Origin: an uncultured Synechococcales cyanobacterium
GTDB lineage: Bacteria; Cyanobacteriota; Cyanobacteriia; Thermosynechococcales; Thermosynechococcaceae
Length of the DNA: 56,669 nucleotides
Direction: 5' to 3'
NCBI GenBank assembly: GCA_902806435.1
Contig: CADCWO010000095.1
Span: 2,047-58,715, forward strand
Under the pieces are notes generated by a model. That model did no database searches. It worked only from the letters and a program-made list of their open reading frames with translations, and had not been told where the DNA came from. Both the position numbers and the translations under genes were made by a program. Positions 1-56,669 of this stretch are shown here, piece after piece. Each line of letters opens with the position of its first letter. Position 1 is the stretch's first letter.

Positions 1-15
1 TCAACTAGGGAGTAA

Positions 16-675
16 TTACGTTTCCTGCATAGAATTAATTAAAGATGTTCCTATTAAGCAAGCACCGGATAAATCAGCTCCATTGAAGTTGGCATTATCT
101 AAATCTGCACATAATAAGTTAGCTTTCGCCAAGGTTGCCCCAGCAAGGTTAGCTCCTCGCAAGTCTGCTTCTTCTAAGTTGGCTTCTGCTAGCATAGCGC
201 CCTGAAGATTAGCAGTACTTAGGTCTGCCCCTTGAAGATTTGCCCCTCTGAGATTTGCACCTCGCAAGTCAGCCCATCGCAGATCAACACCTTGAAAATT
301 AACTTCCGTCATATTAGCCCCGCTGAGGGAAGCGCTAGCAAAGTTGGCCCCGTTTGGCTTGGCCCCCATTAAGTTAGCTCCTCTGAGGTTACTGCCACGC
401 AGGTCAGATCCAGTTAAATCAGTCTGCATTAGGTTAGCTCCGCAGAAGCTTGCTCGCAGATCAGCGCCTATCAACTGAGCGCCAACCAGACTAGCACCAT
501 CTAAGCAAGTATTTTCTAAACGAGTACTACTCAGGTTTGCGCCTACAAGATTTGCGCCTGTGAGATTTATCCCAGCTAGATCGACGCCGGAGAGGTCGGC
601 GTCTTCAAGATCAGCACCAGCCAAGTGTTTAAGCTTGCCAGCGCGAACGGCTTCAATATCGATATTCTGTACCAC
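16..675 (-). CDS. Pentapeptide-repeat protein
   Basis: The 219-residue product is almost wholly made of A(D/N)LXX five-residue repeats, from about residue 18 to 212, such as ADLSG, ANLVG and ADLRG. This family folds as a right-handed quadrilateral beta-helix; its roles vary and are mostly unknown in cyanobacteria. There is no signal peptide or membrane segment, so a cytosolic location is inferred. The start is GTG, 4 nt after the stop of the DICT-domain gene upstream on the same strand, so the two are almost certainly co-transcribed. A helper or scaffold role for that sensor protein is a guess. No enzymatic motif is seen. Confidence 0.9.
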   Translation of the reverse strand: MVQNIDIEAVRAGKLKHLAGADLEDADLSGVDLAGINLTGANLVGANLSSTRLENTCLDGASLVGAQLIGADLRASFCGANLMQTDLTGSDLRGSNLRGANLMGAKPNGANFASASLSGANMTEVNFQGVDLRWADLRGANLRGANLQGADLSTANLQGAMLAEANLEEADLRGANLAGATLAKANLLCADLDNANFNGADLSGACLIGTSLINSMQET

Positions 676-679
676 GGAT

Positions 680-2095
680 TTATGCAGAAATTTCCATTTG
701 CTGAGGTGGATTGGGAGCCTGGGCAGGAGTAGACCGCTTAATAGAGGGCTCCAGAAGCCACATTCCGGCAGCTATCTTCGGCTGGTTAAATGTTAGATCG
801 ATTCCCTGCTGAAGTCCACTGACTAAAAGGCTTAAAGTGTCAACTAGCTCAGGATCCCAGCGATCGCCAGCCCCTGATTGGCAACTAGCCAGAGCTTGTG
901 CCAGGCTTTCCTCGTAGTTTTTTCTAGCTTGCACGTAGGTGGTGACCTGTTGTTGAAACACAGAAACCAGGCCCAGAATTCGAGACTCTAGAGGGATTTC
1001 CTGACCAGCTAAACCGGCAGGTTGACCGTTACCATTCCACCACTCTGTCAGGTGGGTAATAATCTGAGCAAGCGCCCGCAAGCGGGGCATCGTCCGTAGA
1101 GCTTGAGCCCCAGGCACGAGTGAACAAGCCAAGGCACAATAAGGAGCTTCCGTTTGCCCAAGCTCATTTTCTATAGGATTAAAGTCGCTCTGTGTTAATT
1201 GTAAAGGAGCAAGCCGGTGTAGCAGGCTTGCCAGACGCAGCCGCTGAATTTGCCAGGCGGGTAGATCTAACAGTTGCCCCATCATTTCAGCTAAAGCAGC
1301 CACCTCTGTTGCAGCCAAAGGATTGTTAGCGTCTGCCAAGTCAATTAACTGGGCCATTCGCAGAAAAGCTTGCAACTCATTTGAGACAAGATTGTGATCG
1401 AGCACAATATCACCAGCAAGGGTACTAAGCTCCTGCTGGCTAGATTGAAGGTAATTCACAACCCGAAATACGGCATTTGAGACTTCTTCTGAATCAGCAC
1501 TGGGGGATTCTGCAGCAATCTTATTGGCAATAGTTGTGAGTTGCTGTTGGAGAACCGGGTTGTAACGACCAGCGTGGGCGATCGCTAAGTCAGCTGCTTC
1601 TCGTACTAAATCGGGTTCAAAAGTCCAAAAGCCATAGAACTTTCGCTCCCGATCTGTGGTTGGTGGTCCTGCTGGCCCGTAATCTGCGGCTGATAGCTCC
1701 TGGCACAACACCATTGCTGTATAGGTGGGAGACAAGATAATCAAATGCCACTCTTGCGCCACCGGGTCATTGGCCTCTAGTTCCACCAGCGCCACGTTAG
1801 AACGCTGGCTAGTTGTATGCTCTGCAAAGCCAGTACTGGTGCCCGCCAAGATAGTGACTTGGCGGGCACGGTCCGCTAAGCTAGCGTATCGGTCTGCTTC
1901 CTGTAAATACCACTTCCCCTGTTGGAAGGCAGCAATAACTAGGGGCAAGCTACTGGAAGTCAAAATGCAATCTTCCAATGCGTGACACAGAGCGACTAAC
2001 GTGTTCTTGTAGTACACTCCAAAATTCAGCGGGCGTTTGCCTTGATCCAGTTGGTGAGCAGCTTCTAACTTTTGGAGGATTGAGCCTTCTAACAT
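680..2095 (-). CDS. DICT sensory-domain protein with degenerate HD-like domain
   Basis: About 471 residues. Residues about 30-175 resemble the DICT domain (named from diguanylate cyclases and two-component systems), which in cyanobacteria is a sensory input module. The C-terminal half (about 205-440) is all-helical and looks like an HD-GYP-type phosphohydrolase fold. The expected LLHD metal motif reads LLHR near residues 291-294, so it is probably inactive and acts as a signalling or binding module. The ATG at 2095 is preferred over a TTG nine bases upstream because GGAAG lies just before it. It is followed after 4 nt by the pentapeptide-repeat gene. The ligand and output are unknown. Confidence 0.75.
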   Translation of the reverse strand: MLEGSILQKLEAAHQLDQGKRPLNFGVYYKNTLVALCHALEDCILTSSSLPLVIAAFQQGKWYLQEADRYASLADRARQVTILAGTSTGFAEHTTSQRSNVALVELEANDPVAQEWHLIILSPTYTAMVLCQELSAADYGPAGPPTTDRERKFYGFWTFEPDLVREAADLAIAHAGRYNPVLQQQLTTIANKIAAESPSADSEEVSNAVFRVVNYLQSSQQELSTLAGDIVLDHNLVSNELQAFLRMAQLIDLADANNPLAATEVAALAEMMGQLLDLPAWQIQRLRLASLLHRLAPLQLTQSDFNPIENELGQTEAPYCALACSLVPGAQALRTMPRLRALAQIITHLTEWWNGNGQPAGLAGQEIPLESRILGLVSVFQQQVTTYVQARKNYEESLAQALASCQSGAGDRWDPELVDTLSLLVSGLQQGIDLTFNQPKIAAGMWLLEPSIKRSTPAQAPNPPQQMEISA

Positions 2096-2162
2096 AGCTT
2101 CCAAATGAGTAAAACACTATAAACCGGGCAGACAAACGTAAGTTGAACCAAATATATCAGCA

Positions 2163-3740
2163 CTACACAGCAGACATCGCCAAAGGCGGCGTTGTTTCAG
2201 GACTAATGGGTGCACTTAAAGCCGATTCCAGCTCAGCACAACCCAATTCGGCTTCTAGGATTGCAATCACCTCGCGCCCGAAGTCATTCGGGTTTTGACG
2301 CCAAGCTCGCAGGCAAACTTCCCCAAAGAAGGAACCCAGCGGTTCTGGGTTCCAAAGCACCTTCTTCGCAGTCCAAGGCATCAAGCTTAAGGGATCGTAG
2401 CCTGGCTTCAGAATTCCCGCTTTTAGAGCATACCCCTCCAAATGGGTATGCGGCTGCAGACCAATAAAGAAGATTGCTGGTTCCACTTTATCAGCGCCAA
2501 AGATCCGCTCTAATTCCCGATGGTAGGCGATAGTTTGGCGAATCGTTTCCGGTCGCTCATCTATCACATTAAACGAGTAATTTACAGAAACAAGGTCATT
2601 GAATCCTGCCGCCTTCAAGTCCCGGCAATTTTCTAATACCGTGCGTAGGTTGTACCCCATCCGCATCTTACGCACAAGCTCTTGAGAGCCACTGGTGATG
2701 CCAATCTCAAAATAGTTCATCCCCGTCTTCACCATTAGCTCGCACAGCTCTGGGGTGAGATTATCGGCCCGGATGTAAGCTGCCCAATGAATATCCTGCA
2801 TCCCCGCAGCTAAAATTTTCTGTAATAGCTCGACTGCATCTGGGATAAACTTGCGTGCTGGAATAAACTGGGCATCGGTGAACCAGAAGTTACGAATTCC
2901 CCGGTTATAAAGCTGGCGCATCTCCGCCACAACTTCATCGGCCGGGTTAATTCTGACTTGTTTTCCTTCTACAACGGTATAAACACAGTAACAACAGTTA
3001 TGCGGGCACCCGCGTTTCGTTTGCACTCCCACATAAAAATCCTGCTCTTGCAGGTAATATTCAAATTCCGGCCAGATCTGATCGATATAGTCGTAATTGC
3101 ATGCGGTTTTTTCGATCGGCGTCGGCCACTCATGAATTAGGCGATCGCGTGCTACAGTCTCACCAACGATGTAGCAACGCTGATCTTGGAAGTCTTTGCC
3201 TTGCAAAAGCCTTTCTAGCAACACTTCGCCTTCACCCACAGAAACAATTGTGCCCTGCGGGAGTTTACTGCCCAATTGTTCATAAAAAACGCTCACCGCG
3301 CCCCCACCTACAACGGTTCGAGCTGCTGGATTGTAGCGCTTTGCCCGTCGCAGCCCTCGCTTAATCAGCCCTAGGTTCTGCCACAGCTCTGCGTAGTATG
3401 CCGTGGTCATACGGAGGCCGCTAAAGGCTCCCCTCAGACGAGTTAAAGGGTTACGGGCATAGTAGAACTCAAAGGCGTTTTGCAGCGGGTTTCCCCCTCG
3501 GCCGCCAACTGGAGCATAGATTTGAATATCTCGCCAGGAAAAAACCAGCAAAGTAGGCTGGAACTCATCAACACACTGGTCTAGGGCTGAGCCAAAATCT
3601 AAGGGAGGAACAGTTCCTAGGTCAAAAATTCTCTGTTCTAACTCGGGGAACTGCTTGTGAATGTGATCAGCAAGGTAAACAACTCCAATTGGAAAAATGG
3701 GATTGCAGGGAAGGCGGACATATAGGACCCGATTTTCCAT
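2163..3740 (-). CDS. Radical SAM protein, B12-binding-type architecture
   Basis: A 525-residue protein. The cluster motif CPHNCCYC (Cys245, Cys249, Cys252, spacing CX3CX2C) binds the 4Fe-4S cluster that cleaves S-adenosylmethionine. The N-terminal 200 residues (starting LYVRLPCNPIFPIGVVYLAD, with a VVGGG segment near 143) have the layout of the Rossmann-like cobalamin-binding domain found in BchE- and methylthiotransferase-like enzymes. The usual DXHXXG cobalamin motif is not evident. The radical SAM barrel runs to about residue 440. The substrate cannot be deduced. It has its own promoter region, divergent from the DUF1830 gene. Confidence 0.8.
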   Translation of the reverse strand: MENRVLYVRLPCNPIFPIGVVYLADHIHKQFPELEQRIFDLGTVPPLDFGSALDQCVDEFQPTLLVFSWRDIQIYAPVGGRGGNPLQNAFEFYYARNPLTRLRGAFSGLRMTTAYYAELWQNLGLIKRGLRRAKRYNPAARTVVGGGAVSVFYEQLGSKLPQGTIVSVGEGEVLLERLLQGKDFQDQRCYIVGETVARDRLIHEWPTPIEKTACNYDYIDQIWPEFEYYLQEQDFYVGVQTKRGCPHNCCYCVYTVVEGKQVRINPADEVVAEMRQLYNRGIRNFWFTDAQFIPARKFIPDAVELLQKILAAGMQDIHWAAYIRADNLTPELCELMVKTGMNYFEIGITSGSQELVRKMRMGYNLRTVLENCRDLKAAGFNDLVSVNYSFNVIDERPETIRQTIAYHRELERIFGADKVEPAIFFIGLQPHTHLEGYALKAGILKPGYDPLSLMPWTAKKVLWNPEPLGSFFGEVCLRAWRQNPNDFGREVIAILEAELGCAELESALSAPISPETTPPLAMSAV

Positions 3741-4061
3741 TAATACCTGCCTTAGCTGAGCATTTTGGATCTAAGCTGCCTCAACAAATTAAAGCGGCGT
3801 TTATATAACTTTACGATAGCACCAACCCTGCTTGGGTGCCTATGAAATCTATTTTTCTGGAAGTTTTGGGGCTGATCATCATGACTCCGCTGCATCTCAG
3901 CCACAGGTCCATAACCTCACGGGCTTCGAATAAATATTTAAAGCAATATTTAGTAGGTTGGTAGTCACATTTACAGCAGGTCGGGATCAAGAGTGTTAGG
4001 TTGGCGAATAGATAATTCTCTCAGATTTGTTTTAACCTTTATTCACCTATGGCACTGACTT
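3741..4061. other. Divergent intergenic region, no gene seen
   Basis: This 321-bp AT-rich spacer lies between the divergent radical SAM and DUF1830 genes and must hold both promoters. I see no convincing small gene; a 40-codon frame from 3842 has no ribosome site or family resemblance. No RNA gene or clear operator stands out. Confidence 0.5.
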
Positions 4062-4433
4062 ATGTCTCAACTACTTGATCCGCTTCCTTCGCGTAGCCCT
4101 GATGATATGGTTTGCTGCTATATCAACGCCACAAGTAAGATTCAAATTGCCCGGATCAGCAACATCCCAAACTGGTATTTTGAGCGAGTTGTTTTTCCCG
4201 GGCAACGGTTAGTGTTTGAGGCTGTTCCTGACGCATTGTTAGAAATTCATACTGGGATGATGGCCAGCTCCATCTTGTCAGATACTATTCCTTGCCAGCG
4301 GCTCCGCCTCCAGGAAGCTGAAAACTCTTTTTTTCCCACCCCTAACCCACAAGTTCAACAGCGACTAGAAGAAATGAACGAGGTTGGGCAAGCTATACCA
4401 GCGGACCGGCCGATCGAGGTAGTCTCTTCGTAG
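4062..4433 (+). CDS. DUF1830 domain protein
   Basis: A 123-residue cytosolic protein. The segment starting CCYINATSKIQIARISNI at about residue 18, followed by the FPGQRLVFEAVPDALLEIHTG stretch, is the hallmark of DUF1830, a small family largely confined to cyanobacteria with no known function. The ATG follows a long AT-rich leader. It stands alone, 195 bp before a membrane-protein gene. Confidence 0.85.
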   Translation: MSQLLDPLPSRSPDDMVCCYINATSKIQIARISNIPNWYFERVVFPGQRLVFEAVPDALLEIHTGMMASSILSDTIPCQRLRLQEAENSFFPTPNPQVQQRLEEMNEVGQAIPADRPIEVVSS

Positions 4434-4628
4434 AGGACTTTGCTCGTCGGCTTTTAATAAACTCACGTCAATTTATTTAGCCTAAAACTTAGATGAACTT
4501 TTTACCTATCAGTACGTTATAGATATCACCAATATTGACCCTCAGACATCTCTACCACACGGCCGAAGCAAGAAATGAGTTAAAGGCAATAATAAACTGA
4601 AGTAGTGTTGTCGGAAGCTTAACTAATC

Positions 4629-5066
4629 TTGAACCTTCCTTCTTTTCTTTGGCTGTGGAAGCTGGCAGCTTGGTCTATGGGGATTTCACTCCTAGCCTAC
4701 TTGCTACTAGCGCTATCAGGCGGTTGGATTGTCTATGCTCGTCGAAATCAAAAGCAAAGACCTAGTTGGCTGCGGCCGCTCCACTACTGGCTCGGCGGCA
4801 GTCTGGTTGTTTTGGTCTTGCTGCTTCTAGCGATTGGGGTTGTCGGTACTCTCGGCCACTACGGCAATCTTGGTCATTCATCCCACTTACCTGCAGGGCT
4901 GAGCGTCGTTTGTCTAGTGCTGTTTTCGGCCTGGAGCGCGACTCAAATTAGTCCAAAACATCCTTGGGCTAGACCGTTACACGTGGGTGCCAATATTACT
5001 TTGCTGGTCGGATTTACCGTAGTTTCTTTGACGGGATGGACAGTGGTCCAGAAGTACTTGCCCTAG
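4629..5066 (+). CDS. DUF4079-like four-helix membrane protein
   Basis: A 145-residue protein with about four hydrophobic segments (residues 10-35, 50-75, 85-105 and 118-140). Conserved His residues (in HYW, GHYG, LGHSSHLP, PLHVG) recall the cytochrome b561-like DUF4079 family of cyanobacteria and plastids. Heme binding is plausible from these histidines but not shown. The frame opens directly after an in-frame stop, so the start is TTG at 4629 or ATG at 4677; TTG is chosen because the later start would remove part of the first helix. The next gene also encodes a membrane protein. Confidence 0.7.
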   Translation: MNLPSFLWLWKLAAWSMGISLLAYLLLALSGGWIVYARRNQKQRPSWLRPLHYWLGGSLVVLVLLLLAIGVVGTLGHYGNLGHSSHLPAGLSVVCLVLFSAWSATQISPKHPWARPLHVGANITLLVGFTVVSLTGWTVVQKYLP

Positions 5067-5173
5067 CTCTTATTGCCCCTGTTACCTTCAAGCCTATCTT
5101 GGTCTTGCTAAGCGAGTTCCCAGCTTCGTGGCGAGCTGGTTAGAGTATAAAGAGTAGTTCTGAAGGTTGCTCT

Positions 5174-5785
5174 GTGGCACTAGAACCTCAAGATAGTTCG
5201 CAAACGGCGATCGCACCTCTTGCTTCAAAAGCAATACAAGCTGAAGTAAAAGGCCAATCTACCTTTCGAGTTTCTCCGCTGATCCGGTTAACGCTTTTCA
5301 GCCTTTACCTAGCGCTGACGGTTCCTTTGCCCTTCCTGTCCCAAATCATGGGAGCAGTATCTGTAAAGTGGTTGATGTTCGGGATTTGTATCGGAAGTAT
5401 AGCTCTATACGCTGCTTTAAGTGAACAGGTGGTGCTGGATCAAGAAACGATCCGCGTTACCTACCCGACTTGGGTACCTCGCTGGTTCCGCAAGGGTTGG
5501 TCGCTGCGTTGGATAGAAATTCAAGATTTAAAGCCACGTTCTACAGGACAAGGCGGGCTAGTGTATTACCTATGTAGTACTTCTGGGCAAGCGTATCTGT
5601 TGCCAATGCGCGTGGTTGGTTTTGCTAGATTGGTCCAGCAGGTACAAGCCAAAACTGGCATCAATACCACGGCAGTTCGACCTTTGGCTCAGGTTTGGAT
5701 GTACTTGGTTTTGTCGGGATTTACCTGCCTGCTACTGCTGTTCGATGGGTGGGTAATTTGGACAGCAACCACTGCCCTAGGGTAG
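5174..5785 (+). CDS. Hypothetical membrane protein, two N-terminal helices plus PH-like region
   Basis: A 203-residue protein with GTG start. After a polar N-terminus (1-35) come two hydrophobic segments (about 36-58 and 62-82), a soluble stretch (85-165) and a last hydrophobic segment (about 173-197). The soluble part, with VVLDQETIRVTYPTW and WSLRWIEIQDLKP, has the beta-rich pattern of bacterial PH-like domains, where W-I-EIxDL is typical. Function unknown. It lies 24 bp upstream of an ABC ATPase gene and may share its transcript. Confidence 0.65.
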   Translation: MALEPQDSSQTAIAPLASKAIQAEVKGQSTFRVSPLIRLTLFSLYLALTVPLPFLSQIMGAVSVKWLMFGICIGSIALYAALSEQVVLDQETIRVTYPTWVPRWFRKGWSLRWIEIQDLKPRSTGQGGLVYYLCSTSGQAYLLPMRVVGFARLVQQVQAKTGINTTAVRPLAQVWMYLVLSGFTCLLLLFDGWVIWTATTALG

Positions 5786-5808
5786 TTTAATCCTATCGCC
5801 TCAAGAGG

Positions 5809-6561
5809 TTGCCATTGTCATCTGATACTCCTGCTCAAATCCAGTTAGTACAAGTGAGTCTGGCTGCTGGTATTGGTATTCACTACTTACTACAAAACAT
5901 TTCCTTTTCTGTCTTTGCCGGCGATCGCATTGCTCTGATTGGGGCCTCTGGTGCTGGCAAGACTTCCCTATTACGGCTCCTCAACCGGCTTAGCGACCCC
6001 AGCGAGGGAGTAATCTATTTCAACGCCCAAGCGGTTCGTGACATACCCGTGATCCAATTGCGGCAGCAAATCATGCTAGTGCCGCAAGAACCAAAGCTTC
6101 TGGGAATGAATGTCCAAGCAGCCTTAACCTATCCTTTAGTGCTGCAGGGAGCTCCCCCAAACTTAGTGAAGCAGCGCTTGGCTTACTGGGTCGAACAGAT
6201 GCAAATCCCTAGTGATTGGCTGGAGCGCGATGAACTGAGACTATCCCTAGGAGAGCGACAACGAGTGGCAATCGCTCGTGCTCTGGTAGCTGAACCTCAG
6301 ATTTTGCTTTTGGATGAACCCACTTCTGCCCTGGATGTTGGTCGTGCGGAGGCTGTTTTTCAAGTTCTAGACCGCCACCCCCAGATCACTCTGATCACTG
6401 CAACCCATCAACTCGACTTGGCACACCAATTTTGCAACCGGATTCTTTACCTGAATCAAGGAGAGCTAATTCAAGACATCGAAGTAGAGGCAGTAGATTG
6501 GGACGTACTCCGGGCTACGTTTAGCCAGCAAGCTCAACTAGCGGCTAACGAATGGAACTAG
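5809..6561 (+). CDS. ABC transporter ATP-binding protein
   Basis: A 250-residue ATPase subunit with all nucleotide-binding motifs: Walker A GASGAGKT (45-52), Q-loop Gln93, signature LSLGERQ (145-151), Walker B ILLLDE (165-170) and His200. Length and layout resemble single-domain ATPases of the FetA/YbbL or phosphate type. No permease gene adjoins it, so the partner and substrate are unknown; the preceding membrane protein is a possible but unproven partner. The start is TTG with AGAGG directly upstream. Its last 17 bp overlap, tail to tail, the end of the response-regulator gene on the other strand. Confidence 0.85.
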   Translation: MPLSSDTPAQIQLVQVSLAAGIGIHYLLQNISFSVFAGDRIALIGASGAGKTSLLRLLNRLSDPSEGVIYFNAQAVRDIPVIQLRQQIMLVPQEPKLLGMNVQAALTYPLVLQGAPPNLVKQRLAYWVEQMQIPSDWLERDELRLSLGERQRVAIARALVAEPQILLLDEPTSALDVGRAEAVFQVLDRHPQITLITATHQLDLAHQFCNRILYLNQGELIQDIEVEAVDWDVLRATFSQQAQLAANEWN

Positions 6562-7321
6562 CAGGGTCTTTGCGCCAGTGGTCCGTAAGCTGGGTAACTG
6601 GTTGGGCTGGCGTATTAATGCGGCAGGTTAACAGAGACCCTAAGCTATCAAAGTTGAGGCGATAACCCACGTTGCGTACGGTTTGAATCAAGTGGGGCCG
6701 CTGGGGGTCTAGCTCAATTTTCTTGCGCAAAGATAGTACATGGGTATCCACAGTTCGAGGATTATCAATCGTATCTGGCCAAGCCTTTTGCAGCAGCTCC
6801 AAACGGTTAAGCGCTGCACCCCCAGCTTGAGCTAGCACATAAAGTAAACTAAACTCTTGGGGCGTCAGGTCAATCGGTTCACCTGCTAATTGTACCCGCC
6901 GCTGCACTAGGTCAATCTTTAAATCCCCATAGTTTAAGTAGGCAAGAGGTGAAGGTTTACTCCGGCGAACTAAAGCTTCTACTCTTGCTAAAAACTCTTG
7001 CATCCCAAAAGGTTTCGTTAAATAGTCATCAGCGCCCGCCTTTAATCCGGCAACAATATCGACTTCATTACTTCGGGCTGACAACACAAAAATCAATACT
7101 TGCGGTTGTCGCCGCAACCAACGACAAAATTCTAGGCCATTACCGTCAGGTAGGTCAGAATCAACAATTATTAATTCCGGGTGATGGGACTGAAAGAGTT
7201 CTCGCGCTTGATGCAAGCCAGCGCATAGATGGACCAAATATCCGGCTTGCTGCAAATGCCAGCCGAGCAATGATCGCAGGTGCGGATTACCTTCAACAAT
7301 CTGAATGTGTGTCGGTCCCAC
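6545..7321 (-). CDS. OmpR/PhoB-family response regulator with altered receiver pocket
   Basis: A 258-residue protein: receiver domain (5-115) plus C-terminal winged helix (130-228). The phospho-acceptor Asp54 sits in IIVDSDLPDGNG, with Ser81 and Lys103 (LTKPFG) in place. The acidic pair that binds magnesium is changed: EGN (10-12) where DD or ED is usual, so phosphorylation may be weak or absent. The winged helix ends in the usual IQTVRNVGYRL. About 30 extra residues follow it. No histidine kinase adjoins. The start is GTG; no better start exists upstream in frame. Atypical regulators such as NblR are known in cyanobacteria, but I cannot assign orthology. Confidence 0.85.
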   Translation of the reverse strand: MGPTHIQIVEGNPHLRSLLGWHLQQAGYLVHLCAGLHQARELFQSHHPELIIVDSDLPDGNGLEFCRWLRRQPQVLIFVLSARSNEVDIVAGLKAGADDYLTKPFGMQEFLARVEALVRRSKPSPLAYLNYGDLKIDLVQRRVQLAGEPIDLTPQEFSLLYVLAQAGGAALNRLELLQKAWPDTIDNPRTVDTHVLSLRKKIELDPQRPHLIQTVRNVGYRLNFDSLGSLLTCRINTPAQPVTQLTDHWRKDPASSIR

Positions 7322-7484
7322 TACAAACTCACTTTCTAGAAAAGCTTTAAAACTTTTGAGGTTAATGTAGCACCGGAGTTTATGCGCTTTCAGTAACTGA
7401 AGCTACCCGAACTACTCCTAGAAGTAAATTTTTCAACGTAACTGAATAATTCAAGCCAAAAATCGCTAAACTAACTGAGATTTA

Positions 7485-10415
7485 CTACTTCGCTTCCATC
7501 CAGTTTTTGCCAGTGTGAATGTCTGCTACTAGGGGAATGGTCAAGCTGACAGCGGATGCCATTGTGGACTGAATTTGGGGCTGCAATTCTGGCCATTCTG
7601 TGGGGGGGATTTCTAAAACTAATTCGTCATGAACTTGTAGCAGCAGGCGGGCTTGGTAGGTCCGCAGTACCTCGTGCAGCCTCACCATAGCTACTTTGAT
7701 AATGTCGGCACTCGACCCCTGGATTGGGGCATTCGCAGCTGCTCGTAGTAGTCCCCGGTCGTAGGGACTGATCTTTAACTGGCTGAGGTCTGTGGCAACA
7801 ATATCTTGTACATCTTTACCCCGGAGCTGCCGCAGGCTAGGACTATCAAAGTTAAAGTAGCGACGGCGACCCATGATTGTTTCTACATAGCCTTGGGCGA
7901 TCGCTTGGGCTTCCATGCGTTGTAGATAGGCAAAAACCTGAGGGTAGCGCTCATAAAACCGTTCGATGAACCGCTTACCCTCGGCATAGCTCGCCCTTGC
8001 TTCTCTGGCAAACCGTTGGGCACCCATGCCATAGATCACCCCAAAATTGATAATCTTTGCCAGTCGCCGTTCCTCAGCCGTGATCTGCTCCTTCTCTAAC
8101 AACAATCTAGCGGTTAAGGTATGTACATCTTCTTGATTTTGATAAGCTTCTACCAGCTTTGGCTCCTGGCTTAAGTGAGCCAAAATTCGTAGCTCGATCT
8201 GGGAGTAGTCAGCGCTTGCCAACAACCAGCCCGGTTCCGGGACAAAAGCGGCGCGAATCTGGCGACTAAAGGTAGTGCGAATCGGAATATTTTGGAGGTT
8301 TGGGTTAGAAGAAGAAAGCCGCCCGGTAGAGGTAATTGCTTGGTTAAAGTCGGTATGTACTCGCCCAGTCTGGGGGTGAACCAGGGTGGGAAGGGCATCG
8401 ACGTAGGTAGACTTTAACTTTGCTAAGGTGCGATATTCCAGAATCGTATCGACCAGTGGATCATCCCCTCTTAACTTTTCGAGGGTAGCAGCGTCAGTGG
8501 AGTATCCCAGCTTTGTCTTGCGGGATTTCTTGCGGTCTAAGTTCCGCTTTTCAAATAGAATCTCACTCAACTGCTTAGGGGAACCAAGGTTAAACTTCTC
8601 ACCGGCTAGGGCATAAGCTGTTTCTTCGATTGCCTGCAAATCTTTTTCTAACACTTTAGATAGCTCTTGCAGGTAAGCCTGGTCAATCCGAATTCCACAG
8701 GCTTCCGCCATCGCTAGTACAGGCTCTAGCGGTTGTTCTACGTCAAGCAGCAGCCGGTGTAAAGCTGGATAAGCTTCCAACTGGGCACGTAGTTCCGGCA
8801 GCAAGTGAAAGGTTGTATAGACATCCATGCCGCAGTAGTTCGCAACGGTCGGAATATCTAAGTCATCAATGGTTTGGCCCTTCTTCACCAATTCTGTGTA
8901 ACTTTTGGGGGTAATGCCTAAATAATGGGTTGCTAGTTCGCTCAGGTTATGGCTCCCTTCCGGGTTGAGCACATAGCTAGCCAGCATAGTGTCAAATACC
9001 ACTCCAGCCAGTTTGATGCCTTGGAAGTGCAGCACTAGGCGGTCAAACTTGGCATTCTGCAATACCTTAGGGTAGCTAGGATCAGACAAGATTGGCCTTA
9101 GGGCTGTGAGCGCAGTTTTAACATCTAAGTTGCCTCCCCCCTTGTGGTCTGTAGGAATGTAAGCAATTTCGTCCAAGCCACCCCCCCAGCAGCAGCCAAT
9201 ACCAACCAACTTGGCATCACGAGGGGATAGAGAGTTAGTTTCCGTATCCCAGGCCACAGGAACAGCTGGATCGGTTCGGGTTTGGAGAATATCTACAAGC
9301 TCTGCTAATTTTTCTGGCGTATCAATAATTCGTGGGGTGATGGCGATCGCGGTTTGCTGTTGTGCCGCTGCCGTGTCGCTGGCACTGAAAAACCACAAAT
9401 CCTCATCTCCAGATACTGCTAGGTCTGGAGCACCAGCAACCGCTGCAATCGATGTTCCCCCTAATACCTGCTGTAACTGAGCAATCTTGCTGAGAAAAGA
9501 CTGGAACTCTAGTTCTTCTAGGATCGGCACTAGCTTGTCTTGATCAAATCCCCGCAGCTGGCAAACGTCTAAATCAATTTCAAGCGGGACATTTAACGCG
9601 ATTTGGGCCATGTATTGTGAGTGGCGGGCGGCATCCTTGCCGACTAGCAATCTTTGGCGCACAGCTCCTTTGATTTTGTCTAGGGAAGCGTAAATCCCCT
9701 CCAGCGAGTCGTATTGTTCCAATAATTGCACTGCTGTTTTTGCGCCAATCCCTTTTACCCCAGGGATGTTATCAGAGCTGTCACCACAAAGTGCCTTATA
9801 GTCAACGACCTGTGATGGCCGGATTCCTAGCTTCTCCTGTACTTGCTGCGGGCCAAACTCACGGGGGGAGCTGCCTCCCCGCTGGGCAAAAGCATTCCCC
9901 AGGTGAAGGACGCTGACACCCTGCTCTGGGTCGATTAGTTGAAATAAGTCCTGATCGCCACTGAGAATCTTCACCTGACAACCACTACTGCTGGCCCGCC
10001 TGGCTAAGGTGCCAATAATATCGTCCGCTTCGTAACCGGGAACGGTTAGCACTGGCAAATTTAACGCGGCCAGAAGTTTCTGGAGATTTTTCAGGTCAGG
10101 CAGAAAATCTTCTGGAACTTCTGGTCTACCTTCTTTGTAGGTATCGTCTGCCTCATGGCGAAAGGTGGGGACGCCCAGATCAAAAGCAATCGCTAAGTAC
10201 TGGGGCTTTGCTGACTCAATGACTTCCAACAGGGCCTTCAGAAAGCCATAACAAACACTGGTTGGCACACCTTGGGAAGTCCGCAACCCGCCCTCGCGAG
10301 TTCGAGCGAAGGCGAAGTAGGAGCGGAAGGCTAAAGAGTGCCCATCTACTAAGACAAAGGTACAATCGCGTTCCTGGGTGATAGGTGCGACGTCAGAGGT
10401 AAAGGCAGTTGACAT
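7485..10415 (-). CDS. polA: DNA polymerase I
   Basis: A 976-residue, three-domain enzyme for Okazaki-fragment processing and repair synthesis. The 5'-3' exonuclease occupies residues 15-310 (LVDGHSLAFRSYF; GYEADDIIGTLA). The 3'-5' proofreading domain spans about 360-545 and keeps all four metal ligands: Asp390 and Glu392 (WDTETN), Asp458 (NAKFD) and Asp531 (YCGMD). The polymerase domain spans 570-976 with motif A at Asp736 (ADYSQIELR), motif B (RRLAKIINFGVIYG) and motif C (QVHDELV, Asp930). Relative to E. coli there is an insertion of about 22 residues around 862-888, before APIQGSSADI. The start is ATG with its own leader. Confidence 0.98.
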   Translation of the reverse strand: MSTAFTSDVAPITQERDCTFVLVDGHSLAFRSYFAFARTREGGLRTSQGVPTSVCYGFLKALLEVIESAKPQYLAIAFDLGVPTFRHEADDTYKEGRPEVPEDFLPDLKNLQKLLAALNLPVLTVPGYEADDIIGTLARRASSSGCQVKILSGDQDLFQLIDPEQGVSVLHLGNAFAQRGGSSPREFGPQQVQEKLGIRPSQVVDYKALCGDSSDNIPGVKGIGAKTAVQLLEQYDSLEGIYASLDKIKGAVRQRLLVGKDAARHSQYMAQIALNVPLEIDLDVCQLRGFDQDKLVPILEELEFQSFLSKIAQLQQVLGGTSIAAVAGAPDLAVSGDEDLWFFSASDTAAAQQQTAIAITPRIIDTPEKLAELVDILQTRTDPAVPVAWDTETNSLSPRDAKLVGIGCCWGGGLDEIAYIPTDHKGGGNLDVKTALTALRPILSDPSYPKVLQNAKFDRLVLHFQGIKLAGVVFDTMLASYVLNPEGSHNLSELATHYLGITPKSYTELVKKGQTIDDLDIPTVANYCGMDVYTTFHLLPELRAQLEAYPALHRLLLDVEQPLEPVLAMAEACGIRIDQAYLQELSKVLEKDLQAIEETAYALAGEKFNLGSPKQLSEILFEKRNLDRKKSRKTKLGYSTDAATLEKLRGDDPLVDTILEYRTLAKLKSTYVDALPTLVHPQTGRVHTDFNQAITSTGRLSSSNPNLQNIPIRTTFSRQIRAAFVPEPGWLLASADYSQIELRILAHLSQEPKLVEAYQNQEDVHTLTARLLLEKEQITAEERRLAKIINFGVIYGMGAQRFAREARASYAEGKRFIERFYERYPQVFAYLQRMEAQAIAQGYVETIMGRRRYFNFDSPSLRQLRGKDVQDIVATDLSQLKISPYDRGLLRAAANAPIQGSSADIIKVAMVRLHEVLRTYQARLLLQVHDELVLEIPPTEWPELQPQIQSTMASAVSLTIPLVADIHTGKNWMEAK

Positions 10416-10727
10416 ATCTCAATTTTAACTGGGTTCTACGGATCGTCGCCTCTTGCAGCTTTTGCCCGGCTGAGAGATGCCGCCGCAGTACCGTTGAACC
10501 TACCAACCATCACCATAATTAAGACGAATAGAGGTACTGGGCGATCGCCAAGGCTTAGAGCACTACGCCTAGCGTCTGAGTGAAGTTGGACTGCGGAAAT
10601 CCTCACCTGTAGCCAGTGAAATAGGACGATAGGATTGAATTGTGGTGCTGTCTAATTCAGTAACTCAGCAATTATTCAAGTCAACCACGCTTTCTGAATT
10701 TGCCCTAAAGAATAAGAGCCTTACAGA
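10416..10727. other. Divergent polA/msrB spacer with partial TPP-riboswitch-like strings
   Basis: The 312-bp spacer between divergent polA and msrB carries CTGAGAGATGCC (from about 10470) followed by CCGTTGAACCT (ending near 10501). These resemble the CUGAGA and GAACCUGAU cores of a thiamine pyrophosphate riboswitch. The second half of the aptamer is not recognisable, and the downstream gene is not a thiamine gene. A HIP1 element lies near 10540. I regard it as a promoter region with a weak, possibly chance or decayed riboswitch resemblance. Confidence 0.35.
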
Positions 10728-11126
10728 ATGAGCAATAAAGTAGATAAGACCGAAGCGGAGTGGCAACAGCAGCTTACCCCAGAGCAGTACAAGGTCACCC
10801 GGCAGAAAGGCACAGAGCGAGCCTTTACCGGAGAATATCACGACTACAAAGAGAAAGGCACTTATCAGTGTGTCTGTTGTGGTACGGAACTATTCAGTTC
10901 TGATACAAAGTATGACTCTGGCACTGGTTGGCCAAGCTTCTGGAAACCGCTGAATGACCAGAACGTTAAAGAAGAAAGTGATAACGCTCTGTTCATGCGC
11001 CGTACAGAGGTTTTATGCGCCGCTTGTGATGCTCATCTGGGTCATGTATTCAACGATGGACCGGCACCGACTGGTCAGCGCTACTGCATGAACTCTGCAG
11101 CTCTCAAGTTCACCAAAACTGATTAA
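10728..11126 (+). CDS. msrB: Peptide-methionine (R)-S-oxide reductase MsrB
   Basis: A 132-residue enzyme that reduces R-methionine sulfoxide in oxidised proteins. The two zinc-binding CXXC pairs are visible (CVCC near residue 41 and CAAC near 90), with the family stretch [11 protein letters not shown] and GHVFNDGP. The catalytic cysteine lies in QRYCMNS near residue 123. The absence of a signal peptide indicates a cytosolic form. The length is normal for a single-domain MsrB, and no MsrA fusion is present. It is followed by an SPL-type radical SAM gene on the same strand. Confidence 0.97.
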
Positions 11127-11249
11127 CCTTGCCAGATTCAGCTTTGGTTGCGGGAAGTTGCAGTTAGTGGCTTCCCCCACCTGAGTTAGTGTTTGCTTAT
11201 CTCACCTTTGAAATGTGTCAATTTTGATTTTTCAATCTTCAACAGAATC

Positions 11250-12338
11250 ATGCCCGACACAATCATAGCCAGCCCGGTACCAAAACAACCGGATGTCCAA
11301 AAGCCTCGTCTATGGATGCCTGAGCGTGTCCTATTCACCCCTGCCTCCTTAGCAGAGCCGTGGGGTCAGCAGATTCTATCCCGTGTGCAGGCGCTGAATT
11401 TACCGATTGAGGAACTGCCCCGAAATCGTTTAAGTGGTTTGCGTGGCAAAGATGAGCGTGACACCTATAGCATCGCCAAACGGACTCTGGCAGTTGTGAC
11501 CGCTCCACCCAGCGCCTTTAAGCTCAGCCCGATTCCGCCGTCAGCGGATTGGCAATTCCACTTAGCAGAGGGTTGTCCGGCCCATTGCCAGTACTGTTAC
11601 TTAGCAGGGAGCTTACAAGGGCCCCCCGTGATTCGTGTCTTTGCTAATTTGCCGCAGATTTTATCGAACCTAGCAGCCTACGAGCAGCCAGGAACTGCCA
11701 CCAGCTTTGAAGTTAGTTGTTATACCGACCCTTTGGGTATCGAGCACCTAACTGGTAGCCTTGCTGAGTGTATCCGTTACTTTGGTACCCGCCGTGATAG
11801 TCACCTCCGCTGGGTGACAAAATTTGATGGCGTGAGTGGGTTGCTCGATCTGCCCCACAATAACCAGACGCGTTGCCGGGTTAGCGTTAATGCCGAATCC
11901 ATTTCCCGCCGACTTGAAGGTGGCACTGCATCTGTTAAGGCACGGCTTCAAGCTTTGCGTCGCTTAGCCCTACCGCGCGCACGAGGGGGGGGTGGCTATC
12001 CAGTTGGTGTGGTCATTGCCCCAATCATGCCGATAGAAGATTGGTCTTTACTTTACAGCCAGCTCTTTGATGCGATCAGTGAGGCCTTAGACTTTGACTG
12101 TGACCTTACCTTTGAGCTGATCTCCCACCGTTTTACACCCGGCTCTAAGCAGGTACTGCTTGACTGGTATCCGAACACAGGTTTGGACATGGATGAGTCA
12201 ACACGCAGCGTTAAGCGCAATAAATTTGGTGGCACAAAGTATGTCTATGATTTAGAGACAATGAAGACGCTCCGCCACTTCTTCGAGCGAGAAATTGGCC
12301 GGCGCTTCCCTCAGGCCCGTATTCTCTATTGGACCTAA
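11250..12338 (+). CDS. SPL-family radical SAM protein
   Basis: A 362-residue protein. The motif CPAHCQYC (Cys109, Cys113, Cys116) followed by YLAG marks the spore photoproduct lyase-like branch of radical SAM enzymes. True lyases repair UV-induced thymine dimers of spore DNA. Homologues occur in bacteria that do not sporulate, including cyanobacteria, and their substrate is unknown. The start is ATG at 11250; a TTG 57 bp upstream would add a tail unlike the family. The closing segment (FEREIGRRFPQARILYWT) is typical of the group. Confidence 0.85.
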   Translation: MPDTIIASPVPKQPDVQKPRLWMPERVLFTPASLAEPWGQQILSRVQALNLPIEELPRNRLSGLRGKDERDTYSIAKRTLAVVTAPPSAFKLSPIPPSADWQFHLAEGCPAHCQYCYLAGSLQGPPVIRVFANLPQILSNLAAYEQPGTATSFEVSCYTDPLGIEHLTGSLAECIRYFGTRRDSHLRWVTKFDGVSGLLDLPHNNQTRCRVSVNAESISRRLEGGTASVKARLQALRRLALPRARGGGGYPVGVVIAPIMPIEDWSLLYSQLFDAISEALDFDCDLTFELISHRFTPGSKQVLLDWYPNTGLDMDESTRSVKRNKFGGTKYVYDLETMKTLRHFFEREIGRRFPQARILYWT

Positions 12339-13151
12339 TGTGCACACGCCCATGATTTCAATGATAGGGTGGTGGAAATAATGAGAAGGTTCTACCGATG
12401 GACCTGTAAGTGAAAAAGCGCCTGCAGTTGGTGCACCTATACCAAAAGACTTAAGAGCCAAGGCCACTTTGCCGGCGCTGCAATATTTCTCTGCCCACTT
12501 TGAGGAAATCGGTAGAGCACTTTCATCTATATCTATATAGATTGCTCACCCAAGAAAATCTTTGACCAACAACGATAGTGGATCTTGCAGTTATGTCAAG
12601 AACGCAAACTTGGAGCGCGGTGGATTCAAAGTGCGCGTTGAGACGCCGGCAAAACTTCTGCGGGCGGGGTGAAAGATTTCAGATACCATCCGACTCATAT
12701 CACAGACAGAAGGGTTAGGTGCAAAAGCTAGGTTCACTGAAAAACCAGGCAATGCTTTAATCAAGCGGAACTCACTTTGCTAGGAATTGCTCCACGAAGT
12801 CATATTGGCTAACAACTTCTTTGCATTGAGCATCTACAGGCGGCAGAGATTTATCGCCCTCAAAATTGTTTCATTCCTAAGAACTAACAGATTTAATGCT
12901 TCAAGGCCATAGATTGATGGCAGTTTAGTTGGGAGCTGCTCAAATCATGACCAGCCCTCTAGTAGGCTATTTGACGTCATTATTTTATAACAAGGCACTT
13001 ATTATCTAGTCCAGGATAGTATTTGCAGTCGTGGCAGTCTTTTTATCCAAACGGTAGGCAATGAAGTTGCCTTCCATGGCGCAGATATATTGAGTTAGGA
13101 AAGTAGTCTTACAAGCAGCAGAAGCTAGTTTCTTCGCAGGTAAAGATGCCG
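12339..13151. other. Gene-free, apparently decayed region
   Basis: These 813 bp lie between a plus-strand and a minus-strand gene that converge on them. No frame is open for a credible gene. Around 12579-12635 the plus strand reads ILQLCQERKLGARWIQS, which recalls the N-terminal helix-turn-helix segment of some transposases (RKLGxRRIQSEL type), but stops and frameshifts surround it and no catalytic DDE part is seen. The rest resembles nothing I know. It may be remnants of an old insertion. Confidence 0.35.
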
Positions 13152-14687
13152 CTAAGGTAGCCAGCGGGGATGAGCACCGGAAAAGGGTAGAGCTTCAGGG
13201 GCAGTTTTGGCTAACAAGTCGCGGGACTGATTGGGCTGACTGGCGAAAGTGCGCTGATCCGATAGTTGAAGCGGGAGTAGCCAGAGTTTACTGGTTGTCT
13301 TTGGCTCGATTTGGGGCCTTGCTTCCAGTTGACTGGTGCCGGTAGTAGTTTGGTCAAATAAAAGTGCGGTGCCATCCGCTGCCAAACTGATTTGCAAGTC
13401 GCGTTGCACAGGCAAAATCACTAACGGGTTTAGCTTACTTGTGCGCAGATCAATCGCTGCAATGTAGGGTCGTTCTCTATACTCTGAGCCGGGCAAGATT
13501 TGAGTCAGCAGGCAGTAAAGGATTTGGTTAAGGGGATCAAATTGAGCACTAAAAATCGAGCCTGTGGTTCTCAAGACTTCCTTCTGAATGCCTTGATTGG
13601 TGACCCAAAACAGCGATCGCGTGTAGTCGGTGTTAAACTTCACCATTGCCGCAGCAGAACCATCCCTAGCAAAATTGAGGACAGTACCAAATTTCGGTAA
13701 AAAATCTAAGGGCTGAGATGCCGTTTGGGGTTTCAATGGCAGCACTGCTAGTCCTTGTCCTTGCGCAATTGTTAAAGCAGTGCTGTCTGGCGTAATCAGA
13801 AAGTCCCCTCCGGGTTGATTGTTGAGCAGTTGCGGGGAAGCATCATCCTGTATCAGCCACAAACCAGACTGGCTAAGATTCTGGCGATTAGCCCGCTGCA
13901 CGACAATCGTTTGCCCATCCGGTGATAGATCAAACTTGAGAATTTGGGCGTCAGTGTTATCTAAAATCAGCTTGATCTTGCCTGGTGCAGACCGGTCACT
14001 CGATTGCTGGACAGGTGAGTCAACGTGAATTCCCGTTGAAACCGTATACAGCTTGGGGTCGAAAGAAGCCTGCCTTCGAGCATCGCGTTGCGTGGCCGAA
14101 AACAAAATGCGATCGCCTAGAGGGTAGGGTTGAAAGTCAGCTACCGCGAGTTCCGGTGGAGTTAGTACCGTTTTTTCCTGTTGCGTCAGGTTATAGAGAA
14201 CCAAGCGTCCGGCATCATCTCCTTCCACCCCCAGGCAAATAAAAGCGTGATCGCGGGTGGTGAACTTACCGACAAAGGGCTGGATCAAATTTGGCTGCGC
14301 CCGATTAGCGGAAAAGCGATCGCTTGCCTCTTGCAACTGCACCTGAAAAGTACTGCCGTAAGAAGCTGGCTGGTTCAACGTATAGGCCATCCGCCTACCC
14401 GCCCAACTGATTTTTCCGGGTAGGGGTGGCGCAATGCGCAGCCGCGATTCTACACTAGCGCGGTCCATTGGGCGGTTAAAGGTAAGAATAAACGCTGTAT
14501 CTTCTGCGCCGATCTGCTTGTCTTGCCAGCTAAAATCGCGCACCCGAGGAGCAGTGTGATCCCCACTCCACAACAGCAGGCCAATCAACACACTTAGTCC
14601 CAGGATCAGCAAAATCGCAACCCGATCTAGAGGCTGCAACCATTTACGAGTCATGTTGGGGTGGATCTGCATTGGTCTTAGTTCCAT
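13152..14687 (-). CDS. Membrane-anchored protein with Ig-like and beta-propeller-like domains
   Basis: About 511 residues. A single hydrophobic helix near the N-terminus (VAILLILGLSVLIGLLLW) anchors the protein, with the bulk probably in the periplasm. The next ~100 residues (TAFILTFNRPMDRASVESRL; AYTLNQPASYGSTFQVQL) match the bacterial Ig-like 'SbsA' pattern. The remainder is rich in repeated beta segments such as FDLSPDGQTIVVQRA and FARDGSAAAMVKF, as in TolB/WD40-like propellers. Possible starts are GTG 14702 or ATG 14687, 14672 or 14654; none has a strong ribosome site. Function unknown. Confidence 0.75.
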   Translation of the reverse strand: MELRPMQIHPNMTRKWLQPLDRVAILLILGLSVLIGLLLWSGDHTAPRVRDFSWQDKQIGAEDTAFILTFNRPMDRASVESRLRIAPPLPGKISWAGRRMAYTLNQPASYGSTFQVQLQEASDRFSANRAQPNLIQPFVGKFTTRDHAFICLGVEGDDAGRLVLYNLTQQEKTVLTPPELAVADFQPYPLGDRILFSATQRDARRQASFDPKLYTVSTGIHVDSPVQQSSDRSAPGKIKLILDNTDAQILKFDLSPDGQTIVVQRANRQNLSQSGLWLIQDDASPQLLNNQPGGDFLITPDSTALTIAQGQGLAVLPLKPQTASQPLDFLPKFGTVLNFARDGSAAAMVKFNTDYTRSLFWVTNQGIQKEVLRTTGSIFSAQFDPLNQILYCLLTQILPGSEYRERPYIAAIDLRTSKLNPLVILPVQRDLQISLAADGTALLFDQTTTGTSQLEARPQIEPKTTSKLWLLPLQLSDQRTFASQPNQSRDLLAKTAPEALPFSGAHPRWLP

Positions 14688-14878
14688 GAACCATGATTCC
14701 ACGCTGAGTTAGCCTAAGCGCGTTATGGCATCTTTAGTTGTATCCCTTTTTAAGGATTGAACTACGCTAAGGTTTTCAGCAAGCAACACTTCAGACAATC
14801 AACATAGTAGTAATCGTAGTAGGGATAGAGCACAGCTATTCATAGCAGGAGCAACTTTGAGATTTCCTTCAAAGTAGA

Positions 14879-14895
14879 ATGAGATCCATTCTCAT
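14879..14895. promoter_or_regulatory. Zur/Fur-box-like palindrome
   Basis: The sequence ATGAGA-TCCAT-TCTCAT is a perfect inverted repeat with 6-bp arms and a 5-bp spacer. It lies about 80 bp upstream of the broken zinc-binding-protein gene. Size and position match the operator of the zinc repressor Zur, a Fur-family regulator that commonly controls znuA in cyanobacteria. Binding is inferred only. Confidence 0.5.
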
Positions 14896-14976
14896 AAAAA
14901 TTTACACTGGGACTGCTTGGTTATGAAATGCTTTAGTTCAAATCGACAGTTAACTCGTGATACTTAGCCCCCAATT

Positions 14977-15934
14977 TTGTTGACCTTGCTGATCGCGCTA
15001 TTAGCCATTTCAGGATGTAGCTCAACTAAGGTCACACCGCCAGGAACAGGAGCTTCTTCCCAGCCGCCAAAGCTTAAGGTAGTTGCAACTGTTTTACCGA
15101 TGTACCTTTTCACAAAGGCTATTTCGGGCGAGGTGGCAGACGTAAGAATGCTAGTCCCCCCGGTACAGAGATCCACGAGTACCAATCGACTCCTGCTGAT
15201 GTGCAAACGATTGCTGAAGTTAATGTCCTTGTAAAAAATGGTTTAGGTTTAGAAGAATTTCTCGACAACACAGTAAAAAGCGCTCAGAATTCTAAATTAA
15301 TTGAAGTTAACGCTATCCAGAAAGTGCAACCCTTGGGAGAAATCTCTCCTGTGGTCAGACCTGGTGAGGCTACGGCAGACGCCATGCAATCACAGAACCA
15401 CGGCCGTTAGGAAAATCCTCATGTCTGGCTTGATCCAGTACTAGCCAAACAACAGGTCAAAGCAATTCACGGTAGCTTGACAAGTGCTGATCCAGCACAC
15501 GAAACAACTTATCAAGCGAACGCCGCTGCCTATATTCAGCAACTTGAGGAACTAGATAACCAATTTGAGCAGCGCTTAAACCGATATCACAACCGGACCT
15601 TCATCACATTCCATGACGCTTTCCCTTTCTAGCCAAACGCTACCGCTTGAAACAAGTTGCAGTGGTGGCAATTCCACAAGATACTCTCTCTCCTAGTGAG
15701 ATCCAGTAGATAGTGACAGTGGTTAAACGGTACAAGGTCAAAGCTGTTTTTGGGGAAACAGGCGGAGATAATAAATTGCTGCAAAACCTATCTAGTGACC
15801 TGAACGTCACCCTTGGAAGCTTAGACTCTCTTGAATTTGGCTCGCAAGATCCACAGTATTACTTCACGGTCATGAAAACAAACCTGCATACGCTGGATAC
15901 TGCCTTTCACGAGGTATGGAGTTTACTTCACTAG
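14977..15934 (+). pseudogene. znuA: Broken zinc/metal ABC transporter substrate-binding lipoprotein gene (znuA-like)
   Basis: The reading frames together spell a full metal-binding periplasmic protein of cluster A-I (ZnuA type). There is a lipoprotein signal (LIALLAISGCSS), the start of the mature part (KVVATVLPMYLFTKAI), NPHVWLDP, FITFHDAF and DPQYYFTVMKTNL. At least four lesions break it. A 1-nt deletion in the C-run near 15156-15161 (VPPG to VPPV) and a second 1-nt deletion near 15625 (DAFPFLAKRY) shift the frame. In-frame TAG codons sit before ENPHVW (near 15408) and at a former Gln (IQQIV, near 15709). The start is TTG at best. The gene cannot make a working protein. Confidence 0.9.
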
Positions 15935-16125
15935 GAGTACCCTGAGGGTTAGGAATTCATGGGTTGTGATCAGTATCTATAAAAACTAAGCACTAACTTT
16001 TCAAGGATGGTCAATGCTCAGCGCGGGTTACTGACTAGCCAAATTCCAGGCTATAGTAGTGCCCATGAATTTACGAAAAGCTCACTGACAAGAGTGCCAT
16101 CCAGTTTATTAGGAGAAACAAAGCC

Positions 16126-16608
16126 ATGTGTATTACCTGTCTTGCCTTTTCGGCTATGACGCTTTTCTCACCGGTTACGGAAGCGCCACAGCCTACCAAT
16201 GTACAGCCTATCAGCCTCTCTAACAATCAGCCTGCTAGCGCTAGCTCACTGTCGATAGCTGAAGAGACGCGCATCTCAATTAGCAGGCTGCTCAAGCAAA
16301 TACCTAATTCTCCAGAGACATTGGTACTGCGTGAAGAATTCAAGTCTCTGCAAGCAAAGCTGGCTGGGGTGAAAGATGATACCAAAGCGGACGCAATTAT
16401 TGACGACGGATTGAACGCTCTATCCAAGCGTGTGATGGCAGAGCCAAACGCTGACCGGATTATCGAAATATTGTTTGAGCTGCGAGAATCAAAAGGGAAC
16501 CAAAAAGCTGCTAGTGCTTTGAAGCTGAATGAACTTCAGAGGAGAATCGCAACTTCTTCACTCAAAGCCCTCCCTGCTGAAGGTAGAAACTGGGGCTGGC
16601 TGTCCTAG
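16126..16608 (+). CDS. Hypothetical small, probably exported protein
   Basis: A 160-residue protein with a clear ribosome site (AGGAG about 12 nt before the ATG). The N-terminus is hydrophobic (CLAFSAMTLFSPVTEA) and may be an atypical signal peptide, though it lacks the usual basic residues. A Ser/Pro/Asn-rich linker follows to about residue 45. The rest is polar and helical, with EETRISISRLLKQIP and ADRIIEILFELRESKGN. No family recognised. It sits between the dead znuA and the YraQ/TIGR03943 pair. Confidence 0.6.
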   Translation: MCITCLAFSAMTLFSPVTEAPQPTNVQPISLSNNQPASASSLSIAEETRISISRLLKQIPNSPETLVLREEFKSLQAKLAGVKDDTKADAIIDDGLNALSKRVMAEPNADRIIEILFELRESKGNQKAASALKLNELQRRIATSSLKALPAEGRNWGWLS

Positions 16609-16718
16609 TCCACTTAAAAAGACGTACGATGCTTGAAACCCCGTCGGTCAACCTGAGTGCTAGCAAATAGCTATCCAAGATACAAAAGGTGAATTTGTCT
16701 AGTCTTAGCCAAGCGCGA

Positions 16719-17471
16719 TTAGTAAGCGTAGGGATTTTTGGGTTCTGAAATTGGCTTAAGGGATTTGGCTTGAATTGTCAGCTGACGCTTATTCTGCAAG
16801 TTTTCAGTGACCATTTTACCTTCAACTTCCAGCCAAGTATCAGGGGGGTAAGCCCTCCGACTTTGCTGTAATTTTACAGGTAGCCCAACTGGGTAAGCAT
16901 CGGCGGCACAGCAGGTAATTGCGAAGCGGGAAATAGTTAAGTATTGGTCGGGCATTTCTGGTGAATGAACTACAAACCCCTGGACTTTGACTTTCTGTCC
17001 AGCATAAGCGTCAGGTTCTGGGTAGACATCCAATGTTCGTACCCAGTCAATTAGGGAGCGTGCCTCTGGCTGAGCGTTAGCCCGGAAGGTCTGCGGTTGA
17101 CTGCGAGTTAGGGCCAGGGGTTCGTTAATACCGCGTTGCAAGGCAGTGTGACTGGCAAAGGGTTGGGGAGTTACAAGTAAACCCAAGCAAGCCGTTGCTA
17201 GCAACAAACTACTCATCCAGCCTGGGGGAAACAGAGTAAAGTGCCGCACCGAGACAGGATGCGATCGCATTAACTGCCTGCCCCCGAGGGCTCCAACAAC
17301 TAGCAAACCAAAACCGGCTATTACACTTAGTCCAAAATACCTGGGATGAATCAACAAGCCAAGTTTGCCTGTCAACCAATAGGACAGTAGCAATACTCCC
17401 CAAGCCGTAATCGCTACAATATCCAGCCAGTTAAGAATACGAGAGCTAAATTGTTGTCGAGATTGAATCAT
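16719..17471 (-). CDS. TIGR03943-family membrane protein (permease partner)
   Basis: About 250 residues. The N-terminal half has three to four hydrophobic segments (starting NWLDIVAITAWGVLLL). The C-terminal half is a soluble OB-like domain with KVKVQGFVV and the family hallmark FAITCCAADAYPVGLPV. Proteins of this family (YcgQ type) occur beside YraQ-type permeases and are thought to work with them; the substrate is unknown, with metal ions suspected. The ATG at 17471 is chosen because it places the first helix as in the family; the frame is open back to a TTG at 17537 that would overlap the permease stop. Confidence 0.8.
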   Translation of the reverse strand: MIQSRQQFSSRILNWLDIVAITAWGVLLLSYWLTGKLGLLIHPRYFGLSVIAGFGLLVVGALGGRQLMRSHPVSVRHFTLFPPGWMSSLLLATACLGLLVTPQPFASHTALQRGINEPLALTRSQPQTFRANAQPEARSLIDWVRTLDVYPEPDAYAGQKVKVQGFVVHSPEMPDQYLTISRFAITCCAADAYPVGLPVKLQQSRRAYPPDTWLEVEGKMVTENLQNKRQLTIQAKSLKPISEPKNPYAY

Positions 17472-17533
17472 AGCTGTGGATGTAACTAGGAATGAACGAG
17501 AAAAAGCTGGCGGCATGTTAAATAATCGGCACG

Positions 17534-18550
17534 TCAACTAATCTGTAAGTTCACAAACAGCGTTAACAAAAAAGTTAATTGGGCAGCTAAGGCAAAAAGG
17601 TAAATTACTGCCCGCCCTCGAAAAATGGTCAGCATTAAGGCCAAACCTTTGAGGTCAATCATCGGCCCAAACACTAGAAAAGCTAGCAAAGAACCGCTCG
17701 TAAAGGCTGCCGCAAAGGAGAGGGCAAAAAAGGCATCAACAGTTGAGCAGATAGAAACTACTGCTCCAAGGGTGAGCATTGCAATAATTGAAGTAACAGG
17801 TCCCTGACCCAGGCTGAGAATCAGCTCACGCGGGATAGCAACTTGAATCACTGCAGCAACCAAGCTACCTAGAACCAAAACCCCGCCCAGTTCTCGTATC
17901 TCTTGAATCGTATTCGCGACCAATAGCTGCAGACGATCCGACAAAGGTTTACTGGTTGTAGAACTGGCAACTAGCGTGGCCTGTAATTCAGTAGTGTCCA
18001 TTCGGATCGGTTTGCCAGGCTGCGCCAATAAAAAAGTGCCTGACTGGAGGAGTCGACTGCTCTCCGGGGTGGATGGTGGCACCTGAGACTGTGGGATGGC
18101 TGCGGCAACAGCAGGTTGTAACAATGGTCGCAGATCAGCCTGAGCACTAAACACCCAGCCAATTAAAGTGGCGATGAACAAGGAAAATACAACCCGGAGA
18201 ACGACAATTTCTGGTTGATCCCGGAACGCTGTCCAAGTTGCCCAGATCACAATAGGGTTGATCGTTGGAGCAGCAAGTAGAAAACCAATTGCTACGGGGG
18301 CAGAGGCTCCCTGCATTAACAACCGCCGGGCAACCGGTACATTGCCACACTCGCAAACCGGAAACAAAAAGCCAATACTGCTGCCAGCTAGAGCCGCAAG
18401 TAGGGGGTTGCGGGGTAAGTGCGCAATCAGTTTGCGCTCATCAATAAATAAGAGCATCAGCCCAGAGAGCAAGACCCCTAGCAGTAAAAAGGGAATTGCT
18501 TCCACCAGCAAACTTAAAAAGAGGGTAAAACCGCTACTCAGTTGATTCAT
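17534..18550 (-). CDS. YraQ-type permease (DUF318)
   Basis: A 338-residue integral membrane protein with about eight hydrophobic segments and a polar loop in the middle (residues about 150-215). The signature FPVCECGNVPVARRLL near residue 60, followed by LAAPTINPIVIWATW, is diagnostic for the DUF318/YraQ permease family. The conserved Cys pair in CECG may bind a metal or thiol. The ATG at 18550 is preferred to TTG at 18553. It is co-transcribed with the TIGR03943 gene just downstream. Transported substrate unknown. Confidence 0.85.
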   Translation of the reverse strand: MNQLSSGFTLFLSLLVEAIPFLLLGVLLSGLMLLFIDERKLIAHLPRNPLLAALAGSSIGFLFPVCECGNVPVARRLLMQGASAPVAIGFLLAAPTINPIVIWATWTAFRDQPEIVVLRVVFSLFIATLIGWVFSAQADLRPLLQPAVAAAIPQSQVPPSTPESSRLLQSGTFLLAQPGKPIRMDTTELQATLVASSTTSKPLSDRLQLLVANTIQEIRELGGVLVLGSLVAAVIQVAIPRELILSLGQGPVTSIIAMLTLGAVVSICSTVDAFFALSFAAAFTSGSLLAFLVFGPMIDLKGLALMLTIFRGRAVIYLFALAAQLTFLLTLFVNLQIS

Positions 18551-18775
18551 CAAGCACTTTTTGAGAGATCCTTAGCAAAGACCAAAATAAGCTAATTCGA
18601 GCAAAAACAAGGATTAAATTCTATTTCCAGTGCAAGACACGAAAAACCTCTAGAAGGGCATTATCTCATCAAACTTTTGCTTAACTTTAACCTTGTAATG
18701 TGTCAGCGCATACTATGCAAGTTCAGGTTGCCAGGGTATTCTAATTTCAGCTGAGTAAATACTTGTAAGTACCTA

Positions 18776-20305
18776 GTGGGGGATTTTGGGGTGCTAACTG
18801 TCGCTGTTACAACTAACACTACGTTTGAAGCTGGTTCTACTCCAATCAATGTAGCTATTGATCCACAGGTTGAGCAATTGCCAAGGCTGTTTAAAGCGGC
18901 TCGGGGACAAGACGCAACTTGCCGCGCTGAGTTAACAAATACCCTTAAGGCGATTCTAGATCGTCCTGTTGAGCTAACTGAGCAAAAAGAGACCAGGGCA
19001 TCCTACCTTGTCCAACTGATTGAAGCTTACTATCGCCTCTTTCCTTGCTGTTTGACGGACTACGAAGAGATGCGATTACTCAAGGAGTCCCTGCATCAAA
19101 CGGTTCAACGATTGGTGCAGATGCCTCTGCCAGTGATTGAAGAAGAATATCACCGTCTAAATCGTAATAGTTATAACCAGCCTTTAAAACACCTGGTGTT
19201 CCGGTTTAGTCGTTCTGCTGACGGCATTAGTGAATTTGAAGCCTTGCCTTGTTTGGCAGAGTCGGAGTGCCTGTTAGCTTTGTTTCTCCAGTGCTTGCGC
19301 CAACAGTTGGGGGCGGCAGTGCTTTTAAATGATCGCTTTCAAGTGGAATATCGAGATTTAATCCGCAGTGCTTGTATGGCAGCCAGTGAACCAGAGGTCT
19401 GCCAGAACAATCTTGTCGGCTGGCTGTGGGAAGCGATGAAGTCCTTTGACCCACTGAAAGCTTTTGGGGCGACTGGACATGGGCGGCCCACCTTTGAAGC
19501 TTGGGTGCGGACTGTGATCAGCAACAAGTTGGCGGATGAAAAGCGCAAACTTTTGAAGCGAGAAGCGGATGAGTTGCTGTTTTATGAACCGCGAGCCGCG
19601 AAAATTTTTCAAGATCGTCACAACATTCTACCGTCGCTGGTGCAGGCTGAGCTCAATCTACCTGCATGCCTCCAGTTTATTCATGTGGTGCAGACGCAGG
19701 TCACGGACCCCCGGATTCGCACCACAACCAGTCGCCTGCGCCACCGGGTTGGCCAGTTACTGGCTTGGCCGATTGACTACACACGCGATGTTCACCAGCA
19801 AGTCCGGCGGATTTTGGGCCGTTACGTGCAATCAACGCGATCACTAAACATCACCTCCGCAGACAGCAATCAAGAGTGGATTGACAACTACCCAGACATT
19901 CGCACGATAGCCAGTCCCACAGTTCAGGGGTTAGATTGCATTGCCGAGTTTCTAAACGATGCTGAGACGCCTGTGTGGGTGCAAGATTGGTGTGAAAAGC
20001 GGCGTACCCAAGCGGAAATTGCCCGTGAGCTGTACGTCAGCCAGCCTACGATCTCTCGCTGCTTAGGTCGAGAGTATCGCCTCTGGCTGTACCGGCGCTT
20101 TTTCCTGGATACCCAAACACCAAGTTGGATGAAGCGTTGGTATGATACCCATGATATTCAAAGCCCTCACCAGCGGCGACAGCTGCGGCGAGAGCTCCAT
20201 CCTGAGTATGCCCAAGGTCTTTATTCCGCTAAGACGATTGATGCCAAGATCGAGTTAATGCTGCAAGACTGGTGCAACCGCAACGGGATTTACTATCTAG
20301 CTTAG
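18776..20305 (+). CDS. Sigma-factor-like protein, large and atypical
   Basis: A 509-residue protein with GTG start. Residues about 190-262 (DLIRSACMAASEP, GWLWEAMKSFDPLKAF, FEAWVRTVISNKLADEKRK) look like sigma-70 region 2, which binds core polymerase and the -10 element. Residues 410-436 (TQAEIARELYVSQPTISRCL) form a clear helix-turn-helix like region 4. The 180-residue N-terminus and the C-terminal 70 residues are unlike standard sigma factors, and an unusually long span separates the two regions. It could be a divergent sigma factor or a regulator derived from one. It is monocistronic and divergent from the permease pair. Confidence 0.65.
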   Translation: MGDFGVLTVAVTTNTTFEAGSTPINVAIDPQVEQLPRLFKAARGQDATCRAELTNTLKAILDRPVELTEQKETRASYLVQLIEAYYRLFPCCLTDYEEMRLLKESLHQTVQRLVQMPLPVIEEEYHRLNRNSYNQPLKHLVFRFSRSADGISEFEALPCLAESECLLALFLQCLRQQLGAAVLLNDRFQVEYRDLIRSACMAASEPEVCQNNLVGWLWEAMKSFDPLKAFGATGHGRPTFEAWVRTVISNKLADEKRKLLKREADELLFYEPRAAKIFQDRHNILPSLVQAELNLPACLQFIHVVQTQVTDPRIRTTTSRLRHRVGQLLAWPIDYTRDVHQQVRRILGRYVQSTRSLNITSADSNQEWIDNYPDIRTIASPTVQGLDCIAEFLNDAETPVWVQDWCEKRRTQAEIARELYVSQPTISRCLGREYRLWLYRRFFLDTQTPSWMKRWYDTHDIQSPHQRRQLRRELHPEYAQGLYSAKTIDAKIELMLQDWCNRNGIYYLA

Positions 20306-20357
20306 TCCTGTCACTTCCTATCGCTATTCGGCAGTAGGTTGAGTAGCCTTCAGCAGG

Positions 20358-21086
20358 CTACCGCTGGAATTTTTCCCCTAAGTAGTAGTGGCGTACCAGA
20401 GGATTGTCATAGAGTTCTTCGGCACTACCTGAGGCCAGAATCCGGCCATCGCGCATGATATAAGCACGATCAGTAATCTCTAGGGTTTCGCGGACGTTAT
20501 GATCAGTGACTAAAATACCCATGTTGCGATCGCGCAGTTGGGCCACGATCGCTTGAATATCCGCCACTGCGATCGGGTCAACGCCAGCAAAGGGTTCATC
20601 TAACAAAAGAAATTTTGGCCCCTGCGGCCCAGCAGCCAACGCTCTAGCCAGCTCGGTGCGCCGCCGCTCTCCGCCAGAGACTCGAACCCCCAATGTTGAA
20701 GCAATTTTTTGCAGCCGGAACTCTTGTAACAAATGATCTAGCCGCTCCGGCCATTCGTGTCGTGGTACCTTCGTCTGTTCCATCACCAGCAAGATATTCT
20801 CACACACAGTCAGCCGTCGGAAAATACTGGGTTCCTGGGCTAAGTAGCCAATGCCCAATCGCGCTCTTTGGTGCATCGGCAGGTTGGTAACATCTTGACG
20901 ATCCAACCACACCCGGCCCTGATCCGGTTTTTCTAAACCCGTTGCAATATAAAAAGTTGTCGTTTTACCAGCCCCGTTCGGACCGAGCAGCCCAACGATC
21001 TCACCTTGGCTAACGGAAAGGCTGACACAATTAACAATGGCTCGCTGCCCGTAGGACTTGTAAATATCCTCCAGCAGTATTCTCAA
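20358..21086 (-). CDS. lptB: LPS export ABC transporter ATP-binding protein LptB
   Basis: A 242-residue ATPase that powers extraction of lipopolysaccharide from the inner membrane with LptF/LptG. Motifs: Walker A GPNGAGKTT (near residue 35), signature RVSGGERRRTELARAL, Walker B FLLLDEPFAGVDP and the H-loop His in VTDHNVRETL. The stretch YLAQEPSIFRRLTVCENILLV is typical of LptB. The start is TTG, supported by CAGGAG six bases upstream; no ATG fits. It follows an LptA-like gene on the same strand after about 68 bp. Confidence 0.95.
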   Translation of the reverse strand: MRILLEDIYKSYGQRAIVNCVSLSVSQGEIVGLLGPNGAGKTTTFYIATGLEKPDQGRVWLDRQDVTNLPMHQRARLGIGYLAQEPSIFRRLTVCENILLVMEQTKVPRHEWPERLDHLLQEFRLQKIASTLGVRVSGGERRRTELARALAAGPQGPKFLLLDEPFAGVDPIAVADIQAIVAQLRDRNMGILVTDHNVRETLEITDRAYIMRDGRILASGSAEELYDNPLVRHYYLGEKFQR

Positions 21087-21154
21087 AAAATGCTCCTGCT
21101 ATCTACTAATGGCGGCAACTATTTTCTATATTGCCACTCAAGGTTATCCCAACT

Positions 21155-21622
21155 TCAATTCCCAGAAAAGGTTTGCAAAGCATTCGGCGGCGCGGCATCT
21201 GTCTCCGGCACTAGAAAGATCGACTCAACCTGCTGTTGTGCCTGGGGCAAGGCAACAAATCGCCCTTCATCCATCAAATAAGTAATCGAGTTAGCCCGCA
21301 GGCTATTACCCTGCTGGAGAACATAGACGTTGCCACTCAGCACGATCCTCCGCTGCCGGCTGTAGTACTGAGCTTGTTCAGCTGTAGCTTGAATCTCACG
21401 AGCTGGATAGCTAAGCTGTACATTGCCCTTAGCTGTCACAATTCCTGTGTTGGCATTTGCTTGCTGAATATCTGCACGAATGGTTAAAGCCCGTTGCCCA
21501 TTGTTCTGGGCGTTGGCAGTTTCCATTCTGGGTGTTACGGCTACCGTGGCAACCAGGGCTGCTGGGAGAACCAGTAAACCAATCCGGCGAAAAGATGAGC
21601 GAATCAGGGCAAAAGGTAGCAT
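21155..21622 (-). CDS. LptA/OstA-like periplasmic LPS transport protein
   Basis: A 155-residue protein with a signal peptide (residues 1-38, ending near ETANAQ). The mature part has the OstA/LptA jellyroll repeat pattern: LTIRADIQQANANTGIVTAKGNVQL, then ATAEQAQYYSRQRRIVLSGNVYV, then ANSITYLMDEGRFVAL. LptA forms the periplasmic bridge that carries lipopolysaccharide to the outer membrane. Its position directly before lptB supports this. Cyanobacterial versions are divergent, so the family match rests on the repeat pattern and the context. Confidence 0.85.
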   Translation of the reverse strand: MLPFALIRSSFRRIGLLVLPAALVATVAVTPRMETANAQNNGQRALTIRADIQQANANTGIVTAKGNVQLSYPAREIQATAEQAQYYSRQRRIVLSGNVYVLQQGNSLRANSITYLMDEGRFVALPQAQQQVESIFLVPETDAAPPNALQTFSGN

Positions 21623-21840
21623 AGATCGTGCAGGTTCAATAGAGAACGAAACTCAAACGAGGATTTACTACTGGCTGTGAATTAGGCCTTAGTCGGGTAA
21701 CTATTCATTCAAATCTGGCTGTTCCTCAATCAGACTGACGATGACTAAGCGGAGGAAGTTTCAAGGGGTAAGAAATTCGAGGCGATTGACCGCTCCTTGG
21801 CGGTTGTAACATCTTGGATTGACGACCCTGTTTTGGCGTC

Positions 21841-22230
21841 CTATTCATCGCGCTTTAGCACCAGAAATTTATGCTCGACTGCTAACTGTTGAGCAAACTT
21901 ACTTACCCGCTCAGGCCCTGCCTGTTGCAGTGCTGCTAATAAATCGCCGCTTTGAGTAACTAGGTGTGTAACATCAATGCTGGCATAGCTTGGTTGATAT
22001 TTTTGCAGGCGACTCATCCCTTGCCCAAGTAAAATAACGGCCCCTCGCCAGTTATGATTCTCCAAGTGGTGGCAAGCAACAGCAATTTGTAAAATACCCT
22101 GATAAAAACTTTTTGGAGGTTCAGTTGCTTCCATCCAAAGCGCTTCTAAGGTATCGTGACAAGCGTAAAATTTAGCTTGATTAAACTGGGCGATTCCTTG
22201 CCAAAATTCCTGTGGCAATTCCTCGATCAT
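21841..22230 (-). CDS. DUF309 domain protein
   Basis: A 129-residue, all-helical protein. The N-terminal motif FYACHDTLEALWMEA and the later FYQGILQIAVACHHLENHN are the two conserved helices of DUF309, a family with a buried His/Glu cluster and no assigned activity. It starts 3 nt after the stop of the aminotransferase gene, so the two are translated from one message. Whether it serves that enzyme is unknown. Confidence 0.9.
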   Translation of the reverse strand: MIEELPQEFWQGIAQFNQAKFYACHDTLEALWMEATEPPKSFYQGILQIAVACHHLENHNWRGAVILLGQGMSRLQKYQPSYASIDVTHLVTQSGDLLAALQQAGPERVSKFAQQLAVEHKFLVLKRDE

Positions 22231-22233
22231 GGC

Positions 22234-23103
22234 TTAAGCGTGTTGCAACGCACTCTGGTTCTGCATCAACGTTAGCAATTCTTGCCAGAGGGTACGAGTA
22301 ATCTGACCTGGAGATAGCGGCAGCACATAGTCGTTAATTTTTCTCACGGGCATGATCAAGCGTACAGAAGAAGTGAGAAAGGCTTCTGAGGCTGACCACA
22401 GATCCTCAGCTGTCAAGGTAGTTTCTTCGTAGGGAATTTGCTGTTCCTGCAGCAACTGAATTAAAAAACGACGGGTAATCCCATGCAAAATCCCGGCTGA
22501 CACCGCAGGCGTTCGTACTACTCCATCTCGGACTAACCAAATATTGCTAGTCGTTGCCTCCGTAACTTCACCTTGGGCATTTAACATTAGGGCGTCCTCA
22601 GCTCCCTGTTGCTGTGCCTCAATTAAAGCCAGAATATTATTCAGGTAATTTCCAGTTTTTGCGGCTGGGCTGAGCGCCAGTTGATGATTGCGCTGCCGCT
22701 TGACTAAACACAAGTCAATCCCCCGCTCAGATAGCTTTGGCTCGGGATCAATTGAGCGGACAATAATCACTAAACTTGGTTGTAGGGATTCTCCTGGTTG
22801 CAGGCTAATATCTGACTCCGCTCCTCGGCTAACCACGATTCGGACATAGGATTCCAGGTTGCCAGCTTGCTCCAAAGTTTTTTGCACCTCTGCCTGGATG
22901 TGGGCATCGCTCCAGGGTACCTCCATATACAGGTGAGCGGCGGAGGCGCGCAGGCGATCCAGGTGTTCAAATAAACCAAACGGTCGACCGCCAAATGTCC
23001 TAACTACTTCATAAACATTGTCGCCATATAAAAAGCCCCGGTCTAAAACGGAGACTGAAGCCGTTGGTGCGATCGCACCGTCTAGATTAATGAGCAGACC
23101 CAT
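22234..23103 (-). CDS. Class IV aminotransferase (PLP-dependent)
   Basis: A 289-residue fold-type IV PLP enzyme. SVLDRGFLYGDNVYEVVRT near residues 18-37 is the family opening. The PLP-binding Lys lies in AAKTGNYLNNILA (near 149), and GEVTEATTSNIWLV (near 173) is the cofactor-phosphate and catalytic Glu region. Members are branched-chain aminotransferases, D-amino acid aminotransferases and aminodeoxychorismate lyases; length and motifs do not decide between them. The DUF309 gene follows immediately. Confidence 0.9.
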   Translation of the reverse strand: MGLLINLDGAIAPTASVSVLDRGFLYGDNVYEVVRTFGGRPFGLFEHLDRLRASAAHLYMEVPWSDAHIQAEVQKTLEQAGNLESYVRIVVSRGAESDISLQPGESLQPSLVIIVRSIDPEPKLSERGIDLCLVKRQRNHQLALSPAAKTGNYLNNILALIEAQQQGAEDALMLNAQGEVTEATTSNIWLVRDGVVRTPAVSAGILHGITRRFLIQLLQEQQIPYEETTLTAEDLWSASEAFLTSSVRLIMPVRKINDYVLPLSPGQITRTLWQELLTLMQNQSALQHA

Positions 23104-23296
23104 AAGTTTAGCTCCTACTGTCTCACTGCCAATTTACACGGGGAGGAGAACAAAGTAAAAATAGATTAACAATCCTGGCTGAAATTCCAACGACTCCCTA
23201 GAGAAGGTAGAGCAACTCACTTATGCCCCAGTCAATCCAGTTCTTGCCCGGATAGCCGCAACCAAACCTCTTCAACTCTCAGCCGCCTCTACAATT

Positions 23297-23620
23297 TTAA
23301 GGTTGCTTATTAAGTTCCGACTTCATCCGCTCCAAGGTTAAATTCATTTGATCAAACATTTGCTGGGGCGTAATACCAAATTGATTTAACTGGGTTTGCA
23401 TCTGCTGTACGGTCATTTGTGCCATAAAGTCATCAGATAACTCGAACCGTTTCATGAAGATGCGATAGCGATCCATCATTGCTTCCATCTTCTCAATAAA
23501 TATTTTTTTACCCTCACGATCAAACTTGCCGTAATCATTACCTAGCTGCATAAGCGACTGGTAGTCCTCAAACAGCTGCTTAGCTTCTTGCTGAACAATC
23601 TCAGAATCAAAAAATCCCAT
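23297..23620 (-). CDS. DUF1825 domain protein
   Basis: A 107-residue, highly charged helical protein starting MGFFDSEIVQQEAKQLFEDY. It matches DUF1825, a conserved cyanobacterial family of unknown function, in length and sequence pattern (KIFIEKMEAMMDRYRIFMKRFELSDD). No membrane segment. It lies alone, with about 200 bp of spacer on each side. Confidence 0.92.
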   Translation of the reverse strand: MGFFDSEIVQQEAKQLFEDYQSLMQLGNDYGKFDREGKKIFIEKMEAMMDRYRIFMKRFELSDDFMAQMTVQQMQTQLNQFGITPQQMFDQMNLTLERMKSELNKQP

Positions 23621-23822
23621 CGATATTACCTGCGCTTGATACAGGTCTTGGGGTTACTTTTTAATGGTATCGCACTAGAAAACTGTCAACTACTTAGTCA
23701 TTTCAGTTGAGGCAACTTCTCAATCTAAGCCACAGCTTCTAAGATATTGCTAGTTAACTGAAGTTCTTTAACTCACAGCAAAGTTCCCCCTGTAGTTTCA
23801 GCTTTAGAAGATGCTACCGGAC

Positions 23823-24701
23823 CTAATTTTTGATTCCCGTGGTAGCAATGCCTTGAATGAACTGGCGTTGCCCAGCTAGAAACAGCAGTAGCACTGGCAG
23901 TGTTGCAATGACAGCTGCAGCCATCATCAACGGCCAGTTGTTAGTAAATTGCTCTTGAAACCTAGCTAGAGATAGCTGGACCGTTTGAAGTTCGGGACGG
24001 GTTGTGAAGACTAGCGGCTTGAACAGATCATTCCACTCACCGATGAAGGTGAACAAAGAGAGGGTTACTAAGGCAGGACGCGATAGGGGTAATAAAATCA
24101 GCCAGAGGATCTGGAAGCGATTAGCGCCATCTAGGGCTGCGGCTTCTTCCAGTTGGACTGGAATGGTTAGGAAGTACTGCCGGATTAAAAAGATACCAAA
24201 GCCATTGGCAGCGGTGGGTAGAATCAAGGCCCAATAGGTGTTGATTAAGTGTCCCCACTTCAAAACCAAGAACACAGGGATTACCAAAAGCTGAAACGGA
24301 ATGACTAGGGTTGTCAAAACAATCAGCAAAATCGCTTGCTTTCCCCAAAATTTCATCCGTGCTAAGGCGTAGCCAGCCAGAGCAGCGGTAGTAACCTGGC
24401 ACAGCGTCACGGCGATCGCGACTATGGTTGAATTCGCAAAAGCCCGCAGAAACTCTCCCTGCAACCAGGCTTGGCGATAGCTTTCCCCAGACCACCCCCC
24501 TTGAGATAGCAGTTGCAAACTAGGAGTCGAACCAGGAGGGCTAAAAGCAGTGAGGACCACAATCAGCAAGGGTAGGAGGACTAAGCCGGCAGCTCCCAGT
24601 AGCACTCCTTGCGTGAGTAAGCCCAGCCTTGTAGACCCAGTGGAAAGCTGGTGAGATTGTTCCTTAGTGCTTAAAACCTTTGAGTTTGGCAACAGTTTCA
24701 T
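23823..24701 (-). CDS. Carbohydrate ABC transporter permease (MalG type)
   Basis: A 292-residue permease with six predicted helices. The EAA loop that contacts the ATPase reads EEAAALDGANRFQILWLILLPLSRPAL (from about residue 187), characteristic of the MalG half of sugar importers. No partner permease, ATPase or binding protein is adjacent, so it is an orphan here. Cyanobacteria use such permeases for compatible solutes or sugars; the substrate is not evident. The ATG at 24701 is preferred to TTG at 24707. Confidence 0.9.
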   Translation of the reverse strand: MKLLPNSKVLSTKEQSHQLSTGSTRLGLLTQGVLLGAAGLVLLPLLIVVLTAFSPPGSTPSLQLLSQGGWSGESYRQAWLQGEFLRAFANSTIVAIAVTLCQVTTAALAGYALARMKFWGKQAILLIVLTTLVIPFQLLVIPVFLVLKWGHLINTYWALILPTAANGFGIFLIRQYFLTIPVQLEEAAALDGANRFQILWLILLPLSRPALVTLSLFTFIGEWNDLFKPLVFTTRPELQTVQLSLARFQEQFTNNWPLMMAAAVIATLPVLLLFLAGQRQFIQGIATTGIKN

Positions 24702-24996
24702 CAGCAATGATCGGGCAGTGCCCTAGGAAAGTACTGGGCCAGGAACATTATGATTAGCTAATCCGACTACTGAATGTAACTTGACGCTTAACATTGGCTC
24801 CCTCTTGTCCCTTCGGGTCGAATCCAAGTTGAGTTGGCTAAACAAAAGGCGATGTCCAAGCTTGGCATGGTAACGCATCTGTGAGGTCTGGCGGTAAAGT
24901 ACACTTAAATGATTGCATTACGGTTAACAACTAGACTAGGTTGATTCATAGTCCATCTAGCGCATCGACCAAGAACTACCAGGAGACAAAATTAAT

Positions 24997-25692
24997 ATGC
25001 CCCAGCTAGAGGCCAGTCCAGAAATTGACTTCCATAGTGAGACCTATCGGGATGCCTATAGCCGCATCAATGGCATTGTCATTGAAGGCGAACAGGAAGC
25101 CCACGACAACTACATACAGCTAACGGAGCTTTTGCCGCAGCACAAGGATGAGTTGCTGCGTTTGTCAAAGATGGAAGGGCGTCACAAGAAAGGCTTTGAA
25201 GCTTGCGGGCGGAATTTAAAAGTAACGCCTGACCTGGATTTTGCACGGAATTTTTTTGCGCAATTGCACCACAACTTCCAGTCTGCAGCGGCTGAGAATC
25301 AGGTTGTTCCTTGCCTGTTAATCCAGTCTTTAATTATTGAGTGCTTTGCGATCGCTGCTTACAACATTTACATTCCAGTGGCTGATGACTTTGCCCGTAA
25401 AATCACAGAAGGGGTTGTCAAAGATGAATATACCCATCTGAATTTTGGGGAAGAGTGGCTAAAGGCCCATTTTGCGGAAGCTAAAGCCGATTTAGAAGCG
25501 GCTAATCGCCAGAACTTGCCTATTGTTTGGCGGATGCTGAATCATGTAGCAGCTGATGCGCACACTCTGGGGATGGAAAAAGAAGCCCTGGTGGAAGACT
25601 TTATGATCCAGTACGGCGAAGCTTTAAGCAATATTGGATTTACCACCCGTGACATCATGCGAATGTCTGCGTATGGTCTCTCCGCTGCCTAG
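24997..25692 (+). CDS. ado: Aldehyde-deformylating oxygenase (ADO, alkane-forming)
   Basis: A 231-residue soluble diiron enzyme that converts fatty aldehydes to alkanes and formate using O2 and electrons from ferredoxin. The length equals the well-studied Synechococcus enzyme and all metal ligands fall in register: Glu32, Glu60, His63, Glu115, Glu144 and His147 (motifs [42 protein letters not shown]). A good ribosome site (AGGAGA) precedes the ATG. The next gene encodes the reductase supplying its aldehyde, the usual cyanobacterial pairing. The 295-bp upstream spacer must hold its promoter. Confidence 0.98.
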
Positions 25693-25820
25693 GCTGAGAG
25701 TTTAGCTCCCAGAAACCGGGCCCCACTCCAGTCTACTGAAGCTAAAGACCTTCTAGACTGGCAAACCTTAATGTTATTAACTGCATCAGTCTGTAGTCCC
25801 AGTCTCTTATAACGCCCTTC

Positions 25821-26840
25821 ATGTTTGGATTAATTGGTCACCTCACAAGTTTAGAGCACGCCCAATCTGTGGCAAAAGAACTGGGCTATCCAGAATACGC
25901 GGATCAAGGTTTGGAATTTTGGTGCATGGCGCCACCCCAGATTGTCGATACGATCACGGTTACCAGCCTGACAGGGCAAATTATTCAGGGCAAGTACGTG
26001 GAGTCATGCTTTCTACCCGAAATGCTAGCTTCTCATCGCTTCAAAGCTGCCACCCGCAAAATTATCAATGCCATGACCCATGCCCAAAAGCACGGCATTA
26101 ACATTACTGCTTTGGGAGGCTTCTCCTCAATTATTTTTGAGAAGTTCAATTTGCAGCAGATTAAGCAAATCCGTAACGTAACGCTTGAGCTTAAGCGTTT
26201 CACAACAGGCAACACTCACACGGCCTACATTATCTGCCGTCAAGTCGAACAGGCCTCTCAGCAGATGGGCATTGACCTATCCCAGGCGACCGTTGCCATT
26301 TGCGGCGCCACGGGCGATATTGGCAGTGCTGTTTGTCGCTGGTTAGATGCTCGGACTGATGTAGCTGAACTGTTACTGGTGGCCCGTGATCAAGAGCGTC
26401 TACAGGATCTGCAAACAGATTTAGGCCGGGGTAAGATTCTCAGTCTTGATCAGGCTTTGCCCTTAGCAGATATTGTTGTTTGGGTGGCAAGTATGCCCAA
26501 GGGGGTGGAGATTGATTCCACCACTTTAAAGCACCCCTGTCTGATGATTGATGGGGGTTACCCCAAGAACCTGGCAACCCAGATCCAGCATCCAGGGGTG
26601 AGCGTCCTAAATGGTGGCATTGTCGAACACTCGCTCGACATTGACTGGCGGATTATGCATATTGTCAACATGAATATCCCGAGTCGCCAATTGTTCGCCT
26701 GCTTTGCAGAGTCAATGCTGCTGGAATTTGAGCAATGGTATACGAACTTCTCTTGGGGAAGAAATCAAATTACGCTGGAGAACATGGATAAAATTGGTCA
26801 GGTGTCAGTAAAACATGGCTTTCAGCCGTTGTTACTTTGA
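25821..26840 (+). CDS. aar: Long-chain acyl-ACP reductase (AAR)
   Basis: A 339-residue enzyme that reduces fatty acyl-ACP to aldehyde with NADPH, the substrate of the preceding ADO. The dinucleotide-binding loop is [11 protein letters not shown] (161-171). The catalytic cysteine that carries the acyl thioester is Cys294 ([10 protein letters not shown]), at the same number as in the Synechococcus enzyme. The length is standard. A 128-bp spacer separates it from ado. The accA gene follows with only a 49-bp gap, so acyl supply and use may be co-transcribed. Confidence 0.98.
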
Positions 26841-26889
26841 AGTTATGGCATCGGGCAAATTATCGACGAGTCGCTTACAGTATGGTTCT

Positions 26890-27864
26890 ATGGCTTCAGA
26901 TCGCATTTATCTCCTAGACTTTGAAAAGCCTTTGGCTGAGCTAGAGAAACGAATTGATCAAATTCGACAATTGGCAGAAGAGAGCGGCGTCAACGTTTCC
27001 GAGGAAATTCGTCAGCTAGAGTCGCGGGCTGTCGAACTACGGCAAGAGATTTTTACTAACCTGACGCCCGGTCAACGGCTCCAAATGGCCCGCCACCCTC
27101 GCCGTCCCAGTACGCTTGATTATGTGCAGGTAATCAGTGACGAGTGGATAGAATTGCACGGTGATCGCCGCGGGTTTGACGACCCGGCAATTGTCGGTGG
27201 TATTGCGCGGCTGGCTGGCCAGCCAGTTGTGATGCTTGGCCACCAAAAGGGACGCGATACTAAAGATAACGTTGCCCGTAATTTTGGCATGGCCTCCCCC
27301 GGCGGATATCGTAAAGCCTTGCGCTTGATGGAACACGCCAACCGCTTTGGAATGCCGATTTTGACCTTTATTGATACGCCTGCCGCCTGGCCCGGTTTAG
27401 AGGCAGAAGCCTTTGGTCAAGGGGAAGCGATCGCTCTAAACCTGCGTGAAATGTTTTGCTTAGAAGTGCCGATTATTTGCACTGTGATTGGCGAAGGAGG
27501 ATCTGGTGGAGCTTTAGGCATCGGTGTGGGCGATCGCTTGTTGATGTTTGAGCATGCGGTTTACAGCGTTGCCCCTCCTGAAGCCTGTGCGGCGATTCTG
27601 TGGCGAGACACTCAACAAGCTCCCCAGGCAGCGGAATCCCTAAAAATTACAGCAGCGGATCTTAAAGCTTTTGGCATTGCTGATCAAATTTTGCCGGAAC
27701 CGATTGGTGGTGCCCACGCCGACCCACTGAAAGCAACTGAAATCTTAAAAGCCGCCCTGCTAGAAAACCTAGAAGTGCTGATGCGGATGAGCAGTCAACA
27801 GCGCCGAGAACACCGTTATCAGAAGTTTCGCAACCTCGGCGTCTTTAACGAAATTGCAGCCTAA
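26890..27864 (+). CDS. accA: Acetyl-CoA carboxylase carboxyltransferase subunit alpha
   Basis: A 324-residue alpha subunit of the carboxyltransferase that makes malonyl-CoA, the first step of fatty acid synthesis. Family hallmarks are [57 protein letters not shown], the oxyanion loop [12 protein letters not shown], and [21 protein letters not shown]. The ATG at 26890 gives the usual length; the frame is open to 26815 but that would overlap the reductase gene. Position behind ado-aar is common in cyanobacteria. Confidence 0.97.
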
Positions 27865-28035
27865 ATGCTTGACTAGGTATTGCTGAAGCTGGGTTTTCAA
27901 AACCTAAGCGTTTTCGGGTTTTTGTAGAAGTGGCGATCACTCCGTTGGGTGATTCATACCAGAGAAAGAAGACTATACAGAAACGTCTTGCTAATGTTGC
28001 TTTGAAGTTAAGTATAGTTAAGTTTCTGATTCACC

Positions 28036-28584
28036 ATGAACGATAAAGATATTAAAGACACTCTTAATACCGCTAAAGATAAACTTCCGGATCCTCAGCA
28101 AGCAATTCAGACCGCGAAAGACAAGCTTCCCAATATTACTCCTAAACCTCCGGGAATCAAGGCTCAGTCGTCTGCCCAAGATCTAAAGGCTCGTTTAGAG
28201 TGGGGTGAACCAGCTCTGACGATAATTGATGTTAGCGATAGAGCTACTTTCAATCACTCTCATATTACGGGGGCTATCCCGGTACCCATAGAGGCTTTGG
28301 TTGATGTTGCTCAAGAATCGCGTATTGAGCCAAGTCGCGATGTGTACATCTACGGCGAAAATGATGCCCAAACAACCAAGGCGGCAGAAACACTCCGCAA
28401 AGCAGGTTGGCAAAATGTAGCTGAGCTCCATGGTGGACTAGCTGCCTGGAAGGCTATCGCTGGCCCAACAGATGGAACGGAGGACTCACAAAAACCGCCT
28501 GAAGGCCAAGAAGGCTACAACGTTGTAGCTACGGTAAAACACCATCTAGAAACTCAAAACGCAGATAACTTAGATCTACGGTAG
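28036..28584 (+). CDS. Rhodanese-like domain protein without the catalytic cysteine
   Basis: A 182-residue protein. The N-terminal 40 residues hold a repeated helical unit (TAKDKLPDPQQAIQ, TAKDKLPNITPK). Residues 45-145 form a rhodanese domain (LTIIDVSDRATFNHSHITGAIPVP; LHGGLAAWKA). Where active rhodaneses have the sulfur-carrying Cys, this one reads YIYGENDAQTTKAA (Gly near residue 107), so it cannot be a sulfurtransferase. A binding or regulatory role is inferred. It ends with a polar tail and is followed by hairpins likely ending transcription. Confidence 0.85.
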   Translation: MNDKDIKDTLNTAKDKLPDPQQAIQTAKDKLPNITPKPPGIKAQSSAQDLKARLEWGEPALTIIDVSDRATFNHSHITGAIPVPIEALVDVAQESRIEPSRDVYIYGENDAQTTKAAETLRKAGWQNVAELHGGLAAWKAIAGPTDGTEDSQKPPEGQEGYNVVATVKHHLETQNADNLDLR

Positions 28585-28639
28585 GTTTGTCCTTAGCTTT
28601 ACGCAAAAAGGAAGCTGAAGACTAACAAAAACTCCCAAA

Positions 28640-28669
28640 GGGACCGTTGGACAGTGTATGGGCGGTCCC
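28640..28669 (+). other. Hairpin downstream of the rhodanese-like gene
   Basis: Arms GGGACCG (28640-28646) and CGGTCCC (28663-28669) form a perfect 7-bp stem with a 16-nt loop. No T-run follows, so it may be a 3'-end stabiliser or pause site rather than a terminator. Confidence 0.4.
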
Positions 28670-28713
28670 AGAACTTTACTAACAAGCTTATTACTGAACG
28701 TTAAAATCTGCGA

Positions 28714-28746
28714 AACGGATGGCAATTTAGGCTATCCGTTTTTTTA
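28714..28746 (+). terminator. Intrinsic terminator
   Basis: AACGGAT (28714-28720) pairs with ATCCGTT (28734-28740), partly extended by GGC and a mismatch, and is followed directly by a T-run. It would end the transcript of the rhodanese-like gene and shield ddl. The stem is also rich in A on the left side and could act in both directions. Confidence 0.7.
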
Positions 28747-28774
28747 GCGTTTAATCGGATTTTTGAGCTAATTT

Positions 28775-28825
28775 CTGGCAATCCCAATAGGGTGTGATAC
28801 GCTAGCTGCGTATTGGGATTGCCAG
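28775..28825 (+). repeat. Perfect 15-bp inverted repeat in the ddl leader
   Basis: CTGGCAATCCCAATA (28775-28789) is exactly mirrored by TATTGGGATTGCCAG (28811-28825), with a 21-nt loop. The right arm ends 11 nt before the ATG of ddl and its last bases run into the likely ribosome site (AGGGGTG), so a folded transcript could hide that site. It could also be the ends of a tiny mobile repeat. Confidence 0.75.
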
Positions 28826-28836
28826 GGGTGTAGATC

Positions 28837-29964
28837 ATGACGAAACTGCGTGTGGGATTACTATTTGGGGGATGTTCGGGAGAGCACGAGGTTTCCATTG
28901 CTTCTGGCCAAGCGATCGCCTATGCCCTAGAGGCAGATGGGAACACCACTAGGTACGAACTATTACCCTTTTATATCCATAAAGATGGCCGATGGCAGGC
29001 TGGGGAGGTTGCTCAGCAGGTTTTGGCCTCTGGCACCGCCGCAACCGCTACGATCGCTTCCTCTGCTCAACAGCCGTTACCCAGCCGCGAAATCACCCTA
29101 TCGTCATCATCTCAACCGCTCAACCGCTGGCAATCTCCTCCCCAAGCAGCTGACGTTGATGTGTGGTTCCCTATCCTGCACGGCCCGAATGGAGAAGACG
29201 GTACTGTTCAGGGGCTCCTCCGTTTGATGCAGGTTCCGTTTGTTGGTTCTGGCGTCCTGGGTTCCGCAATGGGCATGGATAAAATTGCCATGAAGATGGC
29301 CTTTGCCCAAGCAGGCTTACCCCAGGTGAAATACATAGGTATCAATTGCAACCAGTGGTCTCATCCCCAGCGGTATTCCGAGCTGTGCGGCGAGATTGAA
29401 TCAACTATTGGCTATCCCTGTTTTGTCAAACCCGCAAACTTGGGTTCCTCTGTGGGCATCTCCAAGGTGCAAGCGCGTCCTGACCTAGAAGCAGCTTTAA
29501 AACAAGCCGGTAGCTACGATCGCCGCTTAATTGTGGAAGCAGGGGTGACAGCGCGGGAAGTGGAGTGTGCTGTCTTGGGCAATGAGTTACCCCAAGCTTC
29601 CGTTGTGGGTGAAATCACCTATAACGGTGACTTCTACGACTACCAAACGAAGTATACGGAGGGTGAGGCAGGGTTGGCGATTCCCGCCCCGCTACCCGCA
29701 GCGATCGCGGCTCAAATTCAGGATATGGCCCTTCAAGCTTTTGCGGCGATCGATGGAGCCGGCCTGGCACGCGTTGATTTCTTTTACGTTGAAGCAACGG
29801 GGGAAGTCTTGATCAATGAAATCAATACATTACCCGGATTCACAACGACCAGTATGTATCCCCGACTTTGGGCTGCCACTGGTATTACTTTCCCCCAGCT
29901 GGTTGATCGATTAATTCAATTGGCGCTGGAACGGCATTCCGCCAAGCCAATTGGCTGCATCTAA
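28837..29964 (+). CDS. ddl: D-alanine--D-alanine ligase
   Basis: A 375-residue ATP-grasp enzyme that joins two D-alanines for the peptidoglycan stem peptide. Motifs: [15 protein letters not shown] near the N-terminus, [70 protein letters not shown] and [11 protein letters not shown]. All the expected ATP-grasp and substrate loops are present and the length is normal. The start at 28837 has AGGGG about 8 nt upstream, partly within the inverted repeat. The gene is single. Confidence 0.98.
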
Positions 29965-30019
29965 GCTGAGTAATCCAGAAATGCCTACCTCAGAACGCAT
30001 GTAGGAGTTCTACCCAATA

Positions 30020-30595
30020 TCAAAGAATAAACGGGATGAGCCTGTAAGTATTTGCTCTATAAGCGCTGTATTCCTCACTGAATGCCACGAGTAGCATCTT
30101 CTCCTCTGAGTAAATGCGATAACCTATCCCAATAAATTTTGTGAGCATCACAGTTACAAGCACAATCCAGTTTGCTGTAGCTAATCCTGCTCCCACAGAA
30201 CCCAGGAGAACTCCCAAGTATCCAGGGTGACGGATAACTTTGTAAGGGCCTTGCTCAATCACCGCTTGCTCTGGGACGACAAGCAACATCCGCGTGTAGA
30301 GCTCTCCCAGGGTTTTCGCTGCAAAATAGCGGAGAGTTAATCCACCAAGCATGATCAGTATTCCTATCCAATTCATTGCAGCCCCAACTTGCATAAGTCC
30401 CCAACCATTCATATTGAGCACAGGTGCCAGTAAAAGAAAAGCAATTTCAATTAGACCGCTGATCAGAAATCGTGAACTGCCTCGATCTGACGGACCTGCC
30501 TGAAGACTAAGAGCCTGTTTGCTCTTTCTCTGGAGCCGTTCCATGACGAAGTAAAAAGCGGTTAACAGATACGTCAGGGCAATGCTAACCATCAT
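30020..30595 (-). CDS. Isoprenylcysteine carboxyl methyltransferase-like membrane protein
   Basis: About 191 residues with four to five hydrophobic segments. The C-terminal part has the ICMT/PEMT family motif GPYKVIRHPGYLGVLLGSVGAGL followed by a late EEKMLLVAFSEEYSAYRANTYRLIP, the SAM-binding region. Bacterial members methylate unknown lipids or small molecules. The ATG at 30595 (or 30592) is preferred to a TTG at 30601. It converges on ddl. Confidence 0.85.
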   Translation of the reverse strand: MMVSIALTYLLTAFYFVMERLQRKSKQALSLQAGPSDRGSSRFLISGLIEIAFLLLAPVLNMNGWGLMQVGAAMNWIGILIMLGGLTLRYFAAKTLGELYTRMLLVVPEQAVIEQGPYKVIRHPGYLGVLLGSVGAGLATANWIVLVTVMLTKFIGIGYRIYSEEKMLLVAFSEEYSAYRANTYRLIPFIL

Positions 30596-30717
30596 GGTCA
30601 AGGATCTGGCAAATTCTATGACTTCTCAGTTTCTCAGATCAGGGAATTGCCTTTTGGCAGATGCCACCCTAGTAAAGGTTCACCAGACTTAGAAAGGCTG
30701 AGTTGTGGGTAAGAGCG

Positions 30718-30942
30718 ATGGCGAGTATTGGCAAACTGATTGTAGGCACCGGTGCTGCTTTAGTGATCCTTGGTCTTTGTCTCTGGCTATTCGCCGATAA
30801 GCTTGGCTGGTTGGGCAATCTACCGGGTGACTTCAAGGTTGAGCGCCCTGGCTTCAGCCTGTACTTCCCTGTTACGACGATGTTGATGCTCAGCTTTGGT
30901 TTAAGCGGAATTCTTTGGTTAGTGGGTAGGATTAGTCGGTGA
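30718..30942 (+). CDS. DUF2905 small membrane protein
   Basis: A 74-residue protein with two hydrophobic helices (about 3-25 and 48-70) joined by LPGDFKVERPGFSLYFPV, the conserved loop of DUF2905. Function is unknown across the family. The ATG at 30718 is preferred over GTG 15 bp upstream because it matches the family N-terminus. Confidence 0.88.
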   Translation: MASIGKLIVGTGAALVILGLCLWLFADKLGWLGNLPGDFKVERPGFSLYFPVTTMLMLSFGLSGILWLVGRISR

Positions 30943-31035
30943 GCAACTCCTTGGATTAACTGGACTATATCCTGCGACTAGTGTTGCAGTAAATGATCGC
31001 GAGAACCACTGCCTGCTCAGGGAAAACTATACCGC

Positions 31036-31800
31036 ATGGAAGGCAAACAGGAATCTCAGTCTCCTCAATCAGTGCCGTTGCTACAAATTGGTACTAGCGG
31101 TTGGGTGTATCGGCATTGGCTGGGAAGCTTTTACCCCCCGGAATTAGCCCATGACCAGTACCTGTCATTTTACGCCCAGCAATTTCCTACCGTAGAAGTA
31201 AACTACTCTTTCTACCGGTTGCCAGAGCGATTGATTTTTGAGACTTGGCGATCGCAAACTCCCCCTGGATTTCTGTTTGCCGTTAAAGCTAGCCGCTATC
31301 TCACTCACATGAAAAAACTAAAGGAGCCGCAAGAGCCGCTAGCTCGACTGATGGAGCGGGTAGGAGGGTTGCAAGAAAAGTTAGGACCGATTTTGTTCCA
31401 GTTTCCACATCAATGGTCCCTGAATATTGAGCGGCTTCAGTCCTTCCTGGAACTGCTGCAAGCCTACCCACAACAGCGATATACCTTTGAATTTCGCCAT
31501 TCCAGTTGGCTGACCCTACAGGTATATGAACTACTAGAGCGCGCTGGGGCAGCTCTCTGCCTGCCGGTTAGTCCGACAGTACCTTTGGACATCCGTCTGA
31601 CAGCTCCTTGGACTTATATCCGCATGCACTGTGGACGCAAGGGTATTGGCTACAGTGAGGCAGAGCTGTTGACTTGGACTAGTCATATCCACTCATTTCT
31701 TGCTCAAGGAATTGACGTGTACGTATATTTCAACAATGACCCTGATGGTTATGCTATCCGCAACGCTCAACATTTGCACGAACTGCTCCAGTCTGACTGA
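31036..31800 (+). CDS. DUF72 (YecE-like) TIM-barrel protein
   Basis: A 254-residue protein. IGTSGWVYRHWLGSFYP at the start, PTVEVNYSFYRLP, FLFAVKASRYLTHMKKL, LGPILFQFPHQW, FEFRHSSWL and YVYFNNDPDGYAIRNA are the successive strand motifs of DUF72. The barrel resembles endonuclease IV/xylose isomerase folds, but no activity is established. It is a single gene. Confidence 0.95.
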   Translation: MEGKQESQSPQSVPLLQIGTSGWVYRHWLGSFYPPELAHDQYLSFYAQQFPTVEVNYSFYRLPERLIFETWRSQTPPGFLFAVKASRYLTHMKKLKEPQEPLARLMERVGGLQEKLGPILFQFPHQWSLNIERLQSFLELLQAYPQQRYTFEFRHSSWLTLQVYELLERAGAALCLPVSPTVPLDIRLTAPWTYIRMHCGRKGIGYSEAELLTWTSHIHSFLAQGIDVYVYFNNDPDGYAIRNAQHLHELLQSD

Positions 31801-32206
31801 GCCGATCAGCTTTATCGCTGCACTACCAGCAATTCTCAGGTATGAGAGTGGTCCTATTCGCTGGTCGGTTCTGGAGCCTTTAAGAGGCTAAGCGATATTT
31901 TGAAGCGGTCGATGCAGTACACGAGTACTTCCGAGTTCGAATGTATATGATAAAATTCGGTGCTCCTATCAAGGCAACACTATCGAGGAGCCGAACCCCC
32001 CCCTCCGTTCCCCGTCCAAACGCTCCTAGACTTTCATTCGAAATCAACTAAGACAGTAGAGCCCGAACCCCAGGGGGCTATTCCAAACTCCTAGCCATCC
32101 CTAGTAGCTCCTAATATCGCGATCGCTTAATGGGTCATGGATTTACTACGCTCTTGCAAGGAGCGTGCCCTGGCAGAATAAGGGTAGACCAAGTTGATCA
32201 AGATAA
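31801..32206. other. Intergenic region with a long hairpin
   Basis: The 406-bp spacer before trmB has no credible gene. TTCGGTGCTCCT (31956-31967) can pair with AGGAGCCGAA (31986-31995) with a two-base bulge and an 18-nt loop. It is followed by a C-rich run rather than T's. It could be a 3'-end structure or part of a small RNA; the rest is featureless. Confidence 0.4.
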
Positions 32207-32830
32207 ATGGCAATTGTTAGAGTTCGAGAACACGTCAATCCCCTCAGCCAAAAGTATCAGGCTCCTGCCAGCCCTCCGGATTGGACCCAGATTTATGCCC
32301 AGCCGGAACAACCGTTGCACTTGGATATTGGTTGTGGGCGGGGACGCTTCTTGCTCAGGATGGCCCAGTTGCAACCTGAGCGGAATTTTTTAGGTTTGGA
32401 AATCCGTGAACCCTTGGTGGAGCAAGCGAATCGTTGGCGAGATGAATTAGGGTTAGCGAATTTGCACTACATTTTTGCCAATGCCAATAATTCCTTACGC
32501 TCGCTCCTGAGCCCCAGTACTTTAGAGGGTGTGATTATTCAGTTTCCCGACCCTTGGTTCAAACGACGGCACCAAAAGCGGCGGGTAGTCCAGCCCGGTT
32601 TGGTTGCTGACCTGGCGGTTTGCCTGCAACCGGGTGGGTACCTATTTATCCAATCGGATGTAGAAGTGGTAGCGGTAGAAATGCGCGATCGCCTTGCGGA
32701 GCATCCAGCTTTTGAAGCAACTTCCCAGGATTGGCTGCGGCAGAACCCATTGCCTGTTGCTTCTGAACGGGAATGTTCTACGCTAGAGCAAGGCTTACCT
32801 GTTTACCGAACATTGTTTACACGGCTCTAA
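32207..32830 (+). CDS. trmB: tRNA (guanine-N7-)-methyltransferase
   Basis: A 207-residue SAM-dependent enzyme that makes m7G46 in tRNA variable loops. The SAM site is LDIGCGRGRFLLRMA (near residue 38), followed by FLGLEIREPL. The catalytic and tRNA-binding segment IIQFPDPWFKRRHQKRRVVQP (near 115) is diagnostic. The length is normal. The next gene starts 9 nt after its stop, so the pair is likely co-transcribed. Confidence 0.97.
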   Translation: MAIVRVREHVNPLSQKYQAPASPPDWTQIYAQPEQPLHLDIGCGRGRFLLRMAQLQPERNFLGLEIREPLVEQANRWRDELGLANLHYIFANANNSLRSLLSPSTLEGVIIQFPDPWFKRRHQKRRVVQPGLVADLAVCLQPGGYLFIQSDVEVVAVEMRDRLAEHPAFEATSQDWLRQNPLPVASERECSTLEQGLPVYRTLFTRL

Positions 32831-32839
32831 GAAGGTTTT

Positions 32840-33211
32840 ATGGTGCAGTCGTTGTATGACAAAGATGGTATCAAAGTCACCAGCAGCGAATTGCAAGTTG
32901 GCGACAAGCACTATCCGATTCAAAATATTCGGTCTGTCACGCTCCTGAAGGCTACTCCTCCTCGAATTGGACCTGCCGCCTGTATTGTTGCCGGCTTTCT
33001 TTGCTTTCCTATTTATGGCGTGGGAGTGATTGGCATTATTGGTGGGGTTGTTTGGCTGCTGGCCCAAAGCTCTAAACATTTGATTGTGCTAAATGTTCAA
33101 GAGAATAGCTCTAGATCGTCGGATTCTGTGGAAGCCTACCGCTCTGCAGACGTTAGCGAAGTCAAAGCAATCCAGTTAGCCCTTGATAAAGCAAGGGCAG
33201 AGTACTCATGA
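32840..33211 (+). CDS. DUF6232-like membrane protein
   Basis: A 123-residue protein. An N-terminal beta-rich segment (YDKDGIKVTSSELQVGDKHYPIQNIRSVTL) resembles the PH-like part of DUF6232 proteins. Two hydrophobic helices (about 46-62 and 64-78) follow, then a polar helical tail. Function unknown. It follows trmB by 9 nt. Confidence 0.7.
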   Translation: MVQSLYDKDGIKVTSSELQVGDKHYPIQNIRSVTLLKATPPRIGPAACIVAGFLCFPIYGVGVIGIIGGVVWLLAQSSKHLIVLNVQENSSRSSDSVEAYRSADVSEVKAIQLALDKARAEYS

Positions 33212-33256
33212 AGGTAAGGGTTGCTAACCTACCCGTTATTAACTCTGGAATCTGAG

Positions 33257-34453
33257 CTATTTCTGATCAGCGCTGGGAGATTCACTTAAAAGTTGCAGGA
33301 TCTCCTGAGCTGCACGATCTACAGCTCCTGGTTCTCCTAAGGACTGACGCATTTGTTGATAGCCATGCAAGATATCCTGGCGGCGGGCTGGATTGAGTAG
33401 TAATTCCAAGGCAGTTTCAGCAATTTGGTCAGGGGTCGCTTGCTCCTGGAGCAGCTCTGGTACGATAGGTTTCATTTCCACCAGGTTGGGCGGCGACATG
33501 AAGGGAATGGAAAACTTTAGGACATGGCGGGCAATCCAGGCAGTCAGGGGATTTACCCGGTAGACCACTACTTGGGGAACATTCAGCAGTGCTGTTTCCA
33601 GATTTACAGTGCCAGATTTGGAGATCGCCAGGTCAGAGGCTGCCAAAACAATCTGGGGGTCACTCACTAGCGTCGCCCGTAACTTGTAGCGCTCAATCGC
33701 TTGCTCTAGGGCCTGGCGATATTTTTCCAACGCTAGGGGGATCCAGAAATGGGCCTGTGGTAACCGGGCTTGAATCTGTTGGGCCGCCTTAAAGATCACG
33801 GGCAGCAAGTAATGCAGTTCCTGCTGGCGTGAAGCTGGCACCAAGGCGATCGCTAAGTGATCTGGGTCAATTCCTAAATGATGGCGAGCCTGCTGGCGCT
33901 CTGGGGCTGATTGTAAGTAATCAATCAAAGGACTACCTACCCAGGTAACCTCTAAAGGAATACCAGAGGCCTGAGCTTGCTTCTGGTAATACTGTGCTTC
34001 CGCCGGATAAATTGCTAACAGTCGATCCGTGATATTGAGAATACGGGTAGTCGTACTAAGGTTAGATGACCAAACCCATTCCTGGGGAGCAATGTAGTAG
34101 ACCACCGGCACCTGTAATGTCTGCTGAACAAACATGCCGATCGGGATATTGCCACCCATGTAGTCGATCAGCACCACTAACTGCGGGGGATGTTGCCGTA
34201 GATGCTGCTTAGCTCGCTGCTGGACCCGCAGGGTGGGCCAGATATAGCGCAAGGCTTCTACCGCTCCAATAGAGCCGATGCCGGAGGTGTTACCCAAGAG
34301 GGTTGCCCCTGCCGCTGCCATGCGATCGCCGCCTAAGGCAAGAATCTCTAACTCGACTCCGGTAGCGAGGGCTTGCCGCTGTAGAGCTTCGATTAATAAG
34401 GCCCCCTGCAAATCCCCAGAAACTTCCCCCGTGCTGATAAACAGGCGTTTCAT
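33257..34453 (-). CDS. lpxB: Lipid-A-disaccharide synthase
   Basis: A 398-residue GT19 glycosyltransferase that joins UDP-diacylglucosamine to lipid X, giving the lipid A disaccharide core. Landmarks: LFISTGEVSGDLQGALL at the N-terminus, PQLVVLIDYMGGNIPIG, YYIAPQEWVWSS, ALVPASRQQELHYLLPV, and SKSGTVNLETALLNVPQVVVYR at the UDP site. It overlaps lpxA by 4 bp (ATGA), which means coupled translation. It is the last gene of the bamA-lpxC-fabZ-lpxA-lpxB run. Confidence 0.96.
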   Translation of the reverse strand: MKRLFISTGEVSGDLQGALLIEALQRQALATGVELEILALGGDRMAAAGATLLGNTSGIGSIGAVEALRYIWPTLRVQQRAKQHLRQHPPQLVVLIDYMGGNIPIGMFVQQTLQVPVVYYIAPQEWVWSSNLSTTTRILNITDRLLAIYPAEAQYYQKQAQASGIPLEVTWVGSPLIDYLQSAPERQQARHHLGIDPDHLAIALVPASRQQELHYLLPVIFKAAQQIQARLPQAHFWIPLALEKYRQALEQAIERYKLRATLVSDPQIVLAASDLAISKSGTVNLETALLNVPQVVVYRVNPLTAWIARHVLKFSIPFMSPPNLVEMKPIVPELLQEQATPDQIAETALELLLNPARRQDILHGYQQMRQSLGEPGAVDRAAQEILQLLSESPSADQK

Positions 34454-35301
34454 AGCGTTAAGCGGGGGGGGCGTTGACCGGGAACCGGTCCCCGTCGCCC
34501 TTCAGATTGGGATAATTGGAGGAACTGCCGCAAGTGTTGCAAGGGTTCGCTCTCCGGTAATAAATCAAGTTGTTCCAGAGCTTGATTTAGGGTCAACCCA
34601 GAACGATAGAGCAGATTAAATGCTTTTTTGAGCGATCGTAGAACTTGTCCGGCCTCTATCTCACTCAGGCTAGAGCGCTTAAGCCCAACTTGGTTTAGAG
34701 CTCTTACCCGGGCTGGGTTCCCCTCAACTAGCATGAAAGGAGGTACATCCCGGTCAACTCGGCTCATCCCACCGACCATCGCCAATCGACCAATGTGGAC
34801 GAACTGGTGAACCCCTAACACCCCACCTAACCTAGCCTGGGATTCGATATGAACATGACCCGCTAAGGAGACGGCATTAGCGATGATCACCCCGTTTTCT
34901 AGACAACAGTTATGAGCTACGTGCACGTAGGCCATGAGCAAATTATTGTCACCGATCAAGGTAACTTCTCCAGCACCAGTGGCCCGGTTGATCGTTACAT
35001 ATTCTCGAATTCGGTTATCGTTGCCAATCTTGACTAGACTAAGCGAACCGTCATATTTGAGATCTTGAGGTTCCAGGCCGATCGCTGCTCCCGTAAAGAT
35101 ATGATTGCGCTCACCAATCTCTGTACAACCGTCAATAATCACGTGAGAGCCAATCTTCGTGTCAGGTCCGACCTTGACCTGAGCACCAATCACAGCATAG
35201 GCTCCAACCTGCACGCTGGGGTGGAGCTTGGCACCAGGGTCAATTACAGCCGTAGGGTGAATCAGGGTTAACAAGGGGGCACCTACCATCCCAGTGCTCA
35301 T
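34450..35301 (-). CDS. lpxA: Acyl-ACP--UDP-N-acetylglucosamine O-acyltransferase
   Basis: A 283-residue left-handed beta-helix protein made of hexapeptide repeats ([LIV]GXXXX), for example IHPTAVIDPGAKLHPSVQVG. It performs the first lipid A step, acylating UDP-GlcNAc. The catalytic His is in AYVHVAHNCCLENGV, and GVLGVHQFVHIGRLAMVGG follows. The C-terminal helical domain (about 195-265) is present. It starts 6 nt after the fabZ stop. Confidence 0.97.
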   Translation of the reverse strand: MSTGMVGAPLLTLIHPTAVIDPGAKLHPSVQVGAYAVIGAQVKVGPDTKIGSHVIIDGCTEIGERNHIFTGAAIGLEPQDLKYDGSLSLVKIGNDNRIREYVTINRATGAGEVTLIGDNNLLMAYVHVAHNCCLENGVIIANAVSLAGHVHIESQARLGGVLGVHQFVHIGRLAMVGGMSRVDRDVPPFMLVEGNPARVRALNQVGLKRSSLSEIEAGQVLRSLKKAFNLLYRSGLTLNQALEQLDLLPESEPLQHLRQFLQLSQSEGRRGPVPGQRPPRLTL

Positions 35302-35307
35302 CGGTCG

Positions 35308-35793
35308 CTAATCTACTAAAGAAAACATTAGCTCGCCCTCCGCAGCTAACTGGCCAGCAACCTCAGCTCGGGCTTGCATCTTGCCAAAACGACGTTGTTT
35401 AACGCACAGCAGTTCCACTGTCATCACCAACTGATCACCGGGAACTACGGGGCGACGAAACCGTACCTTATCAATCCCAGCAAATAGGGACAGTTTTCCC
35501 TGAACGCTTGGCAGCTGCATCAGGACGACACCACCAACTTGAGCCATTGCTTCTACAATCAACACGCCTGGCATAATTGCCCGGCCCGGAAAGTGTCCTT
35601 GAAAGTGCGGTTCATTGAATGTGACATTTTTGATGCCGACCGCACGTTCTCCTGGCACATATTCAACAATTCGATCAACCAGTAGAAATGGGTAGCGGTG
35701 GGGTAGGAGCTTCTGAATATCTTCAACAGTAAGAACAGTTGGTTGATCAGTGGCTACAGCAGGCGTAGATGGAGTATGAGTCAGGATGGTCAT
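35308..35793 (-). CDS. fabZ: 3-hydroxyacyl-ACP dehydratase FabZ
   Basis: A 161-residue hot-dog-fold dehydratase of fatty acid elongation. The catalytic His sits in [16 protein letters not shown] and the Glu in [30 protein letters not shown] opens the domain. Its place between lpxC and lpxA is the common arrangement, where hydroxyacyl-ACP is shared by fatty acid and lipid A synthesis. Confidence 0.97.
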
Positions 35794-35835
35794 GGCGTGA
35801 TATTGAGATGCAGGAGGGGTGTAATCAAGACAACC

Positions 35836-36726
35836 CTAGCAAGATTGGCTGAGTTGCTGGGTCAGTTGAGTATGTAGGGCATGGCTCGCCTTATAAGCCA
35901 AGATATGAGCCTGGGGGAAAGGTCCCAGCAGACTTAAATCCCCGATCAGGTCTAGAAGTTTATGACGCACAGGTTCATCTGCAAATCGCAATGGTGGGTT
36001 TAGCCATCCTTCGGGTCCACAGACAAGGGCATTGTTTAAACTACCACCTTTAATTAAGCCACGGTCGCGTAACTGTTCAATCTGGTCAGCAAAGCCAAAG
36101 GTACGAGCCGGGGCAATTTCTGTCGCAAACTGCTCAAGCTGGCAGCTGTACCACTGACAACCGATGGCAGATAAAGCGTAGTCAACACCATAGCTGAAGC
36201 GAGTTTGCGGCGCGGGCAGGGCCACTACAAATGCATCACCTTGATGGACCCACAGGGGCTGATTAACCTTATGGAGCGATCGCAGTGAGGCTTGTGCCAC
36301 AAGTCCCACTTCCGCAATCGCCACCACCCAAGGCTGGGCAGAGCCATCAAGTAAAGGGACTTCCGGGCCATCAATTTCAATCCGAGCGTTATCTATCCCT
36401 AACCCGGCCAGGGCAGCGAGCAAGTGTTCAACAGTTCTCACCTGCACTGCTCCCTGACCTAGTTCTGTCGAGAGGATCGTTTTGCCTATAGCTTCCACCC
36501 GTGCCGGAATCACTACTGGCTCAGCCAAGTCAACCCGGACAAAGTAACGTCCCTGATCAGGCTCTGCCGGTAAAACCCGGACCGTAGTGGAAGCACCCGT
36601 ATGCAGTCCAACACCTGAGCGGGTAAAGGCAGTCTTCAGTGTGTGCTGGTGGGGCGATTGGACTAGGTTGGCGTCAGGGAAAGGTGAACTAAGAGCCTCG
36701 ATGTAGGTAGTGTCTTTACCGATCAT
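35836..36726 (-). CDS. lpxC: UDP-3-O-acyl-N-acetylglucosamine deacetylase
   Basis: A 296-residue zinc deacetylase, the committed step of lipid A synthesis. Zinc and catalytic motifs: [16 protein letters not shown] at the start, [25 protein letters not shown] (first His), and [16 protein letters not shown] with the second His and the Asp. The start is ATG at 36726, sharing one base with the bamA stop (TGATG), which suggests coupled translation; a TTG at 36729 is the alternative. No C-terminal FabZ fusion. Confidence 0.96.
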
Positions 36727-38945
36727 CAAAATCTTTCTCCAATCCCAAAGTGTAAACGGGTACCGCCGTCTTGGTTGAAGCCGTAGTCCACCCGGATCGG
36801 GCCTAAGGGCGACCGAACCCGCACTCCAACACCATAGCCAAGACCGCTACCAGGTTTGCCCCGCACCCCAGCTGGGTCACCGGGGACATTGTTGCCGGTT
36901 CCTAAGTCAGAGCCAAAATCTACAAATAGGGCTCCACCCACTGCTGAGAATACAGGAAAGCGGTACTCCGCAGAGGCCACAACTGAGCTGCGGCCAGCGC
37001 CGACCTCTCCTTCCCCGTACCCGCGCACTGTATTAGTACCCCCCAAGGTAAAAGCTTCGTAAGGAGGGAGGTCACCAAATATTGTTCCGGCCTGAACATT
37101 GAACGCTAGGGCCTGAGGTCCTTGGCTAAACTTGAGCAGTCGCAGCGGGATGTAGTAGCTGTAGCTGCCCCGCAGGCGATTCAGCAAAATACTGCCAGAG
37201 CCAACCGGAACCGATTGCTCAACGCCAAAGCGCAACAGAGAACCCTTGGTGGGGGTCAAGGCATTATCCCGGCGATCGCGAACTGCCGAGGCCTGCACTG
37301 TCAACAGGTCATCCCGACCAGAACCACTAAAGCTGAGCTGGTTACCTAATTCATCCACAGGACTGAGTTCGCGATCGGCATCACGAACCGATACTCGTTG
37401 GTACTGAGGGCCAACAGAGACAGACCACCCGCCTGAAAGAGGCCGGGTAAAGTTAATCGCTCCCCCTAAACGATAGAGCCGGGGGTTATCCCCGTTGGGT
37501 AGGTTGACTTCCCGCTCACCACCGTCAAAAATGTAGGGCCGGGTATATCGGTTAAAGAGGTTAACCGTGTAGGAGGTGCGGAAGGGGTCTCCAGCAATCC
37601 AGGGGTCGGTAAAACTAATATCAAATTCTCGTTGGCGCGGCCCAATTTGTACCTCGGCATTTAGCTTCTGGTTATTGCCACCTAAATTCTGCTGACTATA
37701 GTTCACAGAACCGAAAAGCCCGCTACCGGAGCTAAATCCAGCCCCTGCCCCGATCTGGCCTGACTTACGCTCCTTAATGTTGAGCACAGCCACCACCCTG
37801 CGCGGATCTTTGCCAGGCTCAAGGGCAAGCTGCACATCTTCAAATATTCCCAGACCGAAAACTCGGCGCAGATCCTGCTGAACTGCATTCCGGTTAAGGG
37901 CATTGCCAACCTTGAGATTATTCAATTCGCGCGTGATGATAAACGGGCGTGTTCTACCCTTGGTCGGTTGGTCATCTTTGTTCAGGTAGCGCACCTGAAT
38001 ATCTTCAATTACCCCCTCTGCGATTTGTAGCGTCACTATCCCCTCAGGGCTAACTTGGGGAGCACTGACAACTTGGCCCAGGACGTATCCCCGGTCTTGG
38101 TAGTACTTGTTGAGTTGCTGAATGCCGGCCTGTAAGCTTTGCAGGTTCAACGTCCGACCGTACTGGGAACCAAAAATACTGTCAATGACCTGTTGCGTGG
38201 CGATTTGCGTGTCTTCAGCCCGTACTGATCGCAAGACGGGGTTGGGCTCAACCTGAAAGGTGACACGCACCCCTAAAGGAGTATCCGAGGGTTCTGCTCT
38301 GACGTTGGCAAAGTAGCCGGTAGCGAAGATAGCATTGATGTCTTCCTGCAACTGGGAGCGCGTTGTCGTCCGGCCGGGCCGCGTTTGAATTGCTTGGTAA
38401 ACAGTGTTTTGCAGTTCTCCCTCTACTCCCTGGACCACTACTTCTCCCACCAGGACTTGGGGTTCTGGGGCAGCAGGTTGGGGGGATTCTGTCGGTGTCG
38501 GCACCCCTTCTGGGGCGGGTGTAGATTCTATGGTCGGAAACTGGATGTCGGGTCCGGTTTGATCACCGGGTGCCGGAGTAGGAGCAGGAGCCGTTTGGTT
38601 ATCCGGTGAGGGAGGTTCGACCTGAGGGCTAGGAGGAGCAGGCTGGGGCGATTCTCCAGGAGGGAACTGAATCGTTGGTTCGTTTTGTTCACCCGGCGGG
38701 GCAGCTTGCGCCATCGATGCGTTTGCTCGTGATGGCGCTACGATTTGAGGCTGACTTGAGGCGCTTACCATTCTGGCAGCAAGACTTGTATCGTTAAAAC
38801 CATCTTGAACGGCATGGCTTTGCACCGGATCAAGCGTTTTTCCCTGAGCCGTTGCAGGCAAGTTCACTGTCGCCGCAGCACAAACTGCTACTAGAAGGGG
38901 AGATAAGCGCGTTGTACTTAGATTGTTTTTAGGCACTTCAAACAC
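36726..38945 (-). CDS. bamA: Outer-membrane assembly factor, BamA/Omp85 family
   Basis: A 739-residue outer membrane protein that inserts beta-barrels. A signal peptide region (residues 1-35) is followed by a long proline-rich linker (about 75-165), then three POTRA domains (about 168-400; e.g. [25 protein letters not shown]), and the C-terminal 16-strand barrel (about 415-739) ending in LHFGIGERF with the terminal aromatic residue. [24 protein letters not shown] contains the lid-loop region with a VRGY motif just before. The start is GTG. Cyanobacterial Omp85 proteins typically have such a Pro-rich linker and three POTRA domains. Confidence 0.95.
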
Positions 38946-39029
38946 CAGAAATAAACTGAATTGGCTGAACTAGAGAAAGGCACCTCCTGCGGTAGCAAAC
39001 GGGCAATATTCTACTCTATTCGTGCCAGG

Positions 39030-39761
39030 CTATTGCATCGCTTGGGCTAAAACGCGCTCCAGGACTTGTTGGTAAGCTACCTCAACATTGCCAAGATCGC
39101 GACGAAAGCGGTCTTTATCCATTACCCGCAGGTCTGGATCGCTTTCTGTTTGGTTCCAAAGCCGGCAGGTGTCCGGGCTGATTTCATCCGCTAGGCGCAG
39201 GCGCTGTTCGCGGTCTAGACCAAACTCCAGCTTAAAATCGACCAAGGTAATACCACACTGCCCGAAAAACTGGCTCAATAGCTGGTTAATCTGCAAGGCT
39301 AGGTGGGTAAGCTGTTCGACTTGGTCTGGAGTGGCTAGTTCCAACAAAAAGAGGCGATCGCGGGTCAACAATGGGTCTCCCAGGGCATCGTTTTTGTAGT
39401 AGAACTCAACAAGAGGTTGCGATAGCGGGGTACCTAGCTTTAGTCCAGTCTGTTGACAGAGACTACCGGCAGCAATGTTCCTGACTACGACTTCTAAAGG
39501 CAAAATCTTTAACGCCTGAACCCGCATTTCAGTTGCTCCCACCTGTTCAATAAAATGGGTGGGGATGCCAGCAGCTTCCAGTTGCCGGAATAGATGCGCA
39601 GTGATCGCGCAGTTGATGTCGCCTTTACCGGCGATTTCGCCGCGTTTTTGAGCATTAAAAGCGGTCGCATCATCTTTAAAGTGGGCCAGCAAAATCTCTG
39701 GATCTTCAGTCCGGTAAAGAATTTTCGCTTTGCCTTCATAAAGCTGTTCGGGAGTAGACAT
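39030..39761 (-). CDS. purC: Phosphoribosylaminoimidazole-succinocarboxamide synthase
   Basis: A 243-residue purine-synthesis enzyme (SAICAR synthetase). It opens with LYEGKAKILYRTEDPE, the ATP-binding loop, followed by KRGEIAGKGDINCAITAHLF and the core motif LPLEVVVRNIAAGSLCQQTGL, then LVDFKLEFG and LADEISPDTCRLW. The length is normal. It is 84 bp upstream of the bamA start on the same strand and may be co-transcribed with it. Confidence 0.97.
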   Translation of the reverse strand: MSTPEQLYEGKAKILYRTEDPEILLAHFKDDATAFNAQKRGEIAGKGDINCAITAHLFRQLEAAGIPTHFIEQVGATEMRVQALKILPLEVVVRNIAAGSLCQQTGLKLGTPLSQPLVEFYYKNDALGDPLLTRDRLFLLELATPDQVEQLTHLALQINQLLSQFFGQCGITLVDFKLEFGLDREQRLRLADEISPDTCRLWNQTESDPDLRVMDKDRFRRDLGNVEVAYQQVLERVLAQAMQ

Positions 39762-39929
39762 AGCAAGATACCTGAGCCAAAGCGCAAGGAAGGGTTTTGG
39801 TTAATCAGCTAATTCTATCGTTGAAGCGATCGCCTGATGAGTTGCTGTTGTCCAGATCGGGAATCAGGCAGCCAACGTCTTAGCAATTGCGGTATTCTAA
39901 ATCACACCTTGCTACCTAACCAGCGAACT

Positions 39930-40355
39930 ATGACACGAGAGGTAATCCAGACCAACCAGGCCCCAGCACCCGTAGGCCCTTACAACCAAGCGATTCGCGC
40001 CGACGGCCCCTTGATTTTTGTTGCGGGTCAAATTCCGTTAGATCCAGTTAGCGGAGCAATTGTTGGGACTGATGATGTGGGGAAACAAACGCAGCAGGCG
40101 ATCGTTAACCTAGCCGCTATTCTGCAAGCAGCCGGAGCCACACTCCAGGATGTGGTCAAAACCACAGTTTTTTTAATAGACATCAATGATTTTGGAGCAA
40201 TGAATGCTGTCTATGCTCAATACTTTGCTGAGGCAAGTGCCCCGGCTCGTGCCTGTGTAGAAGTTAGCCGTCTACCCAAGGATGTGCGGGTAGAAATTGA
40301 CTGTATTGCAGTCGCTGCCCCTTCCTTCACACCCATCCAGCAATCAGTAGTCTGA
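39930..40355 (+). CDS. ridA: RidA family reactive intermediate deaminase
   Basis: A 141-residue trimeric enzyme that hydrolyses reactive enamine/imine intermediates from amino acid metabolism. Key residues: [24 protein letters not shown] near the N-terminus, the catalytic Arg in [25 protein letters not shown] (near 104) and a Glu near 120. The ATG at 39930 gives the normal length. The frame is open 93 bp further upstream, but that tail is unlike the family. Confidence 0.95.
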
Positions 40356-40609
40356 AGGGGTTGCTAAGACAGATATTTAATCGAGTTGCAGTAGGATTTC
40401 AGACTCAAGTTTTAAAGAATCTCAGTAGATGTCCTTGTGCCTCTATAAAATGGTGCTTAAAATCGCTCCAAAGGATAGTGGGAACTTCTTAAAATCTCCG
40501 ATAAACTAGCGGCATAATGGAACATTTGCCCCTAGCAGATAGTCATTAACAACAGGTAAGAATTCTGCTCTAGCCGATTCTTAAAATTCAATATTTTCGA
40601 GGAGTGACC

Positions 40610-41449
40610 GTGAATATCATGTCTTTCAAACGTCAAAGTTCCCTATTAGGTCTTGCTGTTTTAGGAGTTGTTTGCAGCGCCTTATCTGCTGGAGCCCAGA
40701 CAACTAATTCGGTGGATGCCAACGCAACCTCATCTACCGCTGCTCAAACCTCAGTTGCCGTAACCTCAACTCAGGTTGATCCAGTTTCACCCTCTGTTTT
40801 AGAAACGGCTGTGGTTGAACCGCTGGCAGCCGAGCCATCTGTGCCTCCTACTTCAGCAGTGACTGCCCAGGCCAGTCCAGAGGTTCAGTCGACGACTTCT
40901 GCGCAGGCCACTTCTCCTGCCCCGGCCCCTGTTGGAACCTCTGCCTCAGCACTTGGGGCTCCCACCGAGGTTCAGCAGGCTGCTCCAGCGCAGCAGAAAG
41001 TAGCTCAATTTGACGGCGTCAATGTTGACCCAGGTCAAGCAACTATCTCTAGCCCTAGTTATATTGGGGTGGGTGGTAGTTTCGGAATTGATGAAGGTGA
41101 AGGTTTTACAGTTCTGAGCAAAGTTGGGCTTTCCAGCCGGTTTTCAGTTCGACCTTCTGCGGTAACAGATTTCAACGATCAAGCAACCATTCGGATTCCC
41201 CTCACCCTTGACTTTGCACCCCAGCAGCGATTGGGAAGATTTAGCCTTGCCCCTTATATCGGCGCTGGTGTTGCATTTGGGGTTGGCGAGGATAGTGATG
41301 TTGGCCCAACAGTTACGGCTGGTCTAGATGTGCCACTCACCCCCCGGTTTACCGGAACCGCCGGTTTGAACGTTGATTTTGTTGACGATGCTAACGTCGG
41401 TGTGTTCTTTGGGGTCGGCTACAACTTCCCCGGCTTGTTTCAGCGTTAA
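40610..41449 (+). CDS. Outer-membrane beta-barrel protein
   Basis: About 279 residues. A signal peptide (SLLGLAVLGVVCSALSAGAQ) is followed by an Ala/Pro/Thr-rich, low-complexity stretch to about residue 130. A compact beta-barrel follows (about 145-279) with alternating strands such as SYIGVGGSFGIDEGEGFTVLSK and RFSLAPYIGAGVAFGVG, ending in aromatic VFFGVGYNFPGLFQR, as in OmpA-like or opacity-type porins. GTG at 40610 is chosen because GAGGAG sits 7 nt upstream; ATG at 40619 is an alternative. A strong terminator follows. Role unknown. Confidence 0.8.
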   Translation: MNIMSFKRQSSLLGLAVLGVVCSALSAGAQTTNSVDANATSSTAAQTSVAVTSTQVDPVSPSVLETAVVEPLAAEPSVPPTSAVTAQASPEVQSTTSAQATSPAPAPVGTSASALGAPTEVQQAAPAQQKVAQFDGVNVDPGQATISSPSYIGVGGSFGIDEGEGFTVLSKVGLSSRFSVRPSAVTDFNDQATIRIPLTLDFAPQQRLGRFSLAPYIGAGVAFGVGEDSDVGPTVTAGLDVPLTPRFTGTAGLNVDFVDDANVGVFFGVGYNFPGLFQR

Positions 41450-41467
41450 GCGTGTTCTTTAGAAGTT

Positions 41468-41502
41468 AAAACCTCCCTGATTTATGGTCAGGGAGGTTTT
41501 TT
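41468..41502 (+). terminator. Strong intrinsic terminator
   Basis: AAAACCTCCCTGA pairs with TCAGGGAGGTTTT across a 7-nt loop, forming a stem of about 12 bp followed by a T-run. It lies 20 bp after the beta-barrel protein gene and is A-rich upstream, so it may also act on the opposite strand for the DUF1350 gene. Confidence 0.9.
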
Positions 41503-41577
41503 AATCCAGCAAGGGCACAAGGTGATCGAACGATTTGGGGCAAGGAGGAGCAAAATGTTCTCCCTTTTCAGCATCTT

Positions 41578-42357
41578 CTAAAGCTTTTGCTTCCCCATGG
41601 ACAGGGGATCAAGCCAAAGCAAAATGGCACTTTCCAGTTGGGCTAGTTCCCGAAATAGTTCCTGTCGCATCCACTGACCGACGGCATCAATGGGGGTGAA
41701 CGCTGAACCCGGCTGCCAACTCAATAGATCTTGGCCGAGGGGCGTTAGGTGGCTCCCTACCAGCTTTTTGAGCGTAGTTAAGTTAGCAAAGCGTGGGTGT
41801 AGTAAGTCTTGAAGTAGCGGTGTTTGATCAATTTCGTCATTGCTGAACTGGACTAGAAGGTTCCGTCGTACCTGGTAGCGATCGGCAATTAAGCGGTTGG
41901 TTTCGTCTGGAGAAGGCACAAACTCCATTGAGGTGGACAACGCTAGCGGTTCAAAAAAGGGAATTGCTCGCCGGACACTAAAGTTGTTAAAGGAAATCAG
42001 AATATTACCAGCTCGCTCAACGCTAAACAGGCTACCAATCAATAAGTGCAGCTTGCAGCCCATACTGTGCCCCATGCCATAGATAGGCAAGTAGGAGGGA
42101 AGCCGGGAGTTGATGGTCAGTCGTTCCAGAACTCGCTCAAAACTTTGTAATACCTGGCGAGCGATCGCGGTGTGGTCCAAGGTATTCAAAAAGGGCGTCG
42201 CAACAACCGCATACCCTTTATTGGCCAGAAACTCTAGCAATCGCCGGTAGGTCGCTTGGGGAGCGGTTGCCACAAAGGCCCCGCCTAAAAAGTGGATCAA
42301 GGCTACCGGCCGGGGGGGAATCAGCACCCAGTTACTAGAAATATCCTGCCAGTTCAT
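41578..42357 (-). CDS. DUF1350 family alpha/beta-hydrolase-like protein
   Basis: A 259-residue protein. IHFLGGAFVATAPQATYRRLLEFLANKGYAVVATPF and the nucleophile-elbow-like GMGHSMGCKLHLLIGSL mark the DUF1350 family, found in cyanobacteria and plastids; the fold is alpha/beta hydrolase. The Ser in GHSMG is present, but no activity is known. The start ATG shares one base with the TGA of the zinc-ribbon gene upstream (TGATG), so the two are coupled. Confidence 0.9.
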   Translation of the reverse strand: MNWQDISSNWVLIPPRPVALIHFLGGAFVATAPQATYRRLLEFLANKGYAVVATPFLNTLDHTAIARQVLQSFERVLERLTINSRLPSYLPIYGMGHSMGCKLHLLIGSLFSVERAGNILISFNNFSVRRAIPFFEPLALSTSMEFVPSPDETNRLIADRYQVRRNLLVQFSNDEIDQTPLLQDLLHPRFANLTTLKKLVGSHLTPLGQDLLSWQPGSAFTPIDAVGQWMRQELFRELAQLESAILLWLDPLSMGKQKL

Positions 42358-42611
42358 CAAGGCTTGTCTTTTTGTGTGAATGGGGATGGTGGCCGATCGC
42401 TACTCCATGCCCACCAGACGCGGCCGCACTGACACTGGTAAAACTCTTGCCATTTTTTGCGGTAGGCAGAGTCAATAAACACAGGTGAGCGGCGGTTGAG
42501 CCAGACCTGCTGCGCCCCTGCCGGACTTGCCTGACAAGTGGGGCAACAGAAACCGTAGGCATGAATAGCTGAGTTAGTCCAGTCAGGAGGAGTAGGATCA
42601 AAAGCGTCCAT
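42357..42611 (-). CDS. Small cyanobacterial zinc-ribbon-like protein
   Basis: An 84-residue protein starting MDAFDPTPPDWTNSAIHAYG. Two cysteine pairs, CCPTC (near 23-27) and CQCG (near 60-63), suggest a zinc ribbon; WSSDRPP follows. The pattern is one I recognise as recurring in cyanobacteria, but without assigned function. The gene is translationally coupled to the DUF1350 gene. Confidence 0.8.
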   Translation of the reverse strand: MDAFDPTPPDWTNSAIHAYGFCCPTCQASPAGAQQVWLNRRSPVFIDSAYRKKWQEFYQCQCGRVWWAWSSDRPPSPFTQKDKP

Positions 42612-42649
42612 AAGACCTATTGTATTGAAGTGCAGCTATTTGCGCTCTG

Positions 42650-43249
42650 ATGAATCCAGATTTAGAAATTCGCCGCCTATTAGATGTCATGCCTGCTTCA
42701 GGCCGGATGAGGACGAAGGTAACCAGCAAACCTGAGCAGCCTACCGTGATCAGCACGCGATCGCCGCTACCGTGGGTGCAGGACCAGCCTATCATGATCA
42801 ACTTTGGTCTCTGGCAACGCCTTTCCCAACCCCAGCGAGATCTGGTAATTTTGCATACAGTCAGCTGGCTGACAACAAGCAATCCGTTCAAACCAAACCT
42901 GTATCAAGGGCTAACCCTAGCTGGCGTTGTAGGCGCAGTGGTGGAGGGAGTACAGGGGGATGTCATAGGGTTATTGGTTGCCGCAGGCTTAAGCGCGATC
43001 GCCGTGACCCAGATTTGGCGCACCAGCCGCAGCCTGCAAACAGAGCTGGCAGCGGATGAAGCGGCAATTTACGTGGCCCAGCGGCGTGGTTACACGGAAA
43101 CGGAAGCAGCTCAGCACTTGCTCTCGGCAATCAATGCGATCGCTAAACTTGAAGGCACTAGCTTAAAGTTCAACCAGTTGATCCGCTGCCAAAACTTGCG
43201 CTCCCTCGCCGGGCTCTCTCGCACAGGGGTACCAGAGACTTACAAGTAA
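42650..43249 (+). CDS. DUF3318 domain protein
   Basis: A 199-residue protein starting MNPDLEIRRLLDVMPASGRM, the hallmark of DUF3318, a cyanobacterial family of unknown function. A hydrophobic hairpin (about 88-122: LTLAGVVGAVVEGVQGDVIGLLVAAGL) suggests membrane association. The C-terminal part is soluble and helical (ELAADEAAIYVAQRRGYTETEAAQHLL). It diverges from the zinc-ribbon gene with a 38-bp gap. Its end overlaps by 10 bp the tail of the response-regulator gene on the other strand. Confidence 0.88.
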   Translation: MNPDLEIRRLLDVMPASGRMRTKVTSKPEQPTVISTRSPLPWVQDQPIMINFGLWQRLSQPQRDLVILHTVSWLTTSNPFKPNLYQGLTLAGVVGAVVEGVQGDVIGLLVAAGLSAIAVTQIWRTSRSLQTELAADEAAIYVAQRRGYTETEAAQHLLSAINAIAKLEGTSLKFNQLIRCQNLRSLAGLSRTGVPETYK

Positions 43250-43731
43250 AATTTGCTCTCCATCTCAGCTGACTTCTGCATCTCAGCTGACTGGGGTGCC
43301 GTTATCCGGCCGTTGAAGTCAGGCTGTTGCGCAAAACTGGCCACTATTGCAGATAGCTCATCTAGGTCAATAGGTTTAGATAGGTGCTTCTGAAACCCTG
43401 CAGCCAACGCGTACTCACGGTCCACATCCCTCACAGAACCCGTAAGTGCGATCGCGGGAATCTGGCTTAGTGGGTCAAGTTTCTGGCTTCTCAGCCTGCG
43501 CAGCAGAGAATAGCCATCTTCACCTGGCATATGAATATCGCTAATCAGGAGATTCGGTTGAAAGTGTTGCAGCTTTACCCAAGCCTCATCAGCTGAAGCA
43601 ACTGCAACAATCTCAACTCCCTCGACTTCAAATAGCGTAGTTAGTATCTCTCGGGTATCCGGGTCATCGTCCACCACGAGCAGACGCAGCTTTTCTAGAG
43701 ACAAAGATTGGTTACAGCTGGACATTGTCAT
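43240..43731 (-). CDS. Stand-alone response-regulator receiver protein
   Basis: About 163 residues with a single receiver domain. The acidic pair is in LLVVDDDPDTREIL, the phospho-Asp in NLLISDIHMPGEDGYSL, Thr in IALTGSV and Lys in HLSKPIDLDEL, so it looks phosphorylation-competent. No output domain. It resembles receivers cut from hybrid kinases or CheY-like proteins. The C-terminal tail contains an 18-nt tandem duplication (AEMQKS twice) that reaches into the DUF3318 gene end. ATG at 43731 or 43725. Confidence 0.9.
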   Translation of the reverse strand: MTMSSCNQSLSLEKLRLLVVDDDPDTREILTTLFEVEGVEIVAVASADEAWVKLQHFQPNLLISDIHMPGEDGYSLLRRLRSQKLDPLSQIPAIALTGSVRDVDREYALAAGFQKHLSKPIDLDELSAIVASFAQQPDFNGRITAPQSAEMQKSAEMESKFYL

Positions 43732-43911
43732 AAGCAAAGTGCCGACTGCCTAATTGCAGCAAAAACCTTTAAATAAGCCCGCAATTTAAACTCACTCCTC
43801 AGACTAGCCCAGAGCCTATTTTCTACCTTTGGTCAGTATATCTATGATTAACCATAAGCGTCTGTACACTTGCGCACGTAAGGGACCCAGTAAAAAATAT
43901 GAATGGGTCCT

Positions 43912-44625
43912 CTAGCCGTGTTTTGTGCTCAGCAAGCGAGAACATTCATCTGCGATCAGGCGATAGCATTCGCAGGAAGAAGCTTCCAGGCCTTTGCGAT
44001 CCAGGATCGTAATTTTGCCGCGTTTGTAAGTGATTAGTCCTACCCTACTTAAGGTCCCAGCTGCAACAGTGACGCCAGAGCGCCGGGTGCCCAGCATCTG
44101 AGAGATAAAGTCCTGCGTCAGCTCTAACTTGTCTGACTGCACACAGTCTTGAACTAACAGCAGCCAGCGGGCAAGCCGCGCCTCCAGCGTATGGCGGCGG
44201 TTACAGGCAGCTGATTGCGAGACCTGTGTGAATAGGGCTTGCATGTAGCGCAGCAGCAAGGTTTGCAGCATGCCACCTCGGTTAAATTCGGCTTTGAGCA
44301 CCTCTGCCTTCATTTTTATAGCGCCATCTGCGATCTGCACAATCGCTCGGGTGATGGTTGTGTTGCCCCCCATAAATACTGGAATGCCGACCATACCTTC
44401 TCTACCCACCATGCCAACTTCGACCATCGCCCCATCTTCCAGAGCGGTAACTAAAGAAACTACTGATTTGTTGGGAAAATAGACATGGCTGATCGGTCCG
44501 CCAGGTTCATACAGAACTTCCTCCAGCGGTAGCAAGATGGGTTCTAGGTGAGGAACAAGACGCTGGTATTCTTCAGCAGGCAGCGCAGCAAGCAGTTGAT
44601 TGATAGGCCTAGGAAAAGCAGACAT
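43912..44625 (-). CDS. Crp/Fnr-family transcription regulator
   Basis: A 237-residue regulator: N-terminal cyclic-nucleotide-binding-like beta roll (20-130; EVLYEPGGPISHVYFPNKSVVSL) and a C-terminal winged HTH (about 165-220; LTQDFISQMLGTRRSGVTVAAGTL). The canonical cAMP-contact residues (RxS/T motif) are not obvious in the roll, so the ligand is unknown. A perfect 21-bp palindrome lies about 215 bp upstream of the start. The gene is monocistronic. Confidence 0.93.
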   Translation of the reverse strand: MSAFPRPINQLLAALPAEEYQRLVPHLEPILLPLEEVLYEPGGPISHVYFPNKSVVSLVTALEDGAMVEVGMVGREGMVGIPVFMGGNTTITRAIVQIADGAIKMKAEVLKAEFNRGGMLQTLLLRYMQALFTQVSQSAACNRRHTLEARLARWLLLVQDCVQSDKLELTQDFISQMLGTRRSGVTVAAGTLSRVGLITYKRGKITILDRKGLEASSCECYRLIADECSRLLSTKHG

Positions 44626-45053
44626 GGGTTTTAAGAGCCTCCTGATTGCAGCCGTGTTTAGAAAAAGTGACTGGTGGCAGGAGGAGAAGATCTAAAACCT
44701 AGTCCAAGTGTCGGAAGACAATTCTCTCAAGAATAAGCGGGTATATTTCTAGCTTACAAAATTTTCCTGGAAAGACCCTTTTTTAGAGAGGAGTTAGAGA
44801 GAACAAGATAGAAGCTGAATCTAAACAGATAACCTACCGATTTCGCACAGAGTGCGAAATTGGACAGACCTTGAGCCTGAACCTGCTTACACTTTTAACA
44901 AGGTCAAAATAGGCTCTATAGTTTCTTTGAAATATCGGTTATTCTTTGTCTGTTGCTAGCACCGTGAACCCATTGAATTGAGAGCCTGAGGTTTTTGTAA
45001 TGCTGTTCGGTTTCGGTTCTAGAACTATTCTCATAACTTAGAGGGTTATGGTT
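44626..45053. other. Divergent regulatory spacer
   Basis: This 428-bp region lies between the Crp-family gene (minus) and a small hypothetical gene (plus). Apart from the palindrome at 44840-44860 it holds no gene I can support. It is AT-rich with several possible -10 elements, and the AGAGGG just before 45046 is the ribosome site of the small gene. Confidence 0.5.
44840..44860. promoter_or_regulatory. Perfect 21-bp palindrome, candidate operator
   Basis: ATTTCGCAC (44840-44848) is mirrored exactly by GTGCGAAAT (44852-44860) across the 3-bp spacer AGA. It lies in the divergent spacer upstream of the Crp-family regulator gene. Symmetry and size fit a dimeric repressor or activator site; it does not match the cAMP-CRP (TGTGA-N6-TCACA) or NtcA (GTA-N8-TAC) consensus. 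No T-run follows, so a terminator is unlikely. Confidence 0.6.
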
Positions 45054-45353
45054 ATGCATAAAAAAGTAGTCAATTTAAGCTTGGCCACAGTTGTGAGAGA
45101 AATTGAAAGTATCCTGGCTACTTACCCTAACCATGCCTATCAACAAGCCTTTTGCGCTCCTGATTTTCGGCGACGACTCATTGCCCATGTGTTGCGTCAA
45201 GCTCGCAGACTTTACACAGTCATGATTGACGACACGCAATCAATTTCCCTAAACTCCCTCCAGCTTTCCCCGGAGAACCAACAATACATAGAAGCCTTAG
45301 TCCGCCAGGGGGTTTCTGAGGTTTTGCAAGAGAACATAGCGTGGGCGAGTTAA
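45054..45353 (+). CDS. Small conserved-looking cyanobacterial protein
   Basis: A 99-residue protein. The stretch ILATYPNHAYQQAFCAPDFRRRLIAHVL (from about residue 15) resembles the YPxHPYQxAFA-PDLRQxLIAYVL pattern I associate with a widespread cyanobacterial hypothetical family; function unknown. No membrane segment. The second ATG (45054) is chosen because AGAGGG lies 8 nt upstream; ATG 45048 would be too close. Confidence 0.65.
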   Translation: MHKKVVNLSLATVVREIESILATYPNHAYQQAFCAPDFRRRLIAHVLRQARRLYTVMIDDTQSISLNSLQLSPENQQYIEALVRQGVSEVLQENIAWAS

Positions 45354-45382
45354 TTCATTTGTTGCTTATTGCGCTGCCAAGA

Positions 45383-46852
45383 CTATCCCCTGCCACCAAT
45401 CCCAATCAATTGACGATGATGCAAATTTCGGGCAGACTCAGTCATCGTTTTAGACAGGTTAAAGCGGATCAGTGGGTCTGCGATCAGGTGTAAAACCGTA
45501 TCTTGTTGCTGAGTGTAGTGCTGTAAGTAGTGGCTAATTGCTGCTTCTAGACCCGCAGGACTTTGCGCTAAGTTGGGGTGATCCTGGATATCTGCTGCTA
45601 AGCCTTGAGGCATTGACCAAGGTTCACGATAAACCATCGACATCAAGACTGACTCCTTAGAGAAATCGGCATCCCGTGCCTCAGGGCTTTTGGTGGGCCG
45701 CTGCATCACATGGGTCCAGCTGATCCGTAATGGGGGTTCTAGCAGCGGGCCAATAAACTGGATGTTCCGATGGCCTGCCGTAATCAACGCTTTTCCACCT
45801 GGTTTGAGAACGCGAAAAAGTGCTTGCGCTAGGGCTGGGTAGAGGCGGAGAAAGTCATGTTCCAAACCAGTTTGCGCGAAGCAAAAATCAATAGTCTCTG
45901 CCGGAATCTGCTGAACTAATGTCTGCCATTCCCCTGGGTAGTACGTTACTTTGGTTTCAACCACCCTTTGCCTAGCCTTTGCTGCTAGAACTGCGTGGCT
46001 GTGTTTTATTCGTTCATCCTCCCCAGCCAGATCTGCCTGCCGCTGCTCCGGGGCTGCGAGCGTCAAACCAGACTCTACCTCTAGTTGATGGTTTGCCTGC
46101 TGGACGTTCTTAGCTTCTCCTGTAAACAACTTTTCGGCAATCTTAGACTGGATGGTCGGCTCAAAGCGTCCCAGCCAAAGGAGTTCATTAGTATCTTCCA
46201 CAACCGGGGTAGATAAAAGCATCCCTTGAATTTCTGGTACGATACCCGCTTCCTTAAACTTGACGTTCTTTAAAGCCCACTCTGCCTCATCTTTATACTC
46301 TTGCAATAATTGCCTAATTAAGGTGCCGGGAATTTTGCGATAGCGAACGTAGGGAAAGGTATTCTCAATGGTGCTAATAATCTTGTCTGCTGCCCCATCG
46401 GGGGTACTAGGAGCAGCCACATGATAAAGGGCAGACAAGGGTAGTTTTAAGTCAATAAATTTTTCAATTTGTGCTTCAGTGAAGCGCTTGGCAATATTCA
46501 TCCAGTGTTCGGACAGGCGCTCAGTTAGGCCGTACTTGACTTCAAACTCTTCATGCACCCAGGTTGAAAATGCACCACGGATCGGAATCAATGTTTCTCG
46601 AACTTGATTGAGGCGTGTACCGATATAGTAAACGTCCTGTAGCGTTCGTTTCAGGCGTTGTTGAATTTCTCTAGTTACAGATTTGACCATGGCGCGAGTT
46701 GCTGGGTCTAAGCTGTCGTAACCACCCCAGCTCAGCTCTAATGACCTTAACTGTGTTAGTGGTGCATCAGTTTGGCTTGGCCGAGTTCTCTGTGACTGAG
46801 AAAAGCTGAGGTCTGTGATTTTACTTGTGTGGTTTTTGAGAGGTCTAGCCAT
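45383..46852 (-). CDS. DUF3102-like protein with degenerate DNA methyltransferase-like domain
   Basis: A 489-residue protein. Residues about 55-135 (RLKRTLQDVYYIGTRLNQVRETL; GLTERLSEHWMNIAKRF) resemble DUF3102, found in phage and plasmid proteins. Residues about 300-489 follow the plan of N6/N4-type DNA methyltransferases: ETIDFCFAQTGL where DPPY is expected, LFRVLKPGGKALITAGH (intact motif-like LKPGG), and VLHLIADPLIRFNLSKTMT where the SAM-binding DPFxGSGTT should be. Both key motifs are lost, so it is probably a pseudoenzyme, perhaps a DNA-binding regulator. The frame is clean over 1.47 kb, so it is maintained. ATG at 46852. Confidence 0.65.
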   Translation of the reverse strand: MARPLKNHTSKITDLSFSQSQRTRPSQTDAPLTQLRSLELSWGGYDSLDPATRAMVKSVTREIQQRLKRTLQDVYYIGTRLNQVRETLIPIRGAFSTWVHEEFEVKYGLTERLSEHWMNIAKRFTEAQIEKFIDLKLPLSALYHVAAPSTPDGAADKIISTIENTFPYVRYRKIPGTLIRQLLQEYKDEAEWALKNVKFKEAGIVPEIQGMLLSTPVVEDTNELLWLGRFEPTIQSKIAEKLFTGEAKNVQQANHQLEVESGLTLAAPEQRQADLAGEDERIKHSHAVLAAKARQRVVETKVTYYPGEWQTLVQQIPAETIDFCFAQTGLEHDFLRLYPALAQALFRVLKPGGKALITAGHRNIQFIGPLLEPPLRISWTHVMQRPTKSPEARDADFSKESVLMSMVYREPWSMPQGLAADIQDHPNLAQSPAGLEAAISHYLQHYTQQQDTVLHLIADPLIRFNLSKTMTESARNLHHRQLIGIGGRG

Positions 46853-47144
46853 AGTCAAACTCTAGGAAACTAGGACAACAACAGGGTTCAAGCCTGGCAA
46901 TCTATTTTTGCACTTGTAGCTAGGAATCGCAGTGTTGCTACTCTTAAGATGCCCTGTTGGCAGAGCCAAGTTTCTGAACCCAGCTTTCGGCTTCATGCCT
47001 ATCTACTCTCCAAGGCTTGCTTGATATTTATTTTTCAACGCCTAATTCATGAAACTTTTACAGAAAGTGGATTTCAGGGATTTGTTAGACTAGGTGGATG
47101 TGAGCCCTATCAGTCCACCCTCTTGCTAGCAGGTAAGCCGATTC

Positions 47145-48617
47145 ATGCCTCCAAGTACCCTTTTAATCTCTAGAGAACTGCCGACGCTCCAATATACCTC
47201 CACCCGCGATCGCTTTGATGAAACCTGGGAAGCTCCCCTATCAACACTTTTGGGATTAGGACGAGCTGCTGGGGCTGACTTTGTTGAGTTCTTCCTAGAG
47301 CGGGCCAATTACATCAACTGCTTGGCAGAGGACGAAACGATCACTAGCATTGCTCCCAAGTTATCAACTGGGGCGGGGGTAAGGGTGTTTCGTGGCAAAG
47401 GTGACTGCTATGTGAGCACGAATGATTTGTCCTTTGGCGGATTGAAGGCAGCCCTAGAAAAAGGATTGGCGATTTTGGGTCTTCAGCTTCCGGGCCCTAA
47501 CGCCTATGTGCCGGAAACAAACCTAGAACTGCTGCGGGACTATGCGATCAAAAAAGGGAAAGAAGCCTGGCTACCCGCCTGTAGCTCAATGCAAGAAATG
47601 GGAGAAATTCTCCTGGCAGCCAATGCCCAACTGAATCGTAAAGCTACGCACGTGCAATCGCGGCGAGCGGTTTACTTCCGGGATTGGCAGGAGGTCTTAG
47701 TCGCTGCCAGTGATGGCACCTTCGCTAGGGATATTCGGCTGACGCAATCGGTTGGCTACAACCTGCTTTGTGCTGACGGTACTCATCGCTCTTCAATTAG
47801 CAAGCGTGACGGCGATACCAGTAACCCAGGCTTTTTGCGGACTTGGGATTATGCCACCGCTGCGGAGGAAGTTGCTGATTCAGCCGCAACTATGCTCTAC
47901 GCGGACTACGTCGAATCGGGCACTTACCCAGTTGTGATGGCCAATCAATTTGGTGGCGTCATCTTCCACGAAGCCTGTGGACATTTGTTGGAGACGACTC
48001 AGATTGAGCGTAAAACCTCTCCGTTTGCTGACAAAAAAGGAGAAAAAATTGCCCACGAAAGTCTCACCGCCTGGGATGAAGGGCTTTCCCCAGATGCCTT
48101 TGGCACGATTGACATGGATGATGAGGGAATGCCTGCCCAAAGAACGTTGCTGATCGAAAATGGCGTGCTGAAGAACTTCTTATCCGATCGCGCGGGTTCA
48201 GCCCGCACCGGACACCCCCGCACAGGAAGTGGACGGCGACAGAATTATGCGTTTGCTGCGGCGTCGCGGATGCGCAACACCTATATTGCACCAGGGGAAT
48301 ACTCTACGGAGGATTTGTTTGCATCGATCGACAAAGGCATTTACTGCAAGAAGATGGGCGGTGGCAGCGTTGGGCCAACCGGCCAGTTCAACTTTGCGGT
48401 GGAAGAAGCCTATTTGATCGAGCAGGGAAAACTGACCAAACCGCTAAAGGGGGCAACCCTGATTGGTGAGGCCAAGGAAATCATGAACAAGATTTCGATG
48501 TGCTCTCAGGATCTAGGCTTAGCAGCAGGCTTTTGTGGTTCTGTCAGCGGCAGTATCTATGTGACCGTGGGACAACCTCACCTGAAGGTAGACTCCATTA
48601 CGGTGGGTGGCCGTTAA
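47145..48617 (+). CDS. tldD: TldD-type metalloprotease subunit
   Basis: A 490-residue protein of the TldD/PmbA family. The zinc-protease motif HEACGHLLE near residue 276 (HExxxH) is intact, with a further [20 protein letters not shown] and [19 protein letters not shown]. In other bacteria the TldD/TldE pair degrades unfolded peptides and processes modified peptides such as microcins. The tldE partner follows 89 bp downstream on the same strand, so they form an operon. Confidence 0.95.
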
Positions 48618-48706
48618 CCGTTCAAAAGTCCTAGGGCATTCGGATAGGGTGCCCTTAAGGAATGGGTTAGCAATTGTAATTTTTGTTGTAGGTAAGAGGA
48701 ACGCTT

Positions 48707-50047
48707 GTGTCCAACATTGATCAATTGGCAACGAACGCTGAAGCGATCGCCAATAAGCTCGGCATTCACAAATTTGACATCTATGGCTCCACGGTAGATG
48801 AAACCAGCGTCCAAGTCGATCAAGGGGAGCCGAAACAAGTCAAAGCTTCCAATCGCTCTAGTGTGACCGTACGAGTCTGGAATGACGCGCACTCAATGGG
48901 AATCACCAGTACAAGCGATATTGATCCCACAGGATTAGAACTGGCTTTGCAAACTGCCCACGAGGCCAGTTTCTTTGGCGTCAAGGAACATGTTCCCGAT
49001 TTCAGTCCTGAAGCCACAGCCCCTATTCCTGATGAACCCCAAGAAAAAATAGGCCTAGCTCCGGTTTCTGAATTACTGCAGCATTTAGTTGGAGCGGAAA
49101 AGCAATTGATGGAAGCTCACCCCGCGATCAAGGGTGTACCCTACAACGGGTTAGCTCAAAGAGATACGGGGCGGTTCTATCTCAATAGCCAAGGGGCAAC
49201 CCGCAATGAAACGCGCTCCTATACGTCTATTTATCTCTATAGCAAAACCGAGGAAGAAGGGAAAAAACCTCGCAGTGCCGGAGCCTACCGGATCAGTCGC
49301 AGTCTAGAGCAACTAGACATTCAGGGCTGCCTGCAGGAGACAGCAGAGAAAACAATCAGCCACCTGAATTACCAAAAGATCAAGTCTGGCAAATACCGGG
49401 TTGTCTTCTCTGCCGAGGCTTTCCTCAGCTTACTCGGTGCCTTTTCGAACCTGTTCAATGCTCAAAGCATTTTAGATAAGCAAAGCCTTTCAACCCCTGA
49501 TTCACTGGGAACGGAGATTGCTTCTCCCCTGTTGTCTTTCTGTGATGATGCTTTGCATTCCGCAAATATTGCGGCAACGCTATTTGACGGAGAAGGCACG
49601 CCAACTCGACGAGTTCCCCTCATTGACAACGGGGTTTTGAGTGGCTTCTTGCATAGTGCTGGCACAGCCAAACGAATGAATGCTCAACCTACGGGCCATG
49701 CCAATATTGGTGCCAAGGTGACAGTCAGCCCTCACTTTTATTATGTCTTCCCTGGCGTTGCGGCGGCACAGCAGTACAGCCTGGAAACGGCTGAGAATGT
49801 GATTTTGATCGATGATCTGCAAGCGCTTCATGCTGGTGTTAAAGCCTTACAAGGTTCTTTTTCTTTGCCCTTTGATGGCTGGCTAGTTAACGGGGAGCAG
49901 CGGACCAGCATTGAGTCGGCAACAGTTGCCGGAGATTTCTTGGAACTCTTGAAATCGATTATTTTTGTAGAACCAGAGGCGGAGCTAACCCCAGCAGGCG
50001 TCTGCCCCCGAGTTTGGGTTGATAGCCTGTCCATCACGGGCGAGTAA
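48707..50047 (+). CDS. tldE: TldE/PmbA-type partner of TldD
   Basis: A 446-residue protein, homologous to TldD but lacking the HExxxH motif, as usual for the TldE subunit that forms the heterodimer. Landmarks: FDIYGSTVDETSVQVDQG, RDTGRFYLNSQGATRNETRSY, RVVFSAEAFLSLLGAFSNLFNAQSI, and PTRRVPLIDNGVLSGFLHS. The start is GTG, with AAGAGG about 9 nt upstream. No other peptidase or RiPP genes adjoin, so a general proteolysis role is more likely. Confidence 0.93.
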   Translation: MSNIDQLATNAEAIANKLGIHKFDIYGSTVDETSVQVDQGEPKQVKASNRSSVTVRVWNDAHSMGITSTSDIDPTGLELALQTAHEASFFGVKEHVPDFSPEATAPIPDEPQEKIGLAPVSELLQHLVGAEKQLMEAHPAIKGVPYNGLAQRDTGRFYLNSQGATRNETRSYTSIYLYSKTEEEGKKPRSAGAYRISRSLEQLDIQGCLQETAEKTISHLNYQKIKSGKYRVVFSAEAFLSLLGAFSNLFNAQSILDKQSLSTPDSLGTEIASPLLSFCDDALHSANIAATLFDGEGTPTRRVPLIDNGVLSGFLHSAGTAKRMNAQPTGHANIGAKVTVSPHFYYVFPGVAAAQQYSLETAENVILIDDLQALHAGVKALQGSFSLPFDGWLVNGEQRTSIESATVAGDFLELLKSIIFVEPEAELTPAGVCPRVWVDSLSITGE

Positions 50048-50077
50048 AGGCACGGAGGCGTCTGGCCTCCTGATCGC

Positions 50078-51553
50078 TCAAAAGTTAATTGCCCCTGCTA
50101 AGGGGAAAGCAGCCGCTAGCATCCAGCCAAAAAACAGGGCGCTACCAATGGCGTAAGTCCAAAAACTGTCAAGTTGGGCAGCAACAAAAGTAAACATTGC
50201 CATCAAGAGGGGAAATAGGGGCAGTAATAGAAAGACAAAACTTAGTTGGGGCAGCAGGTAGACCAGGAACAATAAGCCGCCGACAAGCACTACGCTTTGG
50301 CCGAACCACCAGGCAATGCGGCTTCCTAGCCCAACCCCTTGTTGGACTATCCCTGAGGCGATAAACCAGGGAAAGCAGCCCAGGGATAGTAATGGCCAGA
50401 GTTTTAACCGTGCCGGAACCAACCACCACTGCAGCCAAGTTACTTGGGCGATCGCTCCAAAGGCAACCCACAGTAGGCCAAACAAAGCTAAGCCTAATCC
50501 AACTGCCTGCAAGGTAGGACGTGGTAAGGGCCACAGCGCAGCCAGCCAAGTTAAGCCAGCGAGCAGGAACCAAATCCCGAGAGCGCCACCCACGAGTAGG
50601 CCACCCAGGCTTTGAATCTCTATTCCTTGGCTCATTACCATCAGACTACCCCCAGCAACCAGCGGTGCTAGGAGTAAACTGCCCCAGCGTTTAATGGCCC
50701 AGCTTATGTCTGGACCTAGCATTGGCCCGGATTTTGGTAATCGAGGGAGTGTCGGAGTGATGGCACCAAGCAAGAGCAACCATGCCGCTAAGTGCAGGCC
50801 ATACCAGAGCATCCGACGGTCTACATAGCGGCTAGTTTGCGATCGCTTAAAAGTAGCATCAAGCCATTGCAGCGCTGACCGGTGGCTAGCATGGCGGAAG
50901 AGGATTGTAATATGTTCCGCCTTGGGTATCAGTACCAGCGATCGCCCTTGGCCAATTGCCAGATTCTGATTAGGTCCACCGGCAGCCTTTAGGAGCCGCT
51001 CGGCATTGGCGACAAACCCACCTTCCCAACTGCCTGCTTGCAGTTGCAGGTTACGTGGCGTTTGAGGTGTGACCGCTGCCCCGGTCGGTGAGATAGCAAC
51101 AGTAGCGGCAAAGCGGCTTGGATCCCGAATACTGGTCGCCATGACTGCGCCACTGCCCATGGAATGCCCCAGCAGTGCCAAGCGTGCCGGATCGACTTCT
51201 GGCTGCTGCAAAAGGGTTTTAGTTGCCACATCCAAATCTCGTTGTAGGGCAAAATTTTCTAGGCGTCTAGAATTACCGCCGTGACCATCGAAGTCCCAGA
51301 GCATGACGGCATATCCCCCATGAGCTAGAACATGGGCGTAGCCCAGCATCAACTGCTTAGATCCGGCAAAACCATGCGCAACCAGAACCCCTGGTACGTT
51401 CTCTTCCACCTTTTGTGGGGCAACGTAGACCATTGGTACTCCTTCTTTCTCCAACGGTTGCACAACTAGACCGGTCCGCGCGCTGACAACGCCGAACCAA
51501 GAGAGCACAATCAAGAAGAGGGCAATCACTAGTGCCCAGCGGCGAGGAGTCAT
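50078..51553 (-). CDS. Membrane alpha/beta hydrolase
   Basis: A 491-residue protein. An N-terminal membrane anchor (residues 6-25) is followed by an alpha/beta-hydrolase domain (about 30-245): VLVAHGFAGSKQLML, nucleophile elbow LALLGHSMGSGAVMA, and the His in IPKAEHITILF. The C-terminal half (about 255-490) holds six to seven hydrophobic helices. The fusion of a hydrolase with a polytopic membrane part suggests a lipid or lipid-linked substrate, by inference. It starts 10 nt after the DnaJ-pentapeptide gene and is likely co-transcribed. Confidence 0.85.
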   Translation of the reverse strand: MTPRRWALVIALFLIVLSWFGVVSARTGLVVQPLEKEGVPMVYVAPQKVEENVPGVLVAHGFAGSKQLMLGYAHVLAHGGYAVMLWDFDGHGGNSRRLENFALQRDLDVATKTLLQQPEVDPARLALLGHSMGSGAVMATSIRDPSRFAATVAISPTGAAVTPQTPRNLQLQAGSWEGGFVANAERLLKAAGGPNQNLAIGQGRSLVLIPKAEHITILFRHASHRSALQWLDATFKRSQTSRYVDRRMLWYGLHLAAWLLLLGAITPTLPRLPKSGPMLGPDISWAIKRWGSLLLAPLVAGGSLMVMSQGIEIQSLGGLLVGGALGIWFLLAGLTWLAALWPLPRPTLQAVGLGLALFGLLWVAFGAIAQVTWLQWWLVPARLKLWPLLSLGCFPWFIASGIVQQGVGLGSRIAWWFGQSVVLVGGLLFLVYLLPQLSFVFLLLPLFPLLMAMFTFVAAQLDSFWTYAIGSALFFGWMLAAAFPLAGAINF

Positions 51554-51563
51554 CTAAGCCTGG

Positions 51564-52247
51564 TCAATCATGAATGGTGCCATCGGGCATGACCGCTCCT
51601 TTGAGGTTAGCTCCGCGTAGGGTGACTAGTAATCGCTTTGCTACTCCAAGACGTGCCCCCCGCAGATCGGCCTCCCGCAGATCCGCTCCACTTAAGTCTG
51701 CCGAAATCAGGTTAGCTTTGCCCAAGTTGGCCCTGAACAAATTGGCCTGCAGCAAATTCGCTCTAAACAAATTTGCCCCAAACAGATTAGCTTCTTGGAA
51801 GTTCACTTTATGGAGAAAGGCGTCGCTGAGATTAGCGTGGCTGAGGTCAGCATGGCTTAGATCTCTACCTGTTAAATCTCTTCCACTTAAATCCGCACCG
51901 CTTAAGTTATCTGATTTACTTTGTCTAGATTCTTTTTTTGGCTGAGGCTCAGATTTATTTCGTCTAGGTTCTTTGGCTGGATTGGGCTGATAATTGTTCT
52001 GAGGCCGATAAGGTTGAGACTGCTGCGCACGATGATGATACTTGGGTCGGTAGGAGCGTAACTGCGCACGCGCTTCGTTAATTTCCTTTAGCTTGTCCTG
52101 AGCTTTTTGTTGCAGCCGGGGATTATCTTGGGGAACACGATCAGGATGCCAGATAAAAGCTAGATCTTTATAAGCCTGGTTCACCTCTTGCAGGGAAGCG
52201 CCAGGCTCAAGCCCAAGAACCACGTAGCACCATTCCAGATCATTCAT
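51564..52247 (-). CDS. DnaJ-domain pentapeptide-repeat fusion protein
   Basis: A 227-residue protein. Residues 1-65 form a J-domain with the essential HPD at 34-36 (FIWHPDRVP), able in principle to stimulate an Hsp70 ATPase. A polar, Gln/Lys/Pro-rich linker (70-118) leads to about 20 pentapeptide repeats (119-225: LSGADLSGRDLTGRDLSHADLS). J-domain fusions to pentapeptide repeats occur in cyanobacteria; the repeats may bind a client or a partner. The membrane hydrolase gene follows after 10 nt. Confidence 0.92.
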   Translation of the reverse strand: MNDLEWCYVVLGLEPGASLQEVNQAYKDLAFIWHPDRVPQDNPRLQQKAQDKLKEINEARAQLRSYRPKYHHRAQQSQPYRPQNNYQPNPAKEPRRNKSEPQPKKESRQSKSDNLSGADLSGRDLTGRDLSHADLSHANLSDAFLHKVNFQEANLFGANLFRANLLQANLFRANLGKANLISADLSGADLREADLRGARLGVAKRLLVTLRGANLKGAVMPDGTIHD

Positions 52248-52713
52248 CTAGGTCACCATCTTCGTCATTCTATCAAGGGATAGGGCTCTCCATTAGCTGT
52301 TTAAAGGGTACCCCTGAGAGGACTTAACCTTGATCCTGTACTCAAGCTTCCCAAAGTTACTGGGTTCAGCAGACTCAAAACACAAGTTGAAATGACAACC
52401 CCACACCGTACTTCTGCCAGTTACTAGTACGAAGATAAGTTTGTCAGATGAGAGCCGCGAACAAACTGCTGGAAATCTCCCCAACTTCTGCACTATTTGA
52501 GCTTAACGTCAAAGTAGAGCTAGAGTTCATGCAGTCGCTTCGGGCATCACTGATTGGCTAAAGTTTTAGTGTTTCATAGGCGAAAGATGGGCAATACGTC
52601 TGCTGGATGTAAACCTCCTTTGCCAGCCTTTGATTAGCTTGAAGAGCTGTCACTCTATGTTCATTTGAGAGTAAGGATGTCTTGCTCCCCTTGATTGAGC
52701 AAAGGAGAAATCG
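52248..52713. other. Intergenic spacer, no gene seen
   Basis: This 466-bp region upstream of the small gene at 52714 has short open frames on both strands but none with a ribosome site or family resemblance. It must hold the promoters of the divergent DnaJ-pentapeptide gene and the small gene. An AAGGAG ribosome site is at 52702-52707. Confidence 0.5.
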
Positions 52714-52878
52714 ATGTTTCTTTCTAGGTGGTTTCGAGAAGCTACGGAGTACATTGCTGGCGCAATGACCAGGATATTTGGACCGACCGATGACCAGTAT
52801 CCGGCAACAGGAGTGCAGCCGTTTTCAGGCGAAGCGGCCAATAGGCGAAGGCATCGTCGCCGTCACCAAGAACCCTAA
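52714..52878 (+). CDS. Small basic-tailed protein, 54 residues
   Basis: The frame starts with ATG at 52714 and has a textbook ribosome site, AAGGAG, six bases upstream. The 54-residue product begins MFLSRWFREATEYIAG, has an acidic-aromatic middle (FGPTDDQYPATGVQPFSG) and ends in an Arg/His-rich tail (RRRHRRRHQ). I recall similar small cyanobacterial proteins with an FGPxDDxYPxxGVQPF core, but have no function for them. Localisation is unclear: the N-terminus is amphipathic rather than a signal peptide. Confidence 0.7.
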   Translation: MFLSRWFREATEYIAGAMTRIFGPTDDQYPATGVQPFSGEAANRRRHRRRHQEP

Positions 52879-53020
52879 CGATACCCACACACCTCAGAGC
52901 CCACATTCCTCAGAAACTTAGACGGTTCGCGCGGAGGTGAATCGAAACTACAGCAACTTTAGGCTAAGTTAAGAAGTTAATACCATTGTTTAGGGTTCCA
53001 TTTGTTTCTGAGGAGACAAC

Positions 53021-54409
53021 ATGCTAGCTCAACCCATAGCCAGCGAAGCCAGTCAGCTGATTCAGCAACAGCGCCGATTCTTTAGCACTGGGCAAACGCA
53101 ATCAGTTTCTTTCCGGTTGCAGCAGCTTAAGCATCTCAAGGCAGCAATCGTTGATAACCAAGCAGCTATTGCTGGTGCTGTGAGGGCTGATCTGGGTCGG
53201 CCTGAGTTTGAGGCGTATTTTGAAATTAGTGTGGTCAGAGAAATTGACTACGCCCTCAAGCATCTTCAGGCCTGGGTAAAACCGAAGCGGGTAGCAGTGC
53301 CCGTTGAGCAATTTCCTTCTTCTGCCCATATTTATCCAGAGCCCCTAGGGGTGGTGCTAATCATCGGACCCTGGAATTATCCGTTTCAACTGGTGATTGC
53401 TCCGCTAATTGGGGCGATCGCGGCGGGTAACTGCGCCATTTTAAAGCCTTCAGAACTGGCTCCCCATACTTCCGCAGTCCTGGCTGATATTATCCGGCAA
53501 CACTTTGACCCTAGCTACATTGCCGTAGTTGAAGGTGGGGTTGAGACTAGCCAGCAACTGTTAGCTGAGAAATTTGACCATATCTTTTTTACTGGGGGAA
53601 CCGCTGTCGGCAAAATTGTGATGGCAGCAGCAGCACAACACCTAACTCCCGTCACTCTGGAGCTAGGTGGCAAAAGCCCCTGCATTGTGGATGCCGATAT
53701 TCACCTAGAATACGCAGCCCGCCGGATTACTTGGGGCAAGTTTATCAATGCTGGTCAGACCTGCATCGCCCCAGATTATCTCCTGGTTGATCGCCGGATC
53801 AAAGACGATTTACTAGCTGCGATCAAACGCTGCATTCGAGAATTCTATGGCGATGAGCCAGCCCATAGCCCCGACTACGCTCGGATTATTAACCAGCACC
53901 ACTTCTCTCGGTTGGTTGAGTTGCTTCAAACTGGACGGATCTTTACCGGGGGAACTGCGAAGCCAGAGGAAAACTACATTGCCCCGACACTCCTAGATCA
54001 GGTGAATTGGGATGATCCGGTAATGCAGGCTGAAATTTTTGGTCCTATCCTGCCAGTACTGGAGTATGACCATTTAGATGAAGCGATTGTTCGCGTAAAT
54101 GAACAACCCAAGCCGCTGGCCCTTTACTTTTTCTCGCGCAATCAGCAGAAGCAGGCACAGGTTTTGCGGCAGACAAGTTCGGGAACGGCTTGTATTAACG
54201 ACACCGTGATGCAAGTAACAATGGCCACATTGCCTTTTGGGGGAGTTGGGCCCAGTGGCATGGGTCGCTATCACGGCAAGGCCAGTTTCGATACCTTTTC
54301 TCACCAGAAAAGCGTGTTGCGCAAATCCTTTCTGTTTGATTTGAACTGGCGCTATGCCCCCTACGCCAACAAATTAAAGTTGCTGAAGTCGATGATTAAT
54401 CGGAACTGA
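53021..54409 (+). CDS. Aldehyde dehydrogenase, fatty-aldehyde type
   Basis: A 462-residue NAD(P)-dependent dehydrogenase of the class 3 / fatty-aldehyde branch (short, no N-terminal extension). The catalytic Cys is 248 (NAGQTCIAPDY), the general base Glu 214 (TLELGGKSP), with GPWNYPFQL (117) and FTGGTAVGK (190) at the cofactor site. The family matches cyanobacterial AldE-like enzymes that oxidise fatty aldehydes, which would compete with ADO for the aldehyde made by AAR. GAGGAG precedes the ATG. The end (LLKSMINRN) is not a membrane anchor. Confidence 0.93.
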   Translation: MLAQPIASEASQLIQQQRRFFSTGQTQSVSFRLQQLKHLKAAIVDNQAAIAGAVRADLGRPEFEAYFEISVVREIDYALKHLQAWVKPKRVAVPVEQFPSSAHIYPEPLGVVLIIGPWNYPFQLVIAPLIGAIAAGNCAILKPSELAPHTSAVLADIIRQHFDPSYIAVVEGGVETSQQLLAEKFDHIFFTGGTAVGKIVMAAAAQHLTPVTLELGGKSPCIVDADIHLEYAARRITWGKFINAGQTCIAPDYLLVDRRIKDDLLAAIKRCIREFYGDEPAHSPDYARIINQHHFSRLVELLQTGRIFTGGTAKPEENYIAPTLLDQVNWDDPVMQAEIFGPILPVLEYDHLDEAIVRVNEQPKPLALYFFSRNQQKQAQVLRQTSSGTACINDTVMQVTMATLPFGGVGPSGMGRYHGKASFDTFSHQKSVLRKSFLFDLNWRYAPYANKLKLLKSMINRN

Positions 54410-54745
54410 TTACCCTGTATTCATCAAATCTCCAAGCGGGAGGCGCTTTTGGGGTTAAAGAGGTTTCTCGATGTAGTGGATTTCATACTGCGTCCAGATA
54501 GCTCGGTAGTTGCTTTTGTAAGCTAGCTCCTACTGGTACTAGTCCATTGCAGGCTTAGCTGAACTCGTTTACTTGCTAACGCTGTAGAGAGAGGAGCCGC
54601 GACTAAATTCGAGGCGTTGCCTAGGCACGGTGCTAGCCATTCTTCTAGGTCCTATCCTGCTCATTTTCCTGATGTTGGCCACTTCTTTGACACGGCATGC
54701 TGAAGGCAGTCAAGAATCGCGGATTAGCTTAAATCTTCTAGAGGC
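54410..54745. other. Intergenic spacer with possible weak terminator
   Basis: In this 336-bp region AAGCG-GGAGG-CGCTTTT (about 54434-54450) could be a weak terminator for the dehydrogenase gene. The rest holds no gene I can support; it should contain the promoter of the protease gene at 54746. Confidence 0.4.
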
Positions 54746-55669
54746 ATGGCAATGTCATCATTAAATAGTCCTTTATTAACCTTCTCTCACGATTTGGCGG
54801 ATGCTGTCGAAAGAGCGGGGCGTAGTGTTGTGGCAATTAATGCCGGGCAGCGACGCTCATCAAGCGGCGTCCACTGGCAGCCAGGCGTAATTGTTACTGC
54901 CGAGCACAACCTCAAACGGGATGAAGAAATTACGATCGCGCTTCCCCACCGTACCGCAATTCCCGCCACTCTGATTGGGCGCGATCCGACGACCGATCTC
55001 GCGGTACTGCGGTTAGAGGGGGTAGAACTCCCCACTGTTGAAATCGCGGATGCCTCACAACTAAAAGTTGGTCATTTTGTGCTGGCGATCGCTCGCCATA
55101 ACAACGACCTCAGCGCTAGTTTTGGGGTGCTCAGCGCCCTGAGCGGTAGTTGGCGCACCTGGTCTGGTGGTGAGATTGATCAGTTCATTCGCCCAGACCT
55201 TAGCTTTTACCCTGGCTTTTCTGGTGGGCCACTGGTGGATGTTCAGGGGCGGGTTGTGGGAATCAATACGTCGGGGCCACGGCGGATGGTATTGACTATC
55301 CCTACCATCACCGTCAACCGAGTAGTCAGCCAATTGATCGAAAAAGGGCACATCTCCCGGGGCTACCTGGGCGTGTCGCTGCAACCCGTGCATTTACCCG
55401 ATACTCTCAAAGCAACTTTAAACTTACCAGGATCAGGTGGGGTAATTGTGGTGAATGTTGAGGCCGGTGGCCCTGCAGATCACTCAAGCGTGTTGATCGG
55501 TGATGTTTTGGTTGCCCTGGATGGCATACCTGTGCGCGATACCAGTGAGCTACTGGCGCTGCTTGGCCCGGAGCGCGTGGGCAAAACGGTTGGTGCCACG
55601 ATTGTTCGAGGGGGAACCTTAACTGAACTCGCGATCGTGGTCGGAGAGCGCTCCCCGCAAGAAGGATGA
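54746..55669 (+). CDS. HtrA-like serine protease with PDZ domain, no signal peptide
   Basis: A 307-residue S1C-type protease. The triad is His54 (VTAEHNLK), Asp84 (TTDLAVLRL) and Ser159 (YPGFSGGPLVD); the usual GNSGG reads GFSGG. One PDZ domain follows (about 205-295: SRGYLGVSLQPVHLP; GDVLVALDGIPVRDTSEL). No signal peptide or membrane helix is present, unlike typical DegP/DegQ, so it may act in the cytosol. A second ATG at 54752 has better spacing from AGAGG. A two-component-type regulator gene follows 90 bp downstream. Confidence 0.9.
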   Translation: MAMSSLNSPLLTFSHDLADAVERAGRSVVAINAGQRRSSSGVHWQPGVIVTAEHNLKRDEEITIALPHRTAIPATLIGRDPTTDLAVLRLEGVELPTVEIADASQLKVGHFVLAIARHNNDLSASFGVLSALSGSWRTWSGGEIDQFIRPDLSFYPGFSGGPLVDVQGRVVGINTSGPRRMVLTIPTITVNRVVSQLIEKGHISRGYLGVSLQPVHLPDTLKATLNLPGSGGVIVVNVEAGGPADHSSVLIGDVLVALDGIPVRDTSELLALLGPERVGKTVGATIVRGGTLTELAIVVGERSPQEG

Positions 55670-55759
55670 TATGGCAATCGACTATCTTGCCACAGACCCC
55701 CGCCAAGCCAATCTGAGGAAGCTGAGACAATACATCACCCCGTTAAGCATGGAGGCAAT

Positions 55760-56398
55760 GTGATCCGTGTCTTGGTTGCTGCGGACGCTGTAGTGATGCG
55801 TGCAGGGTTAGAGTCGCTCCTTAGTACCCATCCTGAGCTAACAGTAGTCGCTAGCTCAACCCATCTGGCCACTCTCGCTCAGCAGGTGGAAGCGCTCCAG
55901 CCAGACGTGATCGTGCTGGAGTGGAACCGAGACGAGGCTTTGCAGGAGAAATTACTAAGGCTAGGGGCAGTTATAGAGGAGTTGAACCTGGTTATCCTGG
56001 TGGATGAGCCGCAAGGTAATTGGGTCACCGAGGCAATTCGCTTGGGGGTGCGGGCAGTCCTCCCGCGGGAGGCGACGGGAGAGGAGATAGTCGCAACTGT
56101 TATCGCAGCAGCAACCGGACTGGTGATATTGCACTCAGATCTGATTGACGTTTTGCTATCCATCCTGCCTTCTGCAGCCCGCTCACTACCCCCTGAGTCA
56201 CAGGCATTAACCCCTCGCGAGATTGAAGTCTTGACTATGCTGGCTGAAGGTCTGGGAAACAAGGCGATCGCGCGGCGGCTCAACATCTCTGAGCATACGG
56301 TTAAGTTCCACGTCGGCTCCATCTTCAGCAAGCTGAATGCCTCTAGCCGGACTGAAGCTGTGACCCTTGGTGCCCGCCAGGGATTGATTATGCTGTAG
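55760..56398 (+). CDS. NarL/LuxR-type regulator with degenerate receiver
   Basis: A 212-residue regulator. The N-terminal receiver-like domain (1-120) has Glu54 (IVLEWN) where the phospho-Asp should be, AAD at the acidic pair, and Arg in place of the signalling Lys (VLPREA). So it is likely phosphorylation-independent, with Glu possibly mimicking phosphate. The C-terminal HTH (148-205: LTPREIEVLTMLAEGLGNKAIARRLNI) is fully canonical. GTG start with GGAGG eight bases upstream. It follows the HtrA-like protease gene, which may be its target or partner (inference). Confidence 0.88.
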   Translation: MIRVLVAADAVVMRAGLESLLSTHPELTVVASSTHLATLAQQVEALQPDVIVLEWNRDEALQEKLLRLGAVIEELNLVILVDEPQGNWVTEAIRLGVRAVLPREATGEEIVATVIAAATGLVILHSDLIDVLLSILPSAARSLPPESQALTPREIEVLTMLAEGLGNKAIARRLNISEHTVKFHVGSIFSKLNASSRTEAVTLGARQGLIML

Positions 56399-56549
56399 AG
56401 CAGATGTTTGAGCAGATTACCCCTCGGATTGAAGTCATTGTAGAAGAACTGTTTCCTTCTATACCAACTTGCTTAGTGGCAGGTTAGACCTTTTGGTGTA
56501 TGGCTGCAAACTTGAGACCAAACCCTTTGGCAGAGATAGTAGTATAGCC

Positions 56550-56669
56550 CTATGCATACACGTTAGGACAGTTTTTGAAAGCGGCATCGACACAATCTCG
56601 GAAGCTATCAAATTCATCCCATCGTTGCCGCATCCAATTCTTGAGCCCAAACCACCAATGCTCAATCTC
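56550..56669 (-). mobile_element. IS630-type transposase, C-terminal end, cut by the window edge
   Basis: Read on the minus strand from the window edge, 39 codons spell EIEHWWFGLKNWMRQR followed by DEFDSFRDCVDAAF and NVYA, then a TAG. This is the C-terminal end of IS630-family transposases. The gene continues outside the window, so I cannot tell whether it is intact. The sequence from about 56450 to 56549 may be the element's end; the terminal repeat and TA duplication cannot be placed. Confidence 0.75.

Follow-up and report, generated by a model that had tools for sequence, protein, structure and literature searches.

Known amino-methyltransferases require motif IV, motif I and the acid that follows strand 2. 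Structural dead methyltransferases are known in eukaryotes, where METTL14, the dead partner of METTL3, carries a degenerate DPPW-type motif (EPPL) and has a structural, nucleic-acid-contacting role (PMC5023411). In bacteria, intact DNA methyltransferases (MTases) of the beta class are found in phages (e.g., Pseudomonas phage Lucjan) and fused to ParB in Candidatus Chlorohelix (WP_341471958, locus L131). Chlamydial Pgp6, a member of UPF0137 (PF03677), is expected to act as a ParB (PMC11895440). A search of the literature returned nothing on point for ParB–MTase fusions or dead DNA methyltransferases. If true, a conserved bacterial family joining a ParB-like domain to a dead MTase would provide a tractable example of how an epigenetic enzyme becomes a regulator, and a testable function for DUF3102, a domain rarely named in the literature searched.

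The window, that is, the whole stretch of 56,669 nucleotides that was analysed, belongs to a draft assembly of 4.79 Mb, whose kinship places it among the cyanobacteria as the sole member of its genus in the collection. The gene under study (45383..46852, minus strand) starts with an ATG at 46852, with a TTG 6 bases upstream, and ends with a stop at 45383. It encodes 489 amino acids with no internal stops, comprising a ParB-like/DUF3102-like N-terminal part and a dead beta-class MTase-like C-terminal part. This is a real reading frame. Codon preference and GC content by codon position follow the pattern of the neighbouring genes in both halves, with codon scores of 0.041 for the N-terminal part and 0.035 for the C-terminal part, compared with 0.039–0.079 for 16 genes of the window and with −0.056 and −0.075 for the two alternative frames on that strand. 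The setting is chromosomal, as the sequence-only reading had stated: the neighbours are a Crp-like regulator, a response regulator and tldD/pmbA-like peptidases, with polA, lpxC and fabZ further away. No operator-like repeats were found in the promoter region of the gene, nor was a terminator, and promoter-like sites are no commoner there than by chance. On the plus strand, at 45048–45353, lies a 101-amino-acid frame that matches ComFB weakly (E 0.028); the genome contains two paralogues of it.

Residues 44–210 (46223..46723, minus strand) form the DUF3102-like domain, a predicted all-helical DNA-binding domain. BLAST aligns the protein to proteins matching PF11300 (DUF3102) with E values of 1e-14 to 1e-18; the best relative, L009 (E 9e-18), itself scores 45.6 bits on PF11300. 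The window protein has no PF11300 row at E<=10 and does not reach the curated cut-off because it is too diverged, whereas its relatives do match, and the description of the N-terminus as DUF3102-like holds with the emphasis on "like". In an alignment of 16–57 relatives, the domain keeps the family-invariant residues Y45, I63, G78, V84, E102 and A141-Y143. Its AlphaFold model, built with 56 relatives, has a pLDDT mostly above 90. When this model was compared with known structures by VIA-align, the top eight chains were all ParB, Noc or SopB DNA-binding domains (97–111 residues), with moderate Z values of 5.5–6.5 that lie below the Z 8 caution line; the next chain, an unrelated one, follows at Z 4.8. 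This family alone occupies the top of the list and covers the domain, and the full model of the window protein used as a query gave matches to the N-terminal domain only. Among known folds, the DNA-binding domain found in ParB, Noc and SopB comes nearest to the predicted one, with moderate support. Within the ParB/Noc/SopB/KorB family, true ParBs are also fused to related MTases, dead or intact; however, the window protein has no Pfam match to the ParB_N/CTPase domain (PF02195) and its gene has no adjoining parA. Two of the DUF3102 relatives (L009 and L020) match PF03677 in their DUF3102 part (E 6e-8), which ties DUF3102 to plasmid partition proteins, although UPF0137 proteins have no MTase domain and do not match the window protein directly.

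A helical linker, PTIQSKIAEKLFTGEAKNVQQANHQLEVE (residues 232–300, 45953..46159, minus strand), leads to the C-terminal part and resembles by eye the linker PALQGRVAELLSSGAAPSVREARRALERE that precedes the MTase of the Chlorohelix ParB–MTase. The beta-class MTase-like region itself covers residues 304–485 (45398..45943, minus strand), is near full length and ends just past the equivalent of the "fiGiE" strand. Profile alignment bears out the motifs named in the sequence-only reading. FAQTGL (residues 325–330, 45863..45880, minus strand) replaces the catalytic motif IV (DPPY), and ADPLIRFNLSKTMT (residues 458–471, 45440..45481, minus strand) replaces the SAM-binding motif I (DPFxGSGTT), while LKPGG (residues 349–353, 45794..45808, minus strand) is retained. 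The HHalign path runs through GEW..LVQQIPAETIDF, FAQTGL in the place of DPPY, ALFRVLKPGGKALITAGHRN, ISWTHV and AISHYLQHYTQQQDTVLHLIADPLIRFNLSKTMTESARNLHHRQLIGIG in the place of DPFxGSGTT..A..LgR.fiGiE. Besides LKPGG, the starting segment GE..IPxxxxDF survives and motif I is reduced to DP; the SAM loop with its following acid is absent from the C-terminal part in this alignment, LIGIG after ADPLIRFNLSKTMT having a G where fiGiE has the ribose-binding acid. The order of segments is that of the Chlorohelix ParB–MTase and of the phage beta-class enzymes, with a similar preceding linker, but those proteins keep DPPY and D(P/N)FxGSG.

The derivation of the C-terminus from an MTase that has lost its catalytic and SAM-loop motifs is supported by profile comparison. 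When residues 216–489 are aligned with a profile built from 16 intact beta-class N6A/N4C MTases, HHalign gives a probability of 89–92%. The global score of 42.2 stands against a mean of 3.7 (sd 2.2, maximum 11.3) for 150 shuffled sequences, and the best of 150 other reading frames, which likewise encodes DUF3102 together with a dead MTase domain, scores 18.7. This likeness, well above chance, indicates that the C-terminal part probably descends from a beta-class DNA MTase. As for the fold expected there, the profile alignment favours it but AlphaFold returns a pLDDT mostly below 60 for this part; no confident fold is obtained because there are no homologues, and the evidence for the fold therefore rests on the profile alignment. 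A frameshift or sequencing error masking intact motifs (the sequence-only reading had raised a sequence error) was rejected: the three frames of the region were read, none restores the motifs and stop codons abound in the two alternatives, so a frameshift does not explain their loss.

It is proposed, with a probability of roughly 0.55, that the window protein came from a plasmid or phage and is a DNA-binding regulator without catalytic activity, or a nucleoid/plasmid-maintenance factor. The DUF3102-like domain would act as a ParB/Noc-type helix-turn-helix that binds DNA at a specific site. The C-terminal domain would be a former beta-class DNA MTase inherited from a plasmid or phage fusion of ParB or DUF3102 with an MTase and, having lost motifs IV and I, would neither methylate DNA nor, probably, bind SAM. 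By analogy with METTL14 beside METTL3, the dead MTase may serve as a passive surface for additional DNA contacts or for dimerisation. METTL14 is likewise an MTase relative with a degenerate motif, but it belongs to eukaryotic RNA methylation and the comparison concerns mechanism, not homology. Through these two domains the protein could regulate genes or help to maintain the nucleoid or a plasmid. The absence of orthologues, of a ParB_N domain, of an adjoining parA and of operator-like repeats weighs against this reading, as do the moderate Z of the N-terminal domain and the failure of AlphaFold to give a fold for the C-terminal part.

The origin in mobile elements is suggested by fusions found elsewhere. 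DUF3102 is joined to intact (NPPF) phage-type DNA methyltransferases, of the Dam type, on two viral contigs (L125:5953-7467 and L126:5935-7107) and in the genome of a relative (L010). On Chlorohelix plasmids, a ParB is fused to an intact MTase (VDPPYN, DNFAGSGST), and a related ParB (47% identity, same subfamily) bears a dead domain on four Acaryochloris plasmid records. A scan of viral sequences with the intact ParB–MTase as the query gave no matches. The occurrence of these fusions on plasmids and viral contigs makes the pairing a plasmid/phage architecture, from which a move onto chromosomes is inferred. In the Acaryochloris plasmid proteins (L040:1335-2402, L041:1335-2402, L042:1248-2420 and L043:1347-2426), some of them annotated as "streptomycin biosynthesis regulator", ParB stands where DUF3102 is otherwise the partner of the dead domain.

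That domain, present in the Acaryochloris proteins, defines a widespread family. The pairing of DUF3102 with a dead MTase, which had been taken as unusual, turned out to be common in cyanobacteria and often chromosomal, with a different MTase domain. When the N-terminal domain was traced further, 60 loci were found; almost all are from cyanobacteria and some are from Chloroflexi. A C-terminal domain of about 125 amino acids without DPPY and GSGTT is present in 47 of these 60 DUF3102 loci (L065–L124, e.g., L066:5953-6924 and L073:2464-3474), a share that is biased because the scan was seeded with members carrying this mini domain. The AlphaFold model from 46 aligned sequences (alignment A4) has a pLDDT of 90 and a pTM of 0.85. 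Every one of the 17 best PDB entries found with it is a beta-class N6A/N4C DNA MTase (Z 9–11.1, rmsd 2.0–2.9, 107–121 residues); macro domains come next at Z 7.7. HHalign aligns the segment FPWLPDxxMLAIAHKLER..AGDP with DPFxGSGTT...LgR..iGiE at 94% probability. G23 is conserved in 45 of the 46 sequences and an acid at the ribose-binding position 112 in all of them. Among pairs whose dS does not exceed about 1.1, the dN/dS ratio is 0.06–0.32, with one distant pair as the exception; the dead mini domain is therefore maintained by purifying selection. In addition, 22 of the loci adjoin a divergently transcribed Glyoxalase_3 gene, which suggests long residence. As far as these searches show, this conserved dead-MTase family is undescribed.

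The window protein shares with this family a homologous N-terminal domain and the descent of its C-terminal domain from beta-class MTases. The mini domain, however, is shorter, conserved among its members and not alignable with the C-terminal part of the window protein (HHalign probability 2%), which has also lost the acid; membership in the family was rejected on that alignment. The window gene consequently represents a separate loss of activity, and the selection measured in the family is evidence for it by analogy only. Methyltransferase activity has been lost at least twice among the ParB-like/DUF3102 fusions.

A full-length homologue of the window gene was looked for in all 28 remaining genomes of the order, in 386 cyanobacteria sampled from the phylum and among plasmids, phages and viral contigs, and none was found; of two scans of genome contigs, neither returned a full-length relative and the second gave N-domain relatives only. 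The gene is a singleton. The claim that its open frame points to selection on a non-catalytic function does not follow from the frame alone and, as orthologues are absent, selection on this gene is unproven. Recent decay is possible. The main rival explanation, unlikely but the strongest of those weighed, starts from this point: a DUF3102–MTase gene of a mobile element would have entered the chromosome and shed its motifs through drift, its frame staying open by chance, with no function left. The singleton status in the order and in the phylum sample fits such a remnant, as do the truncation of the C-terminus just beyond motif I, the two DUF3102 paralogues of the same genome interrupted by stops, and the flanking synteny, which differs upstream of tldD in each genus of the order, with no copy of the gene beside tldD in relatives. 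Nevertheless, the frame is open over 1.47 kb and codon preference is normal in either half, as the sequence-only reading had partly noted, and the N-terminal domain retains its family-invariant residues. Moreover, for motifs to be replaced and insertions to be gained, the gene must have diverged for a long time while acquiring neither a stop nor a frameshift.

The same genome contains nine further DUF3102 genes on small contigs, four of them members of the mini-domain family and several near sigma-70 factors. These genes and the Noc chains among the top fold matches speak for an accessory role in trans, in which the window protein would be a Noc-like or KorB-like repressor for silencing or partition of resident plasmids or other DUF3102 loci. 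This explanation has a small chance of being correct: no direct connection of the window gene to those loci was found, and the C-terminal parts of the window protein and the mini-domain loci are different domains. At six of the loci in this genome (L151–L156, on contigs C17, C26, C177, C274, C258 and C20), DUF3102 forms a repeating module, perhaps plasmid-derived, with sigma-70 family factors and a protein of about 230 amino acids without a Pfam family (MQIENKVQEIATTT...). The interrupted DUF3102 paralogue matches (G000:C17:8870-9253, L005, and G000:C177:3851-4279, L008) are broken by in-frame stops, TAG and TAA.

It is improbable that the C-terminal part is unrelated to MTases and owes its likeness to chance around LKPGG, a motif common to many proteins. 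Curated libraries match it weakly (Pfam Methyltransf_11 at E 0.0011, under the cut-off, and PADLOC mad2 at E 0.0011), the weak Pfam and PHROG matches are centred on the LKPGG region, and AlphaFold yields no fold; but the alignment spans 167–198 columns and has the motifs in beta-class order (IV, LKPGG, then I), and shuffled sequences and other frames score far lower. A living divergent MTase or other SAM-binding protein, with motifs shifted or altered past recognition, is very improbable, since LKPGG, GEW..IPxxxxDF and LIGIG suggest a surviving scaffold but motif IV is fully replaced, only DP is left of motif I, the acid after strand 2 is a G and [DNS]PP[YFW] is absent from residues 304–489.

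The regulator or maintenance factor proposed for the window may belong to a wider pattern. Tentatively, cyanobacterial ParB-type proteins would have repeatedly co-opted a DNA MTase domain as a non-enzymatic module that DUF3102 and ParB partners have exchanged. Two separate cases would be the window protein and the mini-domain family, as chromosome- or plasmid-organising regulators. The acid retained throughout the family would be compatible with the sensing of a cofactor or nucleotide. Taken alone, the window gene is a curiosity, and the conserved dead-MTase family is the stronger and more valuable object. Three of the 60 loci come from metagenome-assembled genomes of other named groups, "Tatlockia" (L122) and "Candidatus Gracilibacteria" (L108 and L124). 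Their genes are near-copies of cyanobacterial ones (dS 0.11 for L122 versus L089 and 0.26 for L108 versus L111), and these are probably mis-binned cyanobacterial contigs.
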